Shown: one piece after another, positions 1 through 64,000 of the stretch
Position numbering within the stretch: position 1 is the first letter of the stretch
How the letters are laid out: the number at the start of each line of letters is the position of its first letter
Source: Halomicroarcula saliterrae
Lineage (GTDB): Archaea; Halobacteriota; Halobacteria; Halobacteriales; Haloarculaceae
Assembly (NCBI RefSeq): GCF_031624395.1
Contig: NZ_JAMQON010000002.1
Coordinates: forward strand, 372,001-436,000
Reading direction: 5' to 3'
DNA: 64,000 bases
Position numbers and translations under genes: made by a program
The notes under the pieces: model-generated
Database searches by the model: none
What the model was told of the DNA's origin: nothing
Seen by the model: the letters and a program-made list of their open reading frames with translations, nothing else

Positions 1-795
1 CACCTCGGTGCGTCGCTTCGCTGGGTTGTCGTACATCATCTCCAGCAGCGAGACGGAGTCGAGCACCAGTCGGTCGGCGTCGAAGTCCTCGATGAGTCCC
101 GGCAGCTCCCCCCGGATGTTGTCGAGGCTGTTCGCCATCTCCACCGGGTCCAGGTCGATGACGGCCAGCTGGTCGTTGGCCTCGTACTCGTCGAACCCCC
201 ACTCCCGGTCGTTCGCGGTGTCCATGATAGCGCTGTGGGACTGTTCGAGCGTGATGAACACGCAGTTCTCGCCGTTTTCGAGGCCGTGGTGCAGGAACTG
301 CAGGCCGAAGGTCGTCTTGCCGGTCCCCGCCGACCCGATGCTGACGATGAGATGGCGACGGGGGATACCGCCCTGTATCATCCGGTCGAGGCCGTCGATA
401 CCGATGTCGATACGCGGGATGTCGGAGTCGAAGTCCTCGTCCTCGAACTCGGCGGCGCCCCCGCCGCCACCGCCGCTCCCGGCGGACTCGAACGCCGTCG
501 CGAAGTCGTCACCGAACAGCCCGCCGCCGTCGTCGCCACCGGCCCCGTCGTCCTCGAACGGGCTCGGGCTGTCATCGTCGAACGAGCCGTCGTCCTCGAA
601 CGGACTCTCCGATTCGGCGTCGCTCGCGAATGGGTCCTCCTCGCCGTCGTCGCCGAAGGGGTTCTCCTCGCCGTCGTCGCCGAAGGGGTCGGCCGTGTCG
701 CTGCCGGCGGACGTGTCGGTGGAATCGGCCTCTGCCGAGGCCTTGGCGTCCTCTTCGAGCGCGCTCTCGAACCAGTCGTCGTCCCCGTCACTCAT
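1..795 (-). CDS. KaiC/RecA-superfamily ATPase, 3' end beyond the window
   Basis: The ATG at 793-795 opens a frame that stays open to base 1, so the C-terminus lies outside the window. Residues 1 to about 120 are a very acidic, low-complexity linker with tandem PFGDDGEE units and a run of glycines. A RecA/KaiC fold follows, with the phrase IDGLDRMIQGGIPRRHLI, Walker A GSAGTGKT around residue 155, and a Walker-B-like segment ADRLVLDSVSLL near the edge. Family knowledge: KaiC/GvpD/RAD55-type ATPases in haloarchaea often work with signalling or chemotaxis proteins, but no partner is visible here. The acidic head is an unusual addition and may be a flexible docking arm. The family call is firm and the cellular role is unknown. 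Confidence 0.85.
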   Translation of the reverse strand, partial: MSDGDDDWFESALEEDAKASAEADSTDTSAGSDTADPFGDDGEENPFGDDGEEDPFASDAESESPFEDDGSFDDDSPSPFEDDGAGGDDGGGLFGDDFATAFESAGSGGGGGGAAEFEDEDFDSDIPRIDIGIDGLDRMIQGGIPRRHLIVSIGSAGTGKTTFGLQFLHHGLENGENCVFITLEQSHSAIMDTANDREWGFDEYEANDQLAVIDLDPVEMANSLDNIRGELPGLIEDFDADRLVLDSVSLLEMMYDNPAKRRTEV

Positions 796-850
796 GTGCG
801 CGACCACCGGCCACAGGCGCAGGCCATGGGTGCACACTGTCGTGCAGACG

Positions 851-882
851 GATATAAGCTTGCCGTCGTGCAGGGTTTATAT
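851..882. promoter_or_regulatory. Divergent TATA boxes between the KaiC-like gene and nadK
   Basis: Two TATA-like boxes sit back to back. The minus-strand box (GCTTATATC, 851-859) is about 56 nt from the KaiC-like start, giving a leader of roughly 30 nt. The plus-strand box (TTTATAT, 876-882) is 24-30 nt from the nadK ATG, which fits a leaderless transcript. Positions come from sequence; transcription start sites are inferred. Confidence 0.6.
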
Positions 883-905
883 TCGCCCGGCGGGAACGGC
901 CACCA

Positions 906-1757
906 ATGACCGTCGGTATCGTCGCCCAGCGGGACAACGACCGGGCGATGGCGCTCGCGAGCACGCTGGCCGACCGACTCCGGGAGGTGTCGGCGCCGGT
1001 CGCCGTCGACGAGACGACCGGAGCGGCGCTCACGGACCACGAGGCGTGGGACGCGGCCACGCCGTCGACGCGCCCGGTCGACGAGATGCACGAGTGTACC
1101 CTCGTCGTCAGTATCGGCGGCGACGGGACCTTCCTCTATGCCGCCCGCGGTGCGGGGTCGACCCCGATAATGGGCGTCAACCTCGGCGAAGTGGGGTTCC
1201 TGAACGCGCTCGCGCCCGAGGAGGCCGTCGAGACGGTCGTCGCAGAGGTCGAACACATCCAGAAGACCGGGAGCGCGCGGACCCGGGCGATGCCCCGGCT
1301 GCGGGCCAGCGGCGACGACTGGGAGCTCTCGCCCGCGCTCAACGAGGTGGTGGTGCAGGGGTCACACCGCGGGGACGGCGGCGGTGCCGAGTTCGAGATA
1401 CGGGTCGACGGGTCGCTGTACACCCGCGGGCACGCCGACGGGGTGCTCGTGGCGACGCCGACCGGCTCTACCGCCTACAACCTGAGCGAGGGCGGGCCGC
1501 TGGTCCATCCCGAAGTCGGCGGGCTCGTCATCACCGGGATGGCCCAGGCCGACGGGATGCCGCCGCTCGTGGTCGACGTCGACAGCGACGTGACGGTGTC
1601 GCTGTCCGGGACAGAACGCGGCGTCGCCGTCAGCGACGGACGAATCCGCGAGTCGCTGTCGCCACCGGAGACAGTGACGCTGTCGCGGGCAAACGAACCG
1701 ATACGGCTCGCCGGCCCACCGCTCGATTTCTTCACCGCCCTGCGAAAACTGGGGTAG
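906..1757 (+). CDS. nadK: NAD kinase
   Basis: ATP- or polyphosphate-dependent phosphorylation of NAD+ to NADP+ in the cytosol. The 283-residue length is normal for the archaeal family. Residues 69-76 hold the diagnostic SIGGDGTF loop with the catalytic Asp, an ALNEVVV motif lies near residue 140, and GVLVATPTGSTAYNLS sits near residues 180-197. The ATG matches a TATA box 24-30 nt upstream, supporting this start. It is transcribed away from the KaiC-like gene and ends directly against the convergent small membrane protein gene. Nothing unusual is seen. Confidence 0.96.
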   Translation: MTVGIVAQRDNDRAMALASTLADRLREVSAPVAVDETTGAALTDHEAWDAATPSTRPVDEMHECTLVVSIGGDGTFLYAARGAGSTPIMGVNLGEVGFLNALAPEEAVETVVAEVEHIQKTGSARTRAMPRLRASGDDWELSPALNEVVVQGSHRGDGGGAEFEIRVDGSLYTRGHADGVLVATPTGSTAYNLSEGGPLVHPEVGGLVITGMAQADGMPPLVVDVDSDVTVSLSGTERGVAVSDGRIRESLSPPETVTLSRANEPIRLAGPPLDFFTALRKLG

Positions 1758-2045
1758 TTACTGTCGGCCGACCGCGTACAGAATCGGCGCGAGCGCGAGC
1801 AGGACCAGCCCGACGAGCTTGTACGCAAACGCCGATGTGAGCAGGCTCCCGGCGTTCGGTTCCATCATCGATGCGGGAATCAGCAGGAGCAAGACACCTA
1901 TCGAGACGGTGTGTGCCCCCAGCATCTTGAGCGAGCGCGTCGGCAGGATGCCGACTGCACCGAGGACGAACCCGAGCAACAGGACATCACCGATGGTGTA
2001 GTTCAGCAGAAAGCTGTCGATGACTTGCAGCGGTGGCGCGAGCAT
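1758..2045 (-). CDS. Small multi-pass membrane protein
   Basis: A 95-residue, strongly hydrophobic protein with about three to four membrane segments (IGDVLLLGFVLGAVGIL, TVSIGVLLLLIPASMM, YKLVGLVLLALAPILYAVG). It ends GRQ and its stop touches the end of nadK. A TTTAAAG box at about 2073-2080 on the minus strand lies 28-35 nt upstream, fitting a leaderless transcript. I do not recognise a functional family. It may be a conserved haloarchaeal protein of unknown function. Confidence 0.7.
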   Translation of the reverse strand: MLAPPLQVIDSFLLNYTIGDVLLLGFVLGAVGILPTRSLKMLGAHTVSIGVLLLLIPASMMEPNAGSLLTSAFAYKLVGLVLLALAPILYAVGRQ

Positions 2046-2231
2046 GCCTATGCGGAATCTCGCCGTGACGCAATCTTTAAAGTTCCGTTACGAACCGCAA
2101 AGGAGTCGCGGCGACCCCCGAACGCGACCGGGCAAGCGCCGCACGTGCCGCGATCGGTTCCCCTGGGAGCGGAGCTCGCTGTGTCCCCGCGACGGGAAAA
2201 TGAGCATGACAATTCATGCATTCTACAGCAA

Positions 2232-2240
2232 ATAATTATA
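2232..2240 (+). promoter_or_regulatory. TATA box of the HalX response regulator
   Basis: ATAATTATA lies about 28-36 nt upstream of the GTG at 2268. This spacing argues for a leaderless mRNA beginning close to that GTG and helps choose it over the longer upstream frame. Confidence 0.6.
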
Positions 2241-2267
2241 AGCACGCAACCAACAGTATACGCTACC

Positions 2268-2843
2268 GTGTCAGAGTCTACTGCGGACGCAACCGTCCTC
2301 GTCGTGGACGACGAGTCCGAGGTCGCAGACGTCTACGCGTTGCGTCTCCGCAACCAGTACGAGACAGAGACAGCCTACGGCGGTGCGGACGCACTCGACA
2401 GGATAGACGACAGCGTCGACGTGGTGTTGCTCGACCGACGGATGCCCGACATCGGCGGCGACGAGGTGCTAGCGGAGATACGCGAGCGGGATATCTCGAC
2501 CCGCGTCATCATGATAACCGCGGTGGACCCGGACTTCGACATCATCGACATGCCCTTCGACGACTATCTGTGCAAACCCGTCGAGAAGGAGGACCTGGTC
2601 GCGGCGATCGACCAGCAGCTGGCCGCCCGCCGGTACGACGACCGGCTCGCGGAGTATCTGGAGGTCACGTCGAAGCTCGCGCTGCTGAAAGGCGAAAAGA
2701 CTGCACAGACCCTCGAAGGCAACGAAGGGGTCGAATCCCTCGAACGGCGGGCCGACACACTGCAGTCGGAGATGGACGACGCCCTCTCCGATTTCGACGA
2801 CATCGACACCGCCTTCCGCGATATCACCCGCAAACCGAGCTAG
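2268..2843 (+). CDS. HalX-domain response regulator
   Basis: A 191-residue two-component receiver protein. A CheY-like receiver occupies residues 8-120, with the acidic pair D14/D15, phosphoacceptor D56 in VVLLDRRMP, the switch Thr in MITAV, and Lys near residue 106 in YLCKPVEK. The rest is a HalX domain, a helical coiled-coil-like module found in haloarchaeal regulators, with no DNA-binding domain. The GTG start was chosen because the receiver begins a few residues in and a TATA box sits at the right distance. Output is probably by protein contact. No cognate kinase is adjacent, and the kinases at 17236-19140 and 60882-62552 are not linked by position. Confidence 0.9.
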   Translation: MSESTADATVLVVDDESEVADVYALRLRNQYETETAYGGADALDRIDDSVDVVLLDRRMPDIGGDEVLAEIRERDISTRVIMITAVDPDFDIIDMPFDDYLCKPVEKEDLVAAIDQQLAARRYDDRLAEYLEVTSKLALLKGEKTAQTLEGNEGVESLERRADTLQSEMDDALSDFDDIDTAFRDITRKPS

Positions 2844-2845
2844 CG

Positions 2846-3445
2846 TTACGTTTTCGGCGTGTACAGCAGGTAGCCGGTGTCCCCGTTCTGGATAGTCCTG
2901 AGCCGGAACTGTTCGGTCCCGACCGTCGTCTCACAGTCGACGACCCGGTCGAGGCCGCCTGCCGTGACCGTCTCTGCGTCGATCGTCTCCTCGCCGGCGA
3001 CGAGGAGCGCCTCCGACAGGGGCGTCCCTTGCAGCCGGTCGGCGGGAACGTCGAACGTCTCGCCGAACGACGTGTTCGCCGCCCTGACGACCGGTCCGTG
3101 GCCCTCCGCGGCGTAGTACAGCACGGGGTCCGGGTGGCCGTCGAAGAGGTCGGCCGGCTCCGGCGTCGTCCCGCCCGTGGACTCGACGTCGACGGTCATC
3201 GTCTCGTCGGTCCCGTCAGCGTCCCCGTCGGCGCGAAAGAGGCGCGCGACACCGCCGATACCGCCGCCGAGCGCGAGTCCGAGACCGACGACCACCTCGC
3301 TGGAGAACGGGAGAGCGATGACGCTGTCGAGCGCGAGCAGGGCGGCAGCGAGCGACATCGCCCCTATCGCGATCCACCCCACGACGGTGAGGAGGCTCCC
3401 GAACTGTGGCCCCCCACTGCTCTTCCTGTTCGGTTGCTCGCTCAT
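2846..3445 (-). CDS. Membrane-anchored PAS-like sensor protein
   Basis: A 199-residue protein starting at MSEQPNRK, chosen over an upstream in-frame ATG because the intervening residues look non-coding. Two membrane segments (about 20-40 and 50-75) precede an acidic linker and a PAS-like fold with the phrases DLFDGHPDPVLYYAAEGHGPVVRAANTSFGETF and FRLRTIQNGDTGYLLYTP. No kinase or output domain follows. It ends two bases from the convergent response regulator. It may be a stand-alone sensor or interaction module; its ligand is unknown. Confidence 0.72.
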   Translation of the reverse strand: MSEQPNRKSSGGPQFGSLLTVVGWIAIGAMSLAAALLALDSVIALPFSSEVVVGLGLALGGGIGGVARLFRADGDADGTDETMTVDVESTGGTTPEPADLFDGHPDPVLYYAAEGHGPVVRAANTSFGETFDVPADRLQGTPLSEALLVAGEETIDAETVTAGGLDRVVDCETTVGTEQFRLRTIQNGDTGYLLYTPKT

Positions 3446-3623
3446 TCGAGTGGAAATCGTCGGTCCATCTGTTAACCTCTTTCGGGACACGAGCGGGCCG
3501 AGAACGTGCCGGTTCGCCGTGGGCTCGGGGCGCCGACGCCCCGTCAGTGAGTAGCTGCAGCCCGACGAGCGTCCCGACGCCGGCTCCGGGATGTTCGGCC
3601 AAAAACGGGTGAGACAGTCGGGG

Positions 3624-4301
3624 CTACGCCGCGTCGTCGGCCGATTCGAAGTTGTCGTCGAAGGCGTACTCGTCGACGTCGAGTTCGTCGCGAACGATGT
3701 GCGTCCGGATGTACTCGTCCATCTTCTCCCACACCACCGGTCGCGTGTCGTCGGTTCGAGTCGTCAGTTCGAGGATAGCACCGTCGACCGTCGTGAGCAG
3801 GAACCTCGCCGTCTTCTCGGCTTCGACGTCTTCGAACACTCCCTGTTCGATACCCGCCGCGATGATATCGGTGAGATTCTCCACGTACTTCTCGGTCGTC
3901 TCGGTGAACTTCTCGGCGAACGCCGGGTCGTGAATCGCCTGGGAACGGAGCTCTATCCAGACGCCCATCCGCTCGACGGAGTCGGGTCGGTCCCGCGCGA
4001 TGGGGTGGGTACCGAGGGCGAAGTTCAGGAACGCATAGAGGTCCTCGACCGGGTCGCCGGTCGATTCGACCTCGAAACCGCGCCCGAACTGCGCTATCGT
4101 GAAATCGGCAAACGACAGCAGGAGGTCCTCTTTGTCGTCGAAGTGGTGGTAGAACGTCGACTTGCTGAGATCGCCCTCGTCGGCGATGCGGGAGATGGAG
4201 AGCCCAGCGTACCCGTGTTCGTGCAACGCGTCGTAGGTCGCGTACATAATCGCTTCACGCGTATTGGCGGGCTCCCTGTTGGACGCCGTCCCGTCGCTCA
4301 T
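3624..4301 (-). CDS. TetR/AcrR-family transcriptional regulator
   Basis: A 225-residue regulator starting at MSDGTASN. The N-terminal helix-turn-helix is classical for TetR: REAIMYATYDALHEHGY, then ISRIADEGDLSKSTFYHHFDDKEDLL. A ligand-binding helical domain follows, and the last 30 residues are very acidic. The closest target candidates are its own promoter and neighbouring genes. No efflux pump is adjacent, although an RND pair lies 4 kb away. The ligand is unknown. Confidence 0.9.
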   Translation of the reverse strand: MSDGTASNREPANTREAIMYATYDALHEHGYAGLSISRIADEGDLSKSTFYHHFDDKEDLLLSFADFTIAQFGRGFEVESTGDPVEDLYAFLNFALGTHPIARDRPDSVERMGVWIELRSQAIHDPAFAEKFTETTEKYVENLTDIIAAGIEQGVFEDVEAEKTARFLLTTVDGAILELTTRTDDTRPVVWEKMDEYIRTHIVRDELDVDEYAFDDNFESADDAA

Positions 4302-4379
4302 ACGGGGCTGGTAGTCCACAGCGGGACAAATAGCTTGTCACAGGACGAGGGAGTCTGTCGCGGGCACCAGCGAGAGCAG

Positions 4380-5546
4380 TCATGCCGTCCCTTCGAGGTC
4401 GTAGAGCCGCCGGAACACCTGCGTCGGGAACCGGGGCTCGACGCGGCTCGGCGGCCGGCCGGTCGTCGAGCCGTCCATTCGGACCCGCTCGACGATACCG
4501 TCGTCGGCGAACTCGTACAGGTACCGTTTGACTGTCCCGGCCGAAAGGTCGACGTCCGCGGCGATGGCGGCGGCCGTGTCCTCGACCGACGAGCAGTCGT
4601 CCGCCCCGACGTCCAGCAACGCGCGCAGGACCCGCTGGCGGTTCGGGGGAAGCATGAGCACCTGCGCGAGGGGGACACAGGGGCGGGGAATCCCCTCGCA
4701 CGCGTGGGCGATGTCCTCGTCGTCGATACGGGACCGGCGGCGCTCACTCGCCCGGGTGGCGGCGGCGAACAGCGCGGCCAGCGCGTCGTGGGCGTTCCCG
4801 TTCGCCCACGTAGCGATGGTACGGCACCGCTGGTACGTGAGCGCGTGGGCGTCGAGCCCCGACATCACCCGGCTGGAGACGACGTCGGCGAGGGTCTCCG
4901 TGTCGTAGGCCGGCATCTCGATGCGTTTCGCGGGCGGGTCCTCGAGGGCGGCCGGGCGGTCGCGGCCGATAGCCAGCAGGGCGAGCGAGTCGCCGAGGCC
5001 GTCGAGCCGCTCGGCGAGCGCCGACAGCGCGTAGGTCTCTGCCTCGCCGACGTGGTCGACAGCGACGACGGCGCGGCGGGACGACGGAGCCAGCGCGTCG
5101 CGGAGCTGGGTCAGCAGGGTGTCGGTGCGGACCCCCTGTGTCGGGACCGACTCGTCGACGATACCGTCGAGGACGGCGTGGTAGAGGCCGAAGTCGGTCG
5201 TGGCCGCCCGCGCGTCGACGTAGACGAACGACTGGGGCGGTTCGCGGTCGGGGCGAGCGCGGGTGGCCGTGTGGACGACAGCGCCCAGCCGTGACGGTCG
5301 GGGCTGCAGATGCGCGAACAGCGCGGTGACGACGGCTGACTTGCCGGCCCCGGCGGGGCCCCAGACGTAGGCGTCGGGCGGGAGGTCACCGTCGAGTATC
5401 GGGTCCAGATAGTCGAGCAGCGCTTCGAGGGTCGGACCGCGACCGACCGGGTCCGCGACGTGGGCGACCGGGCTGATGGCCTCGTCGTCGAGGACGAGTC
5501 CGGCGGCATCGACCTGCCGTCGTGTGATTCTCGCGTCTATATTCAT
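4380..5546 (-). CDS. Cdc6/Orc1-like AAA+ ATPase with winged helix
   Basis: A 388-residue protein from MNIDARITRR. Residues 30-60 resemble the Cdc6 lead-in (DPVGRGPTLEALLDYL), and the P-loop is VWGPAGAGKSAVV. The Walker B region is AVVAVDHVGE, where the usual DE pair is DH, and sensor 1 lacks the typical Asn. The C-terminus has a winged-helix unit (DLSAGTVKRYLYEFADDGIVERV). Full-size Orc1 proteins recognise origins, but the degraded motor motifs and lack of clear origin repeats beside it suggest a paralogue with another role, such as plasmid-like replication or regulation. The start is supported by the domain boundary. Confidence 0.75.
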   Translation of the reverse strand: MNIDARITRRQVDAAGLVLDDEAISPVAHVADPVGRGPTLEALLDYLDPILDGDLPPDAYVWGPAGAGKSAVVTALFAHLQPRPSRLGAVVHTATRARPDREPPQSFVYVDARAATTDFGLYHAVLDGIVDESVPTQGVRTDTLLTQLRDALAPSSRRAVVAVDHVGEAETYALSALAERLDGLGDSLALLAIGRDRPAALEDPPAKRIEMPAYDTETLADVVSSRVMSGLDAHALTYQRCRTIATWANGNAHDALAALFAAATRASERRRSRIDDEDIAHACEGIPRPCVPLAQVLMLPPNRQRVLRALLDVGADDCSSVEDTAAAIAADVDLSAGTVKRYLYEFADDGIVERVRMDGSTTGRPPSRVEPRFPTQVFRRLYDLEGTA

Positions 5547-5613
5547 TGGTGCTACGGAGTTGTCGGACTGCCAGGTTCGTACAAAAATGATGTGCCGACC
5601 CCTGTCGGATTGG

Positions 5614-6696
5614 TTAGAAGGGGACGTAGACTCCTCGTACGGTGACACCGGCGACCGTCAGCACGCCGAGGAAGATCGTCACCACGAACAGAGCGAACGC
5701 GGGCGGGTCCACGTGCGTGTCACCGTGCGCGTAGAAGACACGCTGGCCCGCTTCGCCGACCAGTCCGCCGAGGACGCCGAAGGCGCCACCGAGCAGGAGG
5801 GCGACGAGCTGGGACGTGCCGGTCGGGTCCACGACGAACGCCGCCGCACCGGCGCTGCCGGACAGCGTTATGTGGTGGGTCACCGGGATCTTCTCGACGC
5901 CCAGATTGAGGAAGGTAAGGGACGCCGCGGAGATACCGAAGCTGAGGAACATGCTCCCCGTCGTGATGACGAGGAAGCCGCCGAGCAGCCCACCGACGAG
6001 GCCGAGCATGGCGACGTTGCCCCACTTGTACTGGTGGGGGAGCCACGGCTCGACGGCCGGGCGCATGACCTCAGTCCCGCCGTCGGCAGCGACTTCCTGA
6101 CCGTTCTCGAACGGCGTCATGTCGAGGTAGCCGTTTCCGCCGGGCGAGCCGAACAGCGAGTAGCCGAAGACGAGTCGGTGGATGAGCGCCGACGTGAACA
6201 CCGTGAATCCGACGGTGTCGAACCCCACGACCGGGGCGACGACGTTGGAAGCCAGGATGTTGATGCAGGCACCCATGATACCGAAGACACCACCGACCGC
6301 GAGGACGTCGGGGCGCGTACCGAGCGCGTAGGCGATGTCCTTACCGGGGTGGTAGCCACCGTCTTCCTGAGGCGGCATGGCGCCTTCCTTCTTCGCGGCG
6401 TAGGCGGCCGCGGCCGCACCGCCGGCGAAGGCGATGTGCGGACCGAAGACCGGGCCGAAACCGACGAGACCGGTCAGACCGGACGCGCCGAGTTCGGCAC
6501 CGGAGCCCGCACCGGAGAGGCCGATGGCGTTGGCGGCTTCCCCGGCGATGACGGTGAAGCCGGTGAAACAGAAGGCCGGGAGCGCGCCGATGGCCGCACC
6601 GAAGCAGCCACCTGCGAAGGCCGCGATGAGCCAGTAGGCGAACTCGACGCCTGTCCGGCCGCCGAGGACGTCGATCTGGAGTAGGACTGGGTCCAT
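5614..6696 (-). CDS. Multi-pass membrane protein co-transcribed with glpK, candidate glycerol transporter
   Basis: A 360-residue, Gly/Ala-rich membrane protein with about nine to ten hydrophobic spans. It starts 3 nt after the glpK stop, so the two are surely one operon. It has no NPA motifs and is therefore not an aquaglyceroporin of the MIP family. Inference from position: a non-MIP route for glycerol uptake or another accessory of glycerol use. My memory is that haloarchaeal glycerol operons commonly carry such a gene beside glpK, which supports the link but does not prove transport. Soluble loops at about residues 105-125 and 195-225 carry most charges. Confidence 0.75.
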   Translation of the reverse strand: MDPVLLQIDVLGGRTGVEFAYWLIAAFAGGCFGAAIGALPAFCFTGFTVIAGEAANAIGLSGAGSGAELGASGLTGLVGFGPVFGPHIAFAGGAAAAAYAAKKEGAMPPQEDGGYHPGKDIAYALGTRPDVLAVGGVFGIMGACINILASNVVAPVVGFDTVGFTVFTSALIHRLVFGYSLFGSPGGNGYLDMTPFENGQEVAADGGTEVMRPAVEPWLPHQYKWGNVAMLGLVGGLLGGFLVITTGSMFLSFGISAASLTFLNLGVEKIPVTHHITLSGSAGAAAFVVDPTGTSQLVALLLGGAFGVLGGLVGEAGQRVFYAHGDTHVDPPAFALFVVTIFLGVLTVAGVTVRGVYVPF

Positions 6697-6699
6697 ACG

Positions 6700-8235
6700 T
6701 TACTCCTCCTGTGCCCAGTCGAGCGATTTCTCGACCGCGTCGTCCCAGCGGCCGTACATGCTGTCCGCTTGCTCTGTGCTCATCTCCGGCGTGAACTCCT
6801 GGTCGATCTGCCAGTTGTCGCGCAGCTCGTCGACGGTGTCCCAGTAGCCGACGGCGAGGCCGGCGGCGTAAGCGGAGCCAAGCGCCGTGGTCTCGTCGAC
6901 CTCCGGTCGCGCGATATCGGTGCCGATGATGTCGGCCTGGAGCTGACAGAGGAAGCTGTTCTTGACCGCGCCGCCGTCGACACGCAGGGTCGTCGTCTCG
7001 ACGCCCGAATCGGCCTCCATCGCTTCCGCGACGTCGCGGGTCTGGTACGCGATGGATTCGAGGGTCGCACGCACGATGTGTTCCTTGCGGGTGCCGCGGG
7101 TCATACCGACGATAGTCCCGCGTGCGCGGCCGTCCCAGTGCGGGGCGCCGAGACCCGTGAAGGCCGGCACCATGTAGACGCCGTCCGTCGAATCGACGGA
7201 GCTCGCGAGCTCTGCGGTCTGAGCGGCGTTGTTGATGAGGTCGACGTCTTCGAGCCACTCGATAGCGGCGCCGGTGATGAAGATGGCGCCTTCCAGCGCG
7301 TACTGGACGGGCTCGCCGGACATCTGGAACCCGATGGTCGTCAGGAGGCCGTGGTCCGATTCGACCGCCTCGTTGCCGGTGTTCATCAGGTAGAACGAAC
7401 CGGTGCCGTAGGTGTTCTTCGCGTCGCCCGCGTCGAAACAGGTCTGCCCGAACAGCGCGGCCTGCTGGTCGCCCAGCGCGCCCGCGACGGGCACTTCGGC
7501 GCCGAGGAAGCCGTCCGAATCCGTGTGGCCGTACAGGTTCTCGTCGGAGGACGGGCGGACTTCCGGGACCATCGATTTGGGCACGTCGAACTCGTCGAGG
7601 AGCTCGTCGTCCCATTCGAGGTCGCGGATGTTGTACAGCATCGTCCGCGACGCGTTCGAGACGTCGGTGATGTGGTTGCCGGTGAGGTTGTATATCACCC
7701 AGCTGTCGATGGTCCCCATCATCAGCTCGCCGTTCTCCGCGCGGTCACGGACGGCTTCGCCGCGGGAGGCCTCCATCTTCAGCGGCTCTGCGTTGTCGAG
7801 AATCCACTCGGTCTTGGTCGCCGAGAAGTACGCGTCACATTCGAGGCCGGTCTTCTCGCGGATCCACTCGACTTTCCCCTCCTCTTGGATCTCTTCGACG
7901 CGGTCCGTCGTTCGGCGGTCCTGCCAGACGAGCGCGTTGTGGACCGGTTTGCCGGTCTCGGCGTCCCAGACGATGGTCGTCTCGCGCTGGTTCGTGATGC
8001 CAAGCGCCGCCAGCTGTTCGGCGTCGATGTCGTTCTGGGAGAGTCCCTCCCGAACGACGGCTTTCGTGTTCTCCCAGATCTCCATCGGGTCGTGCTCGAC
8101 CCAGCCGGGCTCCGGGTAAATCTGTTCGTGCTTCTCGTATGCGTTGGCGACGACCTGACCAGCGTGGTCGAATACCATGAATCGCGTTCCGGTGGTCCCC
8201 TGGTCGATCGCGCCAACGTAGGTGTCTGCTGTCAT
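6700..8235 (-). CDS. glpK: Glycerol kinase
   Basis: A 511-residue FGGY-family kinase that makes sn-glycerol 3-phosphate from glycerol and ATP in the cytosol. The N-terminus has the ATP-binding phrase GAIDQGTTGTRFMVFDHAGQ. The central part has the glycerol-site segment ITNQRETTIVWDAETGKPVHNALVWQDRRT, and the C-domain has LRVDGGAVKNSFLCQLQADI. Length and motifs are those of canonical GlpK. It is the promoter-proximal gene of a two-gene operon with the membrane protein downstream. Its TATA region carries a perfect 18-bp dyad, which suggests a dedicated repressor or activator. No glpABC genes lie within the window. Confidence 0.97.
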   Translation of the reverse strand: MTADTYVGAIDQGTTGTRFMVFDHAGQVVANAYEKHEQIYPEPGWVEHDPMEIWENTKAVVREGLSQNDIDAEQLAALGITNQRETTIVWDAETGKPVHNALVWQDRRTTDRVEEIQEEGKVEWIREKTGLECDAYFSATKTEWILDNAEPLKMEASRGEAVRDRAENGELMMGTIDSWVIYNLTGNHITDVSNASRTMLYNIRDLEWDDELLDEFDVPKSMVPEVRPSSDENLYGHTDSDGFLGAEVPVAGALGDQQAALFGQTCFDAGDAKNTYGTGSFYLMNTGNEAVESDHGLLTTIGFQMSGEPVQYALEGAIFITGAAIEWLEDVDLINNAAQTAELASSVDSTDGVYMVPAFTGLGAPHWDGRARGTIVGMTRGTRKEHIVRATLESIAYQTRDVAEAMEADSGVETTTLRVDGGAVKNSFLCQLQADIIGTDIARPEVDETTALGSAYAAGLAVGYWDTVDELRDNWQIDQEFTPEMSTEQADSMYGRWDDAVEKSLDWAQEE

Positions 8236-8257
8236 TGTGTCTTCGACTCCGCGCAGA

Positions 8258-8285
8258 CGAACGAACGTTCGTTCGGTATATTAAA
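8258..8285 (-). promoter_or_regulatory. glpK promoter with 18-bp palindromic operator
   Basis: CGAACGAACGTTCGTTCG at 8258-8275 is a perfect palindrome made of doubled GAAC/GTTC units. On the glpK strand it lies just downstream of a TATA-like box (TTTAATATA, 8277-8285) and 23 nt upstream of the ATG. It therefore covers the predicted transcription start, which is the usual place for a repressor site. The regulator is unknown. Confidence 0.65.
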
Positions 8286-8638
8286 CTTAGGGTACAATCG
8301 TGATAATACCAACCCCTCAGGCCGGGAATCGGGCACGGCGTCGCACTGTACCGGTCCCTGCGACACATTGTGACCGGTGACGGACCCCAGTCGAAGCGGC
8401 CTCCGGGGAACCGACCCGTGCCAGTGCGACGGTGGCTGTCACTACCGAAACTGGAACAATCAGGGAGGACGGGCGCTGTCGCACCGATGCGCTGGTAGTG
8501 TGAAATCACAAAGCTAATAAACGAATTGCACGTTGGTCGTAACTGACTGAGTAGCCGCTCAAAAGGAGTATCGGGTGGGCCACGGGGGTGTCCACCGGGT
8601 ACGACGTGTAACCCCCGACACCGCCCTACCCGTCATAC
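8286..8638. other. Intergenic region between glpK and the surface protein gene
   Basis: A 350-base gap with no coding frame that looks real. It holds upstream elements of the glpK promoter on the left and an AT-rich patch at about 8508-8525 (AAAGCTAATAAACG). The right-hand part has a short GGTGG/CCACC inverted pair near 8577-8600. No clear TATA box lies 25-30 nt before the ATG at 8639. Confidence 0.5.
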
Positions 8639-10231
8639 ATGAATTCACGCACTGTTCCCCTGTTGTTGACTGTCGTAGCGCTCGCAATCGCTGCCGGAAG
8701 TGCCGCTGCCGCCATCTCCGGGAGCCCTGATATCAGTGTCTCCCTCGAAGAAGACACCATCGCGGCCGGCGAGGAGACGACACTCGGCGTGGTCCTCGTC
8801 AACAGCGGTGATATCGACAGGGGCTCGTCCCAGAACCCGAGCCTGAGCAACGAGGTGACGACCGCCCGCGCGCTGCGGGTCGATGTCAGAGACAGCAACG
8901 CCCCGATATCTATCACGACCGGCACGCGGTCGCTCGGGACGGTCTCGACCGGGACGCCCACGACGGCGTCGTTCGACATCAGCGTCGACGAGGACGCCGA
9001 ACCCGGCACCTATCAGATCCCCGTCGAACTGGAGTACGACTACTACAACTACATCTCGGAGAGCACCGGAACGCGGTCCAAAAGCAGCGTCTCGCGGACG
9101 CGTTCCGTCACGGTCACCGTCAGCGACGACGCCACGTTCAGCGTGACGAACGTCTCCTCGAACACGCAGGTCGGCTCCAGCGGGACCGTCGCCGTCACCG
9201 TCGAGAACACCGGCCGGACGGCCGCGAACAACAGCGAGATCACGCTCACGAGCCAGAACGGGGAGCTCACGTTCGGCGAGCGGTCCAGAAGCACCCGTTC
9301 GGTCGAGTCGTGGGCCCCCGGGGAGCGCCAGACCTTCCGATACGATATCTCCGCGACCGAAGACGCGCAGGCCGAACCCTACCCGTTCAACCTCTCTATC
9401 GCGTTCGACAACCCCGACGGCGTCCGCAAGCAATCCACCGGCACGTCCGTCAGTATCAGCCCCGACCCGGAACAGAGCTTCTCGCTGTCGGACGTCGATA
9501 GCACGCTTAGAGTCGGTGACGAAGGCATCATCGAAGCGACGGTGACCAACGACGGCCCCCGCGCCGTCAGTAACATCGTCGTGAACTGGGAGAGCGACCA
9601 CAGTAACCTCTCGCCACAGGAGACGCAGATCGCGGTCGGGAACCTCGAACCCGGCGACTCGGAGCGGGTCAGTTTCACCGTCGAAGCCACCGATAGCGCA
9701 CAGCAGACCACGAAGCAGTTCGACTTCGTGGCGAGCTTCCGGAACACCAACGGTGACCGCGAGGACAGCGACACCCTCGAAGCCCAGGCCCCGATTAGAC
9801 CCGATAGGGACGACTTCGCCGTCGACAGCGACAACACGTCCATCGGCGTCGGCCAGTCCGGCAACATCGAGCTTACGGTCACGAACACGCGCAACGTGAC
9901 GATGACGGACATCACGGCGAAGGTCTTTACCTCCTCGCCCATCAGCGCCGACGACGACGAGGCGATCGTCGACGAACTCGCTCCCGGCGAGTCCGAGACG
10001 CTGACGTTCAGCGTCAGCGCCGAGGGCAGCGCGCTGGAGAAGGCCTACCCCATCTCGCTGGACTTCGAGTACCAAGAGCCCGACGGTGACACGAAGCTCT
10101 CCGACACCTACCGTGTCGGCATCGACGTCACCACGCCCGACAACGGCGGCGGCAGCCTCCCCCTGACCGCTATCGGCGGCGTGGCGCTCGTCCTCGTGCT
10201 GGCCGTCGGTGGGTACATGCGGTTCCGATAG
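8639..10231 (+). CDS. Secreted, membrane-anchored surface protein with repeated CARDB/NEW3-like domains
   Basis: A 530-residue protein with a Sec-type signal peptide (hydrophobic residues 5-25, Ala-rich cleavage region). About four immunoglobulin-like beta domains follow, each with phrases of the type VGSSGTVAVTVENTGRT, VGDEGIIEATVTNDGP and VGQSGNIELTVTNTRN. A C-terminal membrane helix ends in MRFR. This is the COG1361 type of S-layer-like protein often found beside RND permeases in haloarchaea. The next gene starts 6 nt downstream, so they form an operon. Likely role: an extracellular partner of the exporters, bound to the outer face of the membrane. Confidence 0.83.
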   Translation: MNSRTVPLLLTVVALAIAAGSAAAAISGSPDISVSLEEDTIAAGEETTLGVVLVNSGDIDRGSSQNPSLSNEVTTARALRVDVRDSNAPISITTGTRSLGTVSTGTPTTASFDISVDEDAEPGTYQIPVELEYDYYNYISESTGTRSKSSVSRTRSVTVTVSDDATFSVTNVSSNTQVGSSGTVAVTVENTGRTAANNSEITLTSQNGELTFGERSRSTRSVESWAPGERQTFRYDISATEDAQAEPYPFNLSIAFDNPDGVRKQSTGTSVSISPDPEQSFSLSDVDSTLRVGDEGIIEATVTNDGPRAVSNIVVNWESDHSNLSPQETQIAVGNLEPGDSERVSFTVEATDSAQQTTKQFDFVASFRNTNGDREDSDTLEAQAPIRPDRDDFAVDSDNTSIGVGQSGNIELTVTNTRNVTMTDITAKVFTSSPISADDDEAIVDELAPGESETLTFSVSAEGSALEKAYPISLDFEYQEPDGDTKLSDTYRVGIDVTTPDNGGGSLPLTAIGGVALVLVLAVGGYMRFR

Positions 10232-10237
10232 CCACGA

Positions 10238-12721
10238 ATGGGACACCAGCGCTACATCGACTGGGTGAACGACCGAATTACCGGCGCCCCGGGACGGGTC
10301 GCCGTGCTGTTTCTGGTGGCCACCGTCGTCTTTACCACCGGTCTCGGTGCGGTCGAGATAGAGTCCGGGTCCGAGGAGTTCATCGAGGACCTGGATTCCT
10401 ACGAGACGTTTCAGGACATACAGCGGGACTTTGGCCCCGCCTTCGGGGAGTCCACGACGACTACGACGCTGTTGCAAAACGGGGACAACGCGCTCTCGAA
10501 GCAGTCGCTGCTCCGTTCGTTGCGCGCACAGGAGCGCATCGCCGACAAACGGGACATGCGCGTCTCGGACACCAGCTCACCGGCGAGTCAGGTAGCCCAG
10601 ACCATCGACCCGAACGCGACGACCCTCGACGCCCAGATTCGGACCGTCGAAGGGGCGACGGAGAGCGAGATAGCCAGCGCGGTCAGAACCACCGCTGACG
10701 AGGATCCGGCCTTTCTGTCCTCGGTGAGCGACGACTTCAACCGCAAGTCAGCGTCGGCCTCGGTGACCGAGGCCACGGTCACGCACGACACCGGTGACAT
10801 CCCCAACCGGGACGAGCGCGTCAGAGGCATCGTCGATAGCGTCGACGGGGATATCCGCGTCATCGGGAGCCAACCCGACACCATAAGCACCTCCCTCCAG
10901 CTCGTCCTCCCGGCCGCGTTCGTGCTCATCGTCCTGTTCCTGATAATCGCCTACCGCGACCTGGTGGACCTCCTGCTGGGCGTCGTCTCCATCGTGATGG
11001 CGCTTATCTGGACGTTCGGGTTCATGGGACTGGCCGGCATCCCGTTCAATTTGCTGTTGGTGACGGTCCCGCCGCTGATGATTGCGGTCGGTATCGACTT
11101 CGGCATCCACGTCGTCAACCGCTACCGCGAGGCCCGCAAGGAAGGGACAGAGCCCGTTCCAGCGATGGAGCTGACGGGCAGTCAGGTCCTCGTCGCCTTC
11201 TTCATCGTCACGGGGACGACCGTCATCGGCTTCCTCTCGAACCTGGTGAGCGCGTTCCCGCCCAACCGCGACTTCGGACTCGTCGCCGCTATCGGCATCG
11301 TCTTCACCTTCCTCATCTTCGGGGTCTTCCTGCCGGCAGCCAAGCTGTACATAGACCGACTCCGCGAGCGCTACCCCGTTCCGACCTTCAGTGAGGCGCC
11401 GCTCAGCTCCGAGGAGTCCGTCGTCGGGAAAGGGCTCGCCGGCGGCGTCACCATCGCCAAGCGCGTCCCCGTCGTCTTCCTGCTGGTGGTGCTTCTCAGT
11501 ACGACGGTCGCCGGCGGCTACGCGACCGGCGTCGGGACCGAGTTCGACACTGACGATTTCACGCCGGAGGAGGAGACGCCCGACTATCTCCAGTATCTCG
11601 GTCCGCTCGCCCCGCCGGAGTCGTTCGACTACGTGGTAAACCAGAACCTCCGCGAGCGGAACTTCGAGCAGAGCCAGCGAGTGAACATATACGTCGAGAA
11701 GAACATGCGACGGGACAGCGCGCTGGAGTCGCTCCACCAGTCCAGTCAGAACCCGCCGGAGACGGTCGAAGCCGATGGACGAGAGCCCGAGGTGACGAGC
11801 CTCGTCACGGTGATACGGGACCGGGCCGAACGGGACCCGGAGTTCGCAGCGCTCGTCGCGAGAAACGACCAGGACGGCAACGGAATTCCGGACCAGAACC
11901 TCCCGAAGATCTACGACGCCATGGCGGCCTCGGACAGCGGTCAGTTGGAGCAGTTCCTCACCGCTGACCGCCGGAGCACGCAGATAATCTACGAAGTCGA
12001 CTCCGACGCGTCCAACGCGGCCCTCTCTGCGGACGGGCAGGAGATGGCATCGAAGTACCGCGCGGAGGCCGCCCCGACGGGACGACCGCTCGTCTGGCAC
12101 GACGCCGGCGACGCCATTCTGGACACGGTCGTCCAGAGCCTGCTGATAACGCTCGTCGGGTCCTCGCTGTTCCTCGTCGCCGTCTACTGGATACTCGAAG
12201 GGAAACCGAGCCTCGGTATCGCGAACGTCATCCCCATCGCGGTAGCCGTCGTCGCCCTCGTGGCGACGATGCGGTACGTCGGCATCGACTTCAACGCCCT
12301 CAACGGGAGCATGCTCGCGATCACTATCGGGCTGGGGACGGACTACTCCGTCCACGTCGTCCACCGGTTCGCCGACGAGCGCGAGGAGCGGGCGCTCGAA
12401 CCGGCGCTCCGGCGGACGGTCGTCGGAACGGGTGGCGCCCTGACCGGGAGCATGCTCACCACCGTCGGCGGTATCGGCGTGCTGGTGTTGGCACTCAACC
12501 CCGTCATCGGGAACTTCGGACTGCTGACGGCGCTTTCGGTCGTCTACGCCTATCTGGCGTCGATGCTCGTCCTCCCGTCGGTGCTGGTGCTCTGGGACCG
12601 GCTCCGGCGGTACGACGGGACCAGTGGCACCGTCGCCGACTCGATTTTCCCGTGGACGGACGAGCCGGGCGTGACCACGGACCAGGGGCTCACCACCACT
12701 GCGCCCGGGAGTGACGAGTGA
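10238..12721 (+). CDS. RND/MMPL-family permease, copy 1
   Basis: An 827-residue RND-superfamily protein. After one N-terminal helix comes a large extracellular domain (about 60-215), then a five- to six-helix MMPL bundle with GIDFGIHVVNRYREA. A second extracellular domain (about 415-625) and a second bundle with GLGTDYSVHVVHRFADE follow. The duplicated architecture is that of proton-driven or lipid-type exporters (MmpL, HpnN). It sits 6 nt after the surface-protein gene and is followed by a paralogue. The substrate is unknown; lipids or surface glycolipids are plausible. Confidence 0.92.
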   Translation: MGHQRYIDWVNDRITGAPGRVAVLFLVATVVFTTGLGAVEIESGSEEFIEDLDSYETFQDIQRDFGPAFGESTTTTTLLQNGDNALSKQSLLRSLRAQERIADKRDMRVSDTSSPASQVAQTIDPNATTLDAQIRTVEGATESEIASAVRTTADEDPAFLSSVSDDFNRKSASASVTEATVTHDTGDIPNRDERVRGIVDSVDGDIRVIGSQPDTISTSLQLVLPAAFVLIVLFLIIAYRDLVDLLLGVVSIVMALIWTFGFMGLAGIPFNLLLVTVPPLMIAVGIDFGIHVVNRYREARKEGTEPVPAMELTGSQVLVAFFIVTGTTVIGFLSNLVSAFPPNRDFGLVAAIGIVFTFLIFGVFLPAAKLYIDRLRERYPVPTFSEAPLSSEESVVGKGLAGGVTIAKRVPVVFLLVVLLSTTVAGGYATGVGTEFDTDDFTPEEETPDYLQYLGPLAPPESFDYVVNQNLRERNFEQSQRVNIYVEKNMRRDSALESLHQSSQNPPETVEADGREPEVTSLVTVIRDRAERDPEFAALVARNDQDGNGIPDQNLPKIYDAMAASDSGQLEQFLTADRRSTQIIYEVDSDASNAALSADGQEMASKYRAEAAPTGRPLVWHDAGDAILDTVVQSLLITLVGSSLFLVAVYWILEGKPSLGIANVIPIAVAVVALVATMRYVGIDFNALNGSMLAITIGLGTDYSVHVVHRFADEREERALEPALRRTVVGTGGALTGSMLTTVGGIGVLVLALNPVIGNFGLLTALSVVYAYLASMLVLPSVLVLWDRLRRYDGTSGTVADSIFPWTDEPGVTTDQGLTTTAPGSDE

Positions 12722-12848
12722 GCGCTGGGCTGCAGCGCGTCTCGGCGGCCGACCGGATAGAGACCACGACACCGATTCGCCGGACTGCACCGTCGTCCCG
12801 CTTCGGTCCGGTACCCACAGCGTCCGCGGACAGTAACTACCGACAGCA

Positions 12849-15347
12849 ATGAACTACCAACGATATATCGACTGGGCAGACGACCGCATCGTAAACGACT
12901 CCCGAAAGGTCGTCCTCGCTTTCCTCGTCGTGACGCTCGTCTTCGGCGCCGGGCTGGGGAACGTCTCGACGAACGCCGGGACACAGCAGTTCACGACGGG
13001 ACTGCCCGCCGAAGAGGCCTTCGAGCGGGTCAACACGGAGTTCTCGCCCGCCTTCTCGCCCGACACCGGCAACACCCAGCTCATACAGGAGGGGACGAAC
13101 GTCCTCTCGAAAGACTCGTTGCTGCGGATGCTTCGGGCACAGGAGCGCCTAGAGGAGCACCGCGACCTCAGAGTGTCGTCGACGTCTAGCGCCGCGAGCA
13201 TCGTCGCCAGCGAGCTGGACCCCGAAGCGACGACGACCGAGAGCCAGCGGCTGGCCATCGAGGACGCCACCGACAGCGAGATAGACGCAGCGGTCCGCCG
13301 GGCCGCCGAGGACCCGCAGTTCACCGGGCTCGTCAGCGAGGACTTCAACCGCAAGTCCGCGTCGGCGTCGGCCACCATCGGCCTCGTCACGCACGAGCTC
13401 CCGGCCGGGCTCTCGTCGGGCTCCGGGCAGGGCGGGTCCAGTCCGCTGACCAATATCCAGCGGCAGGCGGAGTTCACCGTCGAGTCGACCGGTCAGGGGT
13501 CGATAACGGTGTTCGGCTCGGGCATCCTCGCCGAGGAGTTCTCCAGCGTCCTCTTCGATTCGCTTATTCTCACGGTGCCCGCGGCGCTGCTGTTCATCCT
13601 CGTCTTCCTCTCCGTCGCCTACCGCGACCTGGCTGACATGGCCCTCGGACTGGCCGCTCTGTTCATGGCCATCATCTGGACCTTCGGCTTCATGGGACTG
13701 GCCGACATCCCGTTCTCGCAGATGCTCATCGCGGTGCCGCCGCTCTTGCTGGCGGTCGGTATCGACTTCGGCATCCACGCCGTCAACCGCTACCGCGAGG
13801 AACGGGAGGACGGCGCGGATATCGAGGGGTCGATGCGCGCCACCACCGACCAGTTGCTCGTGGCCTTCGGCATCGTCACCGGCACGACGGTCATCGGCTT
13901 CCTCTCGAATCTCTCCAGTTCGCTCCCGCCGATACAGGACTTCGGCTACGTCGCCGCCGTCGGCATCGTCTTCACCTTCCTCATCTTCGGGGTCTTCCTG
14001 CCGGCCGCGAAGGTCGAACTCGACCGCCTGCGCGAGCGCTACCCCATCCCGACGTTCAGCCAGCGCCCGCTGGGCTCCGAGGGGTCGAAACTCGGCGGCG
14101 TCCTGCGGGGCGGCGTCGTTATCGCCCAGCGCGCGCCCGTCGCCTTTCTACTCCTGGTGCTCGTGGTGAGCGCCGGCGCTGGCGTCTACGCGACCGGCAT
14201 CTCGACCTCGTTCTCACAGGACGACTTCCTCCCGCCCGAGGACAACCCGGACTGGATCGAGTCCCTACCGGAGCCGTTCGCCCCCAGCGAGTACACCGTC
14301 ACCGAGACGACGAACTTCCTCGACGAGAAGTTCACGGCCGCACAGGGCAGCCAGGTGACAGTCTACGTCGAGGGGTCGATGCGCAGCGACGGCGCCCTCG
14401 AACAGGTCTATCGGGCGGGTGACGACCCGCCGGAGACGTTCGTCCGCGAGGACGGCCGGGCCGACGCGACCTCTATCGTCACCGTCATTCAGGACCGCGC
14501 GGACCGCGACGCCGAGTTCCGGGCGCTCGTCGCCCGCAACGACGCCAACGACAACGGCGTCCCGGACGACAACCTCGGTGAGATATACGACTATCTGCTC
14601 TCCTCGTCCTCGCGCGGGCAGGCGCTCAACTACATCACCGAGGACTACCGGAGCACCCGGATCGTCTACAGCGTCGAGGGCGACGCCAGCGACAGCGAGG
14701 CGAGCGCGGACGCCCGCGAGGTGGCAGACCGGTTCCGCTACGAGGCGACGGCGACGGGTAGCACCGTCGTCTTCCAGGCCGTCTCCGACGTCATCTTCGA
14801 GTCAGCTATCGTCTCGCTGGCCATCGCGCTGACCGGCACCGCCCTCTTCCTCGTGTTCATCTACTGGCTCATCGAGGGACGCCCCTCGCTGGGCCTCGTC
14901 AACGTCGTTCCGGTCGTCGTCACGGTCACCCTGCTGGCCGGGACGATGCGCTATCTCGACATCCCGCTCAACGCCATCACGGGGACGATGCTCGCGCTCA
15001 CCATCGGGCTCGGGGTGGACTACTCCGTCCACGTCGTCCACCGCTTCGCCGACGAGCACGCCGAGGCGGAGCTCATACCCGCACTCGACCGCACGGTGCG
15101 TGGCACCGGCGGCGCCCTGCTGGGGAGTATGCTCACCACGGTGTTCGGTATCGGCGTGCTCGCACTCGCCGTGTTCCCGGCTATCGGCCAGTTCGGCATC
15201 CTGACGGCGCTCTCTATCGTCTATGCCTTCCTGACCTCGCTGCTGGTCCTGCCCCCGGTGCTGGTGGTCTGGTCTCGTGCGACGAACGTCTGGAGCGGCC
15301 TCCGGCCCATCAGGCGCCGCCGGACCCTCGCCCCCGACGACGACTAG
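12849..15347 (+). CDS. RND/MMPL-family permease, copy 2
   Basis: An 832-residue paralogue of the preceding gene with the same double layout. It keeps GIDFGIHAVNRYREE in the first bundle and GLGVDYSVHVVHRFADE in the second. Both copies start with a YIDW motif (QRYIDWVNDRI / QRYIDWADDRI), so they arose by duplication. The extracellular domains have diverged more than the membrane parts, for example an SGSGQGGSS insertion here near residue 195. It lies 127 nt after copy 1 and is probably in the same operon. The two may form a heteromeric exporter or handle different substrates. Confidence 0.92.
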   Translation: MNYQRYIDWADDRIVNDSRKVVLAFLVVTLVFGAGLGNVSTNAGTQQFTTGLPAEEAFERVNTEFSPAFSPDTGNTQLIQEGTNVLSKDSLLRMLRAQERLEEHRDLRVSSTSSAASIVASELDPEATTTESQRLAIEDATDSEIDAAVRRAAEDPQFTGLVSEDFNRKSASASATIGLVTHELPAGLSSGSGQGGSSPLTNIQRQAEFTVESTGQGSITVFGSGILAEEFSSVLFDSLILTVPAALLFILVFLSVAYRDLADMALGLAALFMAIIWTFGFMGLADIPFSQMLIAVPPLLLAVGIDFGIHAVNRYREEREDGADIEGSMRATTDQLLVAFGIVTGTTVIGFLSNLSSSLPPIQDFGYVAAVGIVFTFLIFGVFLPAAKVELDRLRERYPIPTFSQRPLGSEGSKLGGVLRGGVVIAQRAPVAFLLLVLVVSAGAGVYATGISTSFSQDDFLPPEDNPDWIESLPEPFAPSEYTVTETTNFLDEKFTAAQGSQVTVYVEGSMRSDGALEQVYRAGDDPPETFVREDGRADATSIVTVIQDRADRDAEFRALVARNDANDNGVPDDNLGEIYDYLLSSSSRGQALNYITEDYRSTRIVYSVEGDASDSEASADAREVADRFRYEATATGSTVVFQAVSDVIFESAIVSLAIALTGTALFLVFIYWLIEGRPSLGLVNVVPVVVTVTLLAGTMRYLDIPLNAITGTMLALTIGLGVDYSVHVVHRFADEHAEAELIPALDRTVRGTGGALLGSMLTTVFGIGVLALAVFPAIGQFGILTALSIVYAFLTSLLVLPPVLVVWSRATNVWSGLRPIRRRRTLAPDDD

Positions 15348-15494
15348 CCGACCAACCGGGTTCTCTCCACCCGTGCTCGATCCGGTGAGAAACAGCCGGG
15401 AAGCCCCGCTGGCAGATTCTGTTGGCGGAGCGGTCGCTGCCTCCTGGGACGGCCGTCGCCGGCGGTCGTGCTCGAACGGAACACGCCGCGGATG

Positions 15495-15502
15495 CCTTTA
15501 TC
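15495..15502 (+). promoter_or_regulatory. TATA box of the flavoprotein reductase
   Basis: CCTTTATC is centred about 27 nt upstream of the ATG at 15526, so the transcript should be leaderless. This supports that ATG over a longer upstream frame. Confidence 0.6.
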
Positions 15503-15525
15503 AGACCGCGCGGCTAGTGCCCGAT

Positions 15526-16932
15526 ATGACCCACGTCGTCATCATCGGCGCGTACGGGAGCGCCGGCGCGGCCGTCGCCGGCGAGCTCGCGGATGCGGAC
15601 GGAATCGACCTGACACTCATCGACGACGGGGACCCCGGCGGCGGGCTCTGCATTCTCAAGGGGTGTATGCCCTCGAAAGAGGTGCTGTCGGCCGGCGCCC
15701 ACCGGTTTCAGGCGCGCCACGACGAGCGGCTGACGGGCGACCCGCCCGACGTGGACCTCGAAACGGTCGTCTCCCGCAAGGACGACCACGTGCTGAACTG
15801 GGCGGCCCACCGGCGCGAGTCGGTCCACGAACTGGCCGAGCGCGACGGCGTCGAGTTCGTCCACGCCACCGCCGAGTTCGTCGACGACCGCACCGTCCGG
15901 GCGGGCGGGGCGACCTACGACGCGGACTACGTCGTCGTCGCCACCGGTTCGACGGTCTACGTCCCCGAGATACCGGGTATCGAGGACGTGGACTACATGA
16001 CCAGCGCGGACGTGCTCGACGCCACCGAGCTCCCCGACTCGGGCATCGTGATGGGGTTCGGGTACATCGGGATGGAGCTGGTCCCCTATCTCGCCGAGGC
16101 CGGCGGGATGGAGCTCACCGTCGTCGAACACGACGACCGTCCTATCGACGAGGCCGACCCCGCCTTCGGCGACGCGGCCCGGGAGCTCTACGAGGACAAC
16201 TGGGACGTGGAGATACCCACGAACTGTTACGAGCGTGCGCTGGAACCGACCGACGACGGCGGGGTGCGGCTGTACGTGGAGTTCGACGACGGGAGCGAGG
16301 AGCGCTACGAGGCCGACCAGCTGTTCTGTTTCACCGGTCGGCGGCCCACCCTCGACGGGCTCGGGCTGGACCGCACCGCGATATCTACCGAGGGCAAGTG
16401 GGTCCGGGACACCATGCAGACCGTCGACGCCCCCCACGTCTACGCCGTCGGCGACGTCAACGGCCACGAGCCGATTCTCCACGTCGCCAAGGAGCAGGGG
16501 TTCACCGCGGCCGAGAACATCCGTCGCCAGGAGTCCGGCGCGCCACCACAGCCCTACGAGAACGTCCACCACCACGTCATCTTCTCTGGGCTGGGCGTCT
16601 ACCCGTTCGCCCGCGTGGGCCACAGCGAGCACAGCGCCCGCGAGGCCGGCTATAACGTGGTCACCGCGACCCGGCAGGCCAGCGACGACGGCGTGTTCAA
16701 GTCGAAGGACGTGCCCGAGGGACTGGCGAAGCTCGTCGTCGACGCCGACGACGGCACCGTACTCGGGTGGCAGGGGCTGCATTACCACGCCGACAGCTTC
16801 GCGAAGACGCTCCAGATTATCGTCGAGCTCGGCCTCGACGTGCGGGAGATTCCCGACCGCGCGTACCACCCGACGCTCCCGGAGAACCTCGACGGGCTGG
16901 TCCGGGACTGCGTCGCACAGCTGGACGCCTGA
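15526..16932 (+). CDS. Dihydrolipoamide dehydrogenase/mercuric reductase-like flavoprotein
   Basis: A 468-residue class I pyridine-nucleotide disulfide oxidoreductase. The FAD-binding Rossmann motif is at residues 6-15, and the redox disulfide CILKGC (C42/C47) sits in GGGLCILKGCMPSKE. The central GFGYIGMEL binds NAD(P)H, a second FAD motif is YAVGDVNGHEPILHVAKEQG, and the C-terminal acid-base pair is in YHPTLPENLD. All catalytic parts are present. The substrate is not evident: no 2-oxoacid dehydrogenase genes or mer genes are adjacent. A general thiol/disulfide reductase is the safe call. Confidence 0.88.
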   Translation: MTHVVIIGAYGSAGAAVAGELADADGIDLTLIDDGDPGGGLCILKGCMPSKEVLSAGAHRFQARHDERLTGDPPDVDLETVVSRKDDHVLNWAAHRRESVHELAERDGVEFVHATAEFVDDRTVRAGGATYDADYVVVATGSTVYVPEIPGIEDVDYMTSADVLDATELPDSGIVMGFGYIGMELVPYLAEAGGMELTVVEHDDRPIDEADPAFGDAARELYEDNWDVEIPTNCYERALEPTDDGGVRLYVEFDDGSEERYEADQLFCFTGRRPTLDGLGLDRTAISTEGKWVRDTMQTVDAPHVYAVGDVNGHEPILHVAKEQGFTAAENIRRQESGAPPQPYENVHHHVIFSGLGVYPFARVGHSEHSAREAGYNVVTATRQASDDGVFKSKDVPEGLAKLVVDADDGTVLGWQGLHYHADSFAKTLQIIVELGLDVREIPDRAYHPTLPENLDGLVRDCVAQLDA

Positions 16933-16938
16933 GCGGCG

Positions 16939-17118
16939 TCACTGCTTGGGCATCGAGGGGTACCGGTCCAGCTCTACGAAGTCGGAGTTGCCACAGGCCC
17001 GGCAGTCCGTCGGCGGTTCGTACGTGTGGTCCGGCGGCTCGCCGTTGACGACGCCGGCGACGATGTTGTTACAGTTGTCACAGACGTACTCCTTCGGTCG
17101 CTCTGGCAGGTGTGCCAT
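16939..17118 (-). CDS. 59-residue zinc-ribbon protein
   Basis: A short frame on the minus strand, starting MAHLPERPKEY and ending PSMPKQ. It has two CxxC knuckles, CDNC near residue 13 and CRAC near residue 39, which would bind one zinc or iron in a rubredoxin-like ribbon. Start and stop fit tightly in the gap between the flavoprotein gene (stop 6 nt away, convergent) and the histidine kinase gene. Small proteins of this type are common in haloarchaea, mostly without assigned function. Confidence 0.8.
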   Translation of the reverse strand: MAHLPERPKEYVCDNCNNIVAGVVNGEPPDHTYEPPTDCRACGNSDFVELDRYPSMPKQ

Positions 17119-17235
17119 ATCCTGTTGTTGGAATTACACGTTCATAAGCATGGGCCCCGGAGCGGCGGCAGTGAGCCGCTGGGGAGACAGGCGCGTGTGG
17201 CGGCTGGCGGGGCGTGAAACGTCGAACTGCCGGGG

Positions 17236-19140
17236 TCAGCGGTCGACGGACGGGCCGATGACCTCGAAACGCGCACCGCCCGACTCGCTCTCCGTGACGA
17301 CCACGTCCCAGCCGTGTGCGTCGAGAATCTCGGCGACGATACGGAGGCCGAAGCCGGTGCCGTCCTCGCTGGTCGTGTAGCCGCTCTCGAACACCTGCTC
17401 GCGCTCAGCTTCGGGGATACCCGGGCCGTCGTCGGCGACGTAGAACCCCTCGTCGGCCGGTAACAGCCCCACGTCGACGGTGACGCTGTCGCCGCCGTGT
17501 TCCACGGCGTTGCGCAGGAGGTTCTCGAACAGCTGCTGGAACGAGACCGGGTCGCCGTGGACCGAGGCAGTCCCGTCGTGGACACGCACGGTCGCGGCGG
17601 CGGTGCCGGTCGCCTCCCAGGCCTCCCCGACGACGTCTTGCAGCACGTGCGGTTCCGGTGTCACCGTCTGTTCGCCCGTCCGCGAGAGCACCAGCAGGTC
17701 CTCGATGAGGTCCTCCATACGCTCCAAGGCCGCTTCGAGCGTGTCCACGTGGTCCGGGTCGCCCTCGTACTGCTCCCGCACGATGTCGAGTCGCCCCAGC
17801 GCGACGGTCAGCGGGTTCCGCAGGTCGTGGCTCACCAGGCTGGCGAAGTCCTCCAGCCGGTTGCGTTCGCGGGTGAGCTGTGCGGCGCGGCGCTCGCGTT
17901 CCTGTTCGTAGCTGACCCAGCTTCCCAGCAGGTCGACCAGCGTCACCTCCCACTCCGAAAAGGCGTCGCTCCGGGGCTCCGTGTCGTAGAAACAGAACGT
18001 GCCGTCGACGTCGCCGTCGACCCACACCGGCGTCCCGAGGTAACAGGAGATACCCATCTCGGTGAAGCCGGCCCGGTCGGTCAGCTCCGGCGCCTCCGCG
18101 CCGACGTCGCTGAGGACGAGGGTCCGCTCGTCGACCACCGCCCGCTCGCAGTTGGTCGCCCCAAGCGGGACGACGTCGCCCTGACTCACCTCGCCCGAGG
18201 GGTCGTGGATGATCTCGAAGACGTACTCGTTCCCGTCGACTTTCGAGAGGGCGGCACAGTCAGTGCCGAGCACGTCCCGGCCGAGCCCGAGCAACGCGTC
18301 TATCTTCTCCTCGAAGCCGCGGTCCTTGTCCGAAGTTATCCGGTACACCTCCCTGAGAACCCGGTCGCGCTCGACCAGCGCCGTCTCGCGCTCCTTGCGT
18401 TCTGTCACGTCCTGAAAGTACACCGACAGCCCGGTCGGCGACGGGTAGGCCCGTACCTCGAACCAGGTGTCGAGGGGGGCGTAATGGGCCTCGAAGAAGG
18501 TCGGTTCCTGTTCGTCCATCGCGCGGTGGTAGGCGTCGTAGAACTGGGTGTCGACGGCGGAGGGGAGGACCTCCCAGATAGACCGCCCGACGAACTCGCT
18601 GGCCGAGCGGTCCTCGCCGACGGCGTCGGCGATGACAGCGCGTCCCTGCTCGTTGAGATACGTGAACTCCCAGTCGGCGTCGACGGCGAAGAACGCGTCG
18701 GTCATGCGACCGAGGATAGCCCGCCGCTGGGCGTGGTCCGCCAGCGCTGCCGCGAGCCGGTCGGGCAGCGCCGCGGTCCGCGTCTTGGGCAGATAGTCCG
18801 TCACACCGGCCCCGACGGCGTCGCTCGCGAGCCCCTCGTCGCCCGAATCGGTCAGCAACACGAACGGGAGGTCCGGCCACCGGTCCCGGACCGCCCGGAG
18901 GAGCTCGATACCGGTCCCCTCGGGCAGCGCGTGCTCGCTGACGATACAGTCGACGGGCTCGCTCTCGACCGCTGCCAGCGCGTCGTCGACGGTCCGAGCG
19001 GTCCGGAGTTCGTACCCGGCGTCTGCGGCCCGCAGGGTCTCGACGGTAGTCCTGTCCGTATCGACGACGAGAACGCGGGCGCGTTCCTCCGTGGCAGTGA
19101 GCGGTCGCCCCCCGACGACCACGGGGTTTTCCATGTTCAA
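17236..19140 (-). CDS. Hybrid sensor histidine kinase: pseudo-receiver-PAS-GAF-HisKA-HATPase
   Basis: A 634-residue soluble kinase with no membrane segment. Order: receiver-like domain (about 20-135), PAS (140-250), GAF (265-410), HisKA with LVSHDLRNPLTVALGRL, then HATPase with N box ENLLRNAVEHG, G1 VADDGPGIP and G2 GTGFGLRI. In the receiver the phosphoacceptor Asp is replaced by Glu (IVSEHALPEGTG), so it probably cannot be phosphorylated and may mimic the phosphorylated state. The signal is unknown; the GAF and PAS domains suggest a cytosolic small-molecule, light or redox cue. No response regulator is adjacent. Confidence 0.9.
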   Translation of the reverse strand: MNMENPVVVGGRPLTATEERARVLVVDTDRTTVETLRAADAGYELRTARTVDDALAAVESEPVDCIVSEHALPEGTGIELLRAVRDRWPDLPFVLLTDSGDEGLASDAVGAGVTDYLPKTRTAALPDRLAAALADHAQRRAILGRMTDAFFAVDADWEFTYLNEQGRAVIADAVGEDRSASEFVGRSIWEVLPSAVDTQFYDAYHRAMDEQEPTFFEAHYAPLDTWFEVRAYPSPTGLSVYFQDVTERKERETALVERDRVLREVYRITSDKDRGFEEKIDALLGLGRDVLGTDCAALSKVDGNEYVFEIIHDPSGEVSQGDVVPLGATNCERAVVDERTLVLSDVGAEAPELTDRAGFTEMGISCYLGTPVWVDGDVDGTFCFYDTEPRSDAFSEWEVTLVDLLGSWVSYEQERERRAAQLTRERNRLEDFASLVSHDLRNPLTVALGRLDIVREQYEGDPDHVDTLEAALERMEDLIEDLLVLSRTGEQTVTPEPHVLQDVVGEAWEATGTAAATVRVHDGTASVHGDPVSFQQLFENLLRNAVEHGGDSVTVDVGLLPADEGFYVADDGPGIPEAEREQVFESGYTTSEDGTGFGLRIVAEILDAHGWDVVVTESESGGARFEVIGPSVDR

Positions 19141-19215
19141 TCATGCGTTCGCTACCCTAAATCACTGTTGTGCCGTCGCGACTCCGGGCTACTCGTCTGT
19201 GAGCGCTCGGGACCG

Positions 19216-19947
19216 TCACTCCGGCGCGCGTTCGGCAAGCACCGGAATCTCTCGGAGCCGCTCCGTGTCGAGCGCGTCCCAGTCGATACCGTCGGGTCGC
19301 GGATAGGGCGTCCCGGTCTCGACGGTCCGTTCCGGTGTGACGACGGCGTCCATCGGCACGTCGTGGGCGTCGACCGGGACGGTCGCCCCCGGAACGGCGC
19401 TCTCGGGGCCGTCGACCACCTGCAGTTCGTGGACCGTCGTCACCACCGGCGTCGACTCGTCGACCAGTCCCAGCTCACGCAGGACAGCGTACTCCATGTC
19501 GCTGTACCCCTCGCCCTTGCCGATTCGGGCGCCGTCCTCGGTGACGGCGACCGACCCCGAGACCACGAGGTCGATGCCGTCGACGGCTTCTGGTGCCACC
19601 TGCCGAGCGTGGTCCGCGACGTTCGACACGGCGGGGGCCGCGTCGAGGTCGTCGAGTTCGGCCGGGTCGAGTTCGTAGAAACAGCGCCGGTCACGCAGGC
19701 GCGGGACGGCCATGTAGACGGTCTTGCCGGCACGCAGCGCGGCCCGGCGCAGCGGGAGCTGCGGCGAGTCAGGGTTCGCTTTCACCGTCTCGGCGCGGGC
19801 CCACAGCTCGGTGTCGGTGACGCGCTCGGCGGCGTCGGCGGCGCCCGCGAAGTTGGGAATCCGGTCGTGGGGCGGGAACGGAAACCGGGCGACGCCGTCG
19901 GCGTCCAGCCGGTCCCACACCCGCTCGCGGATGGCTCCTTTCTCCAT
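19216..19947 (-). CDS. 5-formyltetrahydrofolate cyclo-ligase family protein
   Basis: A 243-residue protein from MEKGAIRERVW. It matches the MTHFS fold, with KANPDSPQLPLRRAAL near residue 60, the substrate/ATP loop ARIGKGEGYSDMEYAVLRELG near residue 150, and TTVHELQVV. Bacterial and eukaryal members convert 5-formyl-THF to 5,10-methenyl-THF. Haloarchaea use folate-type C1 carriers, so the enzyme role is plausible. A longer upstream start would run into the neighbouring promoter. It is divergent from the LEA-like gene, with 117 nt between starts. Confidence 0.87.
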   Translation of the reverse strand: MEKGAIRERVWDRLDADGVARFPFPPHDRIPNFAGAADAAERVTDTELWARAETVKANPDSPQLPLRRAALRAGKTVYMAVPRLRDRRCFYELDPAELDDLDAAPAVSNVADHARQVAPEAVDGIDLVVSGSVAVTEDGARIGKGEGYSDMEYAVLRELGLVDESTPVVTTVHELQVVDGPESAVPGATVPVDAHDVPMDAVVTPERTVETGTPYPRPDGIDWDALDTERLREIPVLAERAPE

Positions 19948-20064
19948 ACCGCGGCCTCGGGGGCCAGCCACACGAGTCTCCCGGTTCCGCCGGCGCCCCA
20001 CCGACTATCAACGGCTTGGAGCTGCCACGCTCGCGGCTACGACCGAGGCGACACAGCAAGAGAT

Positions 20065-21063
20065 ATGGTACGCAGGCGGGGCGTCGTAGTGGCGGCCGTC
20101 GCAGCGGGGCTGCTCCTGCTCGGTGCGGCCGTCTACGGGCTGGCAGTCGTCGACAGGCCGCGGGTACAGTCGGTCGACAACAGCTGGGGCACTGTCACCG
20201 CGGAGCGGACCGAGGTCGTAAGCGACATCCGCGTCGACAACCCCTTGCTCCTCCGACTCGGCGACGGCGTCGCGGACGTGCGCTACAACGTGACGCTGAA
20301 CGGTGTCCGGATGGCGTCGGGGGTCGAGCGCGGCGTCCGACTCGGCGGCTCGGACGACGTGGTCACCGTGCGGACGTGGCTGGACAACGACAAGATACAG
20401 CCGTGGTGGGTCAGCCACGTGAACCGCAACGAGACGACGACAGTTCGAGTCGACCCCGAGGTCAGGGTCGATTACGCCGGCGTCGACCTCCCCGCCGAGG
20501 AGGCGACCCGGACCCGGACGGTCCGGACGGACCTGCTCGAACCGCTGAACACCGAGCGCAACCGCAGCGTCGCGGTGTTCGGGCGGACAGCGCTGGTGGT
20601 CGAGGAGACGAGCGCGCGGTGGGGGGAGGCGACGCGGGCCCGGACTCCGATACGAGCGTCGACCACGGTGACCAACGAGCTCCCCGTCGCGGTCCCGCTG
20701 ACCGACGTGCGGTACACGATTCGGATGAACGGTATCGTCGTCGGCCGTGGGACCGCCGCGGGACGGACCGTGATTCCCGCGGAGAGCACGCGACAGGTCG
20801 CCCTCCGCGCGGACATCGACAACTCGAAGCTCGACGAGTGGTGGGTCACCCACCGCCGGCGCAACGGTAGCTCGCGGCTCTCGGTCGCGTTCGACGCGAC
20901 GGTCGGGTACCGCGATGTCGACCGGCGTGTCACGCTGGACGGGCTCACCTACAACCGGACCTTCCGGACGGACATCTTCGACGAGGAATCGAACGGGTCG
21001 GCGACCCCCGGCACGCCCGCTGTGAGAGGGTCGCCCGCCCGCGCCTCGCGCGGGGCGACCTGA
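20065..21063 (+). CDS. Secreted or membrane-anchored protein with two LEA-type/WHy domains
   Basis: A 332-residue protein beginning MVRRRGVVV with one N-terminal membrane anchor (about 7-27). Two homologous WHy (water stress and hypersensitive response; LEA group 2) domains follow. The first (about 45-160) holds SDIRVDNPLLLRLGDGVADVRYNVTLNG and a DNDKIQPWWVSHV end. The second (about 185-300) holds NELPVAVPLTDVRYTIRMNG and DNSKLDEWWVTHR. The internal duplication is clear. LEA2 domains in other organisms protect against desiccation or bind at membranes. Its TGA overlaps the next ATG by one base (TGATG), so the two products are probably made together. Confidence 0.78.
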   Translation: MVRRRGVVVAAVAAGLLLLGAAVYGLAVVDRPRVQSVDNSWGTVTAERTEVVSDIRVDNPLLLRLGDGVADVRYNVTLNGVRMASGVERGVRLGGSDDVVTVRTWLDNDKIQPWWVSHVNRNETTTVRVDPEVRVDYAGVDLPAEEATRTRTVRTDLLEPLNTERNRSVAVFGRTALVVEETSARWGEATRARTPIRASTTVTNELPVAVPLTDVRYTIRMNGIVVGRGTAAGRTVIPAESTRQVALRADIDNSKLDEWWVTHRRRNGSSRLSVAFDATVGYRDVDRRVTLDGLTYNRTFRTDIFDEESNGSATPGTPAVRGSPARASRGAT

Positions 21064-22310
21064 TGGCCAGCGGAGACGGCGGGTCCGGCGAGGAGCCGGC
21101 GCTCGTCGCCGCCGAGTGCGAGGGAGCTGCCGACCTGTGGGTCGACGTCGGGGTGCTCGTCGCACACGAACCCGCTGACCCCGACCGCCTGCGGTCGTTC
21201 GCGAGCCGGGCCGCCGCGGACGCCGTCGACGAGCTGGCGTCGGCGACCGACGTGGGCTGGCGCTTCTTTCTCGAATCGCCGCGTCGCCTGCCGGACAGCG
21301 AGCGCCGGCGGCCCTCCGAGTTCCTCGACAGCGCCACCCACGAGATGGTCGAGGGGCCCTACGACATGGTGCTGGTGGTGACCGACGTGGCGCTGGTCTC
21401 CAGCCGACAGCGGTTCGTCCCCGGGCTCGCCTCGCCCCTCGCACGGGTGGCCGTTCTCTCGACCCGGAACCTCAGGCGCGCGCCGCGGGGCGAGCCGACG
21501 CGTTCGTTCGGCGACGGGGCCGTCCGCTGGAACGGCGCGACGCTGCTGGTCCACCTCCTCGGACACGTGCTGGGCGCTCGACACCGGGACGCCGACGGCG
21601 GCGTCATGGAGCCCTTCGAGTTCGTGCCCGACCGACAGTCGGTCCCGCCGATGGACGCCGACGTGGCGGCGTACCTCCGCCGAATCGCGGGCGAGATACC
21701 CGCCGAGGAGGGTCGCCCGCGCGGGCCGGTCGGTCGGCTCGCCTTCCACGTGCGGAGCGCGGCCCGGAACCCCGGGCGGGTGCTCCGGGCGCTCGTCAAC
21801 AGCCGCGCTCCCCTGCTGCCGCTGTCACTGCCGAAGCTCTCGACCGCGGCGCTGACACCGACTCTCGTCATCGTCTTCAGCGCCGAGTCGTGGGACGTGG
21901 GGTTCAACATCGACAACGCGACGGTAGCGCTGTTCGCGGTCGCGAGCGTGCTCGTCGCCGCGGGCTACCTCTTTTTCGCACAGAACCTCTCCTTTCCGCG
22001 CAAGCGCCACCGCCTCGTTACCGAACACACGGCGCTGGTCAACGTCACCGTCCTGCTGGTGCTCGTGCTGGCGATGGGCGGCCTCTTCACCCTCGTCTGG
22101 GGCGTGATGCTCGTCATCGAACTGGTCGTCTTCCCGCCGAACCTGATGTCGAACTGGCCGAGCCTCGAAGACCCCGCGGTGGGCTTTCTCGACCTCGTCC
22201 GGACGGGGGCGTTCATCAGCACTATCGGCGTGCTCTCGGGCGCGCTCGCGGGCGGGCTGGAGAGCCGGACCATCGTCAGCCACCTGACGCTGTTTCTGGA
22301 CCGGCCCTGA
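21063..22310 (+). CDS. Membrane protein with a degenerate metzincin-like zinc motif
   Basis: A 415-residue protein translated by TGATG overlap with the WHy-domain gene. The N-terminal half looks like a soluble metzincin fold: HLLGHVLGARH (H164, H168, H174) keeps the three His and the Gly of HExxHxxGxxH, but the catalytic Glu is Leu165. Eight residues later comes VMEP, a candidate Met-turn. The C-terminal half has about four to five membrane helices (residues 265-410). If it binds zinc it is likely not a classical peptidase and could be a binding or scaffold protein. The metzincin link is inference from pattern only. Confidence 0.7.
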   Translation: MASGDGGSGEEPALVAAECEGAADLWVDVGVLVAHEPADPDRLRSFASRAAADAVDELASATDVGWRFFLESPRRLPDSERRRPSEFLDSATHEMVEGPYDMVLVVTDVALVSSRQRFVPGLASPLARVAVLSTRNLRRAPRGEPTRSFGDGAVRWNGATLLVHLLGHVLGARHRDADGGVMEPFEFVPDRQSVPPMDADVAAYLRRIAGEIPAEEGRPRGPVGRLAFHVRSAARNPGRVLRALVNSRAPLLPLSLPKLSTAALTPTLVIVFSAESWDVGFNIDNATVALFAVASVLVAAGYLFFAQNLSFPRKRHRLVTEHTALVNVTVLLVLVLAMGGLFTLVWGVMLVIELVVFPPNLMSNWPSLEDPAVGFLDLVRTGAFISTIGVLSGALAGGLESRTIVSHLTLFLDRP

Positions 22311-22459
22311 GCGCCCTCGCGTCGCCGCGGCGTGAGCGGAGAACAGACCGGCCCGGGCACGCGCCGGCCGTACGCCTAAGAGGGCACGTCGCAAACGACG
22401 CATACGTGTGAACTGTCCAACAGTACTGCGGCGGCCTGAACGACGCGTCGGGAGGACGC

Positions 22460-23458
22460 ATGTCTGAGACAGTCCGGACTGAGAGCGAGGTCCAAGACAG
22501 CGGCGGAGTCGCTGATCGAGCGCTCCACTGGTTCGTCCTCGGCGGGAATCGGTTGGCCGTGGCGCTGTTGCTGGTCGCCGGGGTCGTGGCCCTCCTCTAC
22601 GTCGCGGCCCGGGTCGGACTGCTGGCCGTCGGCCCACAGAGTATCGCCGCGACGGCCTTCGCGAGCGGCTTCATCTCCGGGACGGTGACGCTCGTGACCA
22701 TCGCGCTCTCCATCAACCAGCTCATCCTCTCGCGGGTGTTTGGCTCCCCCAGTGGCCTCTCCCAGAAGCTCCAGGGGACCCGTGACCTCCGCGAGCGGGT
22801 CCGTACCCACGCCGGCGAGCCCGCCGTCCCGAACGACCCAGCGGCGTTTCTCGGCCTCGTGGCGGCGACGCTCAGCGAGCGAGCGAACCGGCTCCACGCC
22901 GCCTGTGGGGACGCCGACGACGACCTCCGTCGGGCGGTCGCGGACTACGCCGACGGCATCGTCGCCTACGGGGACGCCATCACGGCGAACGTCGATAGCC
23001 AGACGCCCATCGTGAACGTCCTCGACGTCGTTCTGGGCACCGAGTACGCCCGGAACATGACCGCGACGGTGCACCTCCGGAACAGCTACGACGACCGGCT
23101 GCCCGAGGCCGCGGCCGACGAACTCGACGCCATCGACGACCTGCTGGAGGCGGTCGCGGTCACGCGGCAGTTCTTCAAGACGCTCTCGCTGCAGCAGGAC
23201 TTCGCGCGGCTCTCGCGGGTCGTCGCCTACACGGGCCTGATCGCGCTCGTCGCGAGCGTCGTACTGGCGTTGCTCTACCGCACGAACGGAGCCACGATAC
23301 CGACGGCCCTGCTCCCCGCGGTCGTCAGTCTCGGCATCGGCGTCATCGTGACGCCGCTGTGTATCTTCATCGCGTACGTGTTCCGGGCCGCGACCGTGGC
23401 CCGCCACACCGTCTCCGTGGGGCCGTTCGTCCCGCCGGAAGAGGCCGGAGACAACTGA
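22460..23458 (+). CDS. Four-helix membrane protein, paralogue of the facing gene
   Basis: A 332-residue membrane protein with two N-terminal helices (about 33-55 and 68-90), a 150-residue cytoplasmic helical middle, and two C-terminal helices (about 255-275 and 285-315). The segment TLVTIALSINQLILSRVFGSP matches TLITIIVSINQLVVSRQLSTP in the convergent gene at 23469-24470, and the C-terminal IAYVFRAATVARHTVSVGPF matches VLRIAAVARRTVAVTPF. Function is unknown. The layout recalls channel-like or mechanosensitive membrane proteins, but no signature motif supports that. Confidence 0.75.
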   Translation: MSETVRTESEVQDSGGVADRALHWFVLGGNRLAVALLLVAGVVALLYVAARVGLLAVGPQSIAATAFASGFISGTVTLVTIALSINQLILSRVFGSPSGLSQKLQGTRDLRERVRTHAGEPAVPNDPAAFLGLVAATLSERANRLHAACGDADDDLRRAVADYADGIVAYGDAITANVDSQTPIVNVLDVVLGTEYARNMTATVHLRNSYDDRLPEAAADELDAIDDLLEAVAVTRQFFKTLSLQQDFARLSRVVAYTGLIALVASVVLALLYRTNGATIPTALLPAVVSLGIGVIVTPLCIFIAYVFRAATVARHTVSVGPFVPPEEAGDN

Positions 23459-23468
23459 TGACGGGCCG

Positions 23469-24470
23469 TCAGAGCTCCTGTGAGGCCGTGGTAAAGGGCG
23501 TGACGGCGACGGTCCGCCGTGCCACCGCCGCGATTCGCAACACGAACGAGAACACGACGGCCAGCGGCGCCAGAGCGACGGTCACCGAGAGGTCGGTCAC
23601 GACGGTGAGTATCCCCGTGGAGAACAGCATCCCAGAGGACGCGGCGAACAGCTTGAGCATCACGATGCTGACGAACACCGCCGGGACGCCGACGAAGAGC
23701 AGTCGCCGGGAGAGCTGTGACAGCTCGTCCTGCATGTACAGCGTCTTGAGGTACTGGCGAGCGACGTCTATCTGCTGGAGCAAGACGACGAGCTGGTCCA
23801 GGGCGTCGTCCTGAGCCTCGGTCAGCTCGTCGGCGTGCTGGTGCTGGAGCTCGCGAGCGCGGTAGATGTGCTGGGAGTAGTTCGTCGTCAGCGTCGCCGA
23901 CAGCGCGCTGAAGATGCCGGAGTTCGACTCCTGTAGCAACTCGTCGACGTAGTCGATGTGACCGGTGAGGTCCTCGACCAGTTCCGCGACGAGTTCCCCC
24001 GCGTCCTCGTCGTCGATAGCCGCCGATTCGTGCTCCAGTCGGCCCAGCGACTCCCGCGTCGCCCGCAACAGGAGGTGGAGAAACTCCGTCGGCGTCACCG
24101 GCGCCACGTCGTCCTCCGGCAGCGACTCGATGACGGACTCGCGGTACTCGTTGGTCTCGGCTATCTGGGTGCGGAGTTCGCCCGGCGTCGAGAGCTGCCG
24201 GGAGACGACCAGCTGGTTGATAGAGACGATGATAGTGATCAGCGTGAAGTTGCCACCGGTCAGCGCGCTGAACAGGTACAGGAGCGGCGCCCGGTCGACC
24301 GAGCGGAACCCGCCCACAACCTCCAACGCGATGAAGAACCCGAGCGCGAGCACCAACAGCAGGCCCGCGAGCACCAGCCGGTCGCCGAGGACGAGAAACC
24401 GCTGGACGTGCCGGTCGTACGGTCCAGTCGTCGCTCCGTCCAGAATCTGCGTGCCGATATCCTCGTCCAT
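23469..24470 (-). CDS. Four-helix membrane protein, second member of a tail-to-tail pair
   Basis: A 333-residue protein with the same plan as the gene at 22460-23458: two helices at residues 22-50 and 62-85, a helical middle rich in Leu/Glu/Gln, and two C-terminal helices. The stop codons of the two paralogues are 10 nt apart and transcription converges, so the pair arose by an inverted duplication or is kept together for function. The start MDEDIGTQIL is the first in-frame ATG. No known family was recognised. Confidence 0.75.
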   Translation of the reverse strand: MDEDIGTQILDGATTGPYDRHVQRFLVLGDRLVLAGLLLVLALGFFIALEVVGGFRSVDRAPLLYLFSALTGGNFTLITIIVSINQLVVSRQLSTPGELRTQIAETNEYRESVIESLPEDDVAPVTPTEFLHLLLRATRESLGRLEHESAAIDDEDAGELVAELVEDLTGHIDYVDELLQESNSGIFSALSATLTTNYSQHIYRARELQHQHADELTEAQDDALDQLVVLLQQIDVARQYLKTLYMQDELSQLSRRLLFVGVPAVFVSIVMLKLFAASSGMLFSTGILTVVTDLSVTVALAPLAVVFSFVLRIAAVARRTVAVTPFTTASQEL

Positions 24471-24561
24471 CGGAACGATTTGCTACGGATGGGTGACGCC
24501 TGAAGGACCTGCTTGCGACTGCAGGCCCGTGTCACAGCGGCCTGAATCGCCGTTACCGGAC

Positions 24562-25053
24562 TCAGTCGCCGGCTATCTGCTGCGTGTCGAACTGCTCACT
24601 GGCGTCCGTGAGCTGTTCGAGCGCCTCCTGTTCCTCCCGGAGGGTCTCGACCAGGAGGTCGGCGGCCTCGTCGTGTCCGGCCTTCTCGGCCAGTGACGCG
24701 AGGTTGCCGTAGGCCGCTATCTCGTAGTGTTCGGTCTTCTGTCCGACGGCCATGTTGTACCGGTCGAGCACCTCGCCGTCGTTCTCCCCGGCGAACTGGT
24801 CGTGTTCGTCTATCATCGCCGTCACGACGATGTCCTCTCTGGCCTCCGGCTCCTCGCCCAGCGCCTCGAACACCTGCTCAAGGCGGTCTACTTGCTGTTG
24901 TGTCTCTCCCCGGTGTTTGGAGAACGCCTGGCTGACCGACTCCGTGCCCGTCTGGTCTGCGAGTTGGTCCAGCGCGTCGACGAGCTGCTGTTCGGTGTAG
25001 TACAGTTCCTGGACGCCTTCGACCAGAAGCTGTTCGATCGAGTCAGTCGTCAT
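24562..25053 (-). CDS. DUF892 (YciE/YciF-like) ferritin-fold protein
   Basis: A 163-residue helical protein from MTTDSIEQLL. It has the family pattern: ELYYTEQQLVDALDQLA near the start, HRGETQQQVDRLEQVFEALGEEP, IDEHDQF, and KTEHYEIAAYGNLASLAEKAGHDEAADLL. Its Glu/His positions fit a diiron-type four-helix bundle. In bacteria YciE/YciF are stress-induced; in haloarchaea function is not settled. A diverged relative lies at 32007-32564. The start was set at the family boundary, dropping an upstream in-frame extension. Confidence 0.87.
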   Translation of the reverse strand: MTTDSIEQLLVEGVQELYYTEQQLVDALDQLADQTGTESVSQAFSKHRGETQQQVDRLEQVFEALGEEPEAREDIVVTAMIDEHDQFAGENDGEVLDRYNMAVGQKTEHYEIAAYGNLASLAEKAGHDEAADLLVETLREEQEALEQLTDASEQFDTQQIAGD

Positions 25054-25137
25054 TGTCACGCTACTGTTCGGGCGAGCGAGCAATGAGCCGCCGGGTTGCA
25101 ACTGCGCCCGGGCCCGAGATTTTCCCGCCGGCCGACG

Positions 25138-25257
25138 AACGACGACCTGGCCGAGCGGCTGGACTGGGACGCCGACGCGGACACGCAGACTATCGAGGGG
25201 GCGGCGGTCACGGCAGTGCGAAACAGCGAGGGCCGGCTGCGCGACGATCTGGTGTGA
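25138..25257 (+). pseudogene. C-terminal gene remnant without a start codon
   Basis: The frame reads NDDLAERLDWDADADTQT and continues to a TGA at 25255-25257. Composition is haloarchaeal coding-like, but upstream there is only a TGA (25084) and no ATG or GTG, so it looks like the tail of a deleted gene. The parent family was not recognised. The rest of the 317-base gap (25054-25370) holds nothing else that looks coding. Confidence 0.35.
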
Positions 25258-25314
25258 GCGGACGCGACCCGCGCGGGGCCACCCGTCGCCGCAGTCACTG
25301 AAAACTGCCTTTCG

Positions 25315-25326
25315 ACTGCCGGCAGT
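25315..25326. promoter_or_regulatory. 12-bp perfect palindrome upstream of the F420-type oxidoreductase
   Basis: ACTGCCGGCAGT lies 45 nt before the ATG at 25371 in an otherwise featureless gap. It could be an operator for the oxidoreductase gene. The evidence is symmetry and position only, and GC-rich palindromes of this size can arise by chance. Confidence 0.3.
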
Positions 25327-25370
25327 GGTCTCAGTCGTGGAACGGCTGTCGGGCTAGGTCCCGAGACACT

Positions 25371-26327
25371 ATGCCAGAGATAGGTTACACGCTGTCGAGC
25401 GAGGAGCACAGCCCCTCCGACCTGGTCGAGTACGCGCGGCGAGCGGAGGCCGCCGGCTTCGACTTCCTCTCGATTTCGGACCACTACCACCCATGGGTCA
25501 GCGAACAGGGGGAGGCGTCCTTCGTCTGGTCGACCCTGGGAGGGGTCGCGACTGCGACCGAGACCGTCGACGTCGGCGTCGGCGTCTCCGCGCCGATACA
25601 GCGCTTCCACCCGGCCATCTACGCTCAGGCCGCGGCTACCGTCGCCGATATGTTCGAGGACCGCACGTTCTACGCCGGCGTCGGCACCGGCGAGAACCTG
25701 AACGAACACGTGCTCGGCGACCGCTGGCCGGAACACAGCGTCCGAATGGAGATGCTGGAGGAGGCCGTCGACGTGATACGGGAACTCTGGACTGGCGAGG
25801 AGGTCAGCCACCACGGCGAGCATTACACCGTCGAGAACGCGCGGCTGTTCACCCTGCCCGAGGAACCCCCGCCCATCTGTGTCTCGGCCTACGGCGAGCG
25901 GGCCGCCCGCAGCGCGGCCGAAATCGGCGACGGGTTCTGGTCCGTCGGCCCGCAGGAAGTCGTCTCCACCTGGGAGGACCACGGCGGCGAGGGGCCGCGC
26001 TTCTGTCAGCTCCAGGCCTGTGTCGCCGAGACCGAGGACGAGGCCGTCGCGACCGCCTACGAGAAGTGGCCCAACTCGGCGCTCCCGGGGGAACTGAGTT
26101 CCGAACTGGCGACGCCGGCGCTGTTCGAGCAGGCGACGCATATGGTCTCGAAGGAGGATATCGCCGAGGGGAGCATCATCACGGACCCGGACCCGCAGGC
26201 CCATATCGACGGCATCCAGACCGCTGTCGACGCCGGCTACGACCACGTCTACACCATGCAGATCGGCGACGACCAGCAGGCGATGGTCGACATGTACAAG
26301 GAAGACGTGCTGCCATCGTTCACCTGA
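25371..26327 (+). CDS. F420-dependent luciferase-like oxidoreductase (G6PDH-like subfamily)
   Basis: A 318-residue LLM-class TIM-barrel oxidoreductase. Motifs: YARRAEAAGFDFLSISDHYHPW near residues 22-43, VGVGVSAPIQRFHPAIYAQAAATVADMF (75-102), and FYAGVGTGENLNEHVLGDRWPE with the cofactor-binding loop. This subfamily (TIGR03557 type) uses coenzyme F420. Mycobacterial relatives oxidise glucose 6-phosphate, but substrates vary widely. It is monocistronic and faces the SDR gene. F420 dependence is inferred from the family; the substrate is unknown. Confidence 0.86.
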   Translation: MPEIGYTLSSEEHSPSDLVEYARRAEAAGFDFLSISDHYHPWVSEQGEASFVWSTLGGVATATETVDVGVGVSAPIQRFHPAIYAQAAATVADMFEDRTFYAGVGTGENLNEHVLGDRWPEHSVRMEMLEEAVDVIRELWTGEEVSHHGEHYTVENARLFTLPEEPPPICVSAYGERAARSAAEIGDGFWSVGPQEVVSTWEDHGGEGPRFCQLQACVAETEDEAVATAYEKWPNSALPGELSSELATPALFEQATHMVSKEDIAEGSIITDPDPQAHIDGIQTAVDAGYDHVYTMQIGDDQQAMVDMYKEDVLPSFT

Positions 26328-26359
26328 ACGGCGCGTGGCAACCGCGCCCGGACACAGCC

Positions 26360-27130
26360 CTACCGGTCGAGCACTTCCTCGGCGTTGTCCCGGGGCCGGT
26401 AGCCCAGCGTCTGCATCGTCTCCGTGAGCGTGAAGTACCGCAGGTCGTTTCGCGAGACGGCGTTGACCGTGACCGGGCTCTCGGGGAGGTCGGCGGTCGC
26501 CGCCCGTCGGTGGACGGCCCGGCAGTCCCGGGGACTCAGCCACGTCGCCCGTGCAAACCGGTCCCGCCCGGGGTCGACGTCGTCGCCGGTCCGGGCTCGC
26601 AGGTCGGCCTCGCTCATGTACCAGCCGATGCGGAGGTTGACGACCTCGACGCCGTGGCGCTCCGCGTAGAACTTCGTCAGGCCCTCGCAGGCGGCCTTGC
26701 TCACGCCGTAGAACGAATCCGGGGCAGTGGGCGCGTCGCCGCGAACGGGTCGCGCGTCCGCGAGCGTCGTCGTCTCGGGGTCCTCGTCCGCCGAGTTGTA
26801 GCTGCCGACGGCGTGGTTCGAGGAGGCGAAGACGACGCGGTCGACGCCGTTCTCGACGGCCGCGTCGAGGACGTGTTTCGTCCCCTCGACGTTCGTCTCG
26901 GCGACCGTCTCCCAGTCGGCCTCGGGCGACGACGCGCCCGCGAGGTGGACGACGATCTCGAACGCGTCCAGTTTCTCTCGCACGTCGTCGGGGTCGGTCA
27001 CGTCGAGCAACTCGCTGTCGAACGCGTCGGTCTCGGAGTGCGTGAACGGGACCACCTCGTGGTCGTCGAACGCGTCGACGAGTTCGCGGCCGACGTTACC
27101 CGCCGCGCCGGTCAGTGCGATGCGGACCAT
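26360..27130 (-). CDS. Extended SDR, Azf/uronate dehydrogenase-like
   Basis: A 256-residue NAD(P)-binding short-chain dehydrogenase. The Rossmann motif is TGAAGNVGRELVDAF (residues 7-21). The catalytic region has FASSNHAVGSYN and YGVSKAACEGL (YxxxK), followed by NLRIGWYMSEADL. The HLAGASSPEADWETVAETNVEGT and WLSPRDC phrases resemble the haloarchaeal NAD-dependent glucose-6-phosphate dehydrogenase Azf and uronate dehydrogenases. Substrate specificity cannot be assigned from sequence. The start at MVRIALTG directly precedes the nucleotide-binding strand; longer starts are unlikely. Confidence 0.85.
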   Translation of the reverse strand: MVRIALTGAAGNVGRELVDAFDDHEVVPFTHSETDAFDSELLDVTDPDDVREKLDAFEIVVHLAGASSPEADWETVAETNVEGTKHVLDAAVENGVDRVVFASSNHAVGSYNSADEDPETTTLADARPVRGDAPTAPDSFYGVSKAACEGLTKFYAERHGVEVVNLRIGWYMSEADLRARTGDDVDPGRDRFARATWLSPRDCRAVHRRAATADLPESPVTVNAVSRNDLRYFTLTETMQTLGYRPRDNAEEVLDR

Positions 27131-27233
27131 ACTTGTATTATTGGCTCGACACGTGTAGGTCTGGGGACGGGTCGAGTGAGAACCCCCACTGCAGACACCG
27201 GCTGTCATCCGAAGCTACGCGACCGGTTGCGCA

Positions 27234-27268
27234 CCAGGGCTTCGCTCTCGCCCTGGCTCGGGCCAGGG
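27234..27268. repeat. Overlapping inverted repeats able to form alternative hairpins
   Basis: Arms CCAGGGC (27234-27240), GCCCTGGC (27250-27257) and GCCAGGG (27262-27268). The middle arm can pair with either the first (7 bp) or the last (7 bp, TCGG loop), but not both. It lies in the 306-base gap between the SDR gene and the SnoaL-like gene, which otherwise carries their divergent promoters. Confidence 0.45.
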
Positions 27269-27367
27269 ACATCGCTGTGGTGTGGGACTTCCGTTCGGCG
27301 TCGAGGTCGGACGCGTCGGTAACTATCAATATGGTAAGAGATAACAGACAGCACGACAGAACTTCGA

Positions 27368-27436
27368 ACGGCGCTTCAGCGAGTGTGACGAGGCGAGCGA
27401 CGGACCCGAGCGAAGCGCCGTACCCGAGGTGAAAGC
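27368..27436 (+). promoter_or_regulatory. Structured 5' leader and Shine-Dalgarno of the SnoaL-like gene
   Basis: Ten-base perfect arms ACGGCGCTTC (27368-27377) and GAAGCGCCGT (27412-27421) enclose 34 bases. A strong GAGGTGA (27426-27432) ends 4 nt before the ATG at 27437. A weak TATA-like patch at about 27320-27330 would give a leader of some 80 nt. Most genes here are leaderless, so a leadered, structured mRNA stands out. Confidence 0.5.
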
Positions 27437-27871
27437 ATGTCAACGACAGAAAGCGAAAACAAGGACCTCGTTCGCGACTACCTGCGCGCGTTCAACGAAC
27501 AGGACAGAGATAGCCTCTCGGAACACCTCGCGGAGGGCATCGTCGAATACGGGAGTCACGAAGAGCGACGCGAGTTCGACGAGATAATGGAGTATCTCGA
27601 AGCTCTCTTCCAGACGTTTCCGGACTACTCGGGAACCACCGACGAGATGGTCGCAGAGGACGATCTGGTCGTCGTTCGATACACCGCTCGCGGCACGCAC
27701 GAGGGCGAGTATCGAGACGTCGAACCGACCGGGAACGACGTCGAGTGGACGGGAATGGGGATGTATCGCATCGAAGACGACAAAATCGCCGAAATCTGGC
27801 TCGAAGAAGACCGGGCTGGCCTCCTCGAACAGCTCGAAGTCGCCAGTCCTCCCGCGTATCTCCGGATATAA
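27437..27871 (+). CDS. SnoaL-like (NTF2-fold) protein
   Basis: A 144-residue cone-shaped alpha+beta fold. KDLVRDYLRAFNEQDRDSLSEHL at the N-terminus, YLEALFQTFPDYSGTTDEMVAEDDLVVVRYTARGTHEGEY in the middle and YRIEDDKIAEIWLEEDRAGLLEQL at the end match SnoaL-like ester cyclase proteins. Such proteins may be cyclases, isomerases or simple ligand-binding proteins. Codon use is less GC-biased than in the neighbours (GAA, AAA and ATC/CGA codons frequent), which hints at a more recent arrival. It has a leader with a Shine-Dalgarno sequence. Confidence 0.85.
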   Translation: MSTTESENKDLVRDYLRAFNEQDRDSLSEHLAEGIVEYGSHEERREFDEIMEYLEALFQTFPDYSGTTDEMVAEDDLVVVRYTARGTHEGEYRDVEPTGNDVEWTGMGMYRIEDDKIAEIWLEEDRAGLLEQLEVASPPAYLRI

Positions 27872-27992
27872 TCCACTCAGTGGCGCCGGCGACCGTGCGC
27901 CGGTCGCCGGTCGTTTTTCCGGTTTGCACACGTAGCCGCTCGCATGACTCGACAACTACGTAACAGGTCTTCGCCAGACGCCCCCGTGCGAG

Positions 27993-29870
27993 GTGAGGCC
28001 GGTGCGTGACGGCGGGTACACCCCCATCGAGGCCTACGGCGTCGTGGGGAACCTGGAGACCGCCGCGCTCGTCGCCCCCGACGGCTCGGTCGACTGGTTC
28101 CCCTTCCCGCACGTCGAATCGCCGAGCATCTTCGGCGCGGTGCTCGACGCGGAGCGGGGCGGGCGGTTCCGCGTCGGTCCCGCCGACAGCGGGACGGGCA
28201 CGCTGGGCTATCTCGACGGGACGAACGTCCTCCAGACGCGGTTCGAGACGGGCGGGGGCGCACTGACCGTGACCGACTTCATGCCGCCGGCCGACCTCGT
28301 CGACCACCCGAAGAAAGTGCTCTACCGACGACTCGACTGCGAGGAGGGGGCGGTCGACGTCGAACTCGCGTTCGACCCGGCGTTCGACTACGCCCGCACC
28401 GAGACGACGCTCGAAGCGACGGACACCGGCCTCCGCGCGGCCGGGCGCGAGGAGCGGACGACGCTCGAAGCGGAGTTCGACCTCGACATCGACCGCGACG
28501 CGGGCCGTGCCACGGGAGCGACGACGCTCGAAGCCGGCCGGACCGAGTGGGTGCTGTTGCGCTGTACCGGCGCGGAGGACGCGGCGACGGACCCCGCGGC
28601 AGCGCTCTCCGACACGGTCGACTACTGGCGCGACTGGAGCCACGACTGCCCGACCGACGAACACTGTGTCTTCGGCGGGCCGTGGCACGACCACGTCGTT
28701 CGGTCGGGGCTGGTGCTCAAGCTCCTCACACACGCCGAGTCGGGTGCCATCGCCGCCGCGCCGACCACCTCGCTCCCCGAGGACGTCGGCGGCGTCCGGA
28801 ACTGGGACTACCGCTACAACTGGCTGCGCGACGCGGGCTTTACCGTTCAGGCCCTCTCGAACCTCGGCCACGTGGGGGCCGCCGCGGCGTACGTCTCGTG
28901 GTTCCTCGACCTCTGCGGGGCGACCGAGCCCGCCACCATCCAGCCGCTGTACGGCCTCCACGGCGAGACGGCGCTGGACGAGCGCGAACTCGACCACCTC
29001 TCGGGGTACCGCGGCTCGCGGCCGGTCCGCGTCGGCAACGGCGCCGCCGACCAGCGCCAGCTCGACATCTACGGCGAGCTGTTGCTGGCGGTGGACGAGC
29101 TCCACACCCACGACCGCTCGCTCTCGGCCGACGAGTGGACCGTCGTCCGGGACATCGTCGACTACGTCACCGAGGTCTGGCAGGAGCCCGACGCCGGCAT
29201 CTGGGAGGTCCGCGACGGCCCGAAGCAGTTCGTCTACTCGAAGGTCCTCTGCTGGGTCGCCCTCGACCGCGGACTCGCGCTCGCGAGCGACCACGGCTAC
29301 GACGCGCCGGTCGACGCGTGGCGGGAGACCCGGAACGAGATTCGCGAGTCCGTACTCCAAAAGGGGTACGACGACGAACTCGGCGCGTTCGTCCAGACCT
29401 ACGGCGACGGCACCACGCTGGACGCCACGGGGCTGTTGCTCCCCGTGGTCGGATTCCTCCCGTTCGACGACGAGCGAGTGCAGGGGACCATCGACGCCGT
29501 CGAGACACGCCTGCGAGAAGACGAGGTCCTCGTCAGGCGCTACGACGGCAGCGACGGGCTGCCCGGCGAGGAGGGCGCGTTCGTCCTCTGTGCGTGCTGG
29601 CTCATCGACGCGCTGGCGCTCTCGGGCCGCGTCGAGACGGCCCACGACCGACTGGAAACGCTGGTCGAGTACGTCAACCCGCTGGGGCTCCTCGCCGAGG
29701 AGATCGACCCCGACGACGGGACCTACCTCGGAAATTACCCGCAGGCGTTCAGTCACATCGGCCTCGTCAACAGCGCGCTCTACGTCGGCGCGGCACAGGG
29801 CGGGGAGCTTCCCGGGCCACCGCCGATGGGCATCCGTCTCGGGGACCCGATTGGGATGGACGACTACTGA
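27993..29870 (+). CDS. Glycoside hydrolase family 15 protein (glucoamylase/trehalase-like)
   Basis: A 625-residue protein without signal peptide, so cytosolic. The N-terminal beta-sandwich holds YGVVGNLETAALVAPDGSVDWFPFP. The (alpha/alpha)6 barrel holds VRNWDYRYNWLRDAGFTVQAL near residue 270, and the C-terminal AEEIDPDDGTYLGNYPQAFSHIGLVNSAL supplies the second catalytic acid region. The whole family framework is present. Haloarchaeal GH15 proteins are annotated as glucoamylases or trehalases; trehalose use would fit osmolyte metabolism but cannot be told apart here. The GTG at 27993 is used; a second in-frame GTG at 28002 is equally possible. Confidence 0.9.
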   Translation: MRPVRDGGYTPIEAYGVVGNLETAALVAPDGSVDWFPFPHVESPSIFGAVLDAERGGRFRVGPADSGTGTLGYLDGTNVLQTRFETGGGALTVTDFMPPADLVDHPKKVLYRRLDCEEGAVDVELAFDPAFDYARTETTLEATDTGLRAAGREERTTLEAEFDLDIDRDAGRATGATTLEAGRTEWVLLRCTGAEDAATDPAAALSDTVDYWRDWSHDCPTDEHCVFGGPWHDHVVRSGLVLKLLTHAESGAIAAAPTTSLPEDVGGVRNWDYRYNWLRDAGFTVQALSNLGHVGAAAAYVSWFLDLCGATEPATIQPLYGLHGETALDERELDHLSGYRGSRPVRVGNGAADQRQLDIYGELLLAVDELHTHDRSLSADEWTVVRDIVDYVTEVWQEPDAGIWEVRDGPKQFVYSKVLCWVALDRGLALASDHGYDAPVDAWRETRNEIRESVLQKGYDDELGAFVQTYGDGTTLDATGLLLPVVGFLPFDDERVQGTIDAVETRLREDEVLVRRYDGSDGLPGEEGAFVLCACWLIDALALSGRVETAHDRLETLVEYVNPLGLLAEEIDPDDGTYLGNYPQAFSHIGLVNSALYVGAAQGGELPGPPPMGIRLGDPIGMDDY

Positions 29871-30016
29871 GCGGGACGGGGAGCGCCGCCGACCGGACTG
29901 GCAGCGTGACCCGCTCTGCCGACTGCTGCATCTGCAAGCCCCAGCCTTACTCCCGGCGGCAGGGTACGGCGAGTGCCCGTGTCGAGCGGCCGCGGGCGAC
30001 AACGGAGGTGTCACGT

Positions 30017-30118
30017 ATGGGAAAACTGCGGAAGGCAAAGCGAGCGTGGCGGCGGCTCCCGCGCTCCGTCCGGCGACGCATCGTCCGCAAAGGGCGGCGA
30101 CTGCTCCGACGGCGCTGA
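30017..30118 (+). CDS. 33-residue arginine/lysine-rich peptide
   Basis: A short frame, MGKLRKAKRAWRRLPR to a TGA, with 18 Arg/Lys among 33 residues and no acidic residue. A GGAGGTG Shine-Dalgarno at 30004-30010 lies 6 nt before the ATG, which is uncommon in this window and supports translation. The sequence can form a basic amphipathic helix broken at Pro15. It may bind nucleic acid, ribosomes or membranes. Such basicity is very unusual in an acidic haloarchaeal proteome. No homologue is known to me. Confidence 0.55.
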   Translation: MGKLRKAKRAWRRLPRSVRRRIVRKGRRLLRRR

Positions 30119-30149
30119 CCCGTCGGTCCGGTTCGCCGTCGAGAGGGGC

Positions 30150-30569
30150 TTCTCGTGTTCCCGTACAGCAGCGCCGATAGGGCCGCTACGTGAACCGCCG
30201 CGTGGAAGTCACCGCTCGGACGGCGAGGTCGTCCGTCGGAAGAGCCCTTGCATGCCTTTGTGACCGCGGATCGCGGGCGTTCTCCGGCGTCCGGTTCGTC
30301 AGAGGCGGCTCTCCTCGTCAGCTTCGGCGAGTTCGTACGAGAGGTCGGCCAACTCGTCCTGAACACCACCGGCCTTGACTTCCTCGTAAACCGTCTCCGG
30401 AACGAGGAGTGTGTCAACCGTCGCAAGCAGTTCGAGCGACTCGATTTCGGCGAGGTGAACGAGCGGTCCAGCGTTCGAATGTCCGCTCGAACACTTCGGA
30501 CTCTGGAAGGCCGGGAGCCTCCGCGATATGTCGAACCCGCTCGGAAACTTCGGCGGCCGTACAGTTCAA
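30150..30569 (-). pseudogene. Decayed VapBC-type locus (antitoxin start plus frameshifted PIN toxin)
   Basis: Reading the minus strand, one frame gives an antitoxin-like start (TAAEVSERVRHIAEAPGLPE), which breaks off. A second frame continues into a PIN domain (GPLVHLAEIESLELL, then LLVPETVYEEVKAGG) and stops at 30301. A third frame gives PTDDLAVRA, the usual PIN (T/N)DD motif, and a fourth ends with ALLYGN. The PIN N-terminal beta strand is missing, and at least two frameshifts separate conserved pieces. This explains most of the 616-base gap between 30119 and 30734. Confidence 0.6.
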
Positions 30570-30734
30570 AAACCGGTGGCCTCGGCACTCATAGGGTTCG
30601 TCACCGCCGGGGAGTCACCCCGGCTCGGAACACCGGCTCGTCATCGGCCGGGCGCACCTACCGGTCGCTGGCGGTTGTCCCTTTCGGGTGCAATTTGGAA
30701 CAAGCGCTAAAGGCGGGTGTCACCATCCATCAGT

Positions 30735-31388
30735 ATGAACAGACGACGGTATCTGGCACTCGCAGGCGCGGGTGTCGTCGGCTCGCTCGCCGGCTGCGGT
30801 GGCGGCGGGAGCGAGAGCGGACAGCCCATCGACGACCATCCGGCCGCGGCGGGGCTCGACGCCCAGCCGAGCCGGGGGAGCCTCGACGGCCACGTCGTGC
30901 TCGCCTTCGAGGACCCCTCCTGTACGCAGTGCCGGCGGTTCCACGAGAACACGGTCCCCGAAATCGAGTCGAACATCGTCGACCCGGGGAGAGGCGCATA
31001 CGTCGTGCGGACGTACCCGATTATCTACCCGTGGGGGAAGCCGGCGACGCAGGCGCTGGAGTCGACGTTCGCCCGCAGCGGCGACGCCTTCTGGTCGCTG
31101 TTTGGCCACTACTTCGAGAGCCAGGACCAGTTCACCGGCGACAACGTGCTGGACCGCACCGAACAGTTCCTGAACGGCTCGACCGACGTCGACGGGACGG
31201 CGGTGGTCGAAGACGCCCGGAACCGGGCCCACGACGACGCGGTACAGGCCGACATCGCGGCCGCCGAGGAGGCAGACCTGCCGACCCAGACGCCCATCGT
31301 CCTCCTCTTCCGTGACGGCGAGTTCGCTTCGTCGGCCAACGGGAGCGTGAGCTACGACCTCATCGCGGGGGCGCTCGGGGTGAACTGA
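30735..31388 (+). CDS. Tat lipoprotein with thioredoxin/DsbA-like fold
   Basis: A 217-residue protein. The twin-arginine signal MNRRRYLALAGAGVVGSLAGC ends in a lipobox with Cys21 as the lipidated residue, so the protein sits outside the membrane. After a short linker, VVLAFEDPSCTQCRRFHENTVPEI carries the CxxC active site (C63/C66). A DsbA-type helical insertion follows, and LPTQTPIVLLFRDGEF holds the cis-Pro loop. Likely an extracellular thiol oxidase, isomerase or reductase. Its TGA overlaps the next gene's ATG (TGATG), pairing it with a membrane protein that has its own Cys pair. Confidence 0.87.
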   Translation: MNRRRYLALAGAGVVGSLAGCGGGGSESGQPIDDHPAAAGLDAQPSRGSLDGHVVLAFEDPSCTQCRRFHENTVPEIESNIVDPGRGAYVVRTYPIIYPWGKPATQALESTFARSGDAFWSLFGHYFESQDQFTGDNVLDRTEQFLNGSTDVDGTAVVEDARNRAHDDAVQADIAAAEEADLPTQTPIVLLFRDGEFASSANGSVSYDLIAGALGVN

Positions 31389-31999
31389 TGGGCGCCGTGG
31401 GGCGTTCGCTCCGGGGCGTTCGGCTGCCGACGCGTCGGCGCGACTGGCGACTGATGGGCCGGACAGCCCGACTCGTCCTGACGCTGCCGGCATACGCCGC
31501 CGTGGCAGTCCTCGCCACTGTGGTCGCGCTGACGGCGTTCGTCGTCTCGCTGAACGTCGCGCTGGTGCTCGACCTGGTAGTCGGCGGCTCGCTGCCACTC
31601 GGGAGCCGGCTGACTGTCCTCACGGAGCTGTACCCGTTCGTCGGCACCAACTTCACAGCGGCCCAGGGACTCCTGCTGGTCGCGGTCGCCGTCCTGACCG
31701 GCGTCGACATCGCGATGGCGGCGTATCACTTCCGCGAGCACGGGCTCGACCTCCAGCAGGGCGGGGCCGGCGCGGCGGGCCTCGTCCTCGGGACGCTCGG
31801 CGCGGGCTGTGCGGCCTGTGGCTCGGCGGTGTTGCTGGGCCTGCTCTCGCTGGTCGGCGTCTCGACGACGCTGCTCTTTCTCCCGCTGGACGGGCTGGAG
31901 TTCGCGCTCGGGGCCGTCGCCGTGCTTACGCTCTCCATCTACTGGCTGGCCGACGGGATGCGCGGCGGCGAAATAAACGGCTGTCCGGTGGATATCTGA
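31388..31999 (+). CDS. Membrane protein with intramembrane CxxC, partner of the DsbA-like lipoprotein
   Basis: A 203-residue protein with about five membrane spans after a basic N-terminus. The segment GLVLGTLGAGCAACGSAVLLGLL (residues 131-153) puts a CAAC pair (C141/C144) inside or at the edge of a helix, as in quinone-linked or DsbD-type redox carriers. It is translationally coupled by TGATG to the thioredoxin-fold lipoprotein, so electron exchange between the two is a reasonable inference. It has no clear similarity to DsbB or VKOR that I can see. The C-terminus (GGEINGCPVDI) carries one further Cys. Confidence 0.75.
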   Translation: MGAVGRSLRGVRLPTRRRDWRLMGRTARLVLTLPAYAAVAVLATVVALTAFVVSLNVALVLDLVVGGSLPLGSRLTVLTELYPFVGTNFTAAQGLLLVAVAVLTGVDIAMAAYHFREHGLDLQQGGAGAAGLVLGTLGAGCAACGSAVLLGLLSLVGVSTTLLFLPLDGLEFALGAVAVLTLSIYWLADGMRGGEINGCPVDI

Positions 32000-32006
32000 G
32001 CTGGCG

Positions 32007-32564
32007 TCACCGCTGGCCGAACTGGCCCGAGGGGTGCTGTCGCTGCTGGGCGACCGGCCGTTGCTGCTGAACAGCCCGCTGTTGCTGGGCCGGTACCGGC
32101 TCGACGAGGTCGATAGCTCCCAGCCGCTCTAGCTGTCTGAGCTCTTCGGTGAGACTCGTCTCCAGTAGCTGGGCTATCTGCCGGTACCCCAGCCGGTCCG
32201 CGAGCCCCACCAGATGCTCGTAGGTAGCCATCTCGTAGTGTTCGACCTTCTGTGCGGCACCGAGGTCGAACGCGGCGTGGACCTGTGGCGACGGCGAGTT
32301 CTTCAGGACGAACGCGGCGTGTTCGTCGACGATACCCTGTATCCCCTCACAGAACGTCGGTGTGGCGGGTTCGCCGAGCATCGACAGCGCCTGTTCGAGC
32401 CGGTCGATCTGTGTCCGGGTCTCGGCCAGATGTGCCCCGAACGCCTGCTGGAGTCGCGGGTCGGACTGACACTGCGTGAGACGCTCCAGCGTCGCCGCGA
32501 CGGTCTGTTCGGCGCCCAGTGCCTCCCACAGTTCGGTCACGAACAGCTGGTCGATAGTTTGCAT
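32007..32564 (-). CDS. DUF892-type ferritin-fold protein with Gln-rich tail
   Basis: A 185-residue protein whose first 150 residues align with the DUF892 gene at 24562-25053: RTQIDRLEQALSMLGEP, IVDEHAAF, AQKVEHYEMATYEHLVGLADRLGYRQIAQLL. The last 30 residues are a Gln/Pro/Arg-rich tail with repeated QQQR-like units, absent from the other copy. It converges with the membrane redox gene (stops 8 nt apart). It may be a metal-binding stress protein; function is unproven. Confidence 0.82.
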   Translation of the reverse strand: MQTIDQLFVTELWEALGAEQTVAATLERLTQCQSDPRLQQAFGAHLAETRTQIDRLEQALSMLGEPATPTFCEGIQGIVDEHAAFVLKNSPSPQVHAAFDLGAAQKVEHYEMATYEHLVGLADRLGYRQIAQLLETSLTEELRQLERLGAIDLVEPVPAQQQRAVQQQRPVAQQRQHPSGQFGQR

Positions 32565-32724
32565 CGTCGGAGACCTCCACCGGATGGTCGACAGCGCCGT
32601 GATAGAGTGTTCTCACGCGGTGGTGGGGCGTTGTCGGCCACGTGGTTGTCGCCTCCTCGCCCGCCGGTGGCGAACTCCTCGACGGCGGGAAACGGTTATC
32701 TGTCAGCCAGCCGAGCGTCCAGCC

Positions 32725-33246
32725 ATGTCCGAGGTGAGCTCCGAGGAGACCGCCGACTACGAGCACCTGCGACGGAAGCGCAAGGAGACCGAGGGCACCG
32801 TCGAACTGGCCGAAATCGTCGACGTGTGGGTCGGAGAACGCGAGGTCGTCTGTCGGTTCGGGTTCGAGTGGACGAGCGAGCGAGTCCGCCGGCGCTACGA
32901 CCTCGACAGCGACCGCGACGTGGCGCGCCTCGAAGCGCTGTGTGAGACGAACGGGCTGGCCTTCGAGCAGGCCACGCATCTCGACGGGGCGTTCGTCGAA
33001 CTCACCTACACGGGCGAGGCGTGGGTACCGACGGCCGAGGCCGCCTACGCGGACGGCGAGGGCGGTGCCGTCGAGACGTTCCGCGCCGAGTCCCGGCTGC
33101 TCGTCCGTGAGCTGGCGACCGCGCCCGCCGTCCTCCGGCGCGGCGTCGAGCGCGTGCGCGCCCTGACGGTGACACAGACCATCATCGGCGTCGTACTCGT
33201 CAAGAAGGTCGCCATCGTCGCCCTGCTGGCGTATCTCCTGCTCTAG
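32725..33246 (+). CDS. Tail-anchored protein of unknown function
   Basis: A 173-residue protein from MSEVSSEETADYEH. Residues 1-125 are soluble and charged, with VDVWVGEREVVCRFGFEWTSERVRRRYDL. The last 25 residues (IIGVVLVKKVAIVALLAYLLL) form a single C-terminal membrane anchor. A TATA-like TTATCTG at about 32695-32701 lies 25-30 nt upstream of this ATG and excludes the longer upstream frame. Its stop overlaps the end of the convergent YchF gene by 4 nt. No family recognised. Confidence 0.7.
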   Translation: MSEVSSEETADYEHLRRKRKETEGTVELAEIVDVWVGEREVVCRFGFEWTSERVRRRYDLDSDRDVARLEALCETNGLAFEQATHLDGAFVELTYTGEAWVPTAEAAYADGEGGAVETFRAESRLLVRELATAPAVLRRGVERVRALTVTQTIIGVVLVKKVAIVALLAYLLL

Positions 33247-34430
33247 TTCGTCGTGGTGATCTCGACCACGTCGCGGTGGTCGAGCTCCGTGTCGGCGCCG
33301 ATTTGGCGCTGTGAGCGCACGTCGTGGGCGTGGAGGAAGCCGTCGCCGATGTCGGTGTGCAGGAAGTAGGCGAAGTCCTCAGCGGTCGAGCCGTCGGGGA
33401 GGACGAAACAGTCCTGCAGGAAGGTACCGTCGTCCTGTGGTTTGCGCGCGCCCGGGAAGACGGCGATGGCGTCGAGCTCCTCGAACAGCGCGGTTTCGAG
33501 GGCCTGCTGGACGCCGGTGCCCTCGTAGGCGGTGACGAAGTCCCGTATCTGTTCGAGGCCGGCGGCCTTCTCCTCGGGGAGGTCCGCGAGCACCTCGAAG
33601 TCGGTGTCGCCGGGGCGATAGGAGAGCACGCCCTGTTCGTCGCCGTTTTTCAGCGCCTTCTCGGCGTGGGCCGAGACGGGGACGAAGGTGAGATGCTCGT
33701 AGTCGGGGTCTGTCGTCACCGGCTCCCAGTTGTCCTGTGCCGCCTCGGTGTCCATCTTGTTGGCCGCGATGACCATCGGTTTCGTGCGGATGCGGATCTC
33801 GCGGGCCAGCGCCTCGCGGTCCTCGTCGTCCCAGCTGTCGGGGTCCAGTTCCAGGTCCAGGGCGAGGACGACCTGCTTGATCTCGTCTTCGTTGATTTTG
33901 AACGCCGACATCTGCTCGGCGAGGTCCGCCTCGATGTCCTTGTCCTCGCCGTGGTAGCCTGAGCGGTAGCGCTCGATGCCCTTCTCCAGGACGTCTAGAT
34001 ACCACATGTCGAGTTCGTTCTCGAGGAAGTCGATGTCCTCGCGGGGGTCGTGGTCCTCGGTCGGTTCGCCTTCGAGGTCCGTCTCGCCGGTGAAATCGAC
34101 GACGTGGACGAGCACGTCGGCCTCGTTGAGGTCCGAGAGGAACTGGTTACCGAGCCCTTTGCCCTCGTGGGCACCGGGGACCAGCCCCGCCACGTCGACC
34201 AGTTTCGTCGGGACAAAGCGCACGCCCTCGGCGCAGTAGCCGTGGTTGGGCGTACAGCTGTGCTCGAACTCCGGGGCCGCGCAGTCGACGCGGACGTAGG
34301 CCTCGCCCATCGAGGGGTCGATGGTCGTGAAGGGGTAGGCCCCCTCTGGCACGTCGTTCATCGTCGCCGCGTTGAAGAAGGTGGACTTGCCGACGGAAGG
34401 CTTGCCGACGAGTCCGATCTTGTAGCTCAT
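33243..34430 (-). CDS. YchF/OLA1-type OBG-family GTPase/ATPase
   Basis: A 395-residue TRAFAC P-loop protein. G1 is GLVGKPSVGKSTFFNAAT, G2 is AYPFTTIDPSMGEA, G3 is KLVDVAGLVPGAHEGKGLGNQFL, and G4 is IAANKMD near residue 205. A coiled helical insert and a C-terminal TGS domain (DCFVLPDGSTAEDFAYFLHTDIGDGFLHA) complete the archaeal YchF layout. YchF-like proteins associate with ribosomes and often hydrolyse ATP. A TATA-like CTCTTTAG about 25-33 nt upstream fits this start. Confidence 0.94.
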   Translation of the reverse strand: MSYKIGLVGKPSVGKSTFFNAATMNDVPEGAYPFTTIDPSMGEAYVRVDCAAPEFEHSCTPNHGYCAEGVRFVPTKLVDVAGLVPGAHEGKGLGNQFLSDLNEADVLVHVVDFTGETDLEGEPTEDHDPREDIDFLENELDMWYLDVLEKGIERYRSGYHGEDKDIEADLAEQMSAFKINEDEIKQVVLALDLELDPDSWDDEDREALAREIRIRTKPMVIAANKMDTEAAQDNWEPVTTDPDYEHLTFVPVSAHAEKALKNGDEQGVLSYRPGDTDFEVLADLPEEKAAGLEQIRDFVTAYEGTGVQQALETALFEELDAIAVFPGARKPQDDGTFLQDCFVLPDGSTAEDFAYFLHTDIGDGFLHAHDVRSQRQIGADTELDHRDVVEITTTN

Positions 34431-34582
34431 TGAGGGAGAGAGTTCAGAGGGCGGCTAAAGAGTTGTCAAACGCGACGAGAGCGAATGAGAGTGCCACACA
34501 CGGCAGTCTCCGGGCACACCGGCGCCGCCAGCGCGGCCAGTATCGATAAGTCGTTTCGGTTCCACTTTCCCTCGAACGCCCA

Positions 34583-34831
34583 ATGCTTCCACAGTTCTTC
34601 GATGACTCCGAGACGGGTGCCCGCCGGAGCGTCCTGTTTGCGATTACGGTCGCGACGGGGGCGCTCTGCCTCGCGTCAGCCACCTCGGTCGTCGTCAGCG
34701 GGGCCAGCTTGGTGTATGCGGCCCTGCTGGGGGCCCTCGGGGTCGGCGTCCTCGTGTTCGGCGGCTATCTCCAGCAGGGGCACTTCGAGGCGCTGGTCGC
34801 CGACGACCAGCTGCTCTGGCGGCGCGGCTGA
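34583..34831 (+). CDS. 82-residue two-helix membrane protein
   Basis: A small protein with a charged start (MLPQFFDDSETGARR), two membrane helices (about 20-41 and 44-64), and a short tail ending LLWRRG. It lies alone between the divergent YchF gene and the convergent phosphodiesterase gene. A TATA-like patch near 34545-34560 could drive it. Function unknown. Confidence 0.65.
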   Translation: MLPQFFDDSETGARRSVLFAITVATGALCLASATSVVVSGASLVYAALLGALGVGVLVFGGYLQQGHFEALVADDQLLWRRG

Positions 34832-34834
34832 CTC

Positions 34835-35806
34835 TCAGCCATCGAAGCTCAGCAGGCCCGGGTAGTCGGCGATGATCCCGTCGACGCCGGCGTCGGCGAG
34901 CTGCTGGGCCTGGTACCACGTTGTGACGGTGTAGGTGTTCAGCTCGCGGCCGGCCTCGTGGGCGACCTCGACGATGTCCACGTCGTCAGCGTAGGACTCG
35001 TCGTCGAAGAAAGGCGTCCCCTGCACCATGTTCCGGGGGACGTTGAGGGCCTCACAGTCGTATTTCCGAGTGATGTCGAGCCCCGTCCGGACGTCGTCCC
35101 AGAAGAGGAAGGCCACGGGAATCGACGGGTCCTGTTCGCGCACCGTCGCGATGGCGGCCTCGTGGAACGAGGAGACCAGAATCTCGTTGTCGTACTCGCC
35201 GAGGATATCGAGGACCGACTCGGTGAACGGCCGCCAGAGGTCCGTCTGGGCCGCCAGCGCGTCGTCCGAGAGCTCCGTCGCGAATTCGAGGTCGTCGCTC
35301 CCGGGGTTCTTGAACTCGACGTTGACCCCGACGCTCGGCGGAATCGCGTCGAGCACCTCGGTGAGCGTCGGAACGGTCTCGTCGGTCCCCAGCACGGTCG
35401 CGCTGGTCACCGTTTCGGTGTCGGTCTCCCAGACGATGCCAGAGGTGTCCGTGAGCCCGCGTGTGCCGCCGTCACGCCCGGCGAGGTCGTCGTCGTGGAA
35501 GACGACGACCGTCCCGTCGGCAGTCGGCAGCACGTCTATCTCTATCATCTCCGCTCGCGGAGACACACTCCGCTTGCTCGCGCCGCCCGTCGAGGCCGCC
35601 TCGACCGCCCCGACGGTGTTTTCCGGATAGCGGCCGGCGAAGCCGCGGTGAGCGATTACGTTCACGTCCGTCCAGTCGGCGTCGTCGGACTTCCCGCTGG
35701 CGCTCTCGGAGCGCCCGCGAGCCGCCCCCGTTGTATCCAGCCCGGCACCTGCCAGTGTCGCGCCGGTTCCCCGTACGAAGCTCCGTCGGTCGATGTCCGG
35801 TGACAC
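34835..35806 (-). CDS. Exported glycerophosphodiester phosphodiesterase
   Basis: A 323-residue protein that hydrolyses glycerophosphodiesters to glycerol 3-phosphate and an alcohol. The GTG at 35804-35806 opens with a Tat signal (DRRSFVRGTGATLAGAG), so the enzyme acts outside. The GDPD core is IAHRGFAGRYPENTVGAVEAA with the catalytic His, followed by MIEIDVLPTADGTVVVFHDDDLAGRDGGTRGL with the metal ligands and second His, and VNVEFKNPG. A longer ATG start 30 residues upstream would put the TATA box inside the gene. It may feed the glycerol pathway represented by glpK. Confidence 0.9.
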   Translation of the reverse strand: MSPDIDRRSFVRGTGATLAGAGLDTTGAARGRSESASGKSDDADWTDVNVIAHRGFAGRYPENTVGAVEAASTGGASKRSVSPRAEMIEIDVLPTADGTVVVFHDDDLAGRDGGTRGLTDTSGIVWETDTETVTSATVLGTDETVPTLTEVLDAIPPSVGVNVEFKNPGSDDLEFATELSDDALAAQTDLWRPFTESVLDILGEYDNEILVSSFHEAAIATVREQDPSIPVAFLFWDDVRTGLDITRKYDCEALNVPRNMVQGTPFFDDESYADDVDIVEVAHEAGRELNTYTVTTWYQAQQLADAGVDGIIADYPGLLSFDG

Positions 35807-35836
35807 CGGAGACGACAGCCCACTGGCCGGTAACTG

Positions 35837-35844
35837 GGTATATG
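35837..35844 (-). promoter_or_regulatory. TATA box of the glycerophosphodiesterase
   Basis: CATATACC on the minus strand is about 32-38 nt upstream of the GTG at 35806. It gives a near-leaderless transcript and decides for the GTG start. Confidence 0.55.
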
Positions 35845-35906
35845 AGCGATGTATATCCCGCGGACCGGTCAGTCCCTGTGCTGTCAGGCACAGCACGCCG
35901 GCGCGG

Positions 35907-36911
35907 TCACTCCCCGACGCGCTCGCGCGCCGCGGCGACGACCAGCGGTAGCGTGATGGTCGCGTCGGCGTACACCGAGACGTTGCGGGCGTCCTTCTCC
36001 AGTTTCCCCCACGACCGGGCCTCTTCGAGCGTCGCGCCCGAGAGCCCGCCGGTGTTCGAGGGGTCCATCGTCAGCTGGACCGCGTAGTCGTAGGCGTCGG
36101 GCGAGACGAGCATCGTCTGGAGGACGTAGTTCTTCGGGACGCCGCCGCCGACGAGGAAGGCGCCGGCGCTGTCGGCCTCGTAGGCGATGTCGGTGATGTC
36201 GGTCATGTCGGCGAGCGCGTCGACGGTAAAGTCGCTCGTCTGTGAGTACATCCACGCCTGCAGGCCGAGCACGGAGTCCTGGAAGGCGGGACAGTACACC
36301 GGCACGTCGTTCTCGTAGGCCGCGGCGAGAACACCGGCGTCCTCGGCCACGTCCTCGCGCTCGTTGACCGCGGCGTTGGCCCGGCCCAGCTCCTCGGTCA
36401 TGCGCTGGATGGACACCGCGCCCTCCGCTGCCAGCGGCGTGAACACCTCTTCGCGGAGGTGGGACTCGAACAGCGCGAAGTGCTCCTGTGGGAGGTAGAC
36501 GTTGTAGATGCGGTCGACGCCCTCGTCACGGAGGTTCTCGTCGTGTTCGCGCTCGGTGTGGCCCTCGGGAGTGACCTCGCCGTGGTGGTGTTTGCCACCG
36601 ATGGCTTCGATGCTGTCGTGGGTGCAGTTGGCCCCCGTCGTCACCAGCACGTCGACGTGTCCGTCCCGGATGAGTTCGGAGACGATAGCGCGCATCCCGG
36701 TGGGGACCATCGCGCCGGCCAGCCCGACGAAGGTGGTCACGTCGTCGTCTAACATCTCGGCGTATATGTCGACGGCCTCGTGGACGTCGTTCGCGCCGAT
36801 ACCGGCCGCACCGTAGCCCTCGGCCAGTTCGCCCACGGTCATTCCCGCGCGGGCCTCCGCGTGGCCGATCGGGTCGTGACAGAACGTCTCTCGGTCCTCG
36901 TGGTCGCTCAT
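35907..36911 (-). CDS. dys: Deoxyhypusine synthase
   Basis: A 334-residue enzyme that transfers the aminobutyl group of spermidine (or, in archaea, possibly from agmatine intermediates) onto a Lys of initiation factor aIF5A. NAD-binding segments include TTFVGLAGAMVPTGMRAIVSELI and DVLVTTGANCTHDSIEAIGG. The active Lys is in AFLVGGGVPKNYVLQTML near residue 275, matching the GGGxxK of the family. The start at MSDHEDRETF follows a TTTTAG box about 27-32 nt upstream. The enzyme is essential in archaea studied so far. Confidence 0.95.
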   Translation of the reverse strand: MSDHEDRETFCHDPIGHAEARAGMTVGELAEGYGAAGIGANDVHEAVDIYAEMLDDDVTTFVGLAGAMVPTGMRAIVSELIRDGHVDVLVTTGANCTHDSIEAIGGKHHHGEVTPEGHTEREHDENLRDEGVDRIYNVYLPQEHFALFESHLREEVFTPLAAEGAVSIQRMTEELGRANAAVNEREDVAEDAGVLAAAYENDVPVYCPAFQDSVLGLQAWMYSQTSDFTVDALADMTDITDIAYEADSAGAFLVGGGVPKNYVLQTMLVSPDAYDYAVQLTMDPSNTGGLSGATLEEARSWGKLEKDARNVSVYADATITLPLVVAAARERVGE

Positions 36912-36994
36912 TGCACCCCTCTGGTCGACGCGAGGGCTAAAACGGTGTGGTTCGTCCCCGACCACGCGTAAATGACATCCCCACAATATGAAAA

Positions 36995-37003
36995 CTTATA
37001 AAA
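36995..37003 (+). promoter_or_regulatory. Strong TATA box of a small membrane protein gene
   Basis: TTATAAAAT preceded by a purine-rich BRE-like GAAAAC lies 22-31 nt before the ATG at 37025. It is one of the best TATA matches in the window and implies a well-expressed leaderless transcript. Confidence 0.65.
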
Positions 37004-37024
37004 TACGATTTGACAACTAAACGC

Positions 37025-37189
37025 ATGCAGACTGAACTGCTCGCGATGTTTGGACTGTTCGTCATGACCTTTCTGACAAGCATCGCCGGTTTAGTCCTGC
37101 TGCCGTCCTGGATGGTCGTCTTCGGTCCCATGGCCGGCGTCTCGGGGCTCGGGCTCGGCGTGGCCGGGTACGCTATCCGAAAAGAGTGA
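37025..37189 (+). CDS. 54-residue membrane protein
   Basis: A short frame from MQTELLAMFGL to IRKE with two hydrophobic segments (about 5-27 and 30-50) and a basic end. It has a strong TATA box at leaderless spacing and its stop is one base from the convergent SprT-like gene, so it fills its space exactly. Size, promoter and fit make it a real gene. Function unknown. Confidence 0.75.
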   Translation: MQTELLAMFGLFVMTFLTSIAGLVLLPSWMVVFGPMAGVSGLGLGVAGYAIRKE

Positions 37190-37190
37190 G

Positions 37191-37757
37191 CTATTCCAGA
37201 CGGAGCGTCGCCCCACAGCAGTCCGACCGGTATCGCTCGCGTTCGCGGACCAGCGGGCACTCCCGGTACCGACGCGCGACCAGTCCGCCACAGGTCGCAC
37301 ACGTGAGCACGTACTTCGCGTCCGCGAAGGCCTGACAGTGGACCGCTGTGTCGAGGGCGGCCGCCCGCTCGCGGAAGGCCGGCCCGTGGTCGGTCGTCCC
37401 GTCACGCTGGTACTGCTCGACGTGGACGAGTTCGTGACGCAGCGTCGACTCCCACTCGGCCCGGTCGAACGCCTCGAATGCCTCGCGGGTGAGCGAGAGC
37501 GTACAGGGCAGCGGCCGGCCCTCGGCCCCGTCGAGCGCGTCCCAGTCGTAGCGCTCGCCGACCCGTGCCTCGGGCAGTTGCGGGCGTTTGACCGCCGCCG
37601 CCCGGCGCTTGGCGCGGTGAGAGACCTCCCACTCGACGAGGTCGAAGCGCACGTCGACGCCCCGCTCCCGGCGCACGTCCCGGCAGTAGCCCCGCGACCA
37701 CGACAGCAGCTCGTCGTCGGTGCACACCTCGCTGTACGCGACGCGACCGCCCGTCAC
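37191..37757 (-). CDS. SprT-like zinc metalloprotease
   Basis: A 188-residue protein starting at a GTG that overlaps the upstream stop as GTGA. The SprT core has LTREAFEAFDRAEWESTLRHELVHVEQYQ with the HExxH zinc site, and HGPAFRERAAAL with the third ligand His. A C-terminal zinc ribbon follows (CATCG and SDCCGA). SprT-like/Spartan proteins in eukaryotes cut DNA-protein crosslinks; the archaeal role is unproven. It is coupled to the Nif3-like gene upstream. Confidence 0.88.
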   Translation of the reverse strand: MTGGRVAYSEVCTDDELLSWSRGYCRDVRRERGVDVRFDLVEWEVSHRAKRRAAAVKRPQLPEARVGERYDWDALDGAEGRPLPCTLSLTREAFEAFDRAEWESTLRHELVHVEQYQRDGTTDHGPAFRERAAALDTAVHCQAFADAKYVLTCATCGGLVARRYRECPLVRERERYRSDCCGATLRLE

Positions 37758-38521
37758 AGCCCGGTGGGACAGTCGATGTACGTCGTCTCCAGCCCCCACG
37801 ACTCGACGGTGTCCCGTAGCGCCCGGACGCCGAACGTCTCGGTGGCGTAGTGGCCCGCCAGCACGACGTTGACGCCGGCCTCCCGGGCCTCGTGGTAGGC
37901 CTGCTGTTTCCCCTCACCGGTGACGAGCACGTCAGCGTCGACCTCGACGGCCTCGCCCAGCCAGTCGACGCCGCTGCCGGTGACGATAGCCACGTCTTCG
38001 ACGGTTTCCGGGCCGAAATCGAGCGTCTGAACCGGCTGCCCGCCGGTGTCGAGTTCGGCGTCCAGTCGGTCCGCCAGCTCCGCGACGGTGGTCGCTTCGG
38101 CCAGCCGCCCGCGCTGGCCGACGAACTCCCCGCCCATCCGGCCGAAGGGCGCGCGGTTTCCCAGGTCCAGCAGGTCCGCCAGCCCGGCGGCGTTACCGAG
38201 TCGCTGGTGCCCGTCGAGGGGGAGGTGGGCGACGTACAGCGCGAGGTCGCGCTCGACCAGCGGCGCGATGCGACGGTAGTTGCCGTCGGTGAGTCGCTCG
38301 ATAGACCCCCAGACGATACCGTGGTGGGTGACCAGCAGGTCGGCCCCGGCCTCGCTGGCGCGTTCGATGGTCTCGACGGCGGCGTCGACGGCCACCGCGA
38401 CGGTCTCGACCTCGCGGTCGGCGGGCCCGACCTGCAGCCCGTTCGGGCTGGCGTCGATATCCGCGTACGCCTCTGTGTCGAGTTCCTCGTCGAGTCGCGC
38501 GGCGATGTCGCCTGCGTGCAT
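37754..38521 (-). CDS. Nif3-like dinuclear metal centre protein
   Basis: A 255-residue member of the Nif3/YbgI family from MHAGDIAARL. Motifs: ASPNGLQVGPADREV, LLVTHHGIVWGSIERL (metal His pair), LYVAHLPLDGHQRLGNA, and GEGKQQAYHEAREAGVNVVLAGHYATE with the second metal-ligand set. It is often annotated as GTP cyclohydrolase 1 type 2-like, but the biochemical role is uncertain. Its TGA is part of the GTGA that starts the SprT-like gene, so the two are made together. Confidence 0.92.
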   Translation of the reverse strand: MHAGDIAARLDEELDTEAYADIDASPNGLQVGPADREVETVAVAVDAAVETIERASEAGADLLVTHHGIVWGSIERLTDGNYRRIAPLVERDLALYVAHLPLDGHQRLGNAAGLADLLDLGNRAPFGRMGGEFVGQRGRLAEATTVAELADRLDAELDTGGQPVQTLDFGPETVEDVAIVTGSGVDWLGEAVEVDADVLVTGEGKQQAYHEAREAGVNVVLAGHYATETFGVRALRDTVESWGLETTYIDCPTGL

Positions 38522-38645
38522 TGACGGCCCTTTGTCGTCGGGGGTCGTATGTTTTCTGTCGGGCTCGCCCCCGCGGCGCGCCGACCACTGCCACGTCGAC
38601 GGGGCTCCGCCAGACCTTTTGTGACCCCCGACGGTTTGGCCAGCT

Positions 38646-38891
38646 ATGGCACCGCCGTACGACGCGGTCTGTGAGGAGCATAAAGCGGTCAACGGACGGC
38701 ACTACCTGTCGTTCACCGTGGCGGCCCCGTCTGACCTGCCCGAGGAGTTCGAGATACAGCCGTCGCCCCTGGAGTACGAGCGGCTCAAGGACGACTCCAC
38801 CGGCGAGGACGGCGTCGGGCAGGTCCCCGCGGTGTACGACGACGGCTGGGCGATCGACTGGGAGTCACTGGAGACGGACTCGGGGACGTGA
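38646..38891 (+). CDS. Small acidic protein of unknown function
   Basis: An 81-residue soluble acidic protein (MAPPYDAVCEEHKAV to ETDSGT) with a VYDDGWAIDWESLE end. It lies divergent from the Nif3-like gene, with a TTTTGTG patch about 25 nt upstream as a possible TATA box, and ends one base from the convergent membrane protein gene. The neat fit between neighbours and the codon pattern support it as real. No family recognised. Confidence 0.6.
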   Translation: MAPPYDAVCEEHKAVNGRHYLSFTVAAPSDLPEEFEIQPSPLEYERLKDDSTGEDGVGQVPAVYDDGWAIDWESLETDSGT

Positions 38892-38892
38892 C

Positions 38893-40545
38893 TCAGCCCT
38901 CGGCGGCTGTCAGGTGCGGGTCAGGCGACTGCAGCGCGGTCTGGTTGTAGTCGTAGATACCGACACCGCTGTTGCGATACACCAGGGTGAACCGCTCGCT
39001 CGCCGAGAGCGACCGGTGGAGCGCCGGCGAGATGCTCGCCCCGCTACGGCCCGCGATGAACGACCCGTAGGGCACGTAGACGTAATCGACCTCGGCGGCG
39101 AACTCGTACTCGACGAGCGTCGTGTTCACGCACGAGGCGTTCCAGCAGCCCCGTAGCCGTGACTGGGCGGCCGAGTGTCTGTCCCACGTCGCCTGGCCCC
39201 GCCACTCCGTCCCGTACTTCACGATGACTGAGGTCCGGTTCGCCAGATACGGGAACCACTCGCTCCCGCTCCCGATGACGGCGACCCGGGCGTCGACGGC
39301 CGTTTCGTTCTCGACCCATCCCATCGCCGTCTGGTCCTCCGAGTCGACGTACACCGGCAGCGGACTGTACGGACCCGTGTCGGCCGCCGCGTTCATGTTC
39401 TGGACCACGAACGGGCCGACGAGGAGGCAGACGAACGCGATCGCGACAACCTGCTGTGTGGACAGCGCCGGCAGGTCGAGCCGGTCGGTGGACAGCGCCG
39501 GCAGGTCGATGCGCCGCGTCGGCAGGTCCAGACGGTCGAGTTCGAGGTCCGTCAGGAGCGAGTACGTGAACACGAGCCCCACGGCGCCCAGCGGCGCGAC
39601 GAACAGAAGTCCGAGGCGTCCGTGGGGCGGCACCAGGAGGACGACGGGCACGGCCAGCCAGGCGGGCTGTTCCCAGTTCCCCCGGGCGACCAGCACCGTA
39701 GCGCCGAGCACCGCCAGCACGGCGGGCCAGTTCAACACGTAGCTCCCGCCCCAGAACCAGCCCGCAAGCGCTCCCAGGTCCGACAGACTGTGGTTCAGGG
39801 AGCCATGCGAGCCCGCGCCGGCGAAGAAGATGCCCGGACCGTGCTGGGAAACCACGGTGACCCACCACGGGCTGGCGATGACGAGTCCGCCGACCGCGAT
39901 ACCCACACCGGCCGCGAGCCCGACCGGCGAGCGGTCCCAGACGAGCCACGCAGCAGCGACGCCAGCGCCCGCGGCCGCGGCGTGGACGGGGTGGGTCAAC
40001 ACCACCAGCCCCCAACCGACGACAGCGGTGGCCAGCGCCCGCCGACCCCCGTCGTTCGCGAAGTACTGGTAGGCCCCCAGCAGCGCGACCAGCATGAACA
40101 GAAAGCCCAGACCGCGGATGAAGCCGCTGGCGCCGACGAGATACAGGTTCAGCGTGACGTGGGTGCCGGTGACGATGCCGGCGACGAGTCCCGTCTCCGG
40201 ACTGTCGGTGAGCACCACCGTGAAGTGATACAGCACCGCGACGTTACACAGCAGGACGAGCGGCGCACCGAACCGGAGGAGCGCCACGCCGTCGACGCCG
40301 AGCCGCAGGAACACCGCCATCACGTAGAACCCGAGCGGCGGGTACGCGAAGGGGATGCCCTCGGTCGTGAAGCCGTGAATCGTCGTCGGCACCAGCGTCT
40401 CGGAGTGGGCCACCGTCGCCGCCATCTCCAGGAAGAGCCCCCCGAGCAGCGCCGGGAACTCGTGAGTGCGAAGGTAGACGACCTGAACGGCCGCAGCAAC
40501 GCAGAGCGCCAGCAGCAGAAATTTCCAGTACCGATTCAATCGCAT
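38893..40545 (-). CDS. Large membrane protein, GT-C glycosyltransferase-like
   Basis: A 550-residue protein with about 11 membrane helices in residues 1-400 and a soluble, extracellular C-terminal domain of about 150 residues. The helical part resembles GT-C type integral glycosyltransferases in layout, including a long first loop with an acidic Glu (HEFPALLGGLFLEM), but no sure DxD motif is seen. Between helices, near residue 345, two copies of LDLPALST occur. N-glycosylation-type NxS/T sites in the C-terminal domain (NRTS, NASC, NTT, NQTA) fit an outer location. Substrate unknown. Confidence 0.65.
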   Translation of the reverse strand: MRLNRYWKFLLLALCVAAAVQVVYLRTHEFPALLGGLFLEMAATVAHSETLVPTTIHGFTTEGIPFAYPPLGFYVMAVFLRLGVDGVALLRFGAPLVLLCNVAVLYHFTVVLTDSPETGLVAGIVTGTHVTLNLYLVGASGFIRGLGFLFMLVALLGAYQYFANDGGRRALATAVVGWGLVVLTHPVHAAAAGAGVAAAWLVWDRSPVGLAAGVGIAVGGLVIASPWWVTVVSQHGPGIFFAGAGSHGSLNHSLSDLGALAGWFWGGSYVLNWPAVLAVLGATVLVARGNWEQPAWLAVPVVLLVPPHGRLGLLFVAPLGAVGLVFTYSLLTDLELDRLDLPTRRIDLPALSTDRLDLPALSTQQVVAIAFVCLLVGPFVVQNMNAAADTGPYSPLPVYVDSEDQTAMGWVENETAVDARVAVIGSGSEWFPYLANRTSVIVKYGTEWRGQATWDRHSAAQSRLRGCWNASCVNTTLVEYEFAAEVDYVYVPYGSFIAGRSGASISPALHRSLSASERFTLVYRNSGVGIYDYNQTALQSPDPHLTAAEG

Positions 40546-40571
40546 ATACCACGCGGAGTATGAGCACAGCC

Positions 40572-40579
40572 ATTAAATT
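40572..40579 (-). promoter_or_regulatory. TATA box of the GT-C-like gene
   Basis: AATTTAAT on the minus strand lies 27-34 nt upstream of the ATG at 40543-40545, implying a leaderless transcript. To its right, 40580-40795 is an untranscribed-looking stretch with inverted GC-rich motifs around 40670-40735 and no gene. Confidence 0.55.
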
Positions 40580-40718
40580 GTTGGTACAAAATCAACCGGG
40601 CCTGAATGATACGGTGTGGGACACCCTTTCACGGACATAGGGAGTTTATTCCCCGTGTGACAGGTGTCCGTACGCCGGCGGGTGCGAAGCGCTCGCGAGT
40701 GAGCGCCGCGAGAAGTAC

Positions 40719-40733
40719 GGGCCGGCGTGAATC
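40719..40733. repeat. Candidate attachment-site-like copy of the tRNA-Pro 3' end
   Basis: GGGCCGGCGTGAATC here matches GGGCCGGCGCGAATT at 42336-42350, the 3' end of tRNA-Pro, in 13 of 15 positions and in the same orientation. The two copies bracket the PIN operon. It is short and GC-rich, so chance is possible, and no integrase gene is present between them. Confidence 0.3.
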
Positions 40734-40795
40734 TGCAGCACGGGGCGGAGTGCCAGCGCCTGAAAACGAGCGATTAGATAGAGTCTGGGGACAGG

Positions 40796-41266
40796 CTACA
40801 TTTTCTCGGCGTTCAGAAGAGCACTCTGTACCCGTTCGGAGATGTACGCATCTTCGATGTACTCGCTAATGTCCGACCGGTAGGCCGCTTCAGTGATACC
40901 GCAGCTCTCGAAAGTCGTTTTCAGAAACCCATCGGTCCATTTTGTCTCGATACCGGCGTCTTCGGCCTCGTTCTTCAGCGCTTTATCTCGGGTGATGAGC
41001 ACGCCAGAGCGCTGTTCGGCGAGGGCGAGACACTTCCAATCGTACTTGCTCAGAGCCGTTCGGCCTTCCTCGGCTTCAGTTACAGGAGCCGCTTCTATGT
41101 CGAGCCACGCCGGCACTTCGACGTCTCGGGTCTCAGCAAATTCGTCGAGCCAGACCCTGTGTGGCACTCGTAGTTCGTACTCCGGACGCCAGAACGAAAG
41201 CGCGTCGAACCAGCCGACTCTGTAGAAACTGATCAGAACGTTCGCATCCGGAACTAACGTACCAAT
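40796..41266 (-). CDS. PIN-domain putative toxin lacking a canonical start codon
   Basis: The frame reads from just after the upstream TAG: ATT GGT ACG, then LVPDANVLISFYRVGWFDALSF, with the first PIN acidic residue at codon 7. Later come RVWLDEFAETRDV and GVLITRDKALKNEAEDAG, the typical (T)xD motif. About 156 residues make a whole PIN nuclease. The only canonical start near the N-terminus is a GTG at 41165-41167, which would delete the first catalytic Asp. Translation must begin at ATT or ACG, come by reading through the TAG, or the gene is inactive. PIN toxins cleave RNA. The partner is upstream in the same frame. Confidence 0.7.
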   Translation of the reverse strand: MGTLVPDANVLISFYRVGWFDALSFWRPEYELRVPHRVWLDEFAETRDVEVPAWLDIEAAPVTEAEEGRTALSKYDWKCLALAEQRSGVLITRDKALKNEAEDAGIETKWTDGFLKTTFESCGITEAAYRSDISEYIEDAYISERVQSALLNAEKM

Positions 41267-42115
41267 CTACTTCGAGAGAGTGGGGCCATCGTTTAATTCA
41301 GCACCGCTTTCAGGTCCGTAGTTCGGGCTGATACCCGCCGCTTCCAGAATTCGCTCGAACTGTTCTATCGAGACAGCAGCCAGTTCTGCCCCCCGACTGA
41401 CACTGATATCACGCCGGTCGTAGATGGCGACCACCGCATCGATAACGAGTTTTCTCCGCATCTCCCCGAACGACAGTTCCGCAGGGTCGAATTTCGGGTC
41501 ACAGCCGTGGCGCTTCGTCTCGTAGTATCTCGCGTAAAAGATATCTCTGAGTATCCTCTCGTCGAACTGCTCCACTTCTCCAGCGGCCGCCAGAATCAGC
41601 CAACTATTGAGAGCCAGCGTCTCGGATAGCAGCTGGTCCTTGTCTTCCGGCTCGTCACTGTTTGCAGCGTGATAGAGCTCGCCCAGTCGCGAAGAGAGTT
41701 CACGCAAGAACGCAAACAGAACGAGATAGCTACGCTCGTGTTCTCTATCCGAGACTGCTCTGTCGATAACCGCGTTCTCTGTTTCCTGCACCTTGTTACG
41801 CAAAAAGAGCAGAAAAGACGGCATCATCGCGTTCAGCTTCGACTCGTTCGGGAGGCTATCGACGACGTTTTCGGGAAGGTCTTGTAGCCCTGGCTCGTCG
41901 ACGTCCCCGACACCGAACACCTCTTCAACAACAGTCTCAGTGTTAGTAAACCGCTTTTTCGGAGGGAGCGACTGGACTTCTTTAGCTAACTCGACCATAG
42001 AAGGGATCCCGAACGCCGACGAAAAGCCGTCTAATAGCTCTAGTTCCTCGGACCAGGTGCTAGTCAGATAGGAGAACGGGTCCTGGCCGTTGGCGCTTCC
42101 ACCGGTGGAAGACAT
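41267..42115 (-). CDS. Putative antitoxin with UPF0175-like C-terminus and large N-terminal extension
   Basis: A 282-residue protein. Residues 1-220 are helical and charged with no family I recognise. Residues 225-275 (MRRKLVIDAVVAIYDRRDISVSRGAELAAVSIEQFERILEAAGI) look like the UPF0175 helix-turn-helix, known as the antitoxin of PIN/DUF3368 toxins. Standard UPF0175 proteins are under 100 residues, so the extension is unusual. Base composition is AT-richer than the neighbours, a sign of transfer. Its TAG is followed in the same frame, with no spacer, by the PIN domain. Confidence 0.72.
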   Translation of the reverse strand: MSSTGGSANGQDPFSYLTSTWSEELELLDGFSSAFGIPSMVELAKEVQSLPPKKRFTNTETVVEEVFGVGDVDEPGLQDLPENVVDSLPNESKLNAMMPSFLLFLRNKVQETENAVIDRAVSDREHERSYLVLFAFLRELSSRLGELYHAANSDEPEDKDQLLSETLALNSWLILAAAGEVEQFDERILRDIFYARYYETKRHGCDPKFDPAELSFGEMRRKLVIDAVVAIYDRRDISVSRGAELAAVSIEQFERILEAAGISPNYGPESGAELNDGPTLSK

Positions 42116-42140
42116 TTCTCTACCCCAACTTGACTGTCCG

Positions 42141-42150
42141 GTAGTAAATC
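42141..42150 (-). promoter_or_regulatory. TATA box of the toxin-antitoxin-like operon
   Basis: GATTTACTAC on the minus strand ends 26 nt upstream of the ATG at 42113-42115, fitting leaderless transcription of the UPF0175-like gene and the PIN frame behind it. Confidence 0.5.
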
Positions 42151-42334
42151 TCTGGTGGTGATGCTCTCTGACAGGGAGTGACCGAAGCTATTGGGCCCAG
42201 ACGTGCTCGCTGCGCTGTCGTCCGAGAGAGCGGAGCGCCTCTCGAACCACGCGCGACTGGTCCCGTTCGAGTTCCCGCGGCGACAGACGACACGCGGCGC
42301 TCGCTCCGCTCGCCGTCGTTGTTCGGTGGGAAAG

Positions 42335-42407
42335 TGGGCCGGCGCGAATTCGAATCGCGGTTACGGCCACCCGAAGGCCGAAGGATACCAGGCTACCCCA
42401 CCGGCCC
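42335..42407 (-). tRNA. tRNA-Pro (anticodon CGG)
   Basis: A 73-nt cloverleaf on the minus strand with no intron and no encoded CCA. The acceptor GGGCCGG pairs with CCGGCCC and the discriminator is A. The anticodon stem CGGCC/GGCCG encloses the loop TTCGGGT, with anticodon CGG at 42371-42373. The T arm CGCGA-TTCGAAT-TCGCG is perfect. The D arm is weaker (one GU and one UU contact), as is common. Its 3' end faces the PIN operon, the normal position for integrated elements. Confidence 0.93.
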
Positions 42408-42494
42408 GTGCGATAGCATACGGGAGAAGTGCGGCGGCCAATTTAACGGTTGCGAAAGCCTAGCCTCTTGGGCGATGGCCGAGTCGTCAACGGT

Positions 42495-42953
42495 ATGCAA
42501 CTTCAGGACGAGTTCGTACCAACGGAGACGTTCGCGACCTGCCTCAACAACGCCCCCCAGCCGTGCGTGGACCTCGTCGTCGAGTACGAGGGCGGGATAC
42601 TGCTGGCCAGACGGCAGAAGGAACCGGCCAAAGGCGAGTGGTTCTGGCCCGGGAGCCGGCTGTACAAGGGCGAGGAGCTAGACGACGCGGCGGCCAGAGT
42701 CGCCAGCGAGGAGCTGGGACTGGACGCGGTGACCGTCGACCGCATCGGCGTCAGCGAGCATTTCTGGGAGCGCTCGGCGGTCGACGGCGTCGAGACGCGC
42801 CACACCGTCCCGGTCGTCTATCGGGTCACCCCGGAGCCTGGGCAATCAATAACGCTCAACGAACAGCACGACGAGTATCGCGTGGTGACGACACCGCCGG
42901 CGGGAGCCAACGAGTACGTCGTCGAGTACTTCGAGCGGTTCGACCTCGTGTGA
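42495..42953 (+). CDS. Nudix hydrolase, GDP-mannose mannosyl hydrolase-like
   Basis: A 152-residue Nudix-fold protein. VDLVVEYEGGILLARRQKEPAKGEWFWPGSRLYKGEELDDAAARVASEELGL contains a modified Nudix box with the RE pair changed to RV, as in GDP-mannose hydrolases (GMM) that cleave the sugar from GDP. ERSAVDGVETRHTVPVVYRV follows, also typical of that group. It stands just before a block of nucleotide-sugar genes, which fits a role in activated-sugar turnover. The start at MQLQDEF is the family boundary; an upstream in-frame TTG would overlap the probable promoter. Confidence 0.82.
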   Translation: MQLQDEFVPTETFATCLNNAPQPCVDLVVEYEGGILLARRQKEPAKGEWFWPGSRLYKGEELDDAAARVASEELGLDAVTVDRIGVSEHFWERSAVDGVETRHTVPVVYRVTPEPGQSITLNEQHDEYRVVTTPPAGANEYVVEYFERFDLV

Positions 42954-42974
42954 GGCTGCCCGGCGCCATCACAG

Positions 42975-43016
42975 AAAATATTTACCGCTCCGAAGTTACT
43001 CACAAGCCGAGTAACT
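42975..43016 (+). promoter_or_regulatory. Promoter and TrmB-like operator of the UDP-sulfoquinovose synthase gene
   Basis: A TATA-like AAAATATTTA (42975-42984) is followed by 8-base inverted arms AGTTACTC (42994-43001) and GAGTAACT (43009-43016), ending one base before the ATG. The core reads TACT-N8-GAGTA, which equals the published TrmB consensus (TACT-N7/8-GAGTA) of Halobacterium. It overlaps the predicted start of transcription, the position of a repressed promoter. Confidence 0.6.
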
Positions 43017-43017
43017 A

Positions 43018-44190
43018 ATGACGATACTCGTCACCGGGGCAGACGGCTACATCGGCTGGCCCACAGCGCTGCGCATCGCGGACCGAACGGACGAACGCGT
43101 GCTGCTGGTCGACAACTTCGGCCGCCGCGAGTGGGTCGAGGAGATCGGCTCGACCAGCGCGACGCCGGTCGCGTCCATCGACGAGCGCCTCGACGCGGCC
43201 GAGGAGACGCTCGGCATCACCAACATGTCCTTCGTCGAGGGCGACCTCGTCGAGCGCTCCTTCGTCGACGAGCTACTGCAGGTCCACGAGCCGGACGTCG
43301 TCGTCCACGCGGCCGCCCAGCCCTCGGCGCCCTACTCCCAGATAAACGGCGAGCGGGCCAACTACACCCAGCACAACAACCTCCAGTCCACGCGGAACCT
43401 CCTGTGGGGGCTCGAAGAGCACGACATGACCGACACGCACTTCATCGAGACGACGACGACGGGCGTCTACGGCGCGCCGGAGTTCCCCATCCCGGAGGGC
43501 GGCGCGACGATGGAGAACGACGGCGACCGCGACGAGGTGCCGTTCCCGGCGATGGCGGGGAGCTGGTACCACCTCACGAAGTCCCACGACGCGGCCAACA
43601 TGCGACTGGCCCACAAGCAGTTCGACATCCCCGTCTCGGACGTGCGCACCGCGATCACCTACGGGACCGAGACCGAGGAGACCCGGGAGGACGACCGGCT
43701 CAAGACCCGCTTCGACTTCGACTACTACTTCGGGACGGTCACGCACCGCTTCTGTGCGCAGGCCGTCGCCGGCTACCCCGTCACCGTCTACGGCAAGGGC
43801 GAGCAGCGCAAGCCGTTCGTCTCGCTGGAGGACGCCGTCGAGGGGCTGGCACAGCTCGCGCTGGGCGACGCCGACGACCGGCCGGCGGGCCTGACCGTCT
43901 ACAACCAGGTCACCCGCGCCATCAGCATCGTCGAGATCGCCGAGACCATCGCCGACGTGGGCAGCGAGTTCGACCTCGACGTCGCCGTCGAGCACTTCGA
44001 GAACCCCCGTGACGAGGACGAGACCCACAAGATGGAAATCGAGAAGGACCAGTACATGGACCTCATCGGCGCACAGGACCAGACCTTCGAGGAGGGCGTC
44101 GAAGACATCTTCGAGACGCTGACCCGCCACGCCGACACCATCGAAGCCCACGAGGACCGCTTCCTCCCGGGCGTGCTCAGCGACGAATGA
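43018..44190 (+). CDS. UDP-sulfoquinovose synthase (SQD1/AglA-type SDR)
   Basis: A 390-residue extended SDR. The Rossmann motif is TGADGYIGWPTALRI (7-21). HAAAQPSAPYSQINGERANYTQHNN, ETTTTGVYGAPEFPIPEGG, SWYHLTKSHDAANMRLAHKQF and YYFGTVTHRFCAQAVAGYPVTVYGKGEQRKPFVSLED match SQD1-type enzymes that build UDP-sulfoquinovose from UDP-glucose and sulfite. The sugar ends up in sulfolipid or, in archaea, in N-glycans. Its stop overlaps the next ATG (ATGA). Carbohydrate control by a TrmB-type regulator is suggested by the operator. Confidence 0.88.
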   Translation: MTILVTGADGYIGWPTALRIADRTDERVLLVDNFGRREWVEEIGSTSATPVASIDERLDAAEETLGITNMSFVEGDLVERSFVDELLQVHEPDVVVHAAAQPSAPYSQINGERANYTQHNNLQSTRNLLWGLEEHDMTDTHFIETTTTGVYGAPEFPIPEGGATMENDGDRDEVPFPAMAGSWYHLTKSHDAANMRLAHKQFDIPVSDVRTAITYGTETEETREDDRLKTRFDFDYYFGTVTHRFCAQAVAGYPVTVYGKGEQRKPFVSLEDAVEGLAQLALGDADDRPAGLTVYNQVTRAISIVEIAETIADVGSEFDLDVAVEHFENPRDEDETHKMEIEKDQYMDLIGAQDQTFEEGVEDIFETLTRHADTIEAHEDRFLPGVLSDE

Positions 44191-45119
44191 CGACCGACGT
44201 GCTCGTCACCGGCGGCTGTGGCTACATCGGGAGCGAGCTCATCCCGCGGCTGAGTGCCGACGACGGGGTCGGCGAGGTCGTCGTCCTCGACAGCCTCGCC
44301 GCCGGGTCCCCGCGGGTGCTCATGGGCGCCGTCAACGGCGACCTGCAGTTCCGCCGGGGCGACGTGCGCGAGTACGGCGACGTCGAGAGCGCGATGCGGG
44401 GCGTCGACACGGTGGTCCATCTGGCGGCCATCACCGGGGCAGCGAGCACCCACGACCGCCGCGAGGAGACCGTCTCGGTCAACTACGACGGGACCGAGAA
44501 CGTGCTGAAGGCCGCCGGGAAGCTGGGCGTCGAGAACGTCATCTTCGCCTCCTCGTGTAACGTCTACGGCCGGGCGACGAGCACGGACATCGACGAGACG
44601 GTCGACCCCGACCCCATCAACCCCTACGCCGAGACGAAACTCGACTCGGAGGCGCTGCTCGCGGAGTACTGCGAGGAGTTCGGGATGGACGGTACCGCCC
44701 TGCGGATGGCGACCAACTTCGGCTACTCGCCGGGCATCCGGTTCAACCTCGTGGTCAACTACTTCGTCTTCCGCGCGCTGACCGGGCGCACGCTGACCGT
44801 CTACGGCGACGGGTCGAACTGGCGGCCGTTCGTCCACGTCAGCGACGCCGCGCGGGCGTACAAACACGCCGCGCTGAAGCCGGCGGCGTGGGACGAGCGC
44901 GTCTACAACGTCGGGTCGAACGACGCCAACTACCGGATATCGGACATCGCCGACATCGTCGACGAGGAGGTCGGCGCCGTCGATATCACGTATCTGGAAG
45001 ACGAACATCCCGGCCCCTCCTACCACGTCAACTTCGACCGGCTCGCGGGGACCGGCTTCGAGCCGGAGACCACCCTTCGCGAGGGAATCCGGGACGTGGC
45101 GCGCCGCTTTACCGCGTGA
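44187..45119 (+). CDS. NAD-dependent nucleotide-sugar epimerase/dehydratase
   Basis: A 310-residue extended SDR starting by ATGA overlap with the preceding gene. The Rossmann motif is TGGCGYIGSELIPRL. FASSCNVYGRAT and NPYAETKLDSEALL (YxxxK-type YAETK) form the active site, and FNLVVNYFVFRALTGRTLTVYGDGSNWRPFVHVSDAARAY is the sugar-binding end. It is related to UDP-glucose 4-epimerases and dTDP-glucose dehydratases; the exact reaction cannot be fixed. Coupling to the sulfoquinovose synthase gene places it in the same sugar pathway. Confidence 0.87.
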   Translation: MTTDVLVTGGCGYIGSELIPRLSADDGVGEVVVLDSLAAGSPRVLMGAVNGDLQFRRGDVREYGDVESAMRGVDTVVHLAAITGAASTHDRREETVSVNYDGTENVLKAAGKLGVENVIFASSCNVYGRATSTDIDETVDPDPINPYAETKLDSEALLAEYCEEFGMDGTALRMATNFGYSPGIRFNLVVNYFVFRALTGRTLTVYGDGSNWRPFVHVSDAARAYKHAALKPAAWDERVYNVGSNDANYRISDIADIVDEEVGAVDITYLEDEHPGPSYHVNFDRLAGTGFEPETTLREGIRDVARRFTA

Positions 45120-45194
45120 GGACGCCGGGCGGTCGGCCCGCCGGACAGACCGGAGAACGATTCCCTTTTCCCGGCGCTACGCTCACTCGGCGTC

Positions 45195-45740
45195 ATGGAA
45201 CGGCTCCGCGAGTCGCTGCACGAGGCCCCGATTATCGACAAGGACGGCTACGAGTATCTGGTCCACCCCATCAGCAACGGCGTGCCGATGCTCGACCCGG
45301 CACTGTTGCGCGAGGTGGTCGTCGAGGTGATGCAACAGTCCGACCTCGACGTCGACAAGATAGTCGCCCCGGAGGCGATGGGCATCCATCTGGCGACGGC
45401 GCTGTCGCTCCAGACGGACATCCCGCTGGTCGTCATCCGCAAGCGGGCCTACGGGCTGCCCGACGAGGTGGCGCTGCAGAAGTCGACGGGCTACTCCGAG
45501 TCGGAGATGTACATCAACGACATCGAGGCCGGCGACCGCGTGCTCATCGTCGACGACCTGCTGTCGACCGGCGGCACGCTCGCGGCCATCTGCGAGGCCC
45601 TGGACGACATCGGCGCGGAGATAGCCGACATCGCCGTCGTCATGCGGAAGGTCGGCGAGTCGGCGATGGACGACGTCGACCACGACGTGACGAGTCTCGT
45701 CGACATCACCGTCGCGGACGGCGAAGTGACCATTCACTGA
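45195..45740 (+). CDS. Hypoxanthine/guanine phosphoribosyltransferase-like protein
   Basis: A 181-residue type I phosphoribosyltransferase. [36 protein letters not shown] gives the base-side loop, and [24 protein letters not shown] (about residues 113-136) is the PRPP-binding motif. This subfamily in archaea is annotated HGPRTase-like and converts hypoxanthine or guanine with PRPP to IMP or GMP. It starts a purine salvage group with the permease and the GMP reductase/IMPDH-like gene. A CCCTTTTCC patch 25-33 nt upstream is a weak TATA. Confidence 0.88.
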
Positions 45741-45838
45741 CGGCCGCCGGGCCTGTGAACGAGCCCCACGCTCGTAGTGCCCACAGCAGCGCCATGACGA
45801 AATCGTTATCCCGTAAACTCCGTACGGACACGCTATAG

Positions 45839-47218
45839 ATGGCAGACGAGTCAACTGGGGAAATCGACCTCGAATACGAACGCGACGACAGGCCGCCGTG
45901 GCCCAAGTCGATACTGCTGGGACTGCAACACGTCGCAGTGATGATCGTGCCGTCGACGGCCGTGGCGTACATCGTCGCCGGCGCGGTGGGACTGGGCGCG
46001 GCCGACACCGCCTACATCGTCCAGATGGTGTTGCTGTTCTCGGGGCTGGCGACCATCGTGCAGGCCTACACCGTCGGTCCGGTCGGGGCCCGCCTCCCCA
46101 TCGTGATGGGGACGAGTTTCACCTTCGTCGGCGCCGCGACCTCCATCGGCGCGAGCTACGGACTGGCGGCCGTCTTCGGCTCGATTCTCGTCACCGGCTT
46201 CCTCGTCGAGGGGCTGGTCGGCTGGCAGTTCAAGCGCATCAAACCCTTCTTCCCGCCGCTGGTGACCGGGCTGGTCGTGGTCATCATCGGCCTGTACCTG
46301 GTCCCGGTCGGGATGGACTACGTCGCCGGCGGCGTCGGGGCCGAGAACTACGGCTCGCTGACGAACCTCGGGCTGGCGTCGCTCGTCCTCGGCGTCGCCG
46401 TCCTGTTGAACCTCTTTACGACCGGTGTCACGCGACTGCTGAGCGTGCTCTTTGCAATCGTGCTCGGTTACGCCGTGGCCGTCGCCGCGGGCCTGGTCAG
46501 TTTCGCCCCCGTGACGGGGGCGAGCTGGTTCGCGGTGCCCCGACCCGGCGCGTTCGGCTTCGCCTTCGAGCCCGTGCCCATCGTCACCTTCGCCTTCCTC
46601 TTTCTCGTCTCGGCGATGGAGACGGTCGGCGACATGTCGAGCATCACCGCCGCCGAGGGCCGGACGCCCTCCCACGAGGAGTTCCGGGGCGGCCTCTTCA
46701 CCGACGGCCTGCTGAGCTCGCTGGGCTCGCTGGCCGGCGCCTTCCCGGTCACCTCCTTCTCACAGAACGCCGGTATCGTCAACTTCACCGGCGTGATGAG
46801 CAGACACGTCGTCGGCGTCGGCGGCGTCATCCTCGCCGTGCTGGGGCTCAGTCCGAAGGTCGGGGCCCTCGTCACGACGATTCCCAGCGCCGTCTTCGGC
46901 GGCGCGGTCCTGCTGATGGTCGGGATGGTCGCGGCCAGCGGCGCGCGACTCATCTTCCTGCACACCGAGCTCGACCGGCGCAACATGGTCATCATGGCCG
47001 TCTCGCTAGGGCTGGGACTGGGCGTGGCGACCCGCCCCGAGGCCCTGGCCGGCCTGCCGACGGCCGCCGAGACGTTCTTCGGCCAGCCGGTCATCCTCAC
47101 GGCGCTCTCGGCGCTCCTGCTCAACACCTTCGTACCCGGCGAGCAGAGCCCGCTGTTCGACGTCGAGGGCGACGAGACGCCCGCGGAATCGATGGGTCTG
47201 AGCGCGTCGGAAGACTGA
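45839..47218 (+). CDS. Xanthine/uracil permease family (NCS2) transporter
   Basis: A 459-residue transporter with 13-14 helices. LLGLQHVAVMIVPSTAVAYIVAGAVGL begins the family, PIVMGTSFTFVGAATSIGASYG is the conserved helix 3 segment, and AMETVGDMSSITAAEG is the central Glu-containing signature. SFSQNAGIVNFTGVMSRHVV and the last helices complete it. It imports uracil, xanthine or other purine bases with a cation; the substrate is not decided by sequence. It lies between the phosphoribosyltransferase and GMP reductase-like genes, which favours purines. Confidence 0.93.
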   Translation: MADESTGEIDLEYERDDRPPWPKSILLGLQHVAVMIVPSTAVAYIVAGAVGLGAADTAYIVQMVLLFSGLATIVQAYTVGPVGARLPIVMGTSFTFVGAATSIGASYGLAAVFGSILVTGFLVEGLVGWQFKRIKPFFPPLVTGLVVVIIGLYLVPVGMDYVAGGVGAENYGSLTNLGLASLVLGVAVLLNLFTTGVTRLLSVLFAIVLGYAVAVAAGLVSFAPVTGASWFAVPRPGAFGFAFEPVPIVTFAFLFLVSAMETVGDMSSITAAEGRTPSHEEFRGGLFTDGLLSSLGSLAGAFPVTSFSQNAGIVNFTGVMSRHVVGVGGVILAVLGLSPKVGALVTTIPSAVFGGAVLLMVGMVAASGARLIFLHTELDRRNMVIMAVSLGLGLGVATRPEALAGLPTAAETFFGQPVILTALSALLLNTFVPGEQSPLFDVEGDETPAESMGLSASED

Positions 47219-47222
47219 GCCG

Positions 47223-48308
47223 TCAGTCGTCGGCGTCGACTGTCGCGTGTTTCGTGCTGTCGACGGAGACCGTCTCCCACTCGTCGTCCGTGTGGGCGCC
47301 CTCGCGCTCCTTGGCGCTCGCGGCGACACGGACGAACTCGCTGTTCTCGCGGGCGGCCGCGATGTCGTGGCCGCCACAGTACGAGAGCCCGGACCGGATG
47401 CCGGCACAGAACTCGCGGGCCACGTCGCCGACCGGGCCTTTGTAGGGGGTCAACCCCTCGACGCCCTCGTCGGCGGTGACGTTTTCAGCCTTGTCAGAGC
47501 GGTCCTCGGCGGCCGCCGTCGTCGCCATCCCCCGGGAGCGCTTGTACCGGACGCCGTCGACCTCGACCGTCGCGCCGGGGGCCTCGTCGGTGCCGGCGAA
47601 GAGGCTCCCCAGCATCACCGTGTCCGCACCGGCCATCAGCGCCTTGACCGCGTCGCCGGAGGTCTGGATGCCCCCGTCGGCACAGACGGTGACCCCGAGG
47701 TCCGCGGCCGCCTCGGCGCAGTCGTCGACGGCGGTCAGCTGCGGGACGCCCGCCCCGGCGACCTTCCGGGTCGTGCAGTGCGAGCCCGGGCCGATACCGA
47801 CCTTCACGCAGTCGGCCCCGGCGGCGGCGAGGTCCTCGACGCCCGCCGGCGTCGCGACGTTTCCGGCGACGACGTCGAGGGCGGGGTACTCCTCGCGGAT
47901 GTCCGCGACGGCGTCGAGCGTGCGCTCCATGTGACCGTGAGCCACGTCCACCACGACGGCGTCGGCGCCGGCCTCGACCACGGCGGCCGTCCGGGCGACG
48001 TGGTCCTCGTCGATGCCTACTGCCGCCGTCACCGGCACGCCGGCGTCGGCGACCGTCGCGACCGCCTCGGCCTGTTCCTCGACCGTGAGAAAGCGGTGAA
48101 TCGTCCCGACGCCGCCGGCCTCGCCGAGCGCGATGGCGAGGTCCGCCTCGGTGACGGTGTCCATCGCGGCCGACACCAGCGGCGTTTCGAGTGTCAGGCC
48201 CGGTGTCAGCTGCGTCGAGAGGTCGACGTCGCTGCGACTGTCGACCGGCGACCGCTGTGGCACCAGCAACACGTCACCGTAGCTCAGCCCCGTACGGATA
48301 TCGTCCAT
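47223..48308 (-). CDS. GMP reductase/IMP dehydrogenase-like enzyme without CBS domains
   Basis: A 361-residue TIM-barrel enzyme. [24 protein letters not shown] starts the family, the catalytic Cys is in [18 protein letters not shown] near residue 175, and [36 protein letters not shown] binds phosphate. It lacks the CBS pair of classic IMPDH and has a modified flap ([23 protein letters not shown]), so the direction (GMP to IMP, or IMP to XMP) is uncertain. It faces the permease gene, with stops 4 nt apart. Confidence 0.88.
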
Positions 48309-48311
48309 GAC

Positions 48312-48342
48312 CGGCCCTACTCAGGGCCGTCCGAAAAATAAG
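48312..48342 (-). promoter_or_regulatory. Promoter and dyad of the GMP reductase-like gene
   Basis: On the minus strand a TATA-like CTTATTTTT (48334-48342) is followed by CGGCCCT-gagt-AGGGCCG, a 7-bp perfect dyad (48312-48329), ending 3 nt before the ATG. The dyad covers the likely transcription start and could be an operator responding to purines. The regulator is unknown. Confidence 0.45.
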
Positions 48343-48377
48343 TCCCGCGGTTCGAGCCGGCTGCCGAACCACGAGGT

Positions 48378-48385
48378 GTTTATAT
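48378..48385 (+). promoter_or_regulatory. TATA box of the SDR gene at 48407
   Basis: GTTTATAT lies 22-29 nt before the ATG at 48407, indicating a leaderless transcript. Confidence 0.6.
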
Positions 48386-48406
48386 CGCCGTGTCAACTCT
48401 GGGGCT

Positions 48407-49393
48407 ATGAGCGAGCGCTCGACTGACGCCCCCCGCATCGCGATTACGGGCGCGGCCGGCTACATCGGCAGCCGCGTCCTCGTCGAACTGGCCCGACAGC
48501 ACCCCGACTGGGAGATAACCGCACTCGACAACTTCTATCTCGGCGACGTGCGTTCGGTCGGCGACGTCGACGTCGAACACGTCGACATCCGGAACCGCGA
48601 CCGGCTGGAAGCGGCGCTCGACGGCGCCGACGTCGTCATGCATCTGGCGGCGCTCTCGGGCGTCGACGACTGCGAGGCGAAACAGGACCTCGCCTACGAG
48701 GCCAACGTCCAGGGGACCGAAAACGTCGCGTGGTTCTGCCGGAAGACCGGTGCGGCCATGATATTCCCGTTCTCGATGGCCGTGCTGGGCGACCCCGAGG
48801 AGTTCCCCATCAGCGTCGACCACCCGCGGGACCCGATGAACTGGTACGGCCGGACGAAACTGCTCAGCGAGCGCGCCATCGAGGACTTCGCCGCTGGCGC
48901 GTTCCCGGCCCACCAGTTCATGATCGCGAACCTCTACGGCGGCCACGAGATCGACGGCCGGGAGATATCCAAGGGGACCGTCATCAACTTCTTCCTCTCG
49001 CGGGCGACGGCCGGCGAGACCCTGACCGTCTACGAACCCGGCACGCAGTGTCGGAACTTCGTCCACGTCAAGGACGTGGCCCGTGCGTATCTCCGGAGCG
49101 CGGAGCGACTGCTGGAACAGCTCGACGCGGGCGAGACCGGCGTCGAGAAGTACGAGATCGCCAGCGACGAGTATCCGGGCGTCGAGCAGGTCGCCGAGCT
49201 CGTCCAGTCGGCCGCGGCCGAACACGGCCACGACGTCGATATCGAACTCGTCGAGAACCCCCGCGCCGGCGAGGAGACGCTCGTCTCCGAGTTCCCCGTC
49301 GACACGACCGCCGCCCGGGAGCGGCTGGGCTGGACCACGGAACACGACGTGGAGTCGGTCGTCCGGGAGAGCCTCGCGGCCGACGGCGAGTAG
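48407..49393 (+). CDS. NAD-dependent epimerase/dehydratase (extended SDR)
   Basis: A 328-residue SDR. TGAAGYIGSRVLVEL is the Rossmann motif, HLAALSGVDDCEAKQDLAYEANVQGT and FPFSMAVLG follow, the active site is NWYGRTKLLSERA (YxxxK), and FFLSRATAGETLTVYEPGTQCRNFVHVKDVARAYL is the sugar end. The Ser/Thr of the catalytic triad is in FSMAVLG. It is one of three nucleotide-sugar SDRs in this region. It converges with the UDP-glucose dehydrogenase gene (stop to stop without a gap) and likely supplies an activated sugar for surface glycans; the exact reaction is unknown. Confidence 0.87.
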   Translation: MSERSTDAPRIAITGAAGYIGSRVLVELARQHPDWEITALDNFYLGDVRSVGDVDVEHVDIRNRDRLEAALDGADVVMHLAALSGVDDCEAKQDLAYEANVQGTENVAWFCRKTGAAMIFPFSMAVLGDPEEFPISVDHPRDPMNWYGRTKLLSERAIEDFAAGAFPAHQFMIANLYGGHEIDGREISKGTVINFFLSRATAGETLTVYEPGTQCRNFVHVKDVARAYLRSAERLLEQLDAGETGVEKYEIASDEYPGVEQVAELVQSAAAEHGHDVDIELVENPRAGEETLVSEFPVDTTAARERLGWTTEHDVESVVRESLAADGE

Positions 49394-52111
49394 CTACCAA
49401 GTCAGCCCCTCGTAGGTGATGCCCTCGCGGCGCGTGACGATTCTGCGACCGTCCACGACGACAGCGTCGGCCATCCCGTCGAACGCCTCGTCCAGCGCGG
49501 CGAACTCGTCCCAGTCGGTGACGACGACCGCGCCCGAGGCCCCGTCGAGCGCGGCGGCGGCCGACTCGGCGTACTCGATGTCCGGATACCGCTCGCGCAT
49601 GTTCTCGGTCGCCACGGGGTCGTAGGCGACGACTTCGGCGCCCCGCTCGCGCAGCCCCTCGATGACCGGCACCGCCCGCGTGTTGCGGATGTCGTCGGTG
49701 CCGGGCTTGAACGCGAGCCCCAGCACGGCGACGCGCTCGCCCGACACGTCGACGTGGTCGTCGAGCAGGGCGAGCAGGCGTTCCGGCTGGGCGTCGTTCA
49801 GTTCGACGACCGCGGAGAGCACGGCGGGGTCGTAGCCCGCCTCGCGGGCGGCAGCGATGATAGCGTCGGTGTCTTTCGGGAAGCAGTTGTGGACGACCAG
49901 CCCATCCGTCGTCACGAACGTGTGATTGTCCGCAACTTCGAGCGAGTATACGTCTGTCGACGTCTCTTCGACGGTGACATCTTGGACTTCGACCGTCGTG
50001 TGAGTGCCACCGTCAGCGTACCCAGTCGGCGTGATATTCCGGTCGTACGCGTCAAGTCGCCGCTGAATTCGCTGTTGTTCCTCAGGCAGGAACATGCCTT
50101 TGAGTAGCGCAATCTGTTGTTTCGAACTCACGCGCAGGAAGTGGGCCGGTCTCGTGGATTTCGCTGCCTGTGACGTCTTGTAACTGGGCACGATACCGAG
50201 GCTGTGGAGGAGAAACTGCATGCCTTGAATGAGGTCTTCGCTGACGGAGCCGTAGTCGTACACGACGGCGTTGGAGTGACTTGTGTACTCGATGTGGCCG
50301 TCCCCTCGGAACAACCCCGAGAGCAGCGCTTTCCGGTGTGCCGTAGGCTCCTGGTACGCGAGATCCGGCACTGCCGCCGTGTACGAGCCAGTTCCGCAGC
50401 CGAGCCATTCGAGCAGATAGGCGAAGACACGGCTCGAAACCTCGATTTGCGTCGCCGTCTCCTGTGTTTCAGTCCGGTATCGGACGCCAAGGCGTTCGTA
50501 GAACGACTCTACGTCCGAGACGTACGCCTCCTCGTCGGACGGATGGAAACTCAGGAAGACGCGCTTGCGAATGTTCGAGCCACGTGCGGAGTCGTCTGCG
50601 TGTATATGACCTTCGCTCAGGTAATAGCCGATAAACCGCCAGAACGCCTCGTCCGCGTCGAGAATCGCGGGTATATACGTCTGTCCGCCGCCGACAGTCG
50701 TGTAGAGCGATAGCTCCTCACGGCCGAACGGTAACTCGGCCTCGTAGTCGAGGAACACGTCGAGCGGGAGGTAGTTACTCCGGACGAGGTCGTGAAGTTT
50801 GGAATAATCGAATGTACGGTTGTACTCGGCCAGCACGTCGCGGAACTCTTCGTCGACAGTTTCCAGTTCGAAAGACGGCTTCAAATAGACGTTCGAGTTG
50901 TCGAACCGGTCAGACGACGCCACCAAGTCGAGTACGTCTATCCGTCCGATCGGGTCGTCGGGAAGGCTCGTCTGTACCGGAAGCCTGTCACCGGGTGACA
51001 GTGAATTGGCCTCACGAACTGTAGCGCTACCCCCGTCGACCGTCACCATCGGATGGTCGCGGGTGACGGTGACCTCCTTGTTCATCTTCGTCCGGAACGT
51101 GTAGAGTTCGTCGTCGTAAGGCCGCCGAGTTGCCGCCTCGACCGGCTTGAATTCGAAGACCCCGTCTTCGTCACAGCTCAGGACGGATACCTCGTCGACG
51201 GCGCCGTCGGAGACGTACTCGTCGAAAAATTCGCGGAGAGTGAGAAGTTGCGTACCGGCGCAGTCCTTTGCCATCACCCGCTGATCACCAGTCAGGCAGC
51301 TGCCCCCCCATCCCACGCCGCTGCGGAGGAACCGCTCGCCGATGCGGTCGTCCAGCCCGACGGCCTCGGCCACCTCGTAGGCGTCGACGCCGAACTCCTT
51401 GCAGACGTTGCCGATGTCGTTTATCAGCGACACTTTGCCCGCGAGGAAGGTGTTGTTGGCGTACTTTATCATCTCGGCCTCGGCGATGCCCGTCTCGACG
51501 ACGGGGACTTCGCCGTCGGCGGCCTCGCGAAGGGGCTCGTACAGCGCCCGGAGCGCGTCGAACGCGCGCTCGTCGTCGGCGCCGAAGACGAGTTTGTCGG
51601 GGTTCAGGAAGTCCGCGACGGCGGTCCCCTCGCGCTGGAACTCCGGGTTCGAGGCGACGAGGAAGTCCGTTCCGCGCTCCAGCCCGGCATCGGCGATACG
51701 GGGCGCGAGGCGCTCGTCGGTCGTCCGCGGGATGACCGTGGACTTGGTGACGACGAGGTGCGGGCGGTCGCTCCCCGCGCCCGCAGCCAGCGCCTCGCCG
51801 ACGCTCGCCGCGCCGGCCTCCATGAACTGCAGGTCGATGCTGCCGTCGTCGTTCGACGGCGTCGGCAGGGCGAGCATCGTCAGTTCGGTGTCCCGGACGG
51901 CGCCGTAGTCGGTGGTCGCCCGCAGCCGGCCGCCGCCGTGGTCGGCGACCAGTTCGTCCAGCCCCGGCTCGTGTATCGGCGACTCCCCGTCGTTGATTCC
52001 GGCGACGATGGCCTCGTCGATGTCGATAGCCGTGACCTCGTGACCCAGGTCGGCGAGACACGCGGCAACCGTGGTGCCGACGTAGCCGCTGCCGACGATA
52101 CTCACGTTCAT
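49394..52111 (-). CDS. aglM: UDP-glucose 6-dehydrogenase interrupted by an intein
   Basis: A 905-residue precursor. After splicing, the host protein has 434 residues: residues 1-271 (Rossmann motif GSGYVGTTVAACLADLGHEV, KSTVIPRTTDE, ASNPEFQREGTAV, KYANNTFLAGKVSLINDIGNVCKEFG) joined to 163 C-terminal residues (CFPKDTDAI, VLGLAFKPGTDDIRNTRA). It oxidises UDP-glucose to UDP-glucuronate with two NAD+; in Haloferax the homologue AglM serves N-glycosylation. The intein separates GWGGS from CFPKD, so the catalytic Cys is the first C-extein residue. The start MNVSIVG begins the nucleotide-binding strand. Without splicing the enzyme cannot be active. Confidence 0.94.
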   Translation of the reverse strand: MNVSIVGSGYVGTTVAACLADLGHEVTAIDIDEAIVAGINDGESPIHEPGLDELVADHGGGRLRATTDYGAVRDTELTMLALPTPSNDDGSIDLQFMEAGAASVGEALAAGAGSDRPHLVVTKSTVIPRTTDERLAPRIADAGLERGTDFLVASNPEFQREGTAVADFLNPDKLVFGADDERAFDALRALYEPLREAADGEVPVVETGIAEAEMIKYANNTFLAGKVSLINDIGNVCKEFGVDAYEVAEAVGLDDRIGERFLRSGVGWGGSCLTGDQRVMAKDCAGTQLLTLREFFDEYVSDGAVDEVSVLSCDEDGVFEFKPVEAATRRPYDDELYTFRTKMNKEVTVTRDHPMVTVDGGSATVREANSLSPGDRLPVQTSLPDDPIGRIDVLDLVASSDRFDNSNVYLKPSFELETVDEEFRDVLAEYNRTFDYSKLHDLVRSNYLPLDVFLDYEAELPFGREELSLYTTVGGGQTYIPAILDADEAFWRFIGYYLSEGHIHADDSARGSNIRKRVFLSFHPSDEEAYVSDVESFYERLGVRYRTETQETATQIEVSSRVFAYLLEWLGCGTGSYTAAVPDLAYQEPTAHRKALLSGLFRGDGHIEYTSHSNAVVYDYGSVSEDLIQGMQFLLHSLGIVPSYKTSQAAKSTRPAHFLRVSSKQQIALLKGMFLPEEQQRIQRRLDAYDRNITPTGYADGGTHTTVEVQDVTVEETSTDVYSLEVADNHTFVTTDGLVVHNCFPKDTDAIIAAAREAGYDPAVLSAVVELNDAQPERLLALLDDHVDVSGERVAVLGLAFKPGTDDIRNTRAVPVIEGLRERGAEVVAYDPVATENMRERYPDIEYAESAAAALDGASGAVVVTDWDEFAALDEAFDGMADAVVVDGRRIVTRREGITYEGLTW
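49886..51298 (-). other. Intein with LAGLIDADG homing endonuclease in UDP-glucose dehydrogenase
   Basis: 471 residues from Cys1 (CLTGDQRVMAK, block A) to the terminal His-Asn (GLVVHN), followed by Cys+1 of the host. Block B is TVTRDHPMVTVDG with the conserved TxxH, and block F/G is DVYSLEVADNHTFVTTDGLVVHN. In the middle lie two LAGLIDADG-type segments, FIGYYLSEGHI and LLSGLFRGDGHI, so the endonuclease looks whole. All splicing residues are present. Composition is AT-richer than the exteins, as expected for a mobile element. Confidence 0.93.
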
Positions 52112-52227
52112 TGGCGGTGGATTGGCCGCCCCGTGTGATGAGAATTCGGGTCCTTCGGTCGTCGTCACGCGGTCGGCCACGTCCGACAGTCTGTGGGGTC
52201 TCGGGCCCTGTGTGGAGCGATAATCGG

Positions 52228-52235
52228 TCTATAAC
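52228..52235 (+). promoter_or_regulatory. TATA box of the DUF4129/DUF58 operon
   Basis: TCTATAAC lies 37-44 nt before the ATG at 52272, giving a short leader of about 10 nt. Bases 52112-52227 are the divergent promoter region with the dehydrogenase gene. Confidence 0.5.
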
Positions 52236-52271
52236 AAGGCACAGCTCCCTCCCAGCCGAGACCAGCGCCCA

Positions 52272-53060
52272 ATGAACACGGAACGGATACTGTCGGCCGG
52301 TATCGCCGTCGTCGTGGTCGTCGCCGTCGGGCTCTCGGCGTCGACGCTCGCGTCGTCGATGTCGACCGACCCGTCGGAGGCGATCGACGTCGGCTACGAC
52401 GCGCTCCCGCTCGGAGCGGACAGCGAGGGGGATATCGCGGCGGCCGCACAGGGGGTCCACGACAGGTACACGGAAGGCAAGGGGGACGAGCAGCGCGATG
52501 TCGAGGAGGACGGGTCGGACCCGCGGTCGGCACAGCGGGCCGACGAGGACGGCCAGCGCGACGGCGAAGCTCAGGCGGAGCGACGGGGCGGCGAGCCGTC
52601 CGGTGACACCGGGTACGGCGACAGGGAGTCAGCGCAGGCCGGGCAGGGCCTGTCGGGCGCACAGGGGCTGGCCGGGACGGGCTGGCCACTGGAGTTACTC
52701 CTGCTTGCGGCCGCGCTCCTCGCGCTCGTAACGGTCGCCTACCGCTATCGGTACCGGCTCCGCCGGGCGGTCGGGACCGAGGCCGAGGCGTCGGCGACCG
52801 AGTCGGTGGTGCCCGACCCGGAGAACGACGTGGAGCGGGCGTGGGTCGAACTGGTTCGGCGAGCAGGCGTCCCGGAGCCCCGCACGCGGACGCCGCGGGA
52901 CTGCGCCCGCCTCGCGGTCGAGACGGGGTTCGACCCGAGCCACGTCGACCGGCTCCGTCGGACCTTCGAGGACGTGCGCTACGGGTCGGCGCCGCCGACC
53001 GACGAACAGGAGAGCGTCGCCCGCGAGACGCTCGACCGGCTGGACGGTGAGGGGTCGTGA
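52272..53060 (+). CDS. DUF4129-domain membrane protein
   Basis: A 262-residue protein. An N-terminal hydrophobic segment (7-28) is followed by a hydrophilic, Asp/Glu/Gly/Gln-rich outer loop of about 110 residues and a membrane helix (about 137-155). The cytoplasmic DUF4129 domain has VERAWVELVRRAGVPEPRTRTPRDCARLAVETGF and LRRTFEDVRYGSAPPTDEQE. It opens a four-gene operon in which each gene overlaps the next by GTGA. DUF4129, DUF58 and MoxR proteins are widely clustered and are thought to act together at the membrane. Confidence 0.8.
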   Translation: MNTERILSAGIAVVVVVAVGLSASTLASSMSTDPSEAIDVGYDALPLGADSEGDIAAAAQGVHDRYTEGKGDEQRDVEEDGSDPRSAQRADEDGQRDGEAQAERRGGEPSGDTGYGDRESAQAGQGLSGAQGLAGTGWPLELLLLAAALLALVTVAYRYRYRLRRAVGTEAEASATESVVPDPENDVERAWVELVRRAGVPEPRTRTPRDCARLAVETGFDPSHVDRLRRTFEDVRYGSAPPTDEQESVARETLDRLDGEGS

Positions 53061-53635
53061 GAGGCGGCACCCGTCGCGCCGGCTGGGCGCTGGTCGTGGC
53101 CGCCGGCGTCGCCGCGTTCGGGCTGGCGCTGTGGCCCGGCCTCTCGACGCGGCTGCCCGTCGGAACCGCCGTTTCGCTGGCGGGGAACGACTACTTCCTG
53201 CTCGGCGCCGTCGGCGGCGTCGCCCTCGCCGTCCTCGCGTGGATGGTCGCCCGGCGCGCGACGGGCCGCGTCGACCAGGCCAGCCCACCCGACCCGGAGA
53301 CGGTGCCGGACGCCCCGCGACCCGGCGAGCGGTTCGACGAGCTGCTCGAACGGTGGCCGTGGCGGGTAGCGGAGAGCGAGGCCGAGCGGCTCCGCGAGCG
53401 GCTCCGGACCGACGCCGTCCATCAGGGGATGAGCGAGGGGCTGAGCCGGGCGGCCGCCAGAGAGCGCGTCGACTCGGGCGGGTGGACCGACGACGCGGTC
53501 GCCGCCCGGTTCCTCGCGGGGGCGGCCCCGTCGCCCACCGAACGCCTGTGGCTGGCCCTGCGGCGTGACTCCTGGACCCAGTACGGCGCCCGAGCGGCGG
53601 CGGCCGAGCTCACCGACCGGAGTGGTGACCGGTGA
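53057..53635 (+). CDS. Membrane protein of the DUF58 operon (DUF7269-like)
   Basis: A 192-residue protein starting at a GTG within GTGA. It has two N-terminal membrane helices (about 10-28 and 45-70) and a charged cytoplasmic region with ERFDELLERWPWRVAESEAERLRERLRTDAVH and RFLAGAAPSPTERLWLALR. I associate this layout with haloarchaeal DUF7269 proteins, from memory. Its place between DUF4129 and DUF58 genes, with overlaps on both sides, means it belongs to the same complex or pathway. Confidence 0.72.
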   Translation: MRGGTRRAGWALVVAAGVAAFGLALWPGLSTRLPVGTAVSLAGNDYFLLGAVGGVALAVLAWMVARRATGRVDQASPPDPETVPDAPRPGERFDELLERWPWRVAESEAERLRERLRTDAVHQGMSEGLSRAAARERVDSGGWTDDAVAARFLAGAAPSPTERLWLALRRDSWTQYGARAAAAELTDRSGDR

Positions 53636-54915
53636 CGGTCCGGACGACCGGGCGCTGGCGCGGCCTCGCCGCCGTGGCGCTGTTTTTCGTCGCCGTCGGC
53701 GTCCTCGCGGACCGCCCCGCGACGCTCCTCGTCGGCGTCGTCGGCGCGGGGCTGGCAGTGTACCCGCGGCTGAGCGGGCCGCCCGGTGTCGACCTCGCAC
53801 TGGAGCGCCGCCTCGACGACGCGGCCCCCGCTCGCGGCGAGCCGGTGACGGTCACGACGCGGGTCGAGAACACCGGCGACCGCACGCTCACCGACTGTCG
53901 CGTGGTCGACGGCGTGCCGCCGATGCTCACCGTCACCTCGGGCAGCCCGCGCCACGCGGCGGTGCTTCGCCCCGGCGAGGCCACCGAGTTCAGCTACGCC
54001 GTCGAGACGGAGTACGGCCGCCACCAGTTCGACCCGGCGACCGTCGTCGCCCGCGATATCACCGGCGCTCACGAGGTCGAGACCGCGGTCGTCGCCGGGA
54101 CGGAGATACAGTGTGCCGACTCGGTCCCCGAGCTCCCCGTGCGCGAACAGCCCGACGGCCACGCCGGGCGGCTCGTCACCGACGAGGGCGGCAGTGGCAT
54201 CGAGTTCCACTCGGTCCGGGAGTACCGGCCCGGCGACCCGATGGGGCGTATCGACTCGAAGCGCTGGGCCCGGACCGGCGAGCTCACCACCGTCGAGTTC
54301 CGCGAGGAACGGCCCACCTCCGTCGTGCTCCTCGTCGACGCCCGGGCGCCCGCCTACCGCGCCGAGGCCGAGGGGCGGCCGAACGCGGTCGCCCACAGCC
54401 TCGCCGGCGTCGAGCAGTTGCTGTCGGCGCTCGAAGACACTCGCGACGCGGTCGGGCTCGCCGCGCTCGGTCGCGAGCTGTGTGTCCGCGCCCCCGGCGT
54501 CGGGTCCGACCACGAGGCGGCGCTGTGGCAGCTACTTGCGACCCACCCCGCGTTCGACGCGACGCCGCCCGGGGCCGGCAAAGCGGGGGACCGGGCGTCG
54601 GGCGAGACGGAGCGCCAGACGGCGCTGCTCCGGAAACACCTCGACAGCGACGCGCAGGTCGTCGTCCTCTCGCCGCTGGCCGACGAGCGCATCGTCGAGG
54701 CGGTCCGGACGCTCGCGGCCGCCGGCCACGCCGCGACGGTCGTCAGCCCCGACGTGACGGTCGAGGGAAGCCTCGGCCGGCGGCTGGCCCGGCGCGAGCG
54801 GACCATGCGGATACGCGCCGTCCGCCGGGCCGAGGTCCCGGTCGTCGACTGGGACCCGTCGACGCCGCTCGGCACAGTCCTGCTCGACGAGCAGCGGCGG
54901 CGGTGGTCCGCGTGA
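53632..54915 (+). CDS. DUF58-domain membrane protein
   Basis: A 427-residue protein started by GTGA overlap. Two N-terminal membrane helices (about 10-28 and 32-48) precede a beta-sandwich (GEPVTVTTRVENTGDRTLTDCRV). Then comes the DUF58 core GSGIEFHSVREYRPGDPMGRIDSKRWARTGELTTVEFREERPTSVVLLVDARAP, where DPMGRIDSKRWART is the signature and the following strand is vWA-like. DUF58 proteins pair with MoxR AAA+ ATPases, which is the gene facing this operon. Role: probably assembly or activation of a membrane or surface complex. Confidence 0.88.
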   Translation: MTVRTTGRWRGLAAVALFFVAVGVLADRPATLLVGVVGAGLAVYPRLSGPPGVDLALERRLDDAAPARGEPVTVTTRVENTGDRTLTDCRVVDGVPPMLTVTSGSPRHAAVLRPGEATEFSYAVETEYGRHQFDPATVVARDITGAHEVETAVVAGTEIQCADSVPELPVREQPDGHAGRLVTDEGGSGIEFHSVREYRPGDPMGRIDSKRWARTGELTTVEFREERPTSVVLLVDARAPAYRAEAEGRPNAVAHSLAGVEQLLSALEDTRDAVGLAALGRELCVRAPGVGSDHEAALWQLLATHPAFDATPPGAGKAGDRASGETERQTALLRKHLDSDAQVVVLSPLADERIVEAVRTLAAAGHAATVVSPDVTVEGSLGRRLARRERTMRIRAVRRAEVPVVDWDPSTPLGTVLLDEQRRRWSA

Positions 54916-55589
54916 GCGTCAGCCACCGCCCGACGCCGCTCGCCAGCGGGCTGGCCGTCCTGCTGGGCGCCGCTTCGACGGCGATACTCGCCCCCACGCT
55001 CGACCAGCGCGTCGCCGTCGTCACCGCCGTCGTCGGCGTCGGTCTGGTCGTCGCCCGCGGCCGCGAGTCGGGGCTTCCCGTGCCCGAGGGGCGACTGTGG
55101 ACGGTCCTCGGGGCGGCGCTCGTCCTCGCGTCGCTGCTGCGGGCCGAGACGCTCGCCGACCCGCGCCACCGGATCGAACTGGTGCCCGGCCTCGTCGGCA
55201 CGGCGCTGCTGGGTCTCGGGCTCCGGCCCGTCAGCGAACGCTTCGCCCGCCGGTTCGTCTCGGCCGGCCTCGCCGCCTTCGTCGTCGGCGTGGCGCTGGT
55301 CGGGGTCTTCGAGGCCGCCGGCCCCCTCCGGCTGCTCGGGGCGACGGCCGCCGCCATCGCGGCATGGGACGTCGCGGAACACGGCATCAGCCTCGGCGAG
55401 CAGCTCCGGACCGACGCCGACACCCGCGCGGTGGAGCTGCTACACGGCGGGGCCACGACGGCCGTCGGCGTCGCCACGGTCGTCGTCGCGATGCTGTTCT
55501 ACCGCCACGGCGCGACCGGCCTGCCCCTCGGGACGCTCGCGCTCCTGCTCGCCGCCGCGGTCACTCTGATGGCGGCGCTGTATAGGTGA
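54912..55589 (+). CDS. Multi-pass membrane protein ending the DUF58 operon (DUF7519-like)
   Basis: A 225-residue protein beginning at a GTG in GTGA (VSVSHRPTPLASG). It has about seven to eight short, Ala/Val/Leu-rich membrane segments and few soluble residues. It is the last gene of the four-gene operon. Its 3' end overlaps the 3' end of the MoxR gene on the other strand by 29 bp. I recall such proteins as DUF7519 in haloarchaea; function unknown. Confidence 0.72.
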   Translation: MSVSHRPTPLASGLAVLLGAASTAILAPTLDQRVAVVTAVVGVGLVVARGRESGLPVPEGRLWTVLGAALVLASLLRAETLADPRHRIELVPGLVGTALLGLGLRPVSERFARRFVSAGLAAFVVGVALVGVFEAAGPLRLLGATAAAIAAWDVAEHGISLGEQLRTDADTRAVELLHGGATTAVGVATVVVAMLFYRHGATGLPLGTLALLLAAAVTLMAALYR

Positions 55590-56529
55590 CCGTCGGCACC
55601 GCCACGTCGTCGAGCAGGTCCTCGACCACGGTCCGCTTCTCGACGTCCTCGACGCGGGCGTCCGGCGTCAACACGAGCCGGTGGGCGAGAACGACCGGCG
55701 CGATTTCGGCGACGTGGTCGGGCGTGACGTAGGCCCGGCCCCGGACGGCGGCGAGTGCGCGGGCCGTCTCGAACAGCCGCTGGGTCCCCCGCGGGGAGAC
55801 GCCGGTCTCGACGCGGCCGTCCGCCCGGGTCGCTCTGGCCAGGTCGACGACGTAGCCACGGACGCCGTCGGCGACGTGGACCGCCTCGGGAGCCCGTCGC
55901 AGCGTGGCCGGGTCGACGCCGGGACTGGCCTGTACCTCGGGCGTCCGGTCGGTCCGCTCGGCCCGGCGGTCCACGAGTTCGCGCTCGCCCGCCTCGTCCG
56001 GGTAACCGAGGCTCGTCTTGACGACGAACCGGTCGACCTGCGCCTCCGGCAACGGGAAGGTCCCGCTCTGCTCGATGGGGTTCTGCGTCGCGACGACGAA
56101 GAAGGGGTCGGGCAGTTCGTGGGTCCGCCCCTCGATGGTGACCTGCCCCTCGGCCATCGCTTCCAGCAGCGCGGCCTGTGTCTTCGGCGAGGCCCGGTTG
56201 ATCTCGTCTGCGAGCACGACGTTACCGAAGATGGGACCGGAGCGGAACTCGAACTCCCCGCGCTGCTCGTCGAAGACGTAGGTCCCCGTCACGTCCGCCG
56301 GCAGGAGGTCCGGCGTGAACTGAATCCGCGAGAACGTGAGGCCGAGCGCCCCGGCGAAGGAACGCGCCGTCAGCGTCTTGCCGGTCCCCGGCACGTCCTC
56401 CAGCAGCACGTGTCCCCGAGCCAGAAACCCCGACAGAACGGTTTCGAGCGTCGCTCGCTCGACGATGACGGCGCTGGAGACGGTGTCGATGACGGCGTCG
56501 CAGTGGTCGGCGGCGGTGTCCGTGCTCAT
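55561..56529 (-). CDS. MoxR-family AAA+ ATPase
   Basis: A 322-residue ATPase. Walker A is LLEDVPGTGKTLTARSFA, the pore region is FTPDLLPADVTGTYVFDE, Walker B is NVVLADEINRASPKTQAALLEAM, sensor 1 is FFVVATQNPIEQSGTFPLPEAQVDRF, and sensor 2 is GVSPRGTQRLFETARALA. MoxR ATPases act as chaperones for DUF58/vWA proteins. It is transcribed towards the DUF58 operon rather than within it, with a 29-bp overlap of stop regions. Confidence 0.94.
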   Translation of the reverse strand: MSTDTAADHCDAVIDTVSSAVIVERATLETVLSGFLARGHVLLEDVPGTGKTLTARSFAGALGLTFSRIQFTPDLLPADVTGTYVFDEQRGEFEFRSGPIFGNVVLADEINRASPKTQAALLEAMAEGQVTIEGRTHELPDPFFVVATQNPIEQSGTFPLPEAQVDRFVVKTSLGYPDEAGERELVDRRAERTDRTPEVQASPGVDPATLRRAPEAVHVADGVRGYVVDLARATRADGRVETGVSPRGTQRLFETARALAAVRGRAYVTPDHVAEIAPVVLAHRLVLTPDARVEDVEKRTVVEDLLDDVAVPTVTYTAPPSE

Positions 56530-56679
56530 CGAGCCACCCTCGGGGGCTCCGAGGGTTTGTTATCACGCGCTTACTTTCGGGCGACGGGAGTCCCCAGAGA
56601 GGGGTCGAGCGGGCCTCTCGAAGCCGTTGCAGGGGCAAGGCGGCCCCTCTTGCGGTTCCCGCGTCTCCCTCTAGACGCC

Positions 56680-56895
56680 ATGGAACGAAACACACTCGGC
56701 TGGTTCGGCTGGTTCTCGGTCGCCGGCTTCGTCATCCTGACAGCGCTGTTCGTGCTCGACATCTTCGCCGACAGCCTGTGGGCGTTCTCGGCGTTCTGGA
56801 CGCTGGTCGTCGCCATCGTCGCCGGTATCGGAGCCGTGGCCCTCTACGCCGGCAACGACCCGACGGCCGAGACGCGCGAGGATACGATGGCCTGA
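56680..56895 (+). CDS. 71-residue two-helix membrane protein
   Basis: A small protein (MERNTLGWFGWF to REDTMA) with helices at about 10-30 and 34-58 and a polar tail. It stands alone between the divergent MoxR gene and the convergent glycosyltransferase gene. Good codon structure and a compact membrane pattern support it. Function unknown. Confidence 0.68.
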   Translation: MERNTLGWFGWFSVAGFVILTALFVLDIFADSLWAFSAFWTLVVAIVAGIGAVALYAGNDPTAETREDTMA

Positions 56896-56991
56896 GAGGG
56901 CCGTCGTAACGAGTCCCCCGATAGGGCCGGCGCTGCCCTGCGACGGTCCCCGTGACCCGGCGACCGGACGGCACACCCGCGAGCTCCGAAC

Positions 56992-58818
56992 TCACCACGG
57001 CGCCGACCGTGACTCGACGCAGTCGCCTTCTAACCGGAGAATCGCGACGTACTGGTCGCTCGCGAGCTCTTGCTCGTCCCCATACTGGTCGCTGTGCGGG
57101 TAGATTCCGAGCGGCACCAGCTCGCGCAGCGACCCGGGCTCCGGGCGGTGAGGGACGAAGTTCGGCGGCCGCTCGCCGAACTCCGCGACGATCTCGTAGT
57201 TGTACTCGCCGTCGAGCAGCGCCCGAATGTAGGCCTGACGCGGGGCCGGAGCGAAGTCCACCTCCGAGCTACGCTGGGCCGTGGGGATGTCCTGGAGGTA
57301 CAGCAGCTCCTTGTCGCCGACCTGGATGTATTCGGGACAGGGGTCGAGTTCGGCCCCCTCCTCCGGGGGCGTGTTGAGGGTCATCCCGTGTGGGATGGCG
57401 TTCTCGAAGTGGGCGTGGAAGTACACCTCCATCGTGGCGTCCTCGTCCGCGTTCTCGTCGAGCCACTCGGTCGCCTCGTCGCGCGGCATCGAGGCGTACA
57501 TCCCGACGCCGACGCTGGCGTAGACGGCCGACGTGACGACGACGGCGGCGACGGCCGCCCGACCCAGCCGCAGCCGGTGGTCGCGCAGTCGGTCGAGCGC
57601 GTCGGCGAGCAACACCGCCGCGAGCGGGAACGTCGGGAGGACGTGATGGACGCGCCAGTCGTGCCACCGGGCGAAAAAGAGGAGGAATATCGCCAGCGCG
57701 CCCACCAGCAGCGCCCGCTCGTCGAAGCCCGGGGCTCGCGCCCGCAGCTCCGCCCGGCCCGGCGCGAGGCGGGCGAGGTGGACGACGCTCGCTGCGAGCC
57801 CCCCGATGGCGCCCAGCAGGAGCGGCCAGCCGAAGGCGCTGGCGTAGGTCCGGAGGAACCACCACCACGTCGGTGCCGAGGGGCCGACGACCCGGTCCGG
57901 CCGTCCGGTCCGGCCGAACCAGCGGTGATACACCGCCTCGAAGTCACCGACCAGCGCCGTCGGGTGGCCGACCACGATGACGACCGCGCCGAGGGCGGCC
58001 CCGCCCAGCAGCAGCCGCGGTCGCCAGAGCGCGCGCCGGAGCGGCCCGTCATCGATACGGGCTCGAAGCAGGAAGGCGAGGGCGACGACCGGGACCGCGA
58101 GCCCGAGCGTGAGTTTGAACGCGATGGCGAGCCCGCCGACGGCGCTGCCGGCGTAGAACTGGCGGCGCTCGCCCGTCCGGACGTAGCCGACGAGCAGGTA
58201 GAGCGACGCGACGAAACACATCGTCGCCGGGATGTCCTCGCCGCCCTCCTTTGCCAGTTTGAGGAAGCCGAACGTGACGGTGAGCAGCACCGCCCCGAGC
58301 CGCCCGGTCGCGCGGTTCCGGAGTCGCGTCCCCAGTCGGTAGACGAGATACACTGTCACGACGGCGAAGACGACGTTCGTCAGCCGGACGAAGGCGATAC
58401 TCCACGTCCAGATCCACCGCGGCGTCTCGGCCCACACCTGGTAGTGGGCGTACGCGCTCGACGGGTCCTGCATCGCCGCGATAGCGTCCAGCTGGCCGGT
58501 GAGCGCGGCTGCCAGGACGACCGGCAACACCGCCAGCGCGTACACCCACAGCGTCGCGCCGAAGGGGGCCCGACTCCAGGCGACGCCCTCGCGAACGCCG
58601 TCGAGGCTCGGGTCGGCGACGATCTCCGAATAGGCGACCAGGGCGTCGAGCACCCGGTCGTGTTCGTCCCACGTCGCGAAAGAGGGGATGCGGTGCCAGA
58701 AGCCGAACCCGGCGAGTACAAGCGCCCCCACCAAGATGTAGCCCAGATACGGGTCCGCCCTGAGGTCGGCACAGAGCTGTCGCTTCGCGCGACCGAACCA
58801 TCCGGGGCGGGGGACCAT
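56992..58818 (-). CDS. GT-C/PMT-like membrane glycosyltransferase
   Basis: A 608-residue integral membrane protein from MVPRPGWFGRAK. About 12 helices cover residues 20-470, with a soluble outer domain of about 130 residues at the end. The first outer loop begins IPSFATWDEHDRVLDALVAYSEI; acidic residues after helix 1 are typical of GT-C enzymes (PMT/ArnT/GT39) that use lipid-linked sugars. The KLAKEGGEDIPATMCF segment is another typical loop. A TATA box exactly 23-32 nt upstream favours this start over one 21 codons earlier. Acceptor and sugar are unknown; surface glycoprotein or glycolipid is likely. Confidence 0.82.
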   Translation of the reverse strand: MVPRPGWFGRAKRQLCADLRADPYLGYILVGALVLAGFGFWHRIPSFATWDEHDRVLDALVAYSEIVADPSLDGVREGVAWSRAPFGATLWVYALAVLPVVLAAALTGQLDAIAAMQDPSSAYAHYQVWAETPRWIWTWSIAFVRLTNVVFAVVTVYLVYRLGTRLRNRATGRLGAVLLTVTFGFLKLAKEGGEDIPATMCFVASLYLLVGYVRTGERRQFYAGSAVGGLAIAFKLTLGLAVPVVALAFLLRARIDDGPLRRALWRPRLLLGGAALGAVVIVVGHPTALVGDFEAVYHRWFGRTGRPDRVVGPSAPTWWWFLRTYASAFGWPLLLGAIGGLAASVVHLARLAPGRAELRARAPGFDERALLVGALAIFLLFFARWHDWRVHHVLPTFPLAAVLLADALDRLRDHRLRLGRAAVAAVVVTSAVYASVGVGMYASMPRDEATEWLDENADEDATMEVYFHAHFENAIPHGMTLNTPPEEGAELDPCPEYIQVGDKELLYLQDIPTAQRSSEVDFAPAPRQAYIRALLDGEYNYEIVAEFGERPPNFVPHRPEPGSLRELVPLGIYPHSDQYGDEQELASDQYVAILRLEGDCVESRSAPW

Positions 58819-58840
58819 CAGCGAGGGTTTGGGGGAGGGT

Positions 58841-58850
58841 GTATAAAAAA
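58841..58850 (-). promoter_or_regulatory. TATA box of the GT-C glycosyltransferase
   Basis: TTTTTTATAC on the minus strand lies 23-32 nt before the ATG at 58816-58818. It is flanked by GTGT/ACAC, giving a small inverted repeat (GTGTATTTTTTTATACAC) around the box. Confidence 0.6.
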
Positions 58851-58937
58851 ATACACACTCACTACCTGTGGCGCTAAGCACCGACTACCGCCGCGGACGC
58901 TCGCCGTCGTTTTCGGGCCGGCCGCCGACGCCCCGAT

Positions 58938-59726
58938 ATGAGCGCAGGGCCGACGCCGAGCGAAATCTTCGACCGGGCGGTCGAGGAAGGGACGCGCCGA
59001 CTCGACCAGTCGCTGCTGGAACTCGTCTCGACGAGCTTCATCGCGGGCTTTACCGTCGTCTTCGGCCTCGTCGCGCTGGGTATCGTCGAGGGTGTGCTGG
59101 GGCCCGACGCCGGCGGCACCGCCAAGCTCGGGGGCGCGCTCGCGTTCGGCATCGGCATCCTCTTTCTTGTCGCGGGCCGCACGGAGCTGTTCAACGAGAA
59201 CTTCTCGGACCCGGCGGCGGCGGCCGTCGACCGCGGCGACCGTCGGGCCGCGGGGCCGCTCCTCCGGCTGTGGGTGGTGACGCTCCTGTTCAACCTCGTC
59301 GGCGGTGGGCTGTTCTCACTGGTTTTCACCGTCGAAGGGGCCCTGCCTCCGGGGACGACCGAGGCGCTCGCCACGGTCGCGACGGAGAGCGCCCACCGGG
59401 CCCTGCTCGCGTCGTTCGCCCGCGCGGTCGCGGGGGGGACCCTCGTGAGCCTGCTCTCCTTCCTGCTGGTCTCGGTCGACAGCGACGGCGCTCGCCTCGG
59501 CCTGGCCTATCTCGTCGGGGTCTTTCTCGCGCTCGGACCCTTCGAGCACGTCGTCGTCACTGCCCTGCACGTCTTCTTGGGCGTCCTCTTCGGGGCGGCC
59601 ATCGCCACCGCTCGGTTCGCCGTCGTGGTCGGCGTCGTCACGACGGGGAATCTCGTCGGCGGGCTCGGGCTCGTCACGGTCGCACACATCGCACAGGCCA
59701 AAGGGGCGGCACAGAGCGAGGATTAA
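58938..59726 (+). CDS. Formate/nitrite transporter (FNT) family channel
   Basis: A 262-residue six-helix protein. The N-terminus TPSEIFDRAVEEGTRRL leads into SFIAGFTVVFGLVALGIVEG, GIGILFLVAGRTELFNENF, LLRLWVVTLLFNLVGGGLFSLVF, and VVVTALHVFLGVLFGA. The TELFNEN and NLVGG elements are typical of the family. FNT proteins form pentamers that pass small monovalent anions such as formate, nitrite or hydrosulfide. No linked enzyme shows which anion. Start at MSAGPTPSEI. Confidence 0.86.
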   Translation: MSAGPTPSEIFDRAVEEGTRRLDQSLLELVSTSFIAGFTVVFGLVALGIVEGVLGPDAGGTAKLGGALAFGIGILFLVAGRTELFNENFSDPAAAAVDRGDRRAAGPLLRLWVVTLLFNLVGGGLFSLVFTVEGALPPGTTEALATVATESAHRALLASFARAVAGGTLVSLLSFLLVSVDSDGARLGLAYLVGVFLALGPFEHVVVTALHVFLGVLFGAAIATARFAVVVGVVTTGNLVGGLGLVTVAHIAQAKGAAQSED

Positions 59727-59764
59727 ATTAGTTGATATTTCTTTCTTATTGTTATGTCGATGGG

Positions 59765-59779
59765 CGATGATTTTCATCG
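59765..59779. repeat. Small inverted repeat upstream of the prenyltransferase
   Basis: CGATGA-ttt-TCATCG, with 6-bp arms, lies 28 nt before the ATG at 59807. The region 59725-59790 is AT-rich for this genome. It may be a regulator site or a short hairpin in the leader; evidence is symmetry only. Confidence 0.3.
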
Positions 59780-59806
59780 TTCTCCCTCGAATGTTTAGGC
59801 GCAGCA

Positions 59807-60733
59807 ATGGCAACTAACCCACAGAACAAGACGAACGATTCGACGACCGTACCGACCAGTCAGTTGCGGAACAGATTGTACCGACTCGGCAAACCAGTCC
59901 GGGACTTCCTGCTTTTCAGTTCGGCGTATCTCGCGCTGATAGCGATGGCGGAGGTGCTCATCGTCACGAAGCTACTCTCCCTGCCGCTGAGTCCGGCAGT
60001 CCTGGTCGCAGGGCTGTTGACGTTCGCGGTGTACGGCAACGACAGAGTGGCCGACGTCGAGACCGACGAGAAGACGGCGCCGGGCCGAGCCGCCTTCGTA
60101 AAGCGATACAACCGGATGCTCTACGCGCTGTCGGCGCTCGCGTACGGCCTCGCGGTCGCGCTGGCCGTGCTGGGGGGCCCGGCCGCGTTTGCGCTGGCGC
60201 TGCTCCCGGGTGTCGTCTGGATCGTCTACGCACAGGACTGGCTGCCCAGTTTCGGTCAGGTGAAGCGGCTCAAACAGGTGTTTATTCTCAACTCCGTCCT
60301 CGTCGCCGGCGCGTGGGCGCTCGTCATCGTCTTCCTGCCCATCGCCTTCGCCGGAGCGGCGATAACCCCGGCCGCAGGCGTCGTGTTCGTCTTTTTCTTC
60401 CTTGCAGCGTTCATCAGCGTGGAGGTCCCGAACGTTCGTGACCTCGCTGGCGACCGGGAAATCGGCGTCAAGACCCTTCCAGTCGTCCTCGGCATCAGAG
60501 GAACTCGGTACTTCCTCTACAGCGTCGCCGGCCTCGGCGTCGCCATCGTCGCCACGGCGTACGTCACGGATATCTTGGGCTGGGCGGCCGCGGCCGGCTT
60601 GATGCTTAGCCTGGTGATACTACTCGGTATCACCGTCTGTCTCGGTCGCACCGACAACAACAGCGCGCTCACTATCACGGCTGAGTGCAGCCGACTGCCG
60701 ATGCTCGCGCTGGTCATCGTCCCGCTGCTGTAA
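59807..60733 (+). CDS. UbiA-family prenyltransferase
   Basis: A 308-residue membrane enzyme with about eight to nine helices. The first Asp-rich motif is NDRVADVETD (residues 78-87) and the second is NVRDLAGDREIGVKTLP (about 209-225); both bind Mg-prenyl diphosphate. Family members transfer prenyl chains to lipid, quinone or carotenoid acceptors. Candidates in haloarchaea include menaquinone, digeranylgeranylglyceryl phosphate and bacterioruberin synthesis, and no neighbour decides between these. The N-terminal 25 residues are polar and Thr/Asn-rich. Confidence 0.9.
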   Translation: MATNPQNKTNDSTTVPTSQLRNRLYRLGKPVRDFLLFSSAYLALIAMAEVLIVTKLLSLPLSPAVLVAGLLTFAVYGNDRVADVETDEKTAPGRAAFVKRYNRMLYALSALAYGLAVALAVLGGPAAFALALLPGVVWIVYAQDWLPSFGQVKRLKQVFILNSVLVAGAWALVIVFLPIAFAGAAITPAAGVVFVFFFLAAFISVEVPNVRDLAGDREIGVKTLPVVLGIRGTRYFLYSVAGLGVAIVATAYVTDILGWAAAAGLMLSLVILLGITVCLGRTDNNSALTITAECSRLPMLALVIVPLL

Positions 60734-60881
60734 CGCTACTCTCGGGGTGGGTGGTGGGTTCGGAGCGCGCTGCTGTCTCGTCACAACTGTGCCCGAACAG
60801 TTGTCGTATCGCAAGAAACCGAAGCGCCGCGGTGACGTACCCTATCTTATTAGTATCCATAGCCGACACTCATGGTAAGCC

Positions 60882-62552
60882 GTGTCACCACTGATGTTGA
60901 TGAAACTCGTTCTAGTCACGTCGGTCGCGGTCGGGGTGACCGGCGGGCTGCTGGCGTGGCGGGAACGACCGAAGCCCGGGTCGGTACCGCTGACGCTGCT
61001 CATGGCGGGCCAGTGCTGGTGGTCGGCGATGGTGATATTCCAGATCGGAACGGCGACTGTCGACGCGAAGGTATTCTTCGTCAACATTTCGTGGGCCGGC
61101 GTCGCGCTCATTCCAGTCGCATGGCTCCTGTTCGCGCTGGAGTACGCGGGCTACGACGAATACACGACGCGCCGCCACGTCGTGTTAGTCTCGATAATCC
61201 CCGCAGTCACCCTGTTTCTGAGCCTCACTAGCCCGTACCACCAGCTCCTGTATCTCGACGCACAGCTCGTTGCACAACGCGGTGTGCCGACGCTCACGCT
61301 GACCCCTGGCCCGTGGTTCTGGGTCATCGCCGCGTACACCTATCTGCTGGGCCTCTGTGGGCTCGTCCCGCTGCTCGAACTCGTAACGAGCAAGGTACGT
61401 ACCTTCCAGGCCCAGAGCCTGGCGCTCCTGATGGGCCTGCTGGCTCCATGGGTGACGAACCTGGCGCACCTGTTCGGCTACCTCCCGACCGCCGGGATCG
61501 ACCCGACGCCCGTCGCTTTCACCCTCTCCGGCGTCGCGTACCTCTCCGCGTTGACCCGGTTCGAGCTCTTCGGCGCGAGTCCGACTCCCATCCGCCACGC
61601 CCGGCGGTCGCTGTACAAACAGATGCACCAGGGCGCGCTGGTGCTCGACACCCACGGCAACGTCGTCGACATGAACGACCGGGCGGCGACCGTGCTCCAG
61701 ACGACCCCGGACGAAGCGCTCGGCCGGCGCCTCGACACCGTCAGTCCGGGCCTGACGGCCGCCGGCGAGACCGCGTCGGGCAAACGCGTGTTCAATCCGC
61801 CGGGGACCCGACAGTCCTACGACGTCTCCGAGAGCCTCGTCACCGACATCCACGACCGGACCATCGGTCGCATCATCACGCTGCACGACATCAGCGACCT
61901 CTTCCGAATGCAACAGCGTCTGGAGGTGTTACACCGGGTCTTTCGCCACAACATCCGGACGAACATCCAGGTCATCCTCGGGCACGCGGGGTATCTGGCG
62001 ACACACAACAGCCAGCAGAAGGCGGAGACGCTCAAGCAAAACGCCATGGAGATAGAGGAGACCGGCGAGAAGGTCCGCAAGATAATCGACGTCTTCGAGA
62101 AGGGGCGCACGGACAGGGAGAACCTCGCGTTGCACTCGATTCTCCGGGAGTGTACCCAGGCGATCGCCAAGCGCTACCCCGAGGTGACCGTCACGTACGA
62201 GCCCGGCCCGAAAGATATCGTCGTCGACGGGCTGTTCGATATCGTCTGTACGAACGTCATCGAGAACGCCGCCCAGCACAACACGAGCGCCGATCCGCGG
62301 GTCAGCGTCAGCGTCGACGCCGGCGAGGACGTCGTCGAGGTCCACATCGAGGACAACGGCCCGGGTATTCAGGACCACGAACTCGCACTCGTCAACGACG
62401 GTCAGGAGACCCCGCTGAAACACGGGAGCGGCTTCGGGCTGGCACTGACCGCCTGGGGGACCGACATCGCCGGTGGCTCGGTCTCGTTCGAGTCGGTCGA
62501 GCCGACGGGGACTCACGTGACGTTGACGCTCCCCGTCGCTGCGCGACGGTGA
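60882..62552 (+). CDS. Histidine kinase with 7TM sensor and PAS domain
   Basis: A 556-residue sensor kinase. Seven helices (residues 5-225) form a histidine-kinase N-terminal 7TM sensor. A PAS domain (about 235-345) begins HQGALVLDTHGNVVDMNDRAATVLQ. The dimer/phosphoacceptor helix is EVLHRVFRHNIRTNIQVILGHAGYL, and the ATPase has CTNVIENAAQHN (N box), VEVHIEDNGPGIQ (G1) and GSGFGLALTAWGTDIAGGSV (G2). The FRHNIRTN form is typical of haloarchaeal kinases. A TATA-like TCTTATTA about 30 nt upstream supports the GTG at 60882; ATG at 60894 is an alternative. Ligand and partner unknown. Confidence 0.9.
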   Translation: MSPLMLMKLVLVTSVAVGVTGGLLAWRERPKPGSVPLTLLMAGQCWWSAMVIFQIGTATVDAKVFFVNISWAGVALIPVAWLLFALEYAGYDEYTTRRHVVLVSIIPAVTLFLSLTSPYHQLLYLDAQLVAQRGVPTLTLTPGPWFWVIAAYTYLLGLCGLVPLLELVTSKVRTFQAQSLALLMGLLAPWVTNLAHLFGYLPTAGIDPTPVAFTLSGVAYLSALTRFELFGASPTPIRHARRSLYKQMHQGALVLDTHGNVVDMNDRAATVLQTTPDEALGRRLDTVSPGLTAAGETASGKRVFNPPGTRQSYDVSESLVTDIHDRTIGRIITLHDISDLFRMQQRLEVLHRVFRHNIRTNIQVILGHAGYLATHNSQQKAETLKQNAMEIEETGEKVRKIIDVFEKGRTDRENLALHSILRECTQAIAKRYPEVTVTYEPGPKDIVVDGLFDIVCTNVIENAAQHNTSADPRVSVSVDAGEDVVEVHIEDNGPGIQDHELALVNDGQETPLKHGSGFGLALTAWGTDIAGGSVSFESVEPTGTHVTLTLPVAARR

Positions 62553-62583
62553 CCGCCGGACCCGGGACGGTGGGTTCTCGATG

Positions 62584-62592
62584 GCTTTATTC
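62584..62592 (+). promoter_or_regulatory. TATA box of the STT3-type gene
   Basis: GCTTTATTC lies 24-32 nt before the ATG at 62616, implying a leaderless transcript. Confidence 0.55.
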
Positions 62593-62615
62593 ACTCCACG
62601 GGAATGGGGGAACGT

Positions 62616-64000
62616 ATGAGCGACGAGCGTGGGCCGTCGACGCTGCTAGCTGACCGGCCCGAACTGGAGTCCGCGCTCGAAACAGTGCTGGCTGTCGACG
62701 CCGAGCAGGACGGCTGGACCTTCGACGACGTCGCGGTCGACTCGGGCGTCTTCGGCGAGCTCGTCTCGCGCGACATCGTCGAGTCCGACGGCGAGGGGTA
62801 CAGGGTCGCCGACCCGTCGGCCGTCCGCCGGGCGCTGGACGGTGAGACCGCGACGGCGACCGACGACGGCGGCGGGGTCGGCCTCGACCGGCTGTCGCTG
62901 CCGGCAATCGAGCCCCGAGCCGTCGGTCTGGTGACCGCGGCCCTCGCCGTCGTCGCACTCACCCGCGCGTACGTCTACGGCAGCGTCTACCGCGGCGGCG
63001 ACATCGTCCTCTCGGGCAACGACCCGTACTACTACAGGTACTGGGTCGAACAGGTGGCCGCCGAGGCCGGCGGCAGCGTCGATATCGCCGCGCTCTCGAC
63101 GCTCCCCACCGGCGTGACCAAGGGCGAGCCGCTGCTGGTGGCGACGCTGTGGTGGGTCGCCCAGCTGTTCGGCGGGACCACGGAGGCTATCGGGCACGTC
63201 CTCGCGTGGTATCCCGTCGTCTCGGCGGTCGTCTCGGGGGCGCTCGTGTATCTGCTCGCCGTCCGGCTGACCAGCGACCGCCGCGTCGGGCTCGCAGCCG
63301 TCCTCTTTCTGGCGATTATCCCGGGCCACGCCCTCCGGACGAGCCTCGGCTACGCCGACCACCACGCCTTCGACTACCCGCTGCTCGGACTCACCGCTCT
63401 TGCGCTGCTCGTCGCGACGACGGCCAGCCGTGACAGAGCGTCGCTGCGGTCGGTCACCCCGTGGGCGGCCGCCGTCGGCCTCGGCGTCGGCATCGCCGGA
63501 CAGACGCTCGCGTGGGAGGCGGGACCGCTCCTGCTGGCCCCCGTCGGAATCGCCGTCGTGGCGAAGACGCTGCTCGACGTCGATGCCGGCCGCTCGCCGC
63601 TCCTGACGACCGCGCCGGTGCTCGCGGGCACGGGACTCGCCGCGGGAGTGGTCTGGACCGTCCACGCGAACTGGGGGTGGCACACCGACCTCGTCGCGAG
63701 CGTCCCGATACTGCTGTTTCTCGGCGTCGCCGGCGCCGTGGCGATAGCGGCGCTGACGGCCCGGGCCGGCGGGACGGCGAGACAGCTCGCGGCGGTCGAC
63801 GGCGCGGCGGTCGTGCTGGGGCTGCTCGCCGTCCGGTCGCTGTTCACCGAGCGCTGGACCGAGGCCGTCAGCCGGACTGACCGCCTCTTCCGGAGCGATG
63901 CCATCGCCGAGACGGCCGGACTGTTCGACCCCGGGACGCTCGGCTTTCTCCTCCTGTTCGGGTTCGCGCTCGTCATCGCCCTGCCCGCGATGGCGTGGGG
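62616..64000 (+). CDS. STT3/AglB-type oligosaccharyltransferase-like protein, 3' end beyond the window
   Basis: At least 461 residues, open to the window edge. Residues 1-75 look like a soluble winged-helix-like domain (DGWTFDDVAVDSGVFGELVSRDIVESDGEGYRVADPSAVRRAL). Membrane helices start near residue 105. The first outer loop has LSGNDPYYYRYWVEQ, the STT3-like DxD region that binds metal and substrate. LRTSLGYADHHAFDYPLLGL gives the second acidic DHH motif. Such enzymes move lipid-linked glycans to Asn of surface proteins. The missing C-terminus would hold the WWDYG motif needed for a firm call. The N-terminal domain is unusual. Confidence 0.85.
   Translation, partial: MSDERGPSTLLADRPELESALETVLAVDAEQDGWTFDDVAVDSGVFGELVSRDIVESDGEGYRVADPSAVRRALDGETATATDDGGGVGLDRLSLPAIEPRAVGLVTAALAVVALTRAYVYGSVYRGGDIVLSGNDPYYYRYWVEQVAAEAGGSVDIAALSTLPTGVTKGEPLLVATLWWVAQLFGGTTEAIGHVLAWYPVVSAVVSGALVYLLAVRLTSDRRVGLAAVLFLAIIPGHALRTSLGYADHHAFDYPLLGLTALALLVATTASRDRASLRSVTPWAAAVGLGVGIAGQTLAWEAGPLLLAPVGIAVVAKTLLDVDAGRSPLLTTAPVLAGTGLAAGVVWTVHANWGWHTDLVASVPILLFLGVAGAVAIAALTARAGGTARQLAAVDGAAVVLGLLAVRSLFTERWTEAVSRTDRLFRSDAIAETAGLFDPGTLGFLLLFGFALVIALPAMAW

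Follow-up and report, generated by a model that had tools for sequence, protein, structure and literature searches.

A further copy of the 'udp' intein at the catalytic cysteine of haloarchaeal UDP-glucose 6-dehydrogenase, with phylogenetic evidence of repeated homing

In the window analyzed here, the whole 64,000-nucleotide stretch from Halomicroarcula saliterrae (contig NZ_JAMQON010000002.1, positions 372,001 to 436,000), the aglM gene for UDP-glucose 6-dehydrogenase (UGD) is interrupted by an in-frame insertion. The locus raises the question of whether aglM hosts a homing intein, an intein that has lost its mobility, a regulatory switch, or a lesion that ruined the gene. Re-reading of the frame gave exactly the coordinates and sizes that a first-pass annotation had assigned to the element (49886-51298; a precursor of 905 and a product of 434 amino acids; Table 1). 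The start of aglM was taken from homologues, with an upstream GTG at 52180 as a possible alternative. The translated intein begins with CLTGDQRV, ends with GLVVHN and is flanked by GWGGS and CFPKD; its excision in silico yielded a UGD of 434 amino acids. The intein has a GC content of 58.6% (GC3 73%) versus 70-71% (GC3 93%) in the exteins.

Table 1. Features of the intein-bearing aglM gene (positions within the window)
Feature	Position	Strand	Basis
aglM precursor gene (UDP-glucose 6-dehydrogenase with intein), 905 aa	49394..52111	-	open frame and AglM match
N-extein, 271 aa, C-terminal GWGGS; NAD-binding and most of central UGD domain	51299..52111	-	sequence, Pfam
Intein, 471 aa (precursor residues 272-742)	49886..51298	-	sequence, Pfam, NCBIfam, AlphaFold model
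Cys1, first splicing nucleophile	51296..51298	-	sequence; invariant in relatives
Homing-endonuclease insert (limits approximate), intein residues 116-430, acidic E229 and D333	50009..50953	-	LAGLIDADG_3, conservation, model helices
His470-Asn471, C-terminal splice junction	49886..49891	-	sequence; invariant in relatives
Cys+1, splicing nucleophile, Cys272 of spliced UGD	49883..49885	-	sequence, alignment with solved UGDs
C-extein, 163 aa and stop, N-terminal CFPKD; UDP-binding domain	49394..49885	-	sequence, Pfam

Both UGD halves were recognized by Pfam/NCBIfam models above their cut-offs, and the NCBIfam equivalog NF041297 identified the host protein as AglM (736 bits versus a cut-off of 670). 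The insertion matched Intein_splicing (49.1 bits, cut-off 35.8) and the Pfam family LAGLIDADG_3 (45.2 bits, cut-off 22.5), and the earlier description as a full-size intein is borne out; the intein_Nterm and intein_Cterm motifs also scored above their cut-offs. A search of the whole genome (G000) for intein N-termini gave a single match, the one in UGD.

The residues of a class 1 intein are present: C1, T79-R-D-H82 as block B TxxH, H470 and N471, and Cys+1. An alignment of 17 inteins, in which the relatives share 62-84% identity with the window copy, showed no variation at Cys1, TxxH, HN or either of the acidic LAGLIDADG residues, so that the splicing and endonuclease residues regarded as intact in the first-pass annotation are indeed all in place. 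An AlphaFold model of the intein (mean pLDDT 86.6, pTM 0.88) places E229 and D333 at or just after two predicted helices (residues 217-229 and 319-330); conservation, model and LAGLIDADG_3 match thus agree on two LAGLIDADG helices with acidic residues. A Hint fold is indicated by the Pfam match and by the predicted structure, of which residues 1-471 aligned with the TliVMA intein (7qss) at Z 35.9 over 350 residues and 2.4 Å, and which also gave whole-length alignments with PI-PkoII (2cw7, Z 35.1) and PI-PfuI (1dq3, Z 28.9). These three share with the window intein a Hint domain with a nested LAGLIDADG endonuclease but are other inteins, with 16-20% sequence identity.

In UGDs, the cysteine of the GGSCFPKD motif is the catalytic nucleophile. 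When the joined 434-residue sequence was compared with UGDs in the PDB, the alignments ran ungapped over the junction, all of those displayed reading GGSCFPKD; the product also aligned over its full length with uninterrupted homologues at identities of up to 91%. Cys+1, the splicing nucleophile, and the cysteine of the UGD motif are therefore one residue, and the intein lies directly before it, as had been proposed; from established knowledge of UGDs we take this residue, Cys272 of spliced AglM, to be the catalytic cysteine. We looked in the same genome for another UGD that could stand in for the spliced enzyme and rejected this possibility: the genome holds one AglM gene and two paralogous nucleotide-sugar dehydrogenases that score 144 and 181 bits, far under the AglM cut-off of 670. 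Their best specific families are UDP-GlcNAc and UDP-ManNAc dehydrogenase models, yet below the respective cut-offs, and they look like other nucleotide-sugar dehydrogenases judging by these scores. Because AglM is single and the paralogues resemble other enzymes, AglM activity likely depends on splicing, and the precursor would be inactive. Another carrier, G285, matched the spliced enzyme three times, and its top match far exceeds what a split half would give, which suggests an extra uninterrupted AglM beside the intein-bearing one; splicing may be dispensable there. The placement resembles that of the Pyrococcus horikoshii RadA intein, which interrupts the P-loop, a catalytic motif of the host protein, so that RadA activity needs splicing (PMC5790916). 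The RadA element differs in being a mini-intein without endonuclease, and its conditional splicing has been shown experimentally (PMC5790916).

The first-pass annotation had implied that UGD is a rare intein host, which is not supported. Soucy et al. (2014, PMC4071816) count 24 intein alleles in Halobacteria, one of which, 'udp', lies in UDP-glucose 6-dehydrogenase and has carriers in seven Halobacteria, two Bacteria and six other Euryarchaeota including M. jannaschii; they suggest 'udp' to be among the older alleles and attribute the patchy distribution of intein alleles to transfer. The window intein is a further copy of this allele, and UGD is therefore not a new host. It is mostly ordinary, agreeing with 'udp' in host enzyme, archaeal class and patchiness without a difference in kind, a match that rests on host enzyme and class, the text of PMC4071816 giving no insertion residue. 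The M. jannaschii UGD intein (NP_248048.1) is assigned to 'udp' in the table of that paper.

A survey of genomes, one per species, revealed full-length inteins at the same site in 20 of 391 Halobacteria genomes including the window's own, 62-81% identical to the window copy, and the intein is thus not a chance feature. AglM-like matches were present in 350 of the 391. The insertion site was identical in all 19 loci that reached both junctions; the inteins of Halorubrum saccharovorum and Halorientalis persicus occupy it, as does a 470-residue intein of a genome from the same phylum outside the class (G408). All clear matches in the Halobacteria sample spanned essentially the whole 471-residue query; mini-inteins, which would score weakly in this search, may have been missed. 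The intein was found in 14 of 146 genomes of the family (one with an in-frame stop) and in five of 32 of the genus, the other 27 being without it. Among the 30 best intein-free loci fetched, 29 had an empty site with GGS joined straight to CFPK, and the remaining one was unreadable there; close relatives with up to 91% host-protein identity have such an uninterrupted aglM.

Two broken copies were noted in metagenome-assembled relatives. In L041 (MAG SW_7_65_23, about 4001-5536) the frame of a same-site intein is broken within the endonuclease part, reflecting either a pseudogene or a metagenome assembly error; in G738 (same family, 79% complete) a same-site match starting from residue 87 (G738:C42:8930-10096) contains one in-frame TGA. 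Both are possibly assembly errors. Intein-profile matches across the phylum also included inteins of other hosts. Two incomplete genomes (loci L082 in G628 and L083 in G526) carry an intein ending in THN before CMGAQPIAL, the central part of which matched the UGD intein profile with an E value of about 1e-53; from the motif, the host gene is presumably PurL-like (phosphoribosylformylglycinamidine synthase). A viral or plasmid route was also considered and rejected: among phages, plasmids and viral contigs, the searches gave just distant inteins in other host genes, e.g. terminase-like ones. A study of Campylobacter phages describes inteins in genes for terminase, PhoH and ribonucleotide reductase and none in UGD (PMC3322345).

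Host and intein phylogenies are in conflict. In the host tree, carriers and noncarriers are interleaved, with at least seven changes of state. The carriers of the genus, with host proteins 88-93% identical, hold two distinct intein lineages, and a single clade for all inteins of the genus was rejected in a topology test (p-AU 1.5e-8). Two of them, G228 and G299, have host proteins that are 93% identical and inteins that are 70% identical; the inteins of G299 and Halorientalis persicus cluster together (support 88/97), and the H. persicus copy is in turn identical to the intein of G724, a member of a different genus. Conversely, G731 from another genus and the main lineage of the window's genus share 79-82% identity in their inteins and 73-76% in their host proteins. 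Repeated horizontal homing into a single site would be expected to leave such a pattern, which we take as evidence for it. Most carriers of the genus belong to one intein lineage, which by itself is compatible with vertical descent of an intein that still splices, its endonuclease being dead and merely intact in appearance; a single substitution away from the acidic residues might abolish activity unseen. We consider such a loss unlikely, given the second intein lineage in the genus, the fact that every clear copy at this site among the sampled Halobacteria is full length, and selection on the endonuclease part that is as strong as that on the splicing part. Within the genus, pairwise Nei-Gojobori dN/dS was 0.07-0.14 in the endonuclease part, compared with 0.12-0.16 in the splicing part and 0.12-0.13 in the exteins; these ratios are approximate because several dS values exceeded 1 and were near saturation. 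To this approximation, the endonuclease part is under purifying selection. The mobility that the first-pass annotation had considered possible is now probable, supported by the conflict between the trees and by the selection on the endonuclease.

Taken together, we are highly confident that the insertion belongs to the known 'udp' allele and that it is a full-length class 1 intein with an endonuclease, residing in aglM as a selfish homing element. The 905-residue precursor would be translated first. Cys1 and Cys+1 would then serve as the nucleophiles, along with cyclization of Asn471, releasing the intein and ligating GWGGS to CFPKD to give the 434-residue UGD with catalytic Cys272. The free intein is predicted to cleave aglM alleles that lack an insert, at the conserved site coding for GWGGSCFPKD, and repair of the break would copy the intein into the cut allele. 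Three properties of this site favor the element: its DNA is conserved, the +1 cysteine is constant, and imprecise loss of the intein would ruin the enzyme.

A co-opted switch, with splicing that depends on salt, redox or temperature and so controls UDP-glucuronate supply and thereby surface N-glycosylation, is very improbable for this intein, although other haloarchaeal inteins are cited as splicing in a salt-dependent manner (PMC7765530), AglM serves N-glycosylation with salt behavior differing between species (PMC5041007), and the enzyme is single copy in this genome. About 95% of the Halobacteria sampled, including most of the genus (27/32), do without the intein, its distribution and the tree conflict suit a selfish element, and no switch-specific sequence feature was found. 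If true, a switch would give carriers a post-translational glycan control that is absent from intein-free relatives, and conditional splicing would tie the intein to surface glycosylation. That the insertion ruined the gene, splicing failing in a pseudogene in the making, can practically be dismissed despite the broken frames of L041 and G738, the frame here being open, the splicing residues intact and the exteins of carriers under purifying selection (dN/dS about 0.12 in genus pairs).

Beyond the known allele, the aglM intein adds evidence for repeated homing, with two intein lineages within one genus. The locus offers a clean natural homing system with one conserved site in a metabolic gene of which this genome has a single copy, and with intact endonucleases and close relatives whose site is empty.
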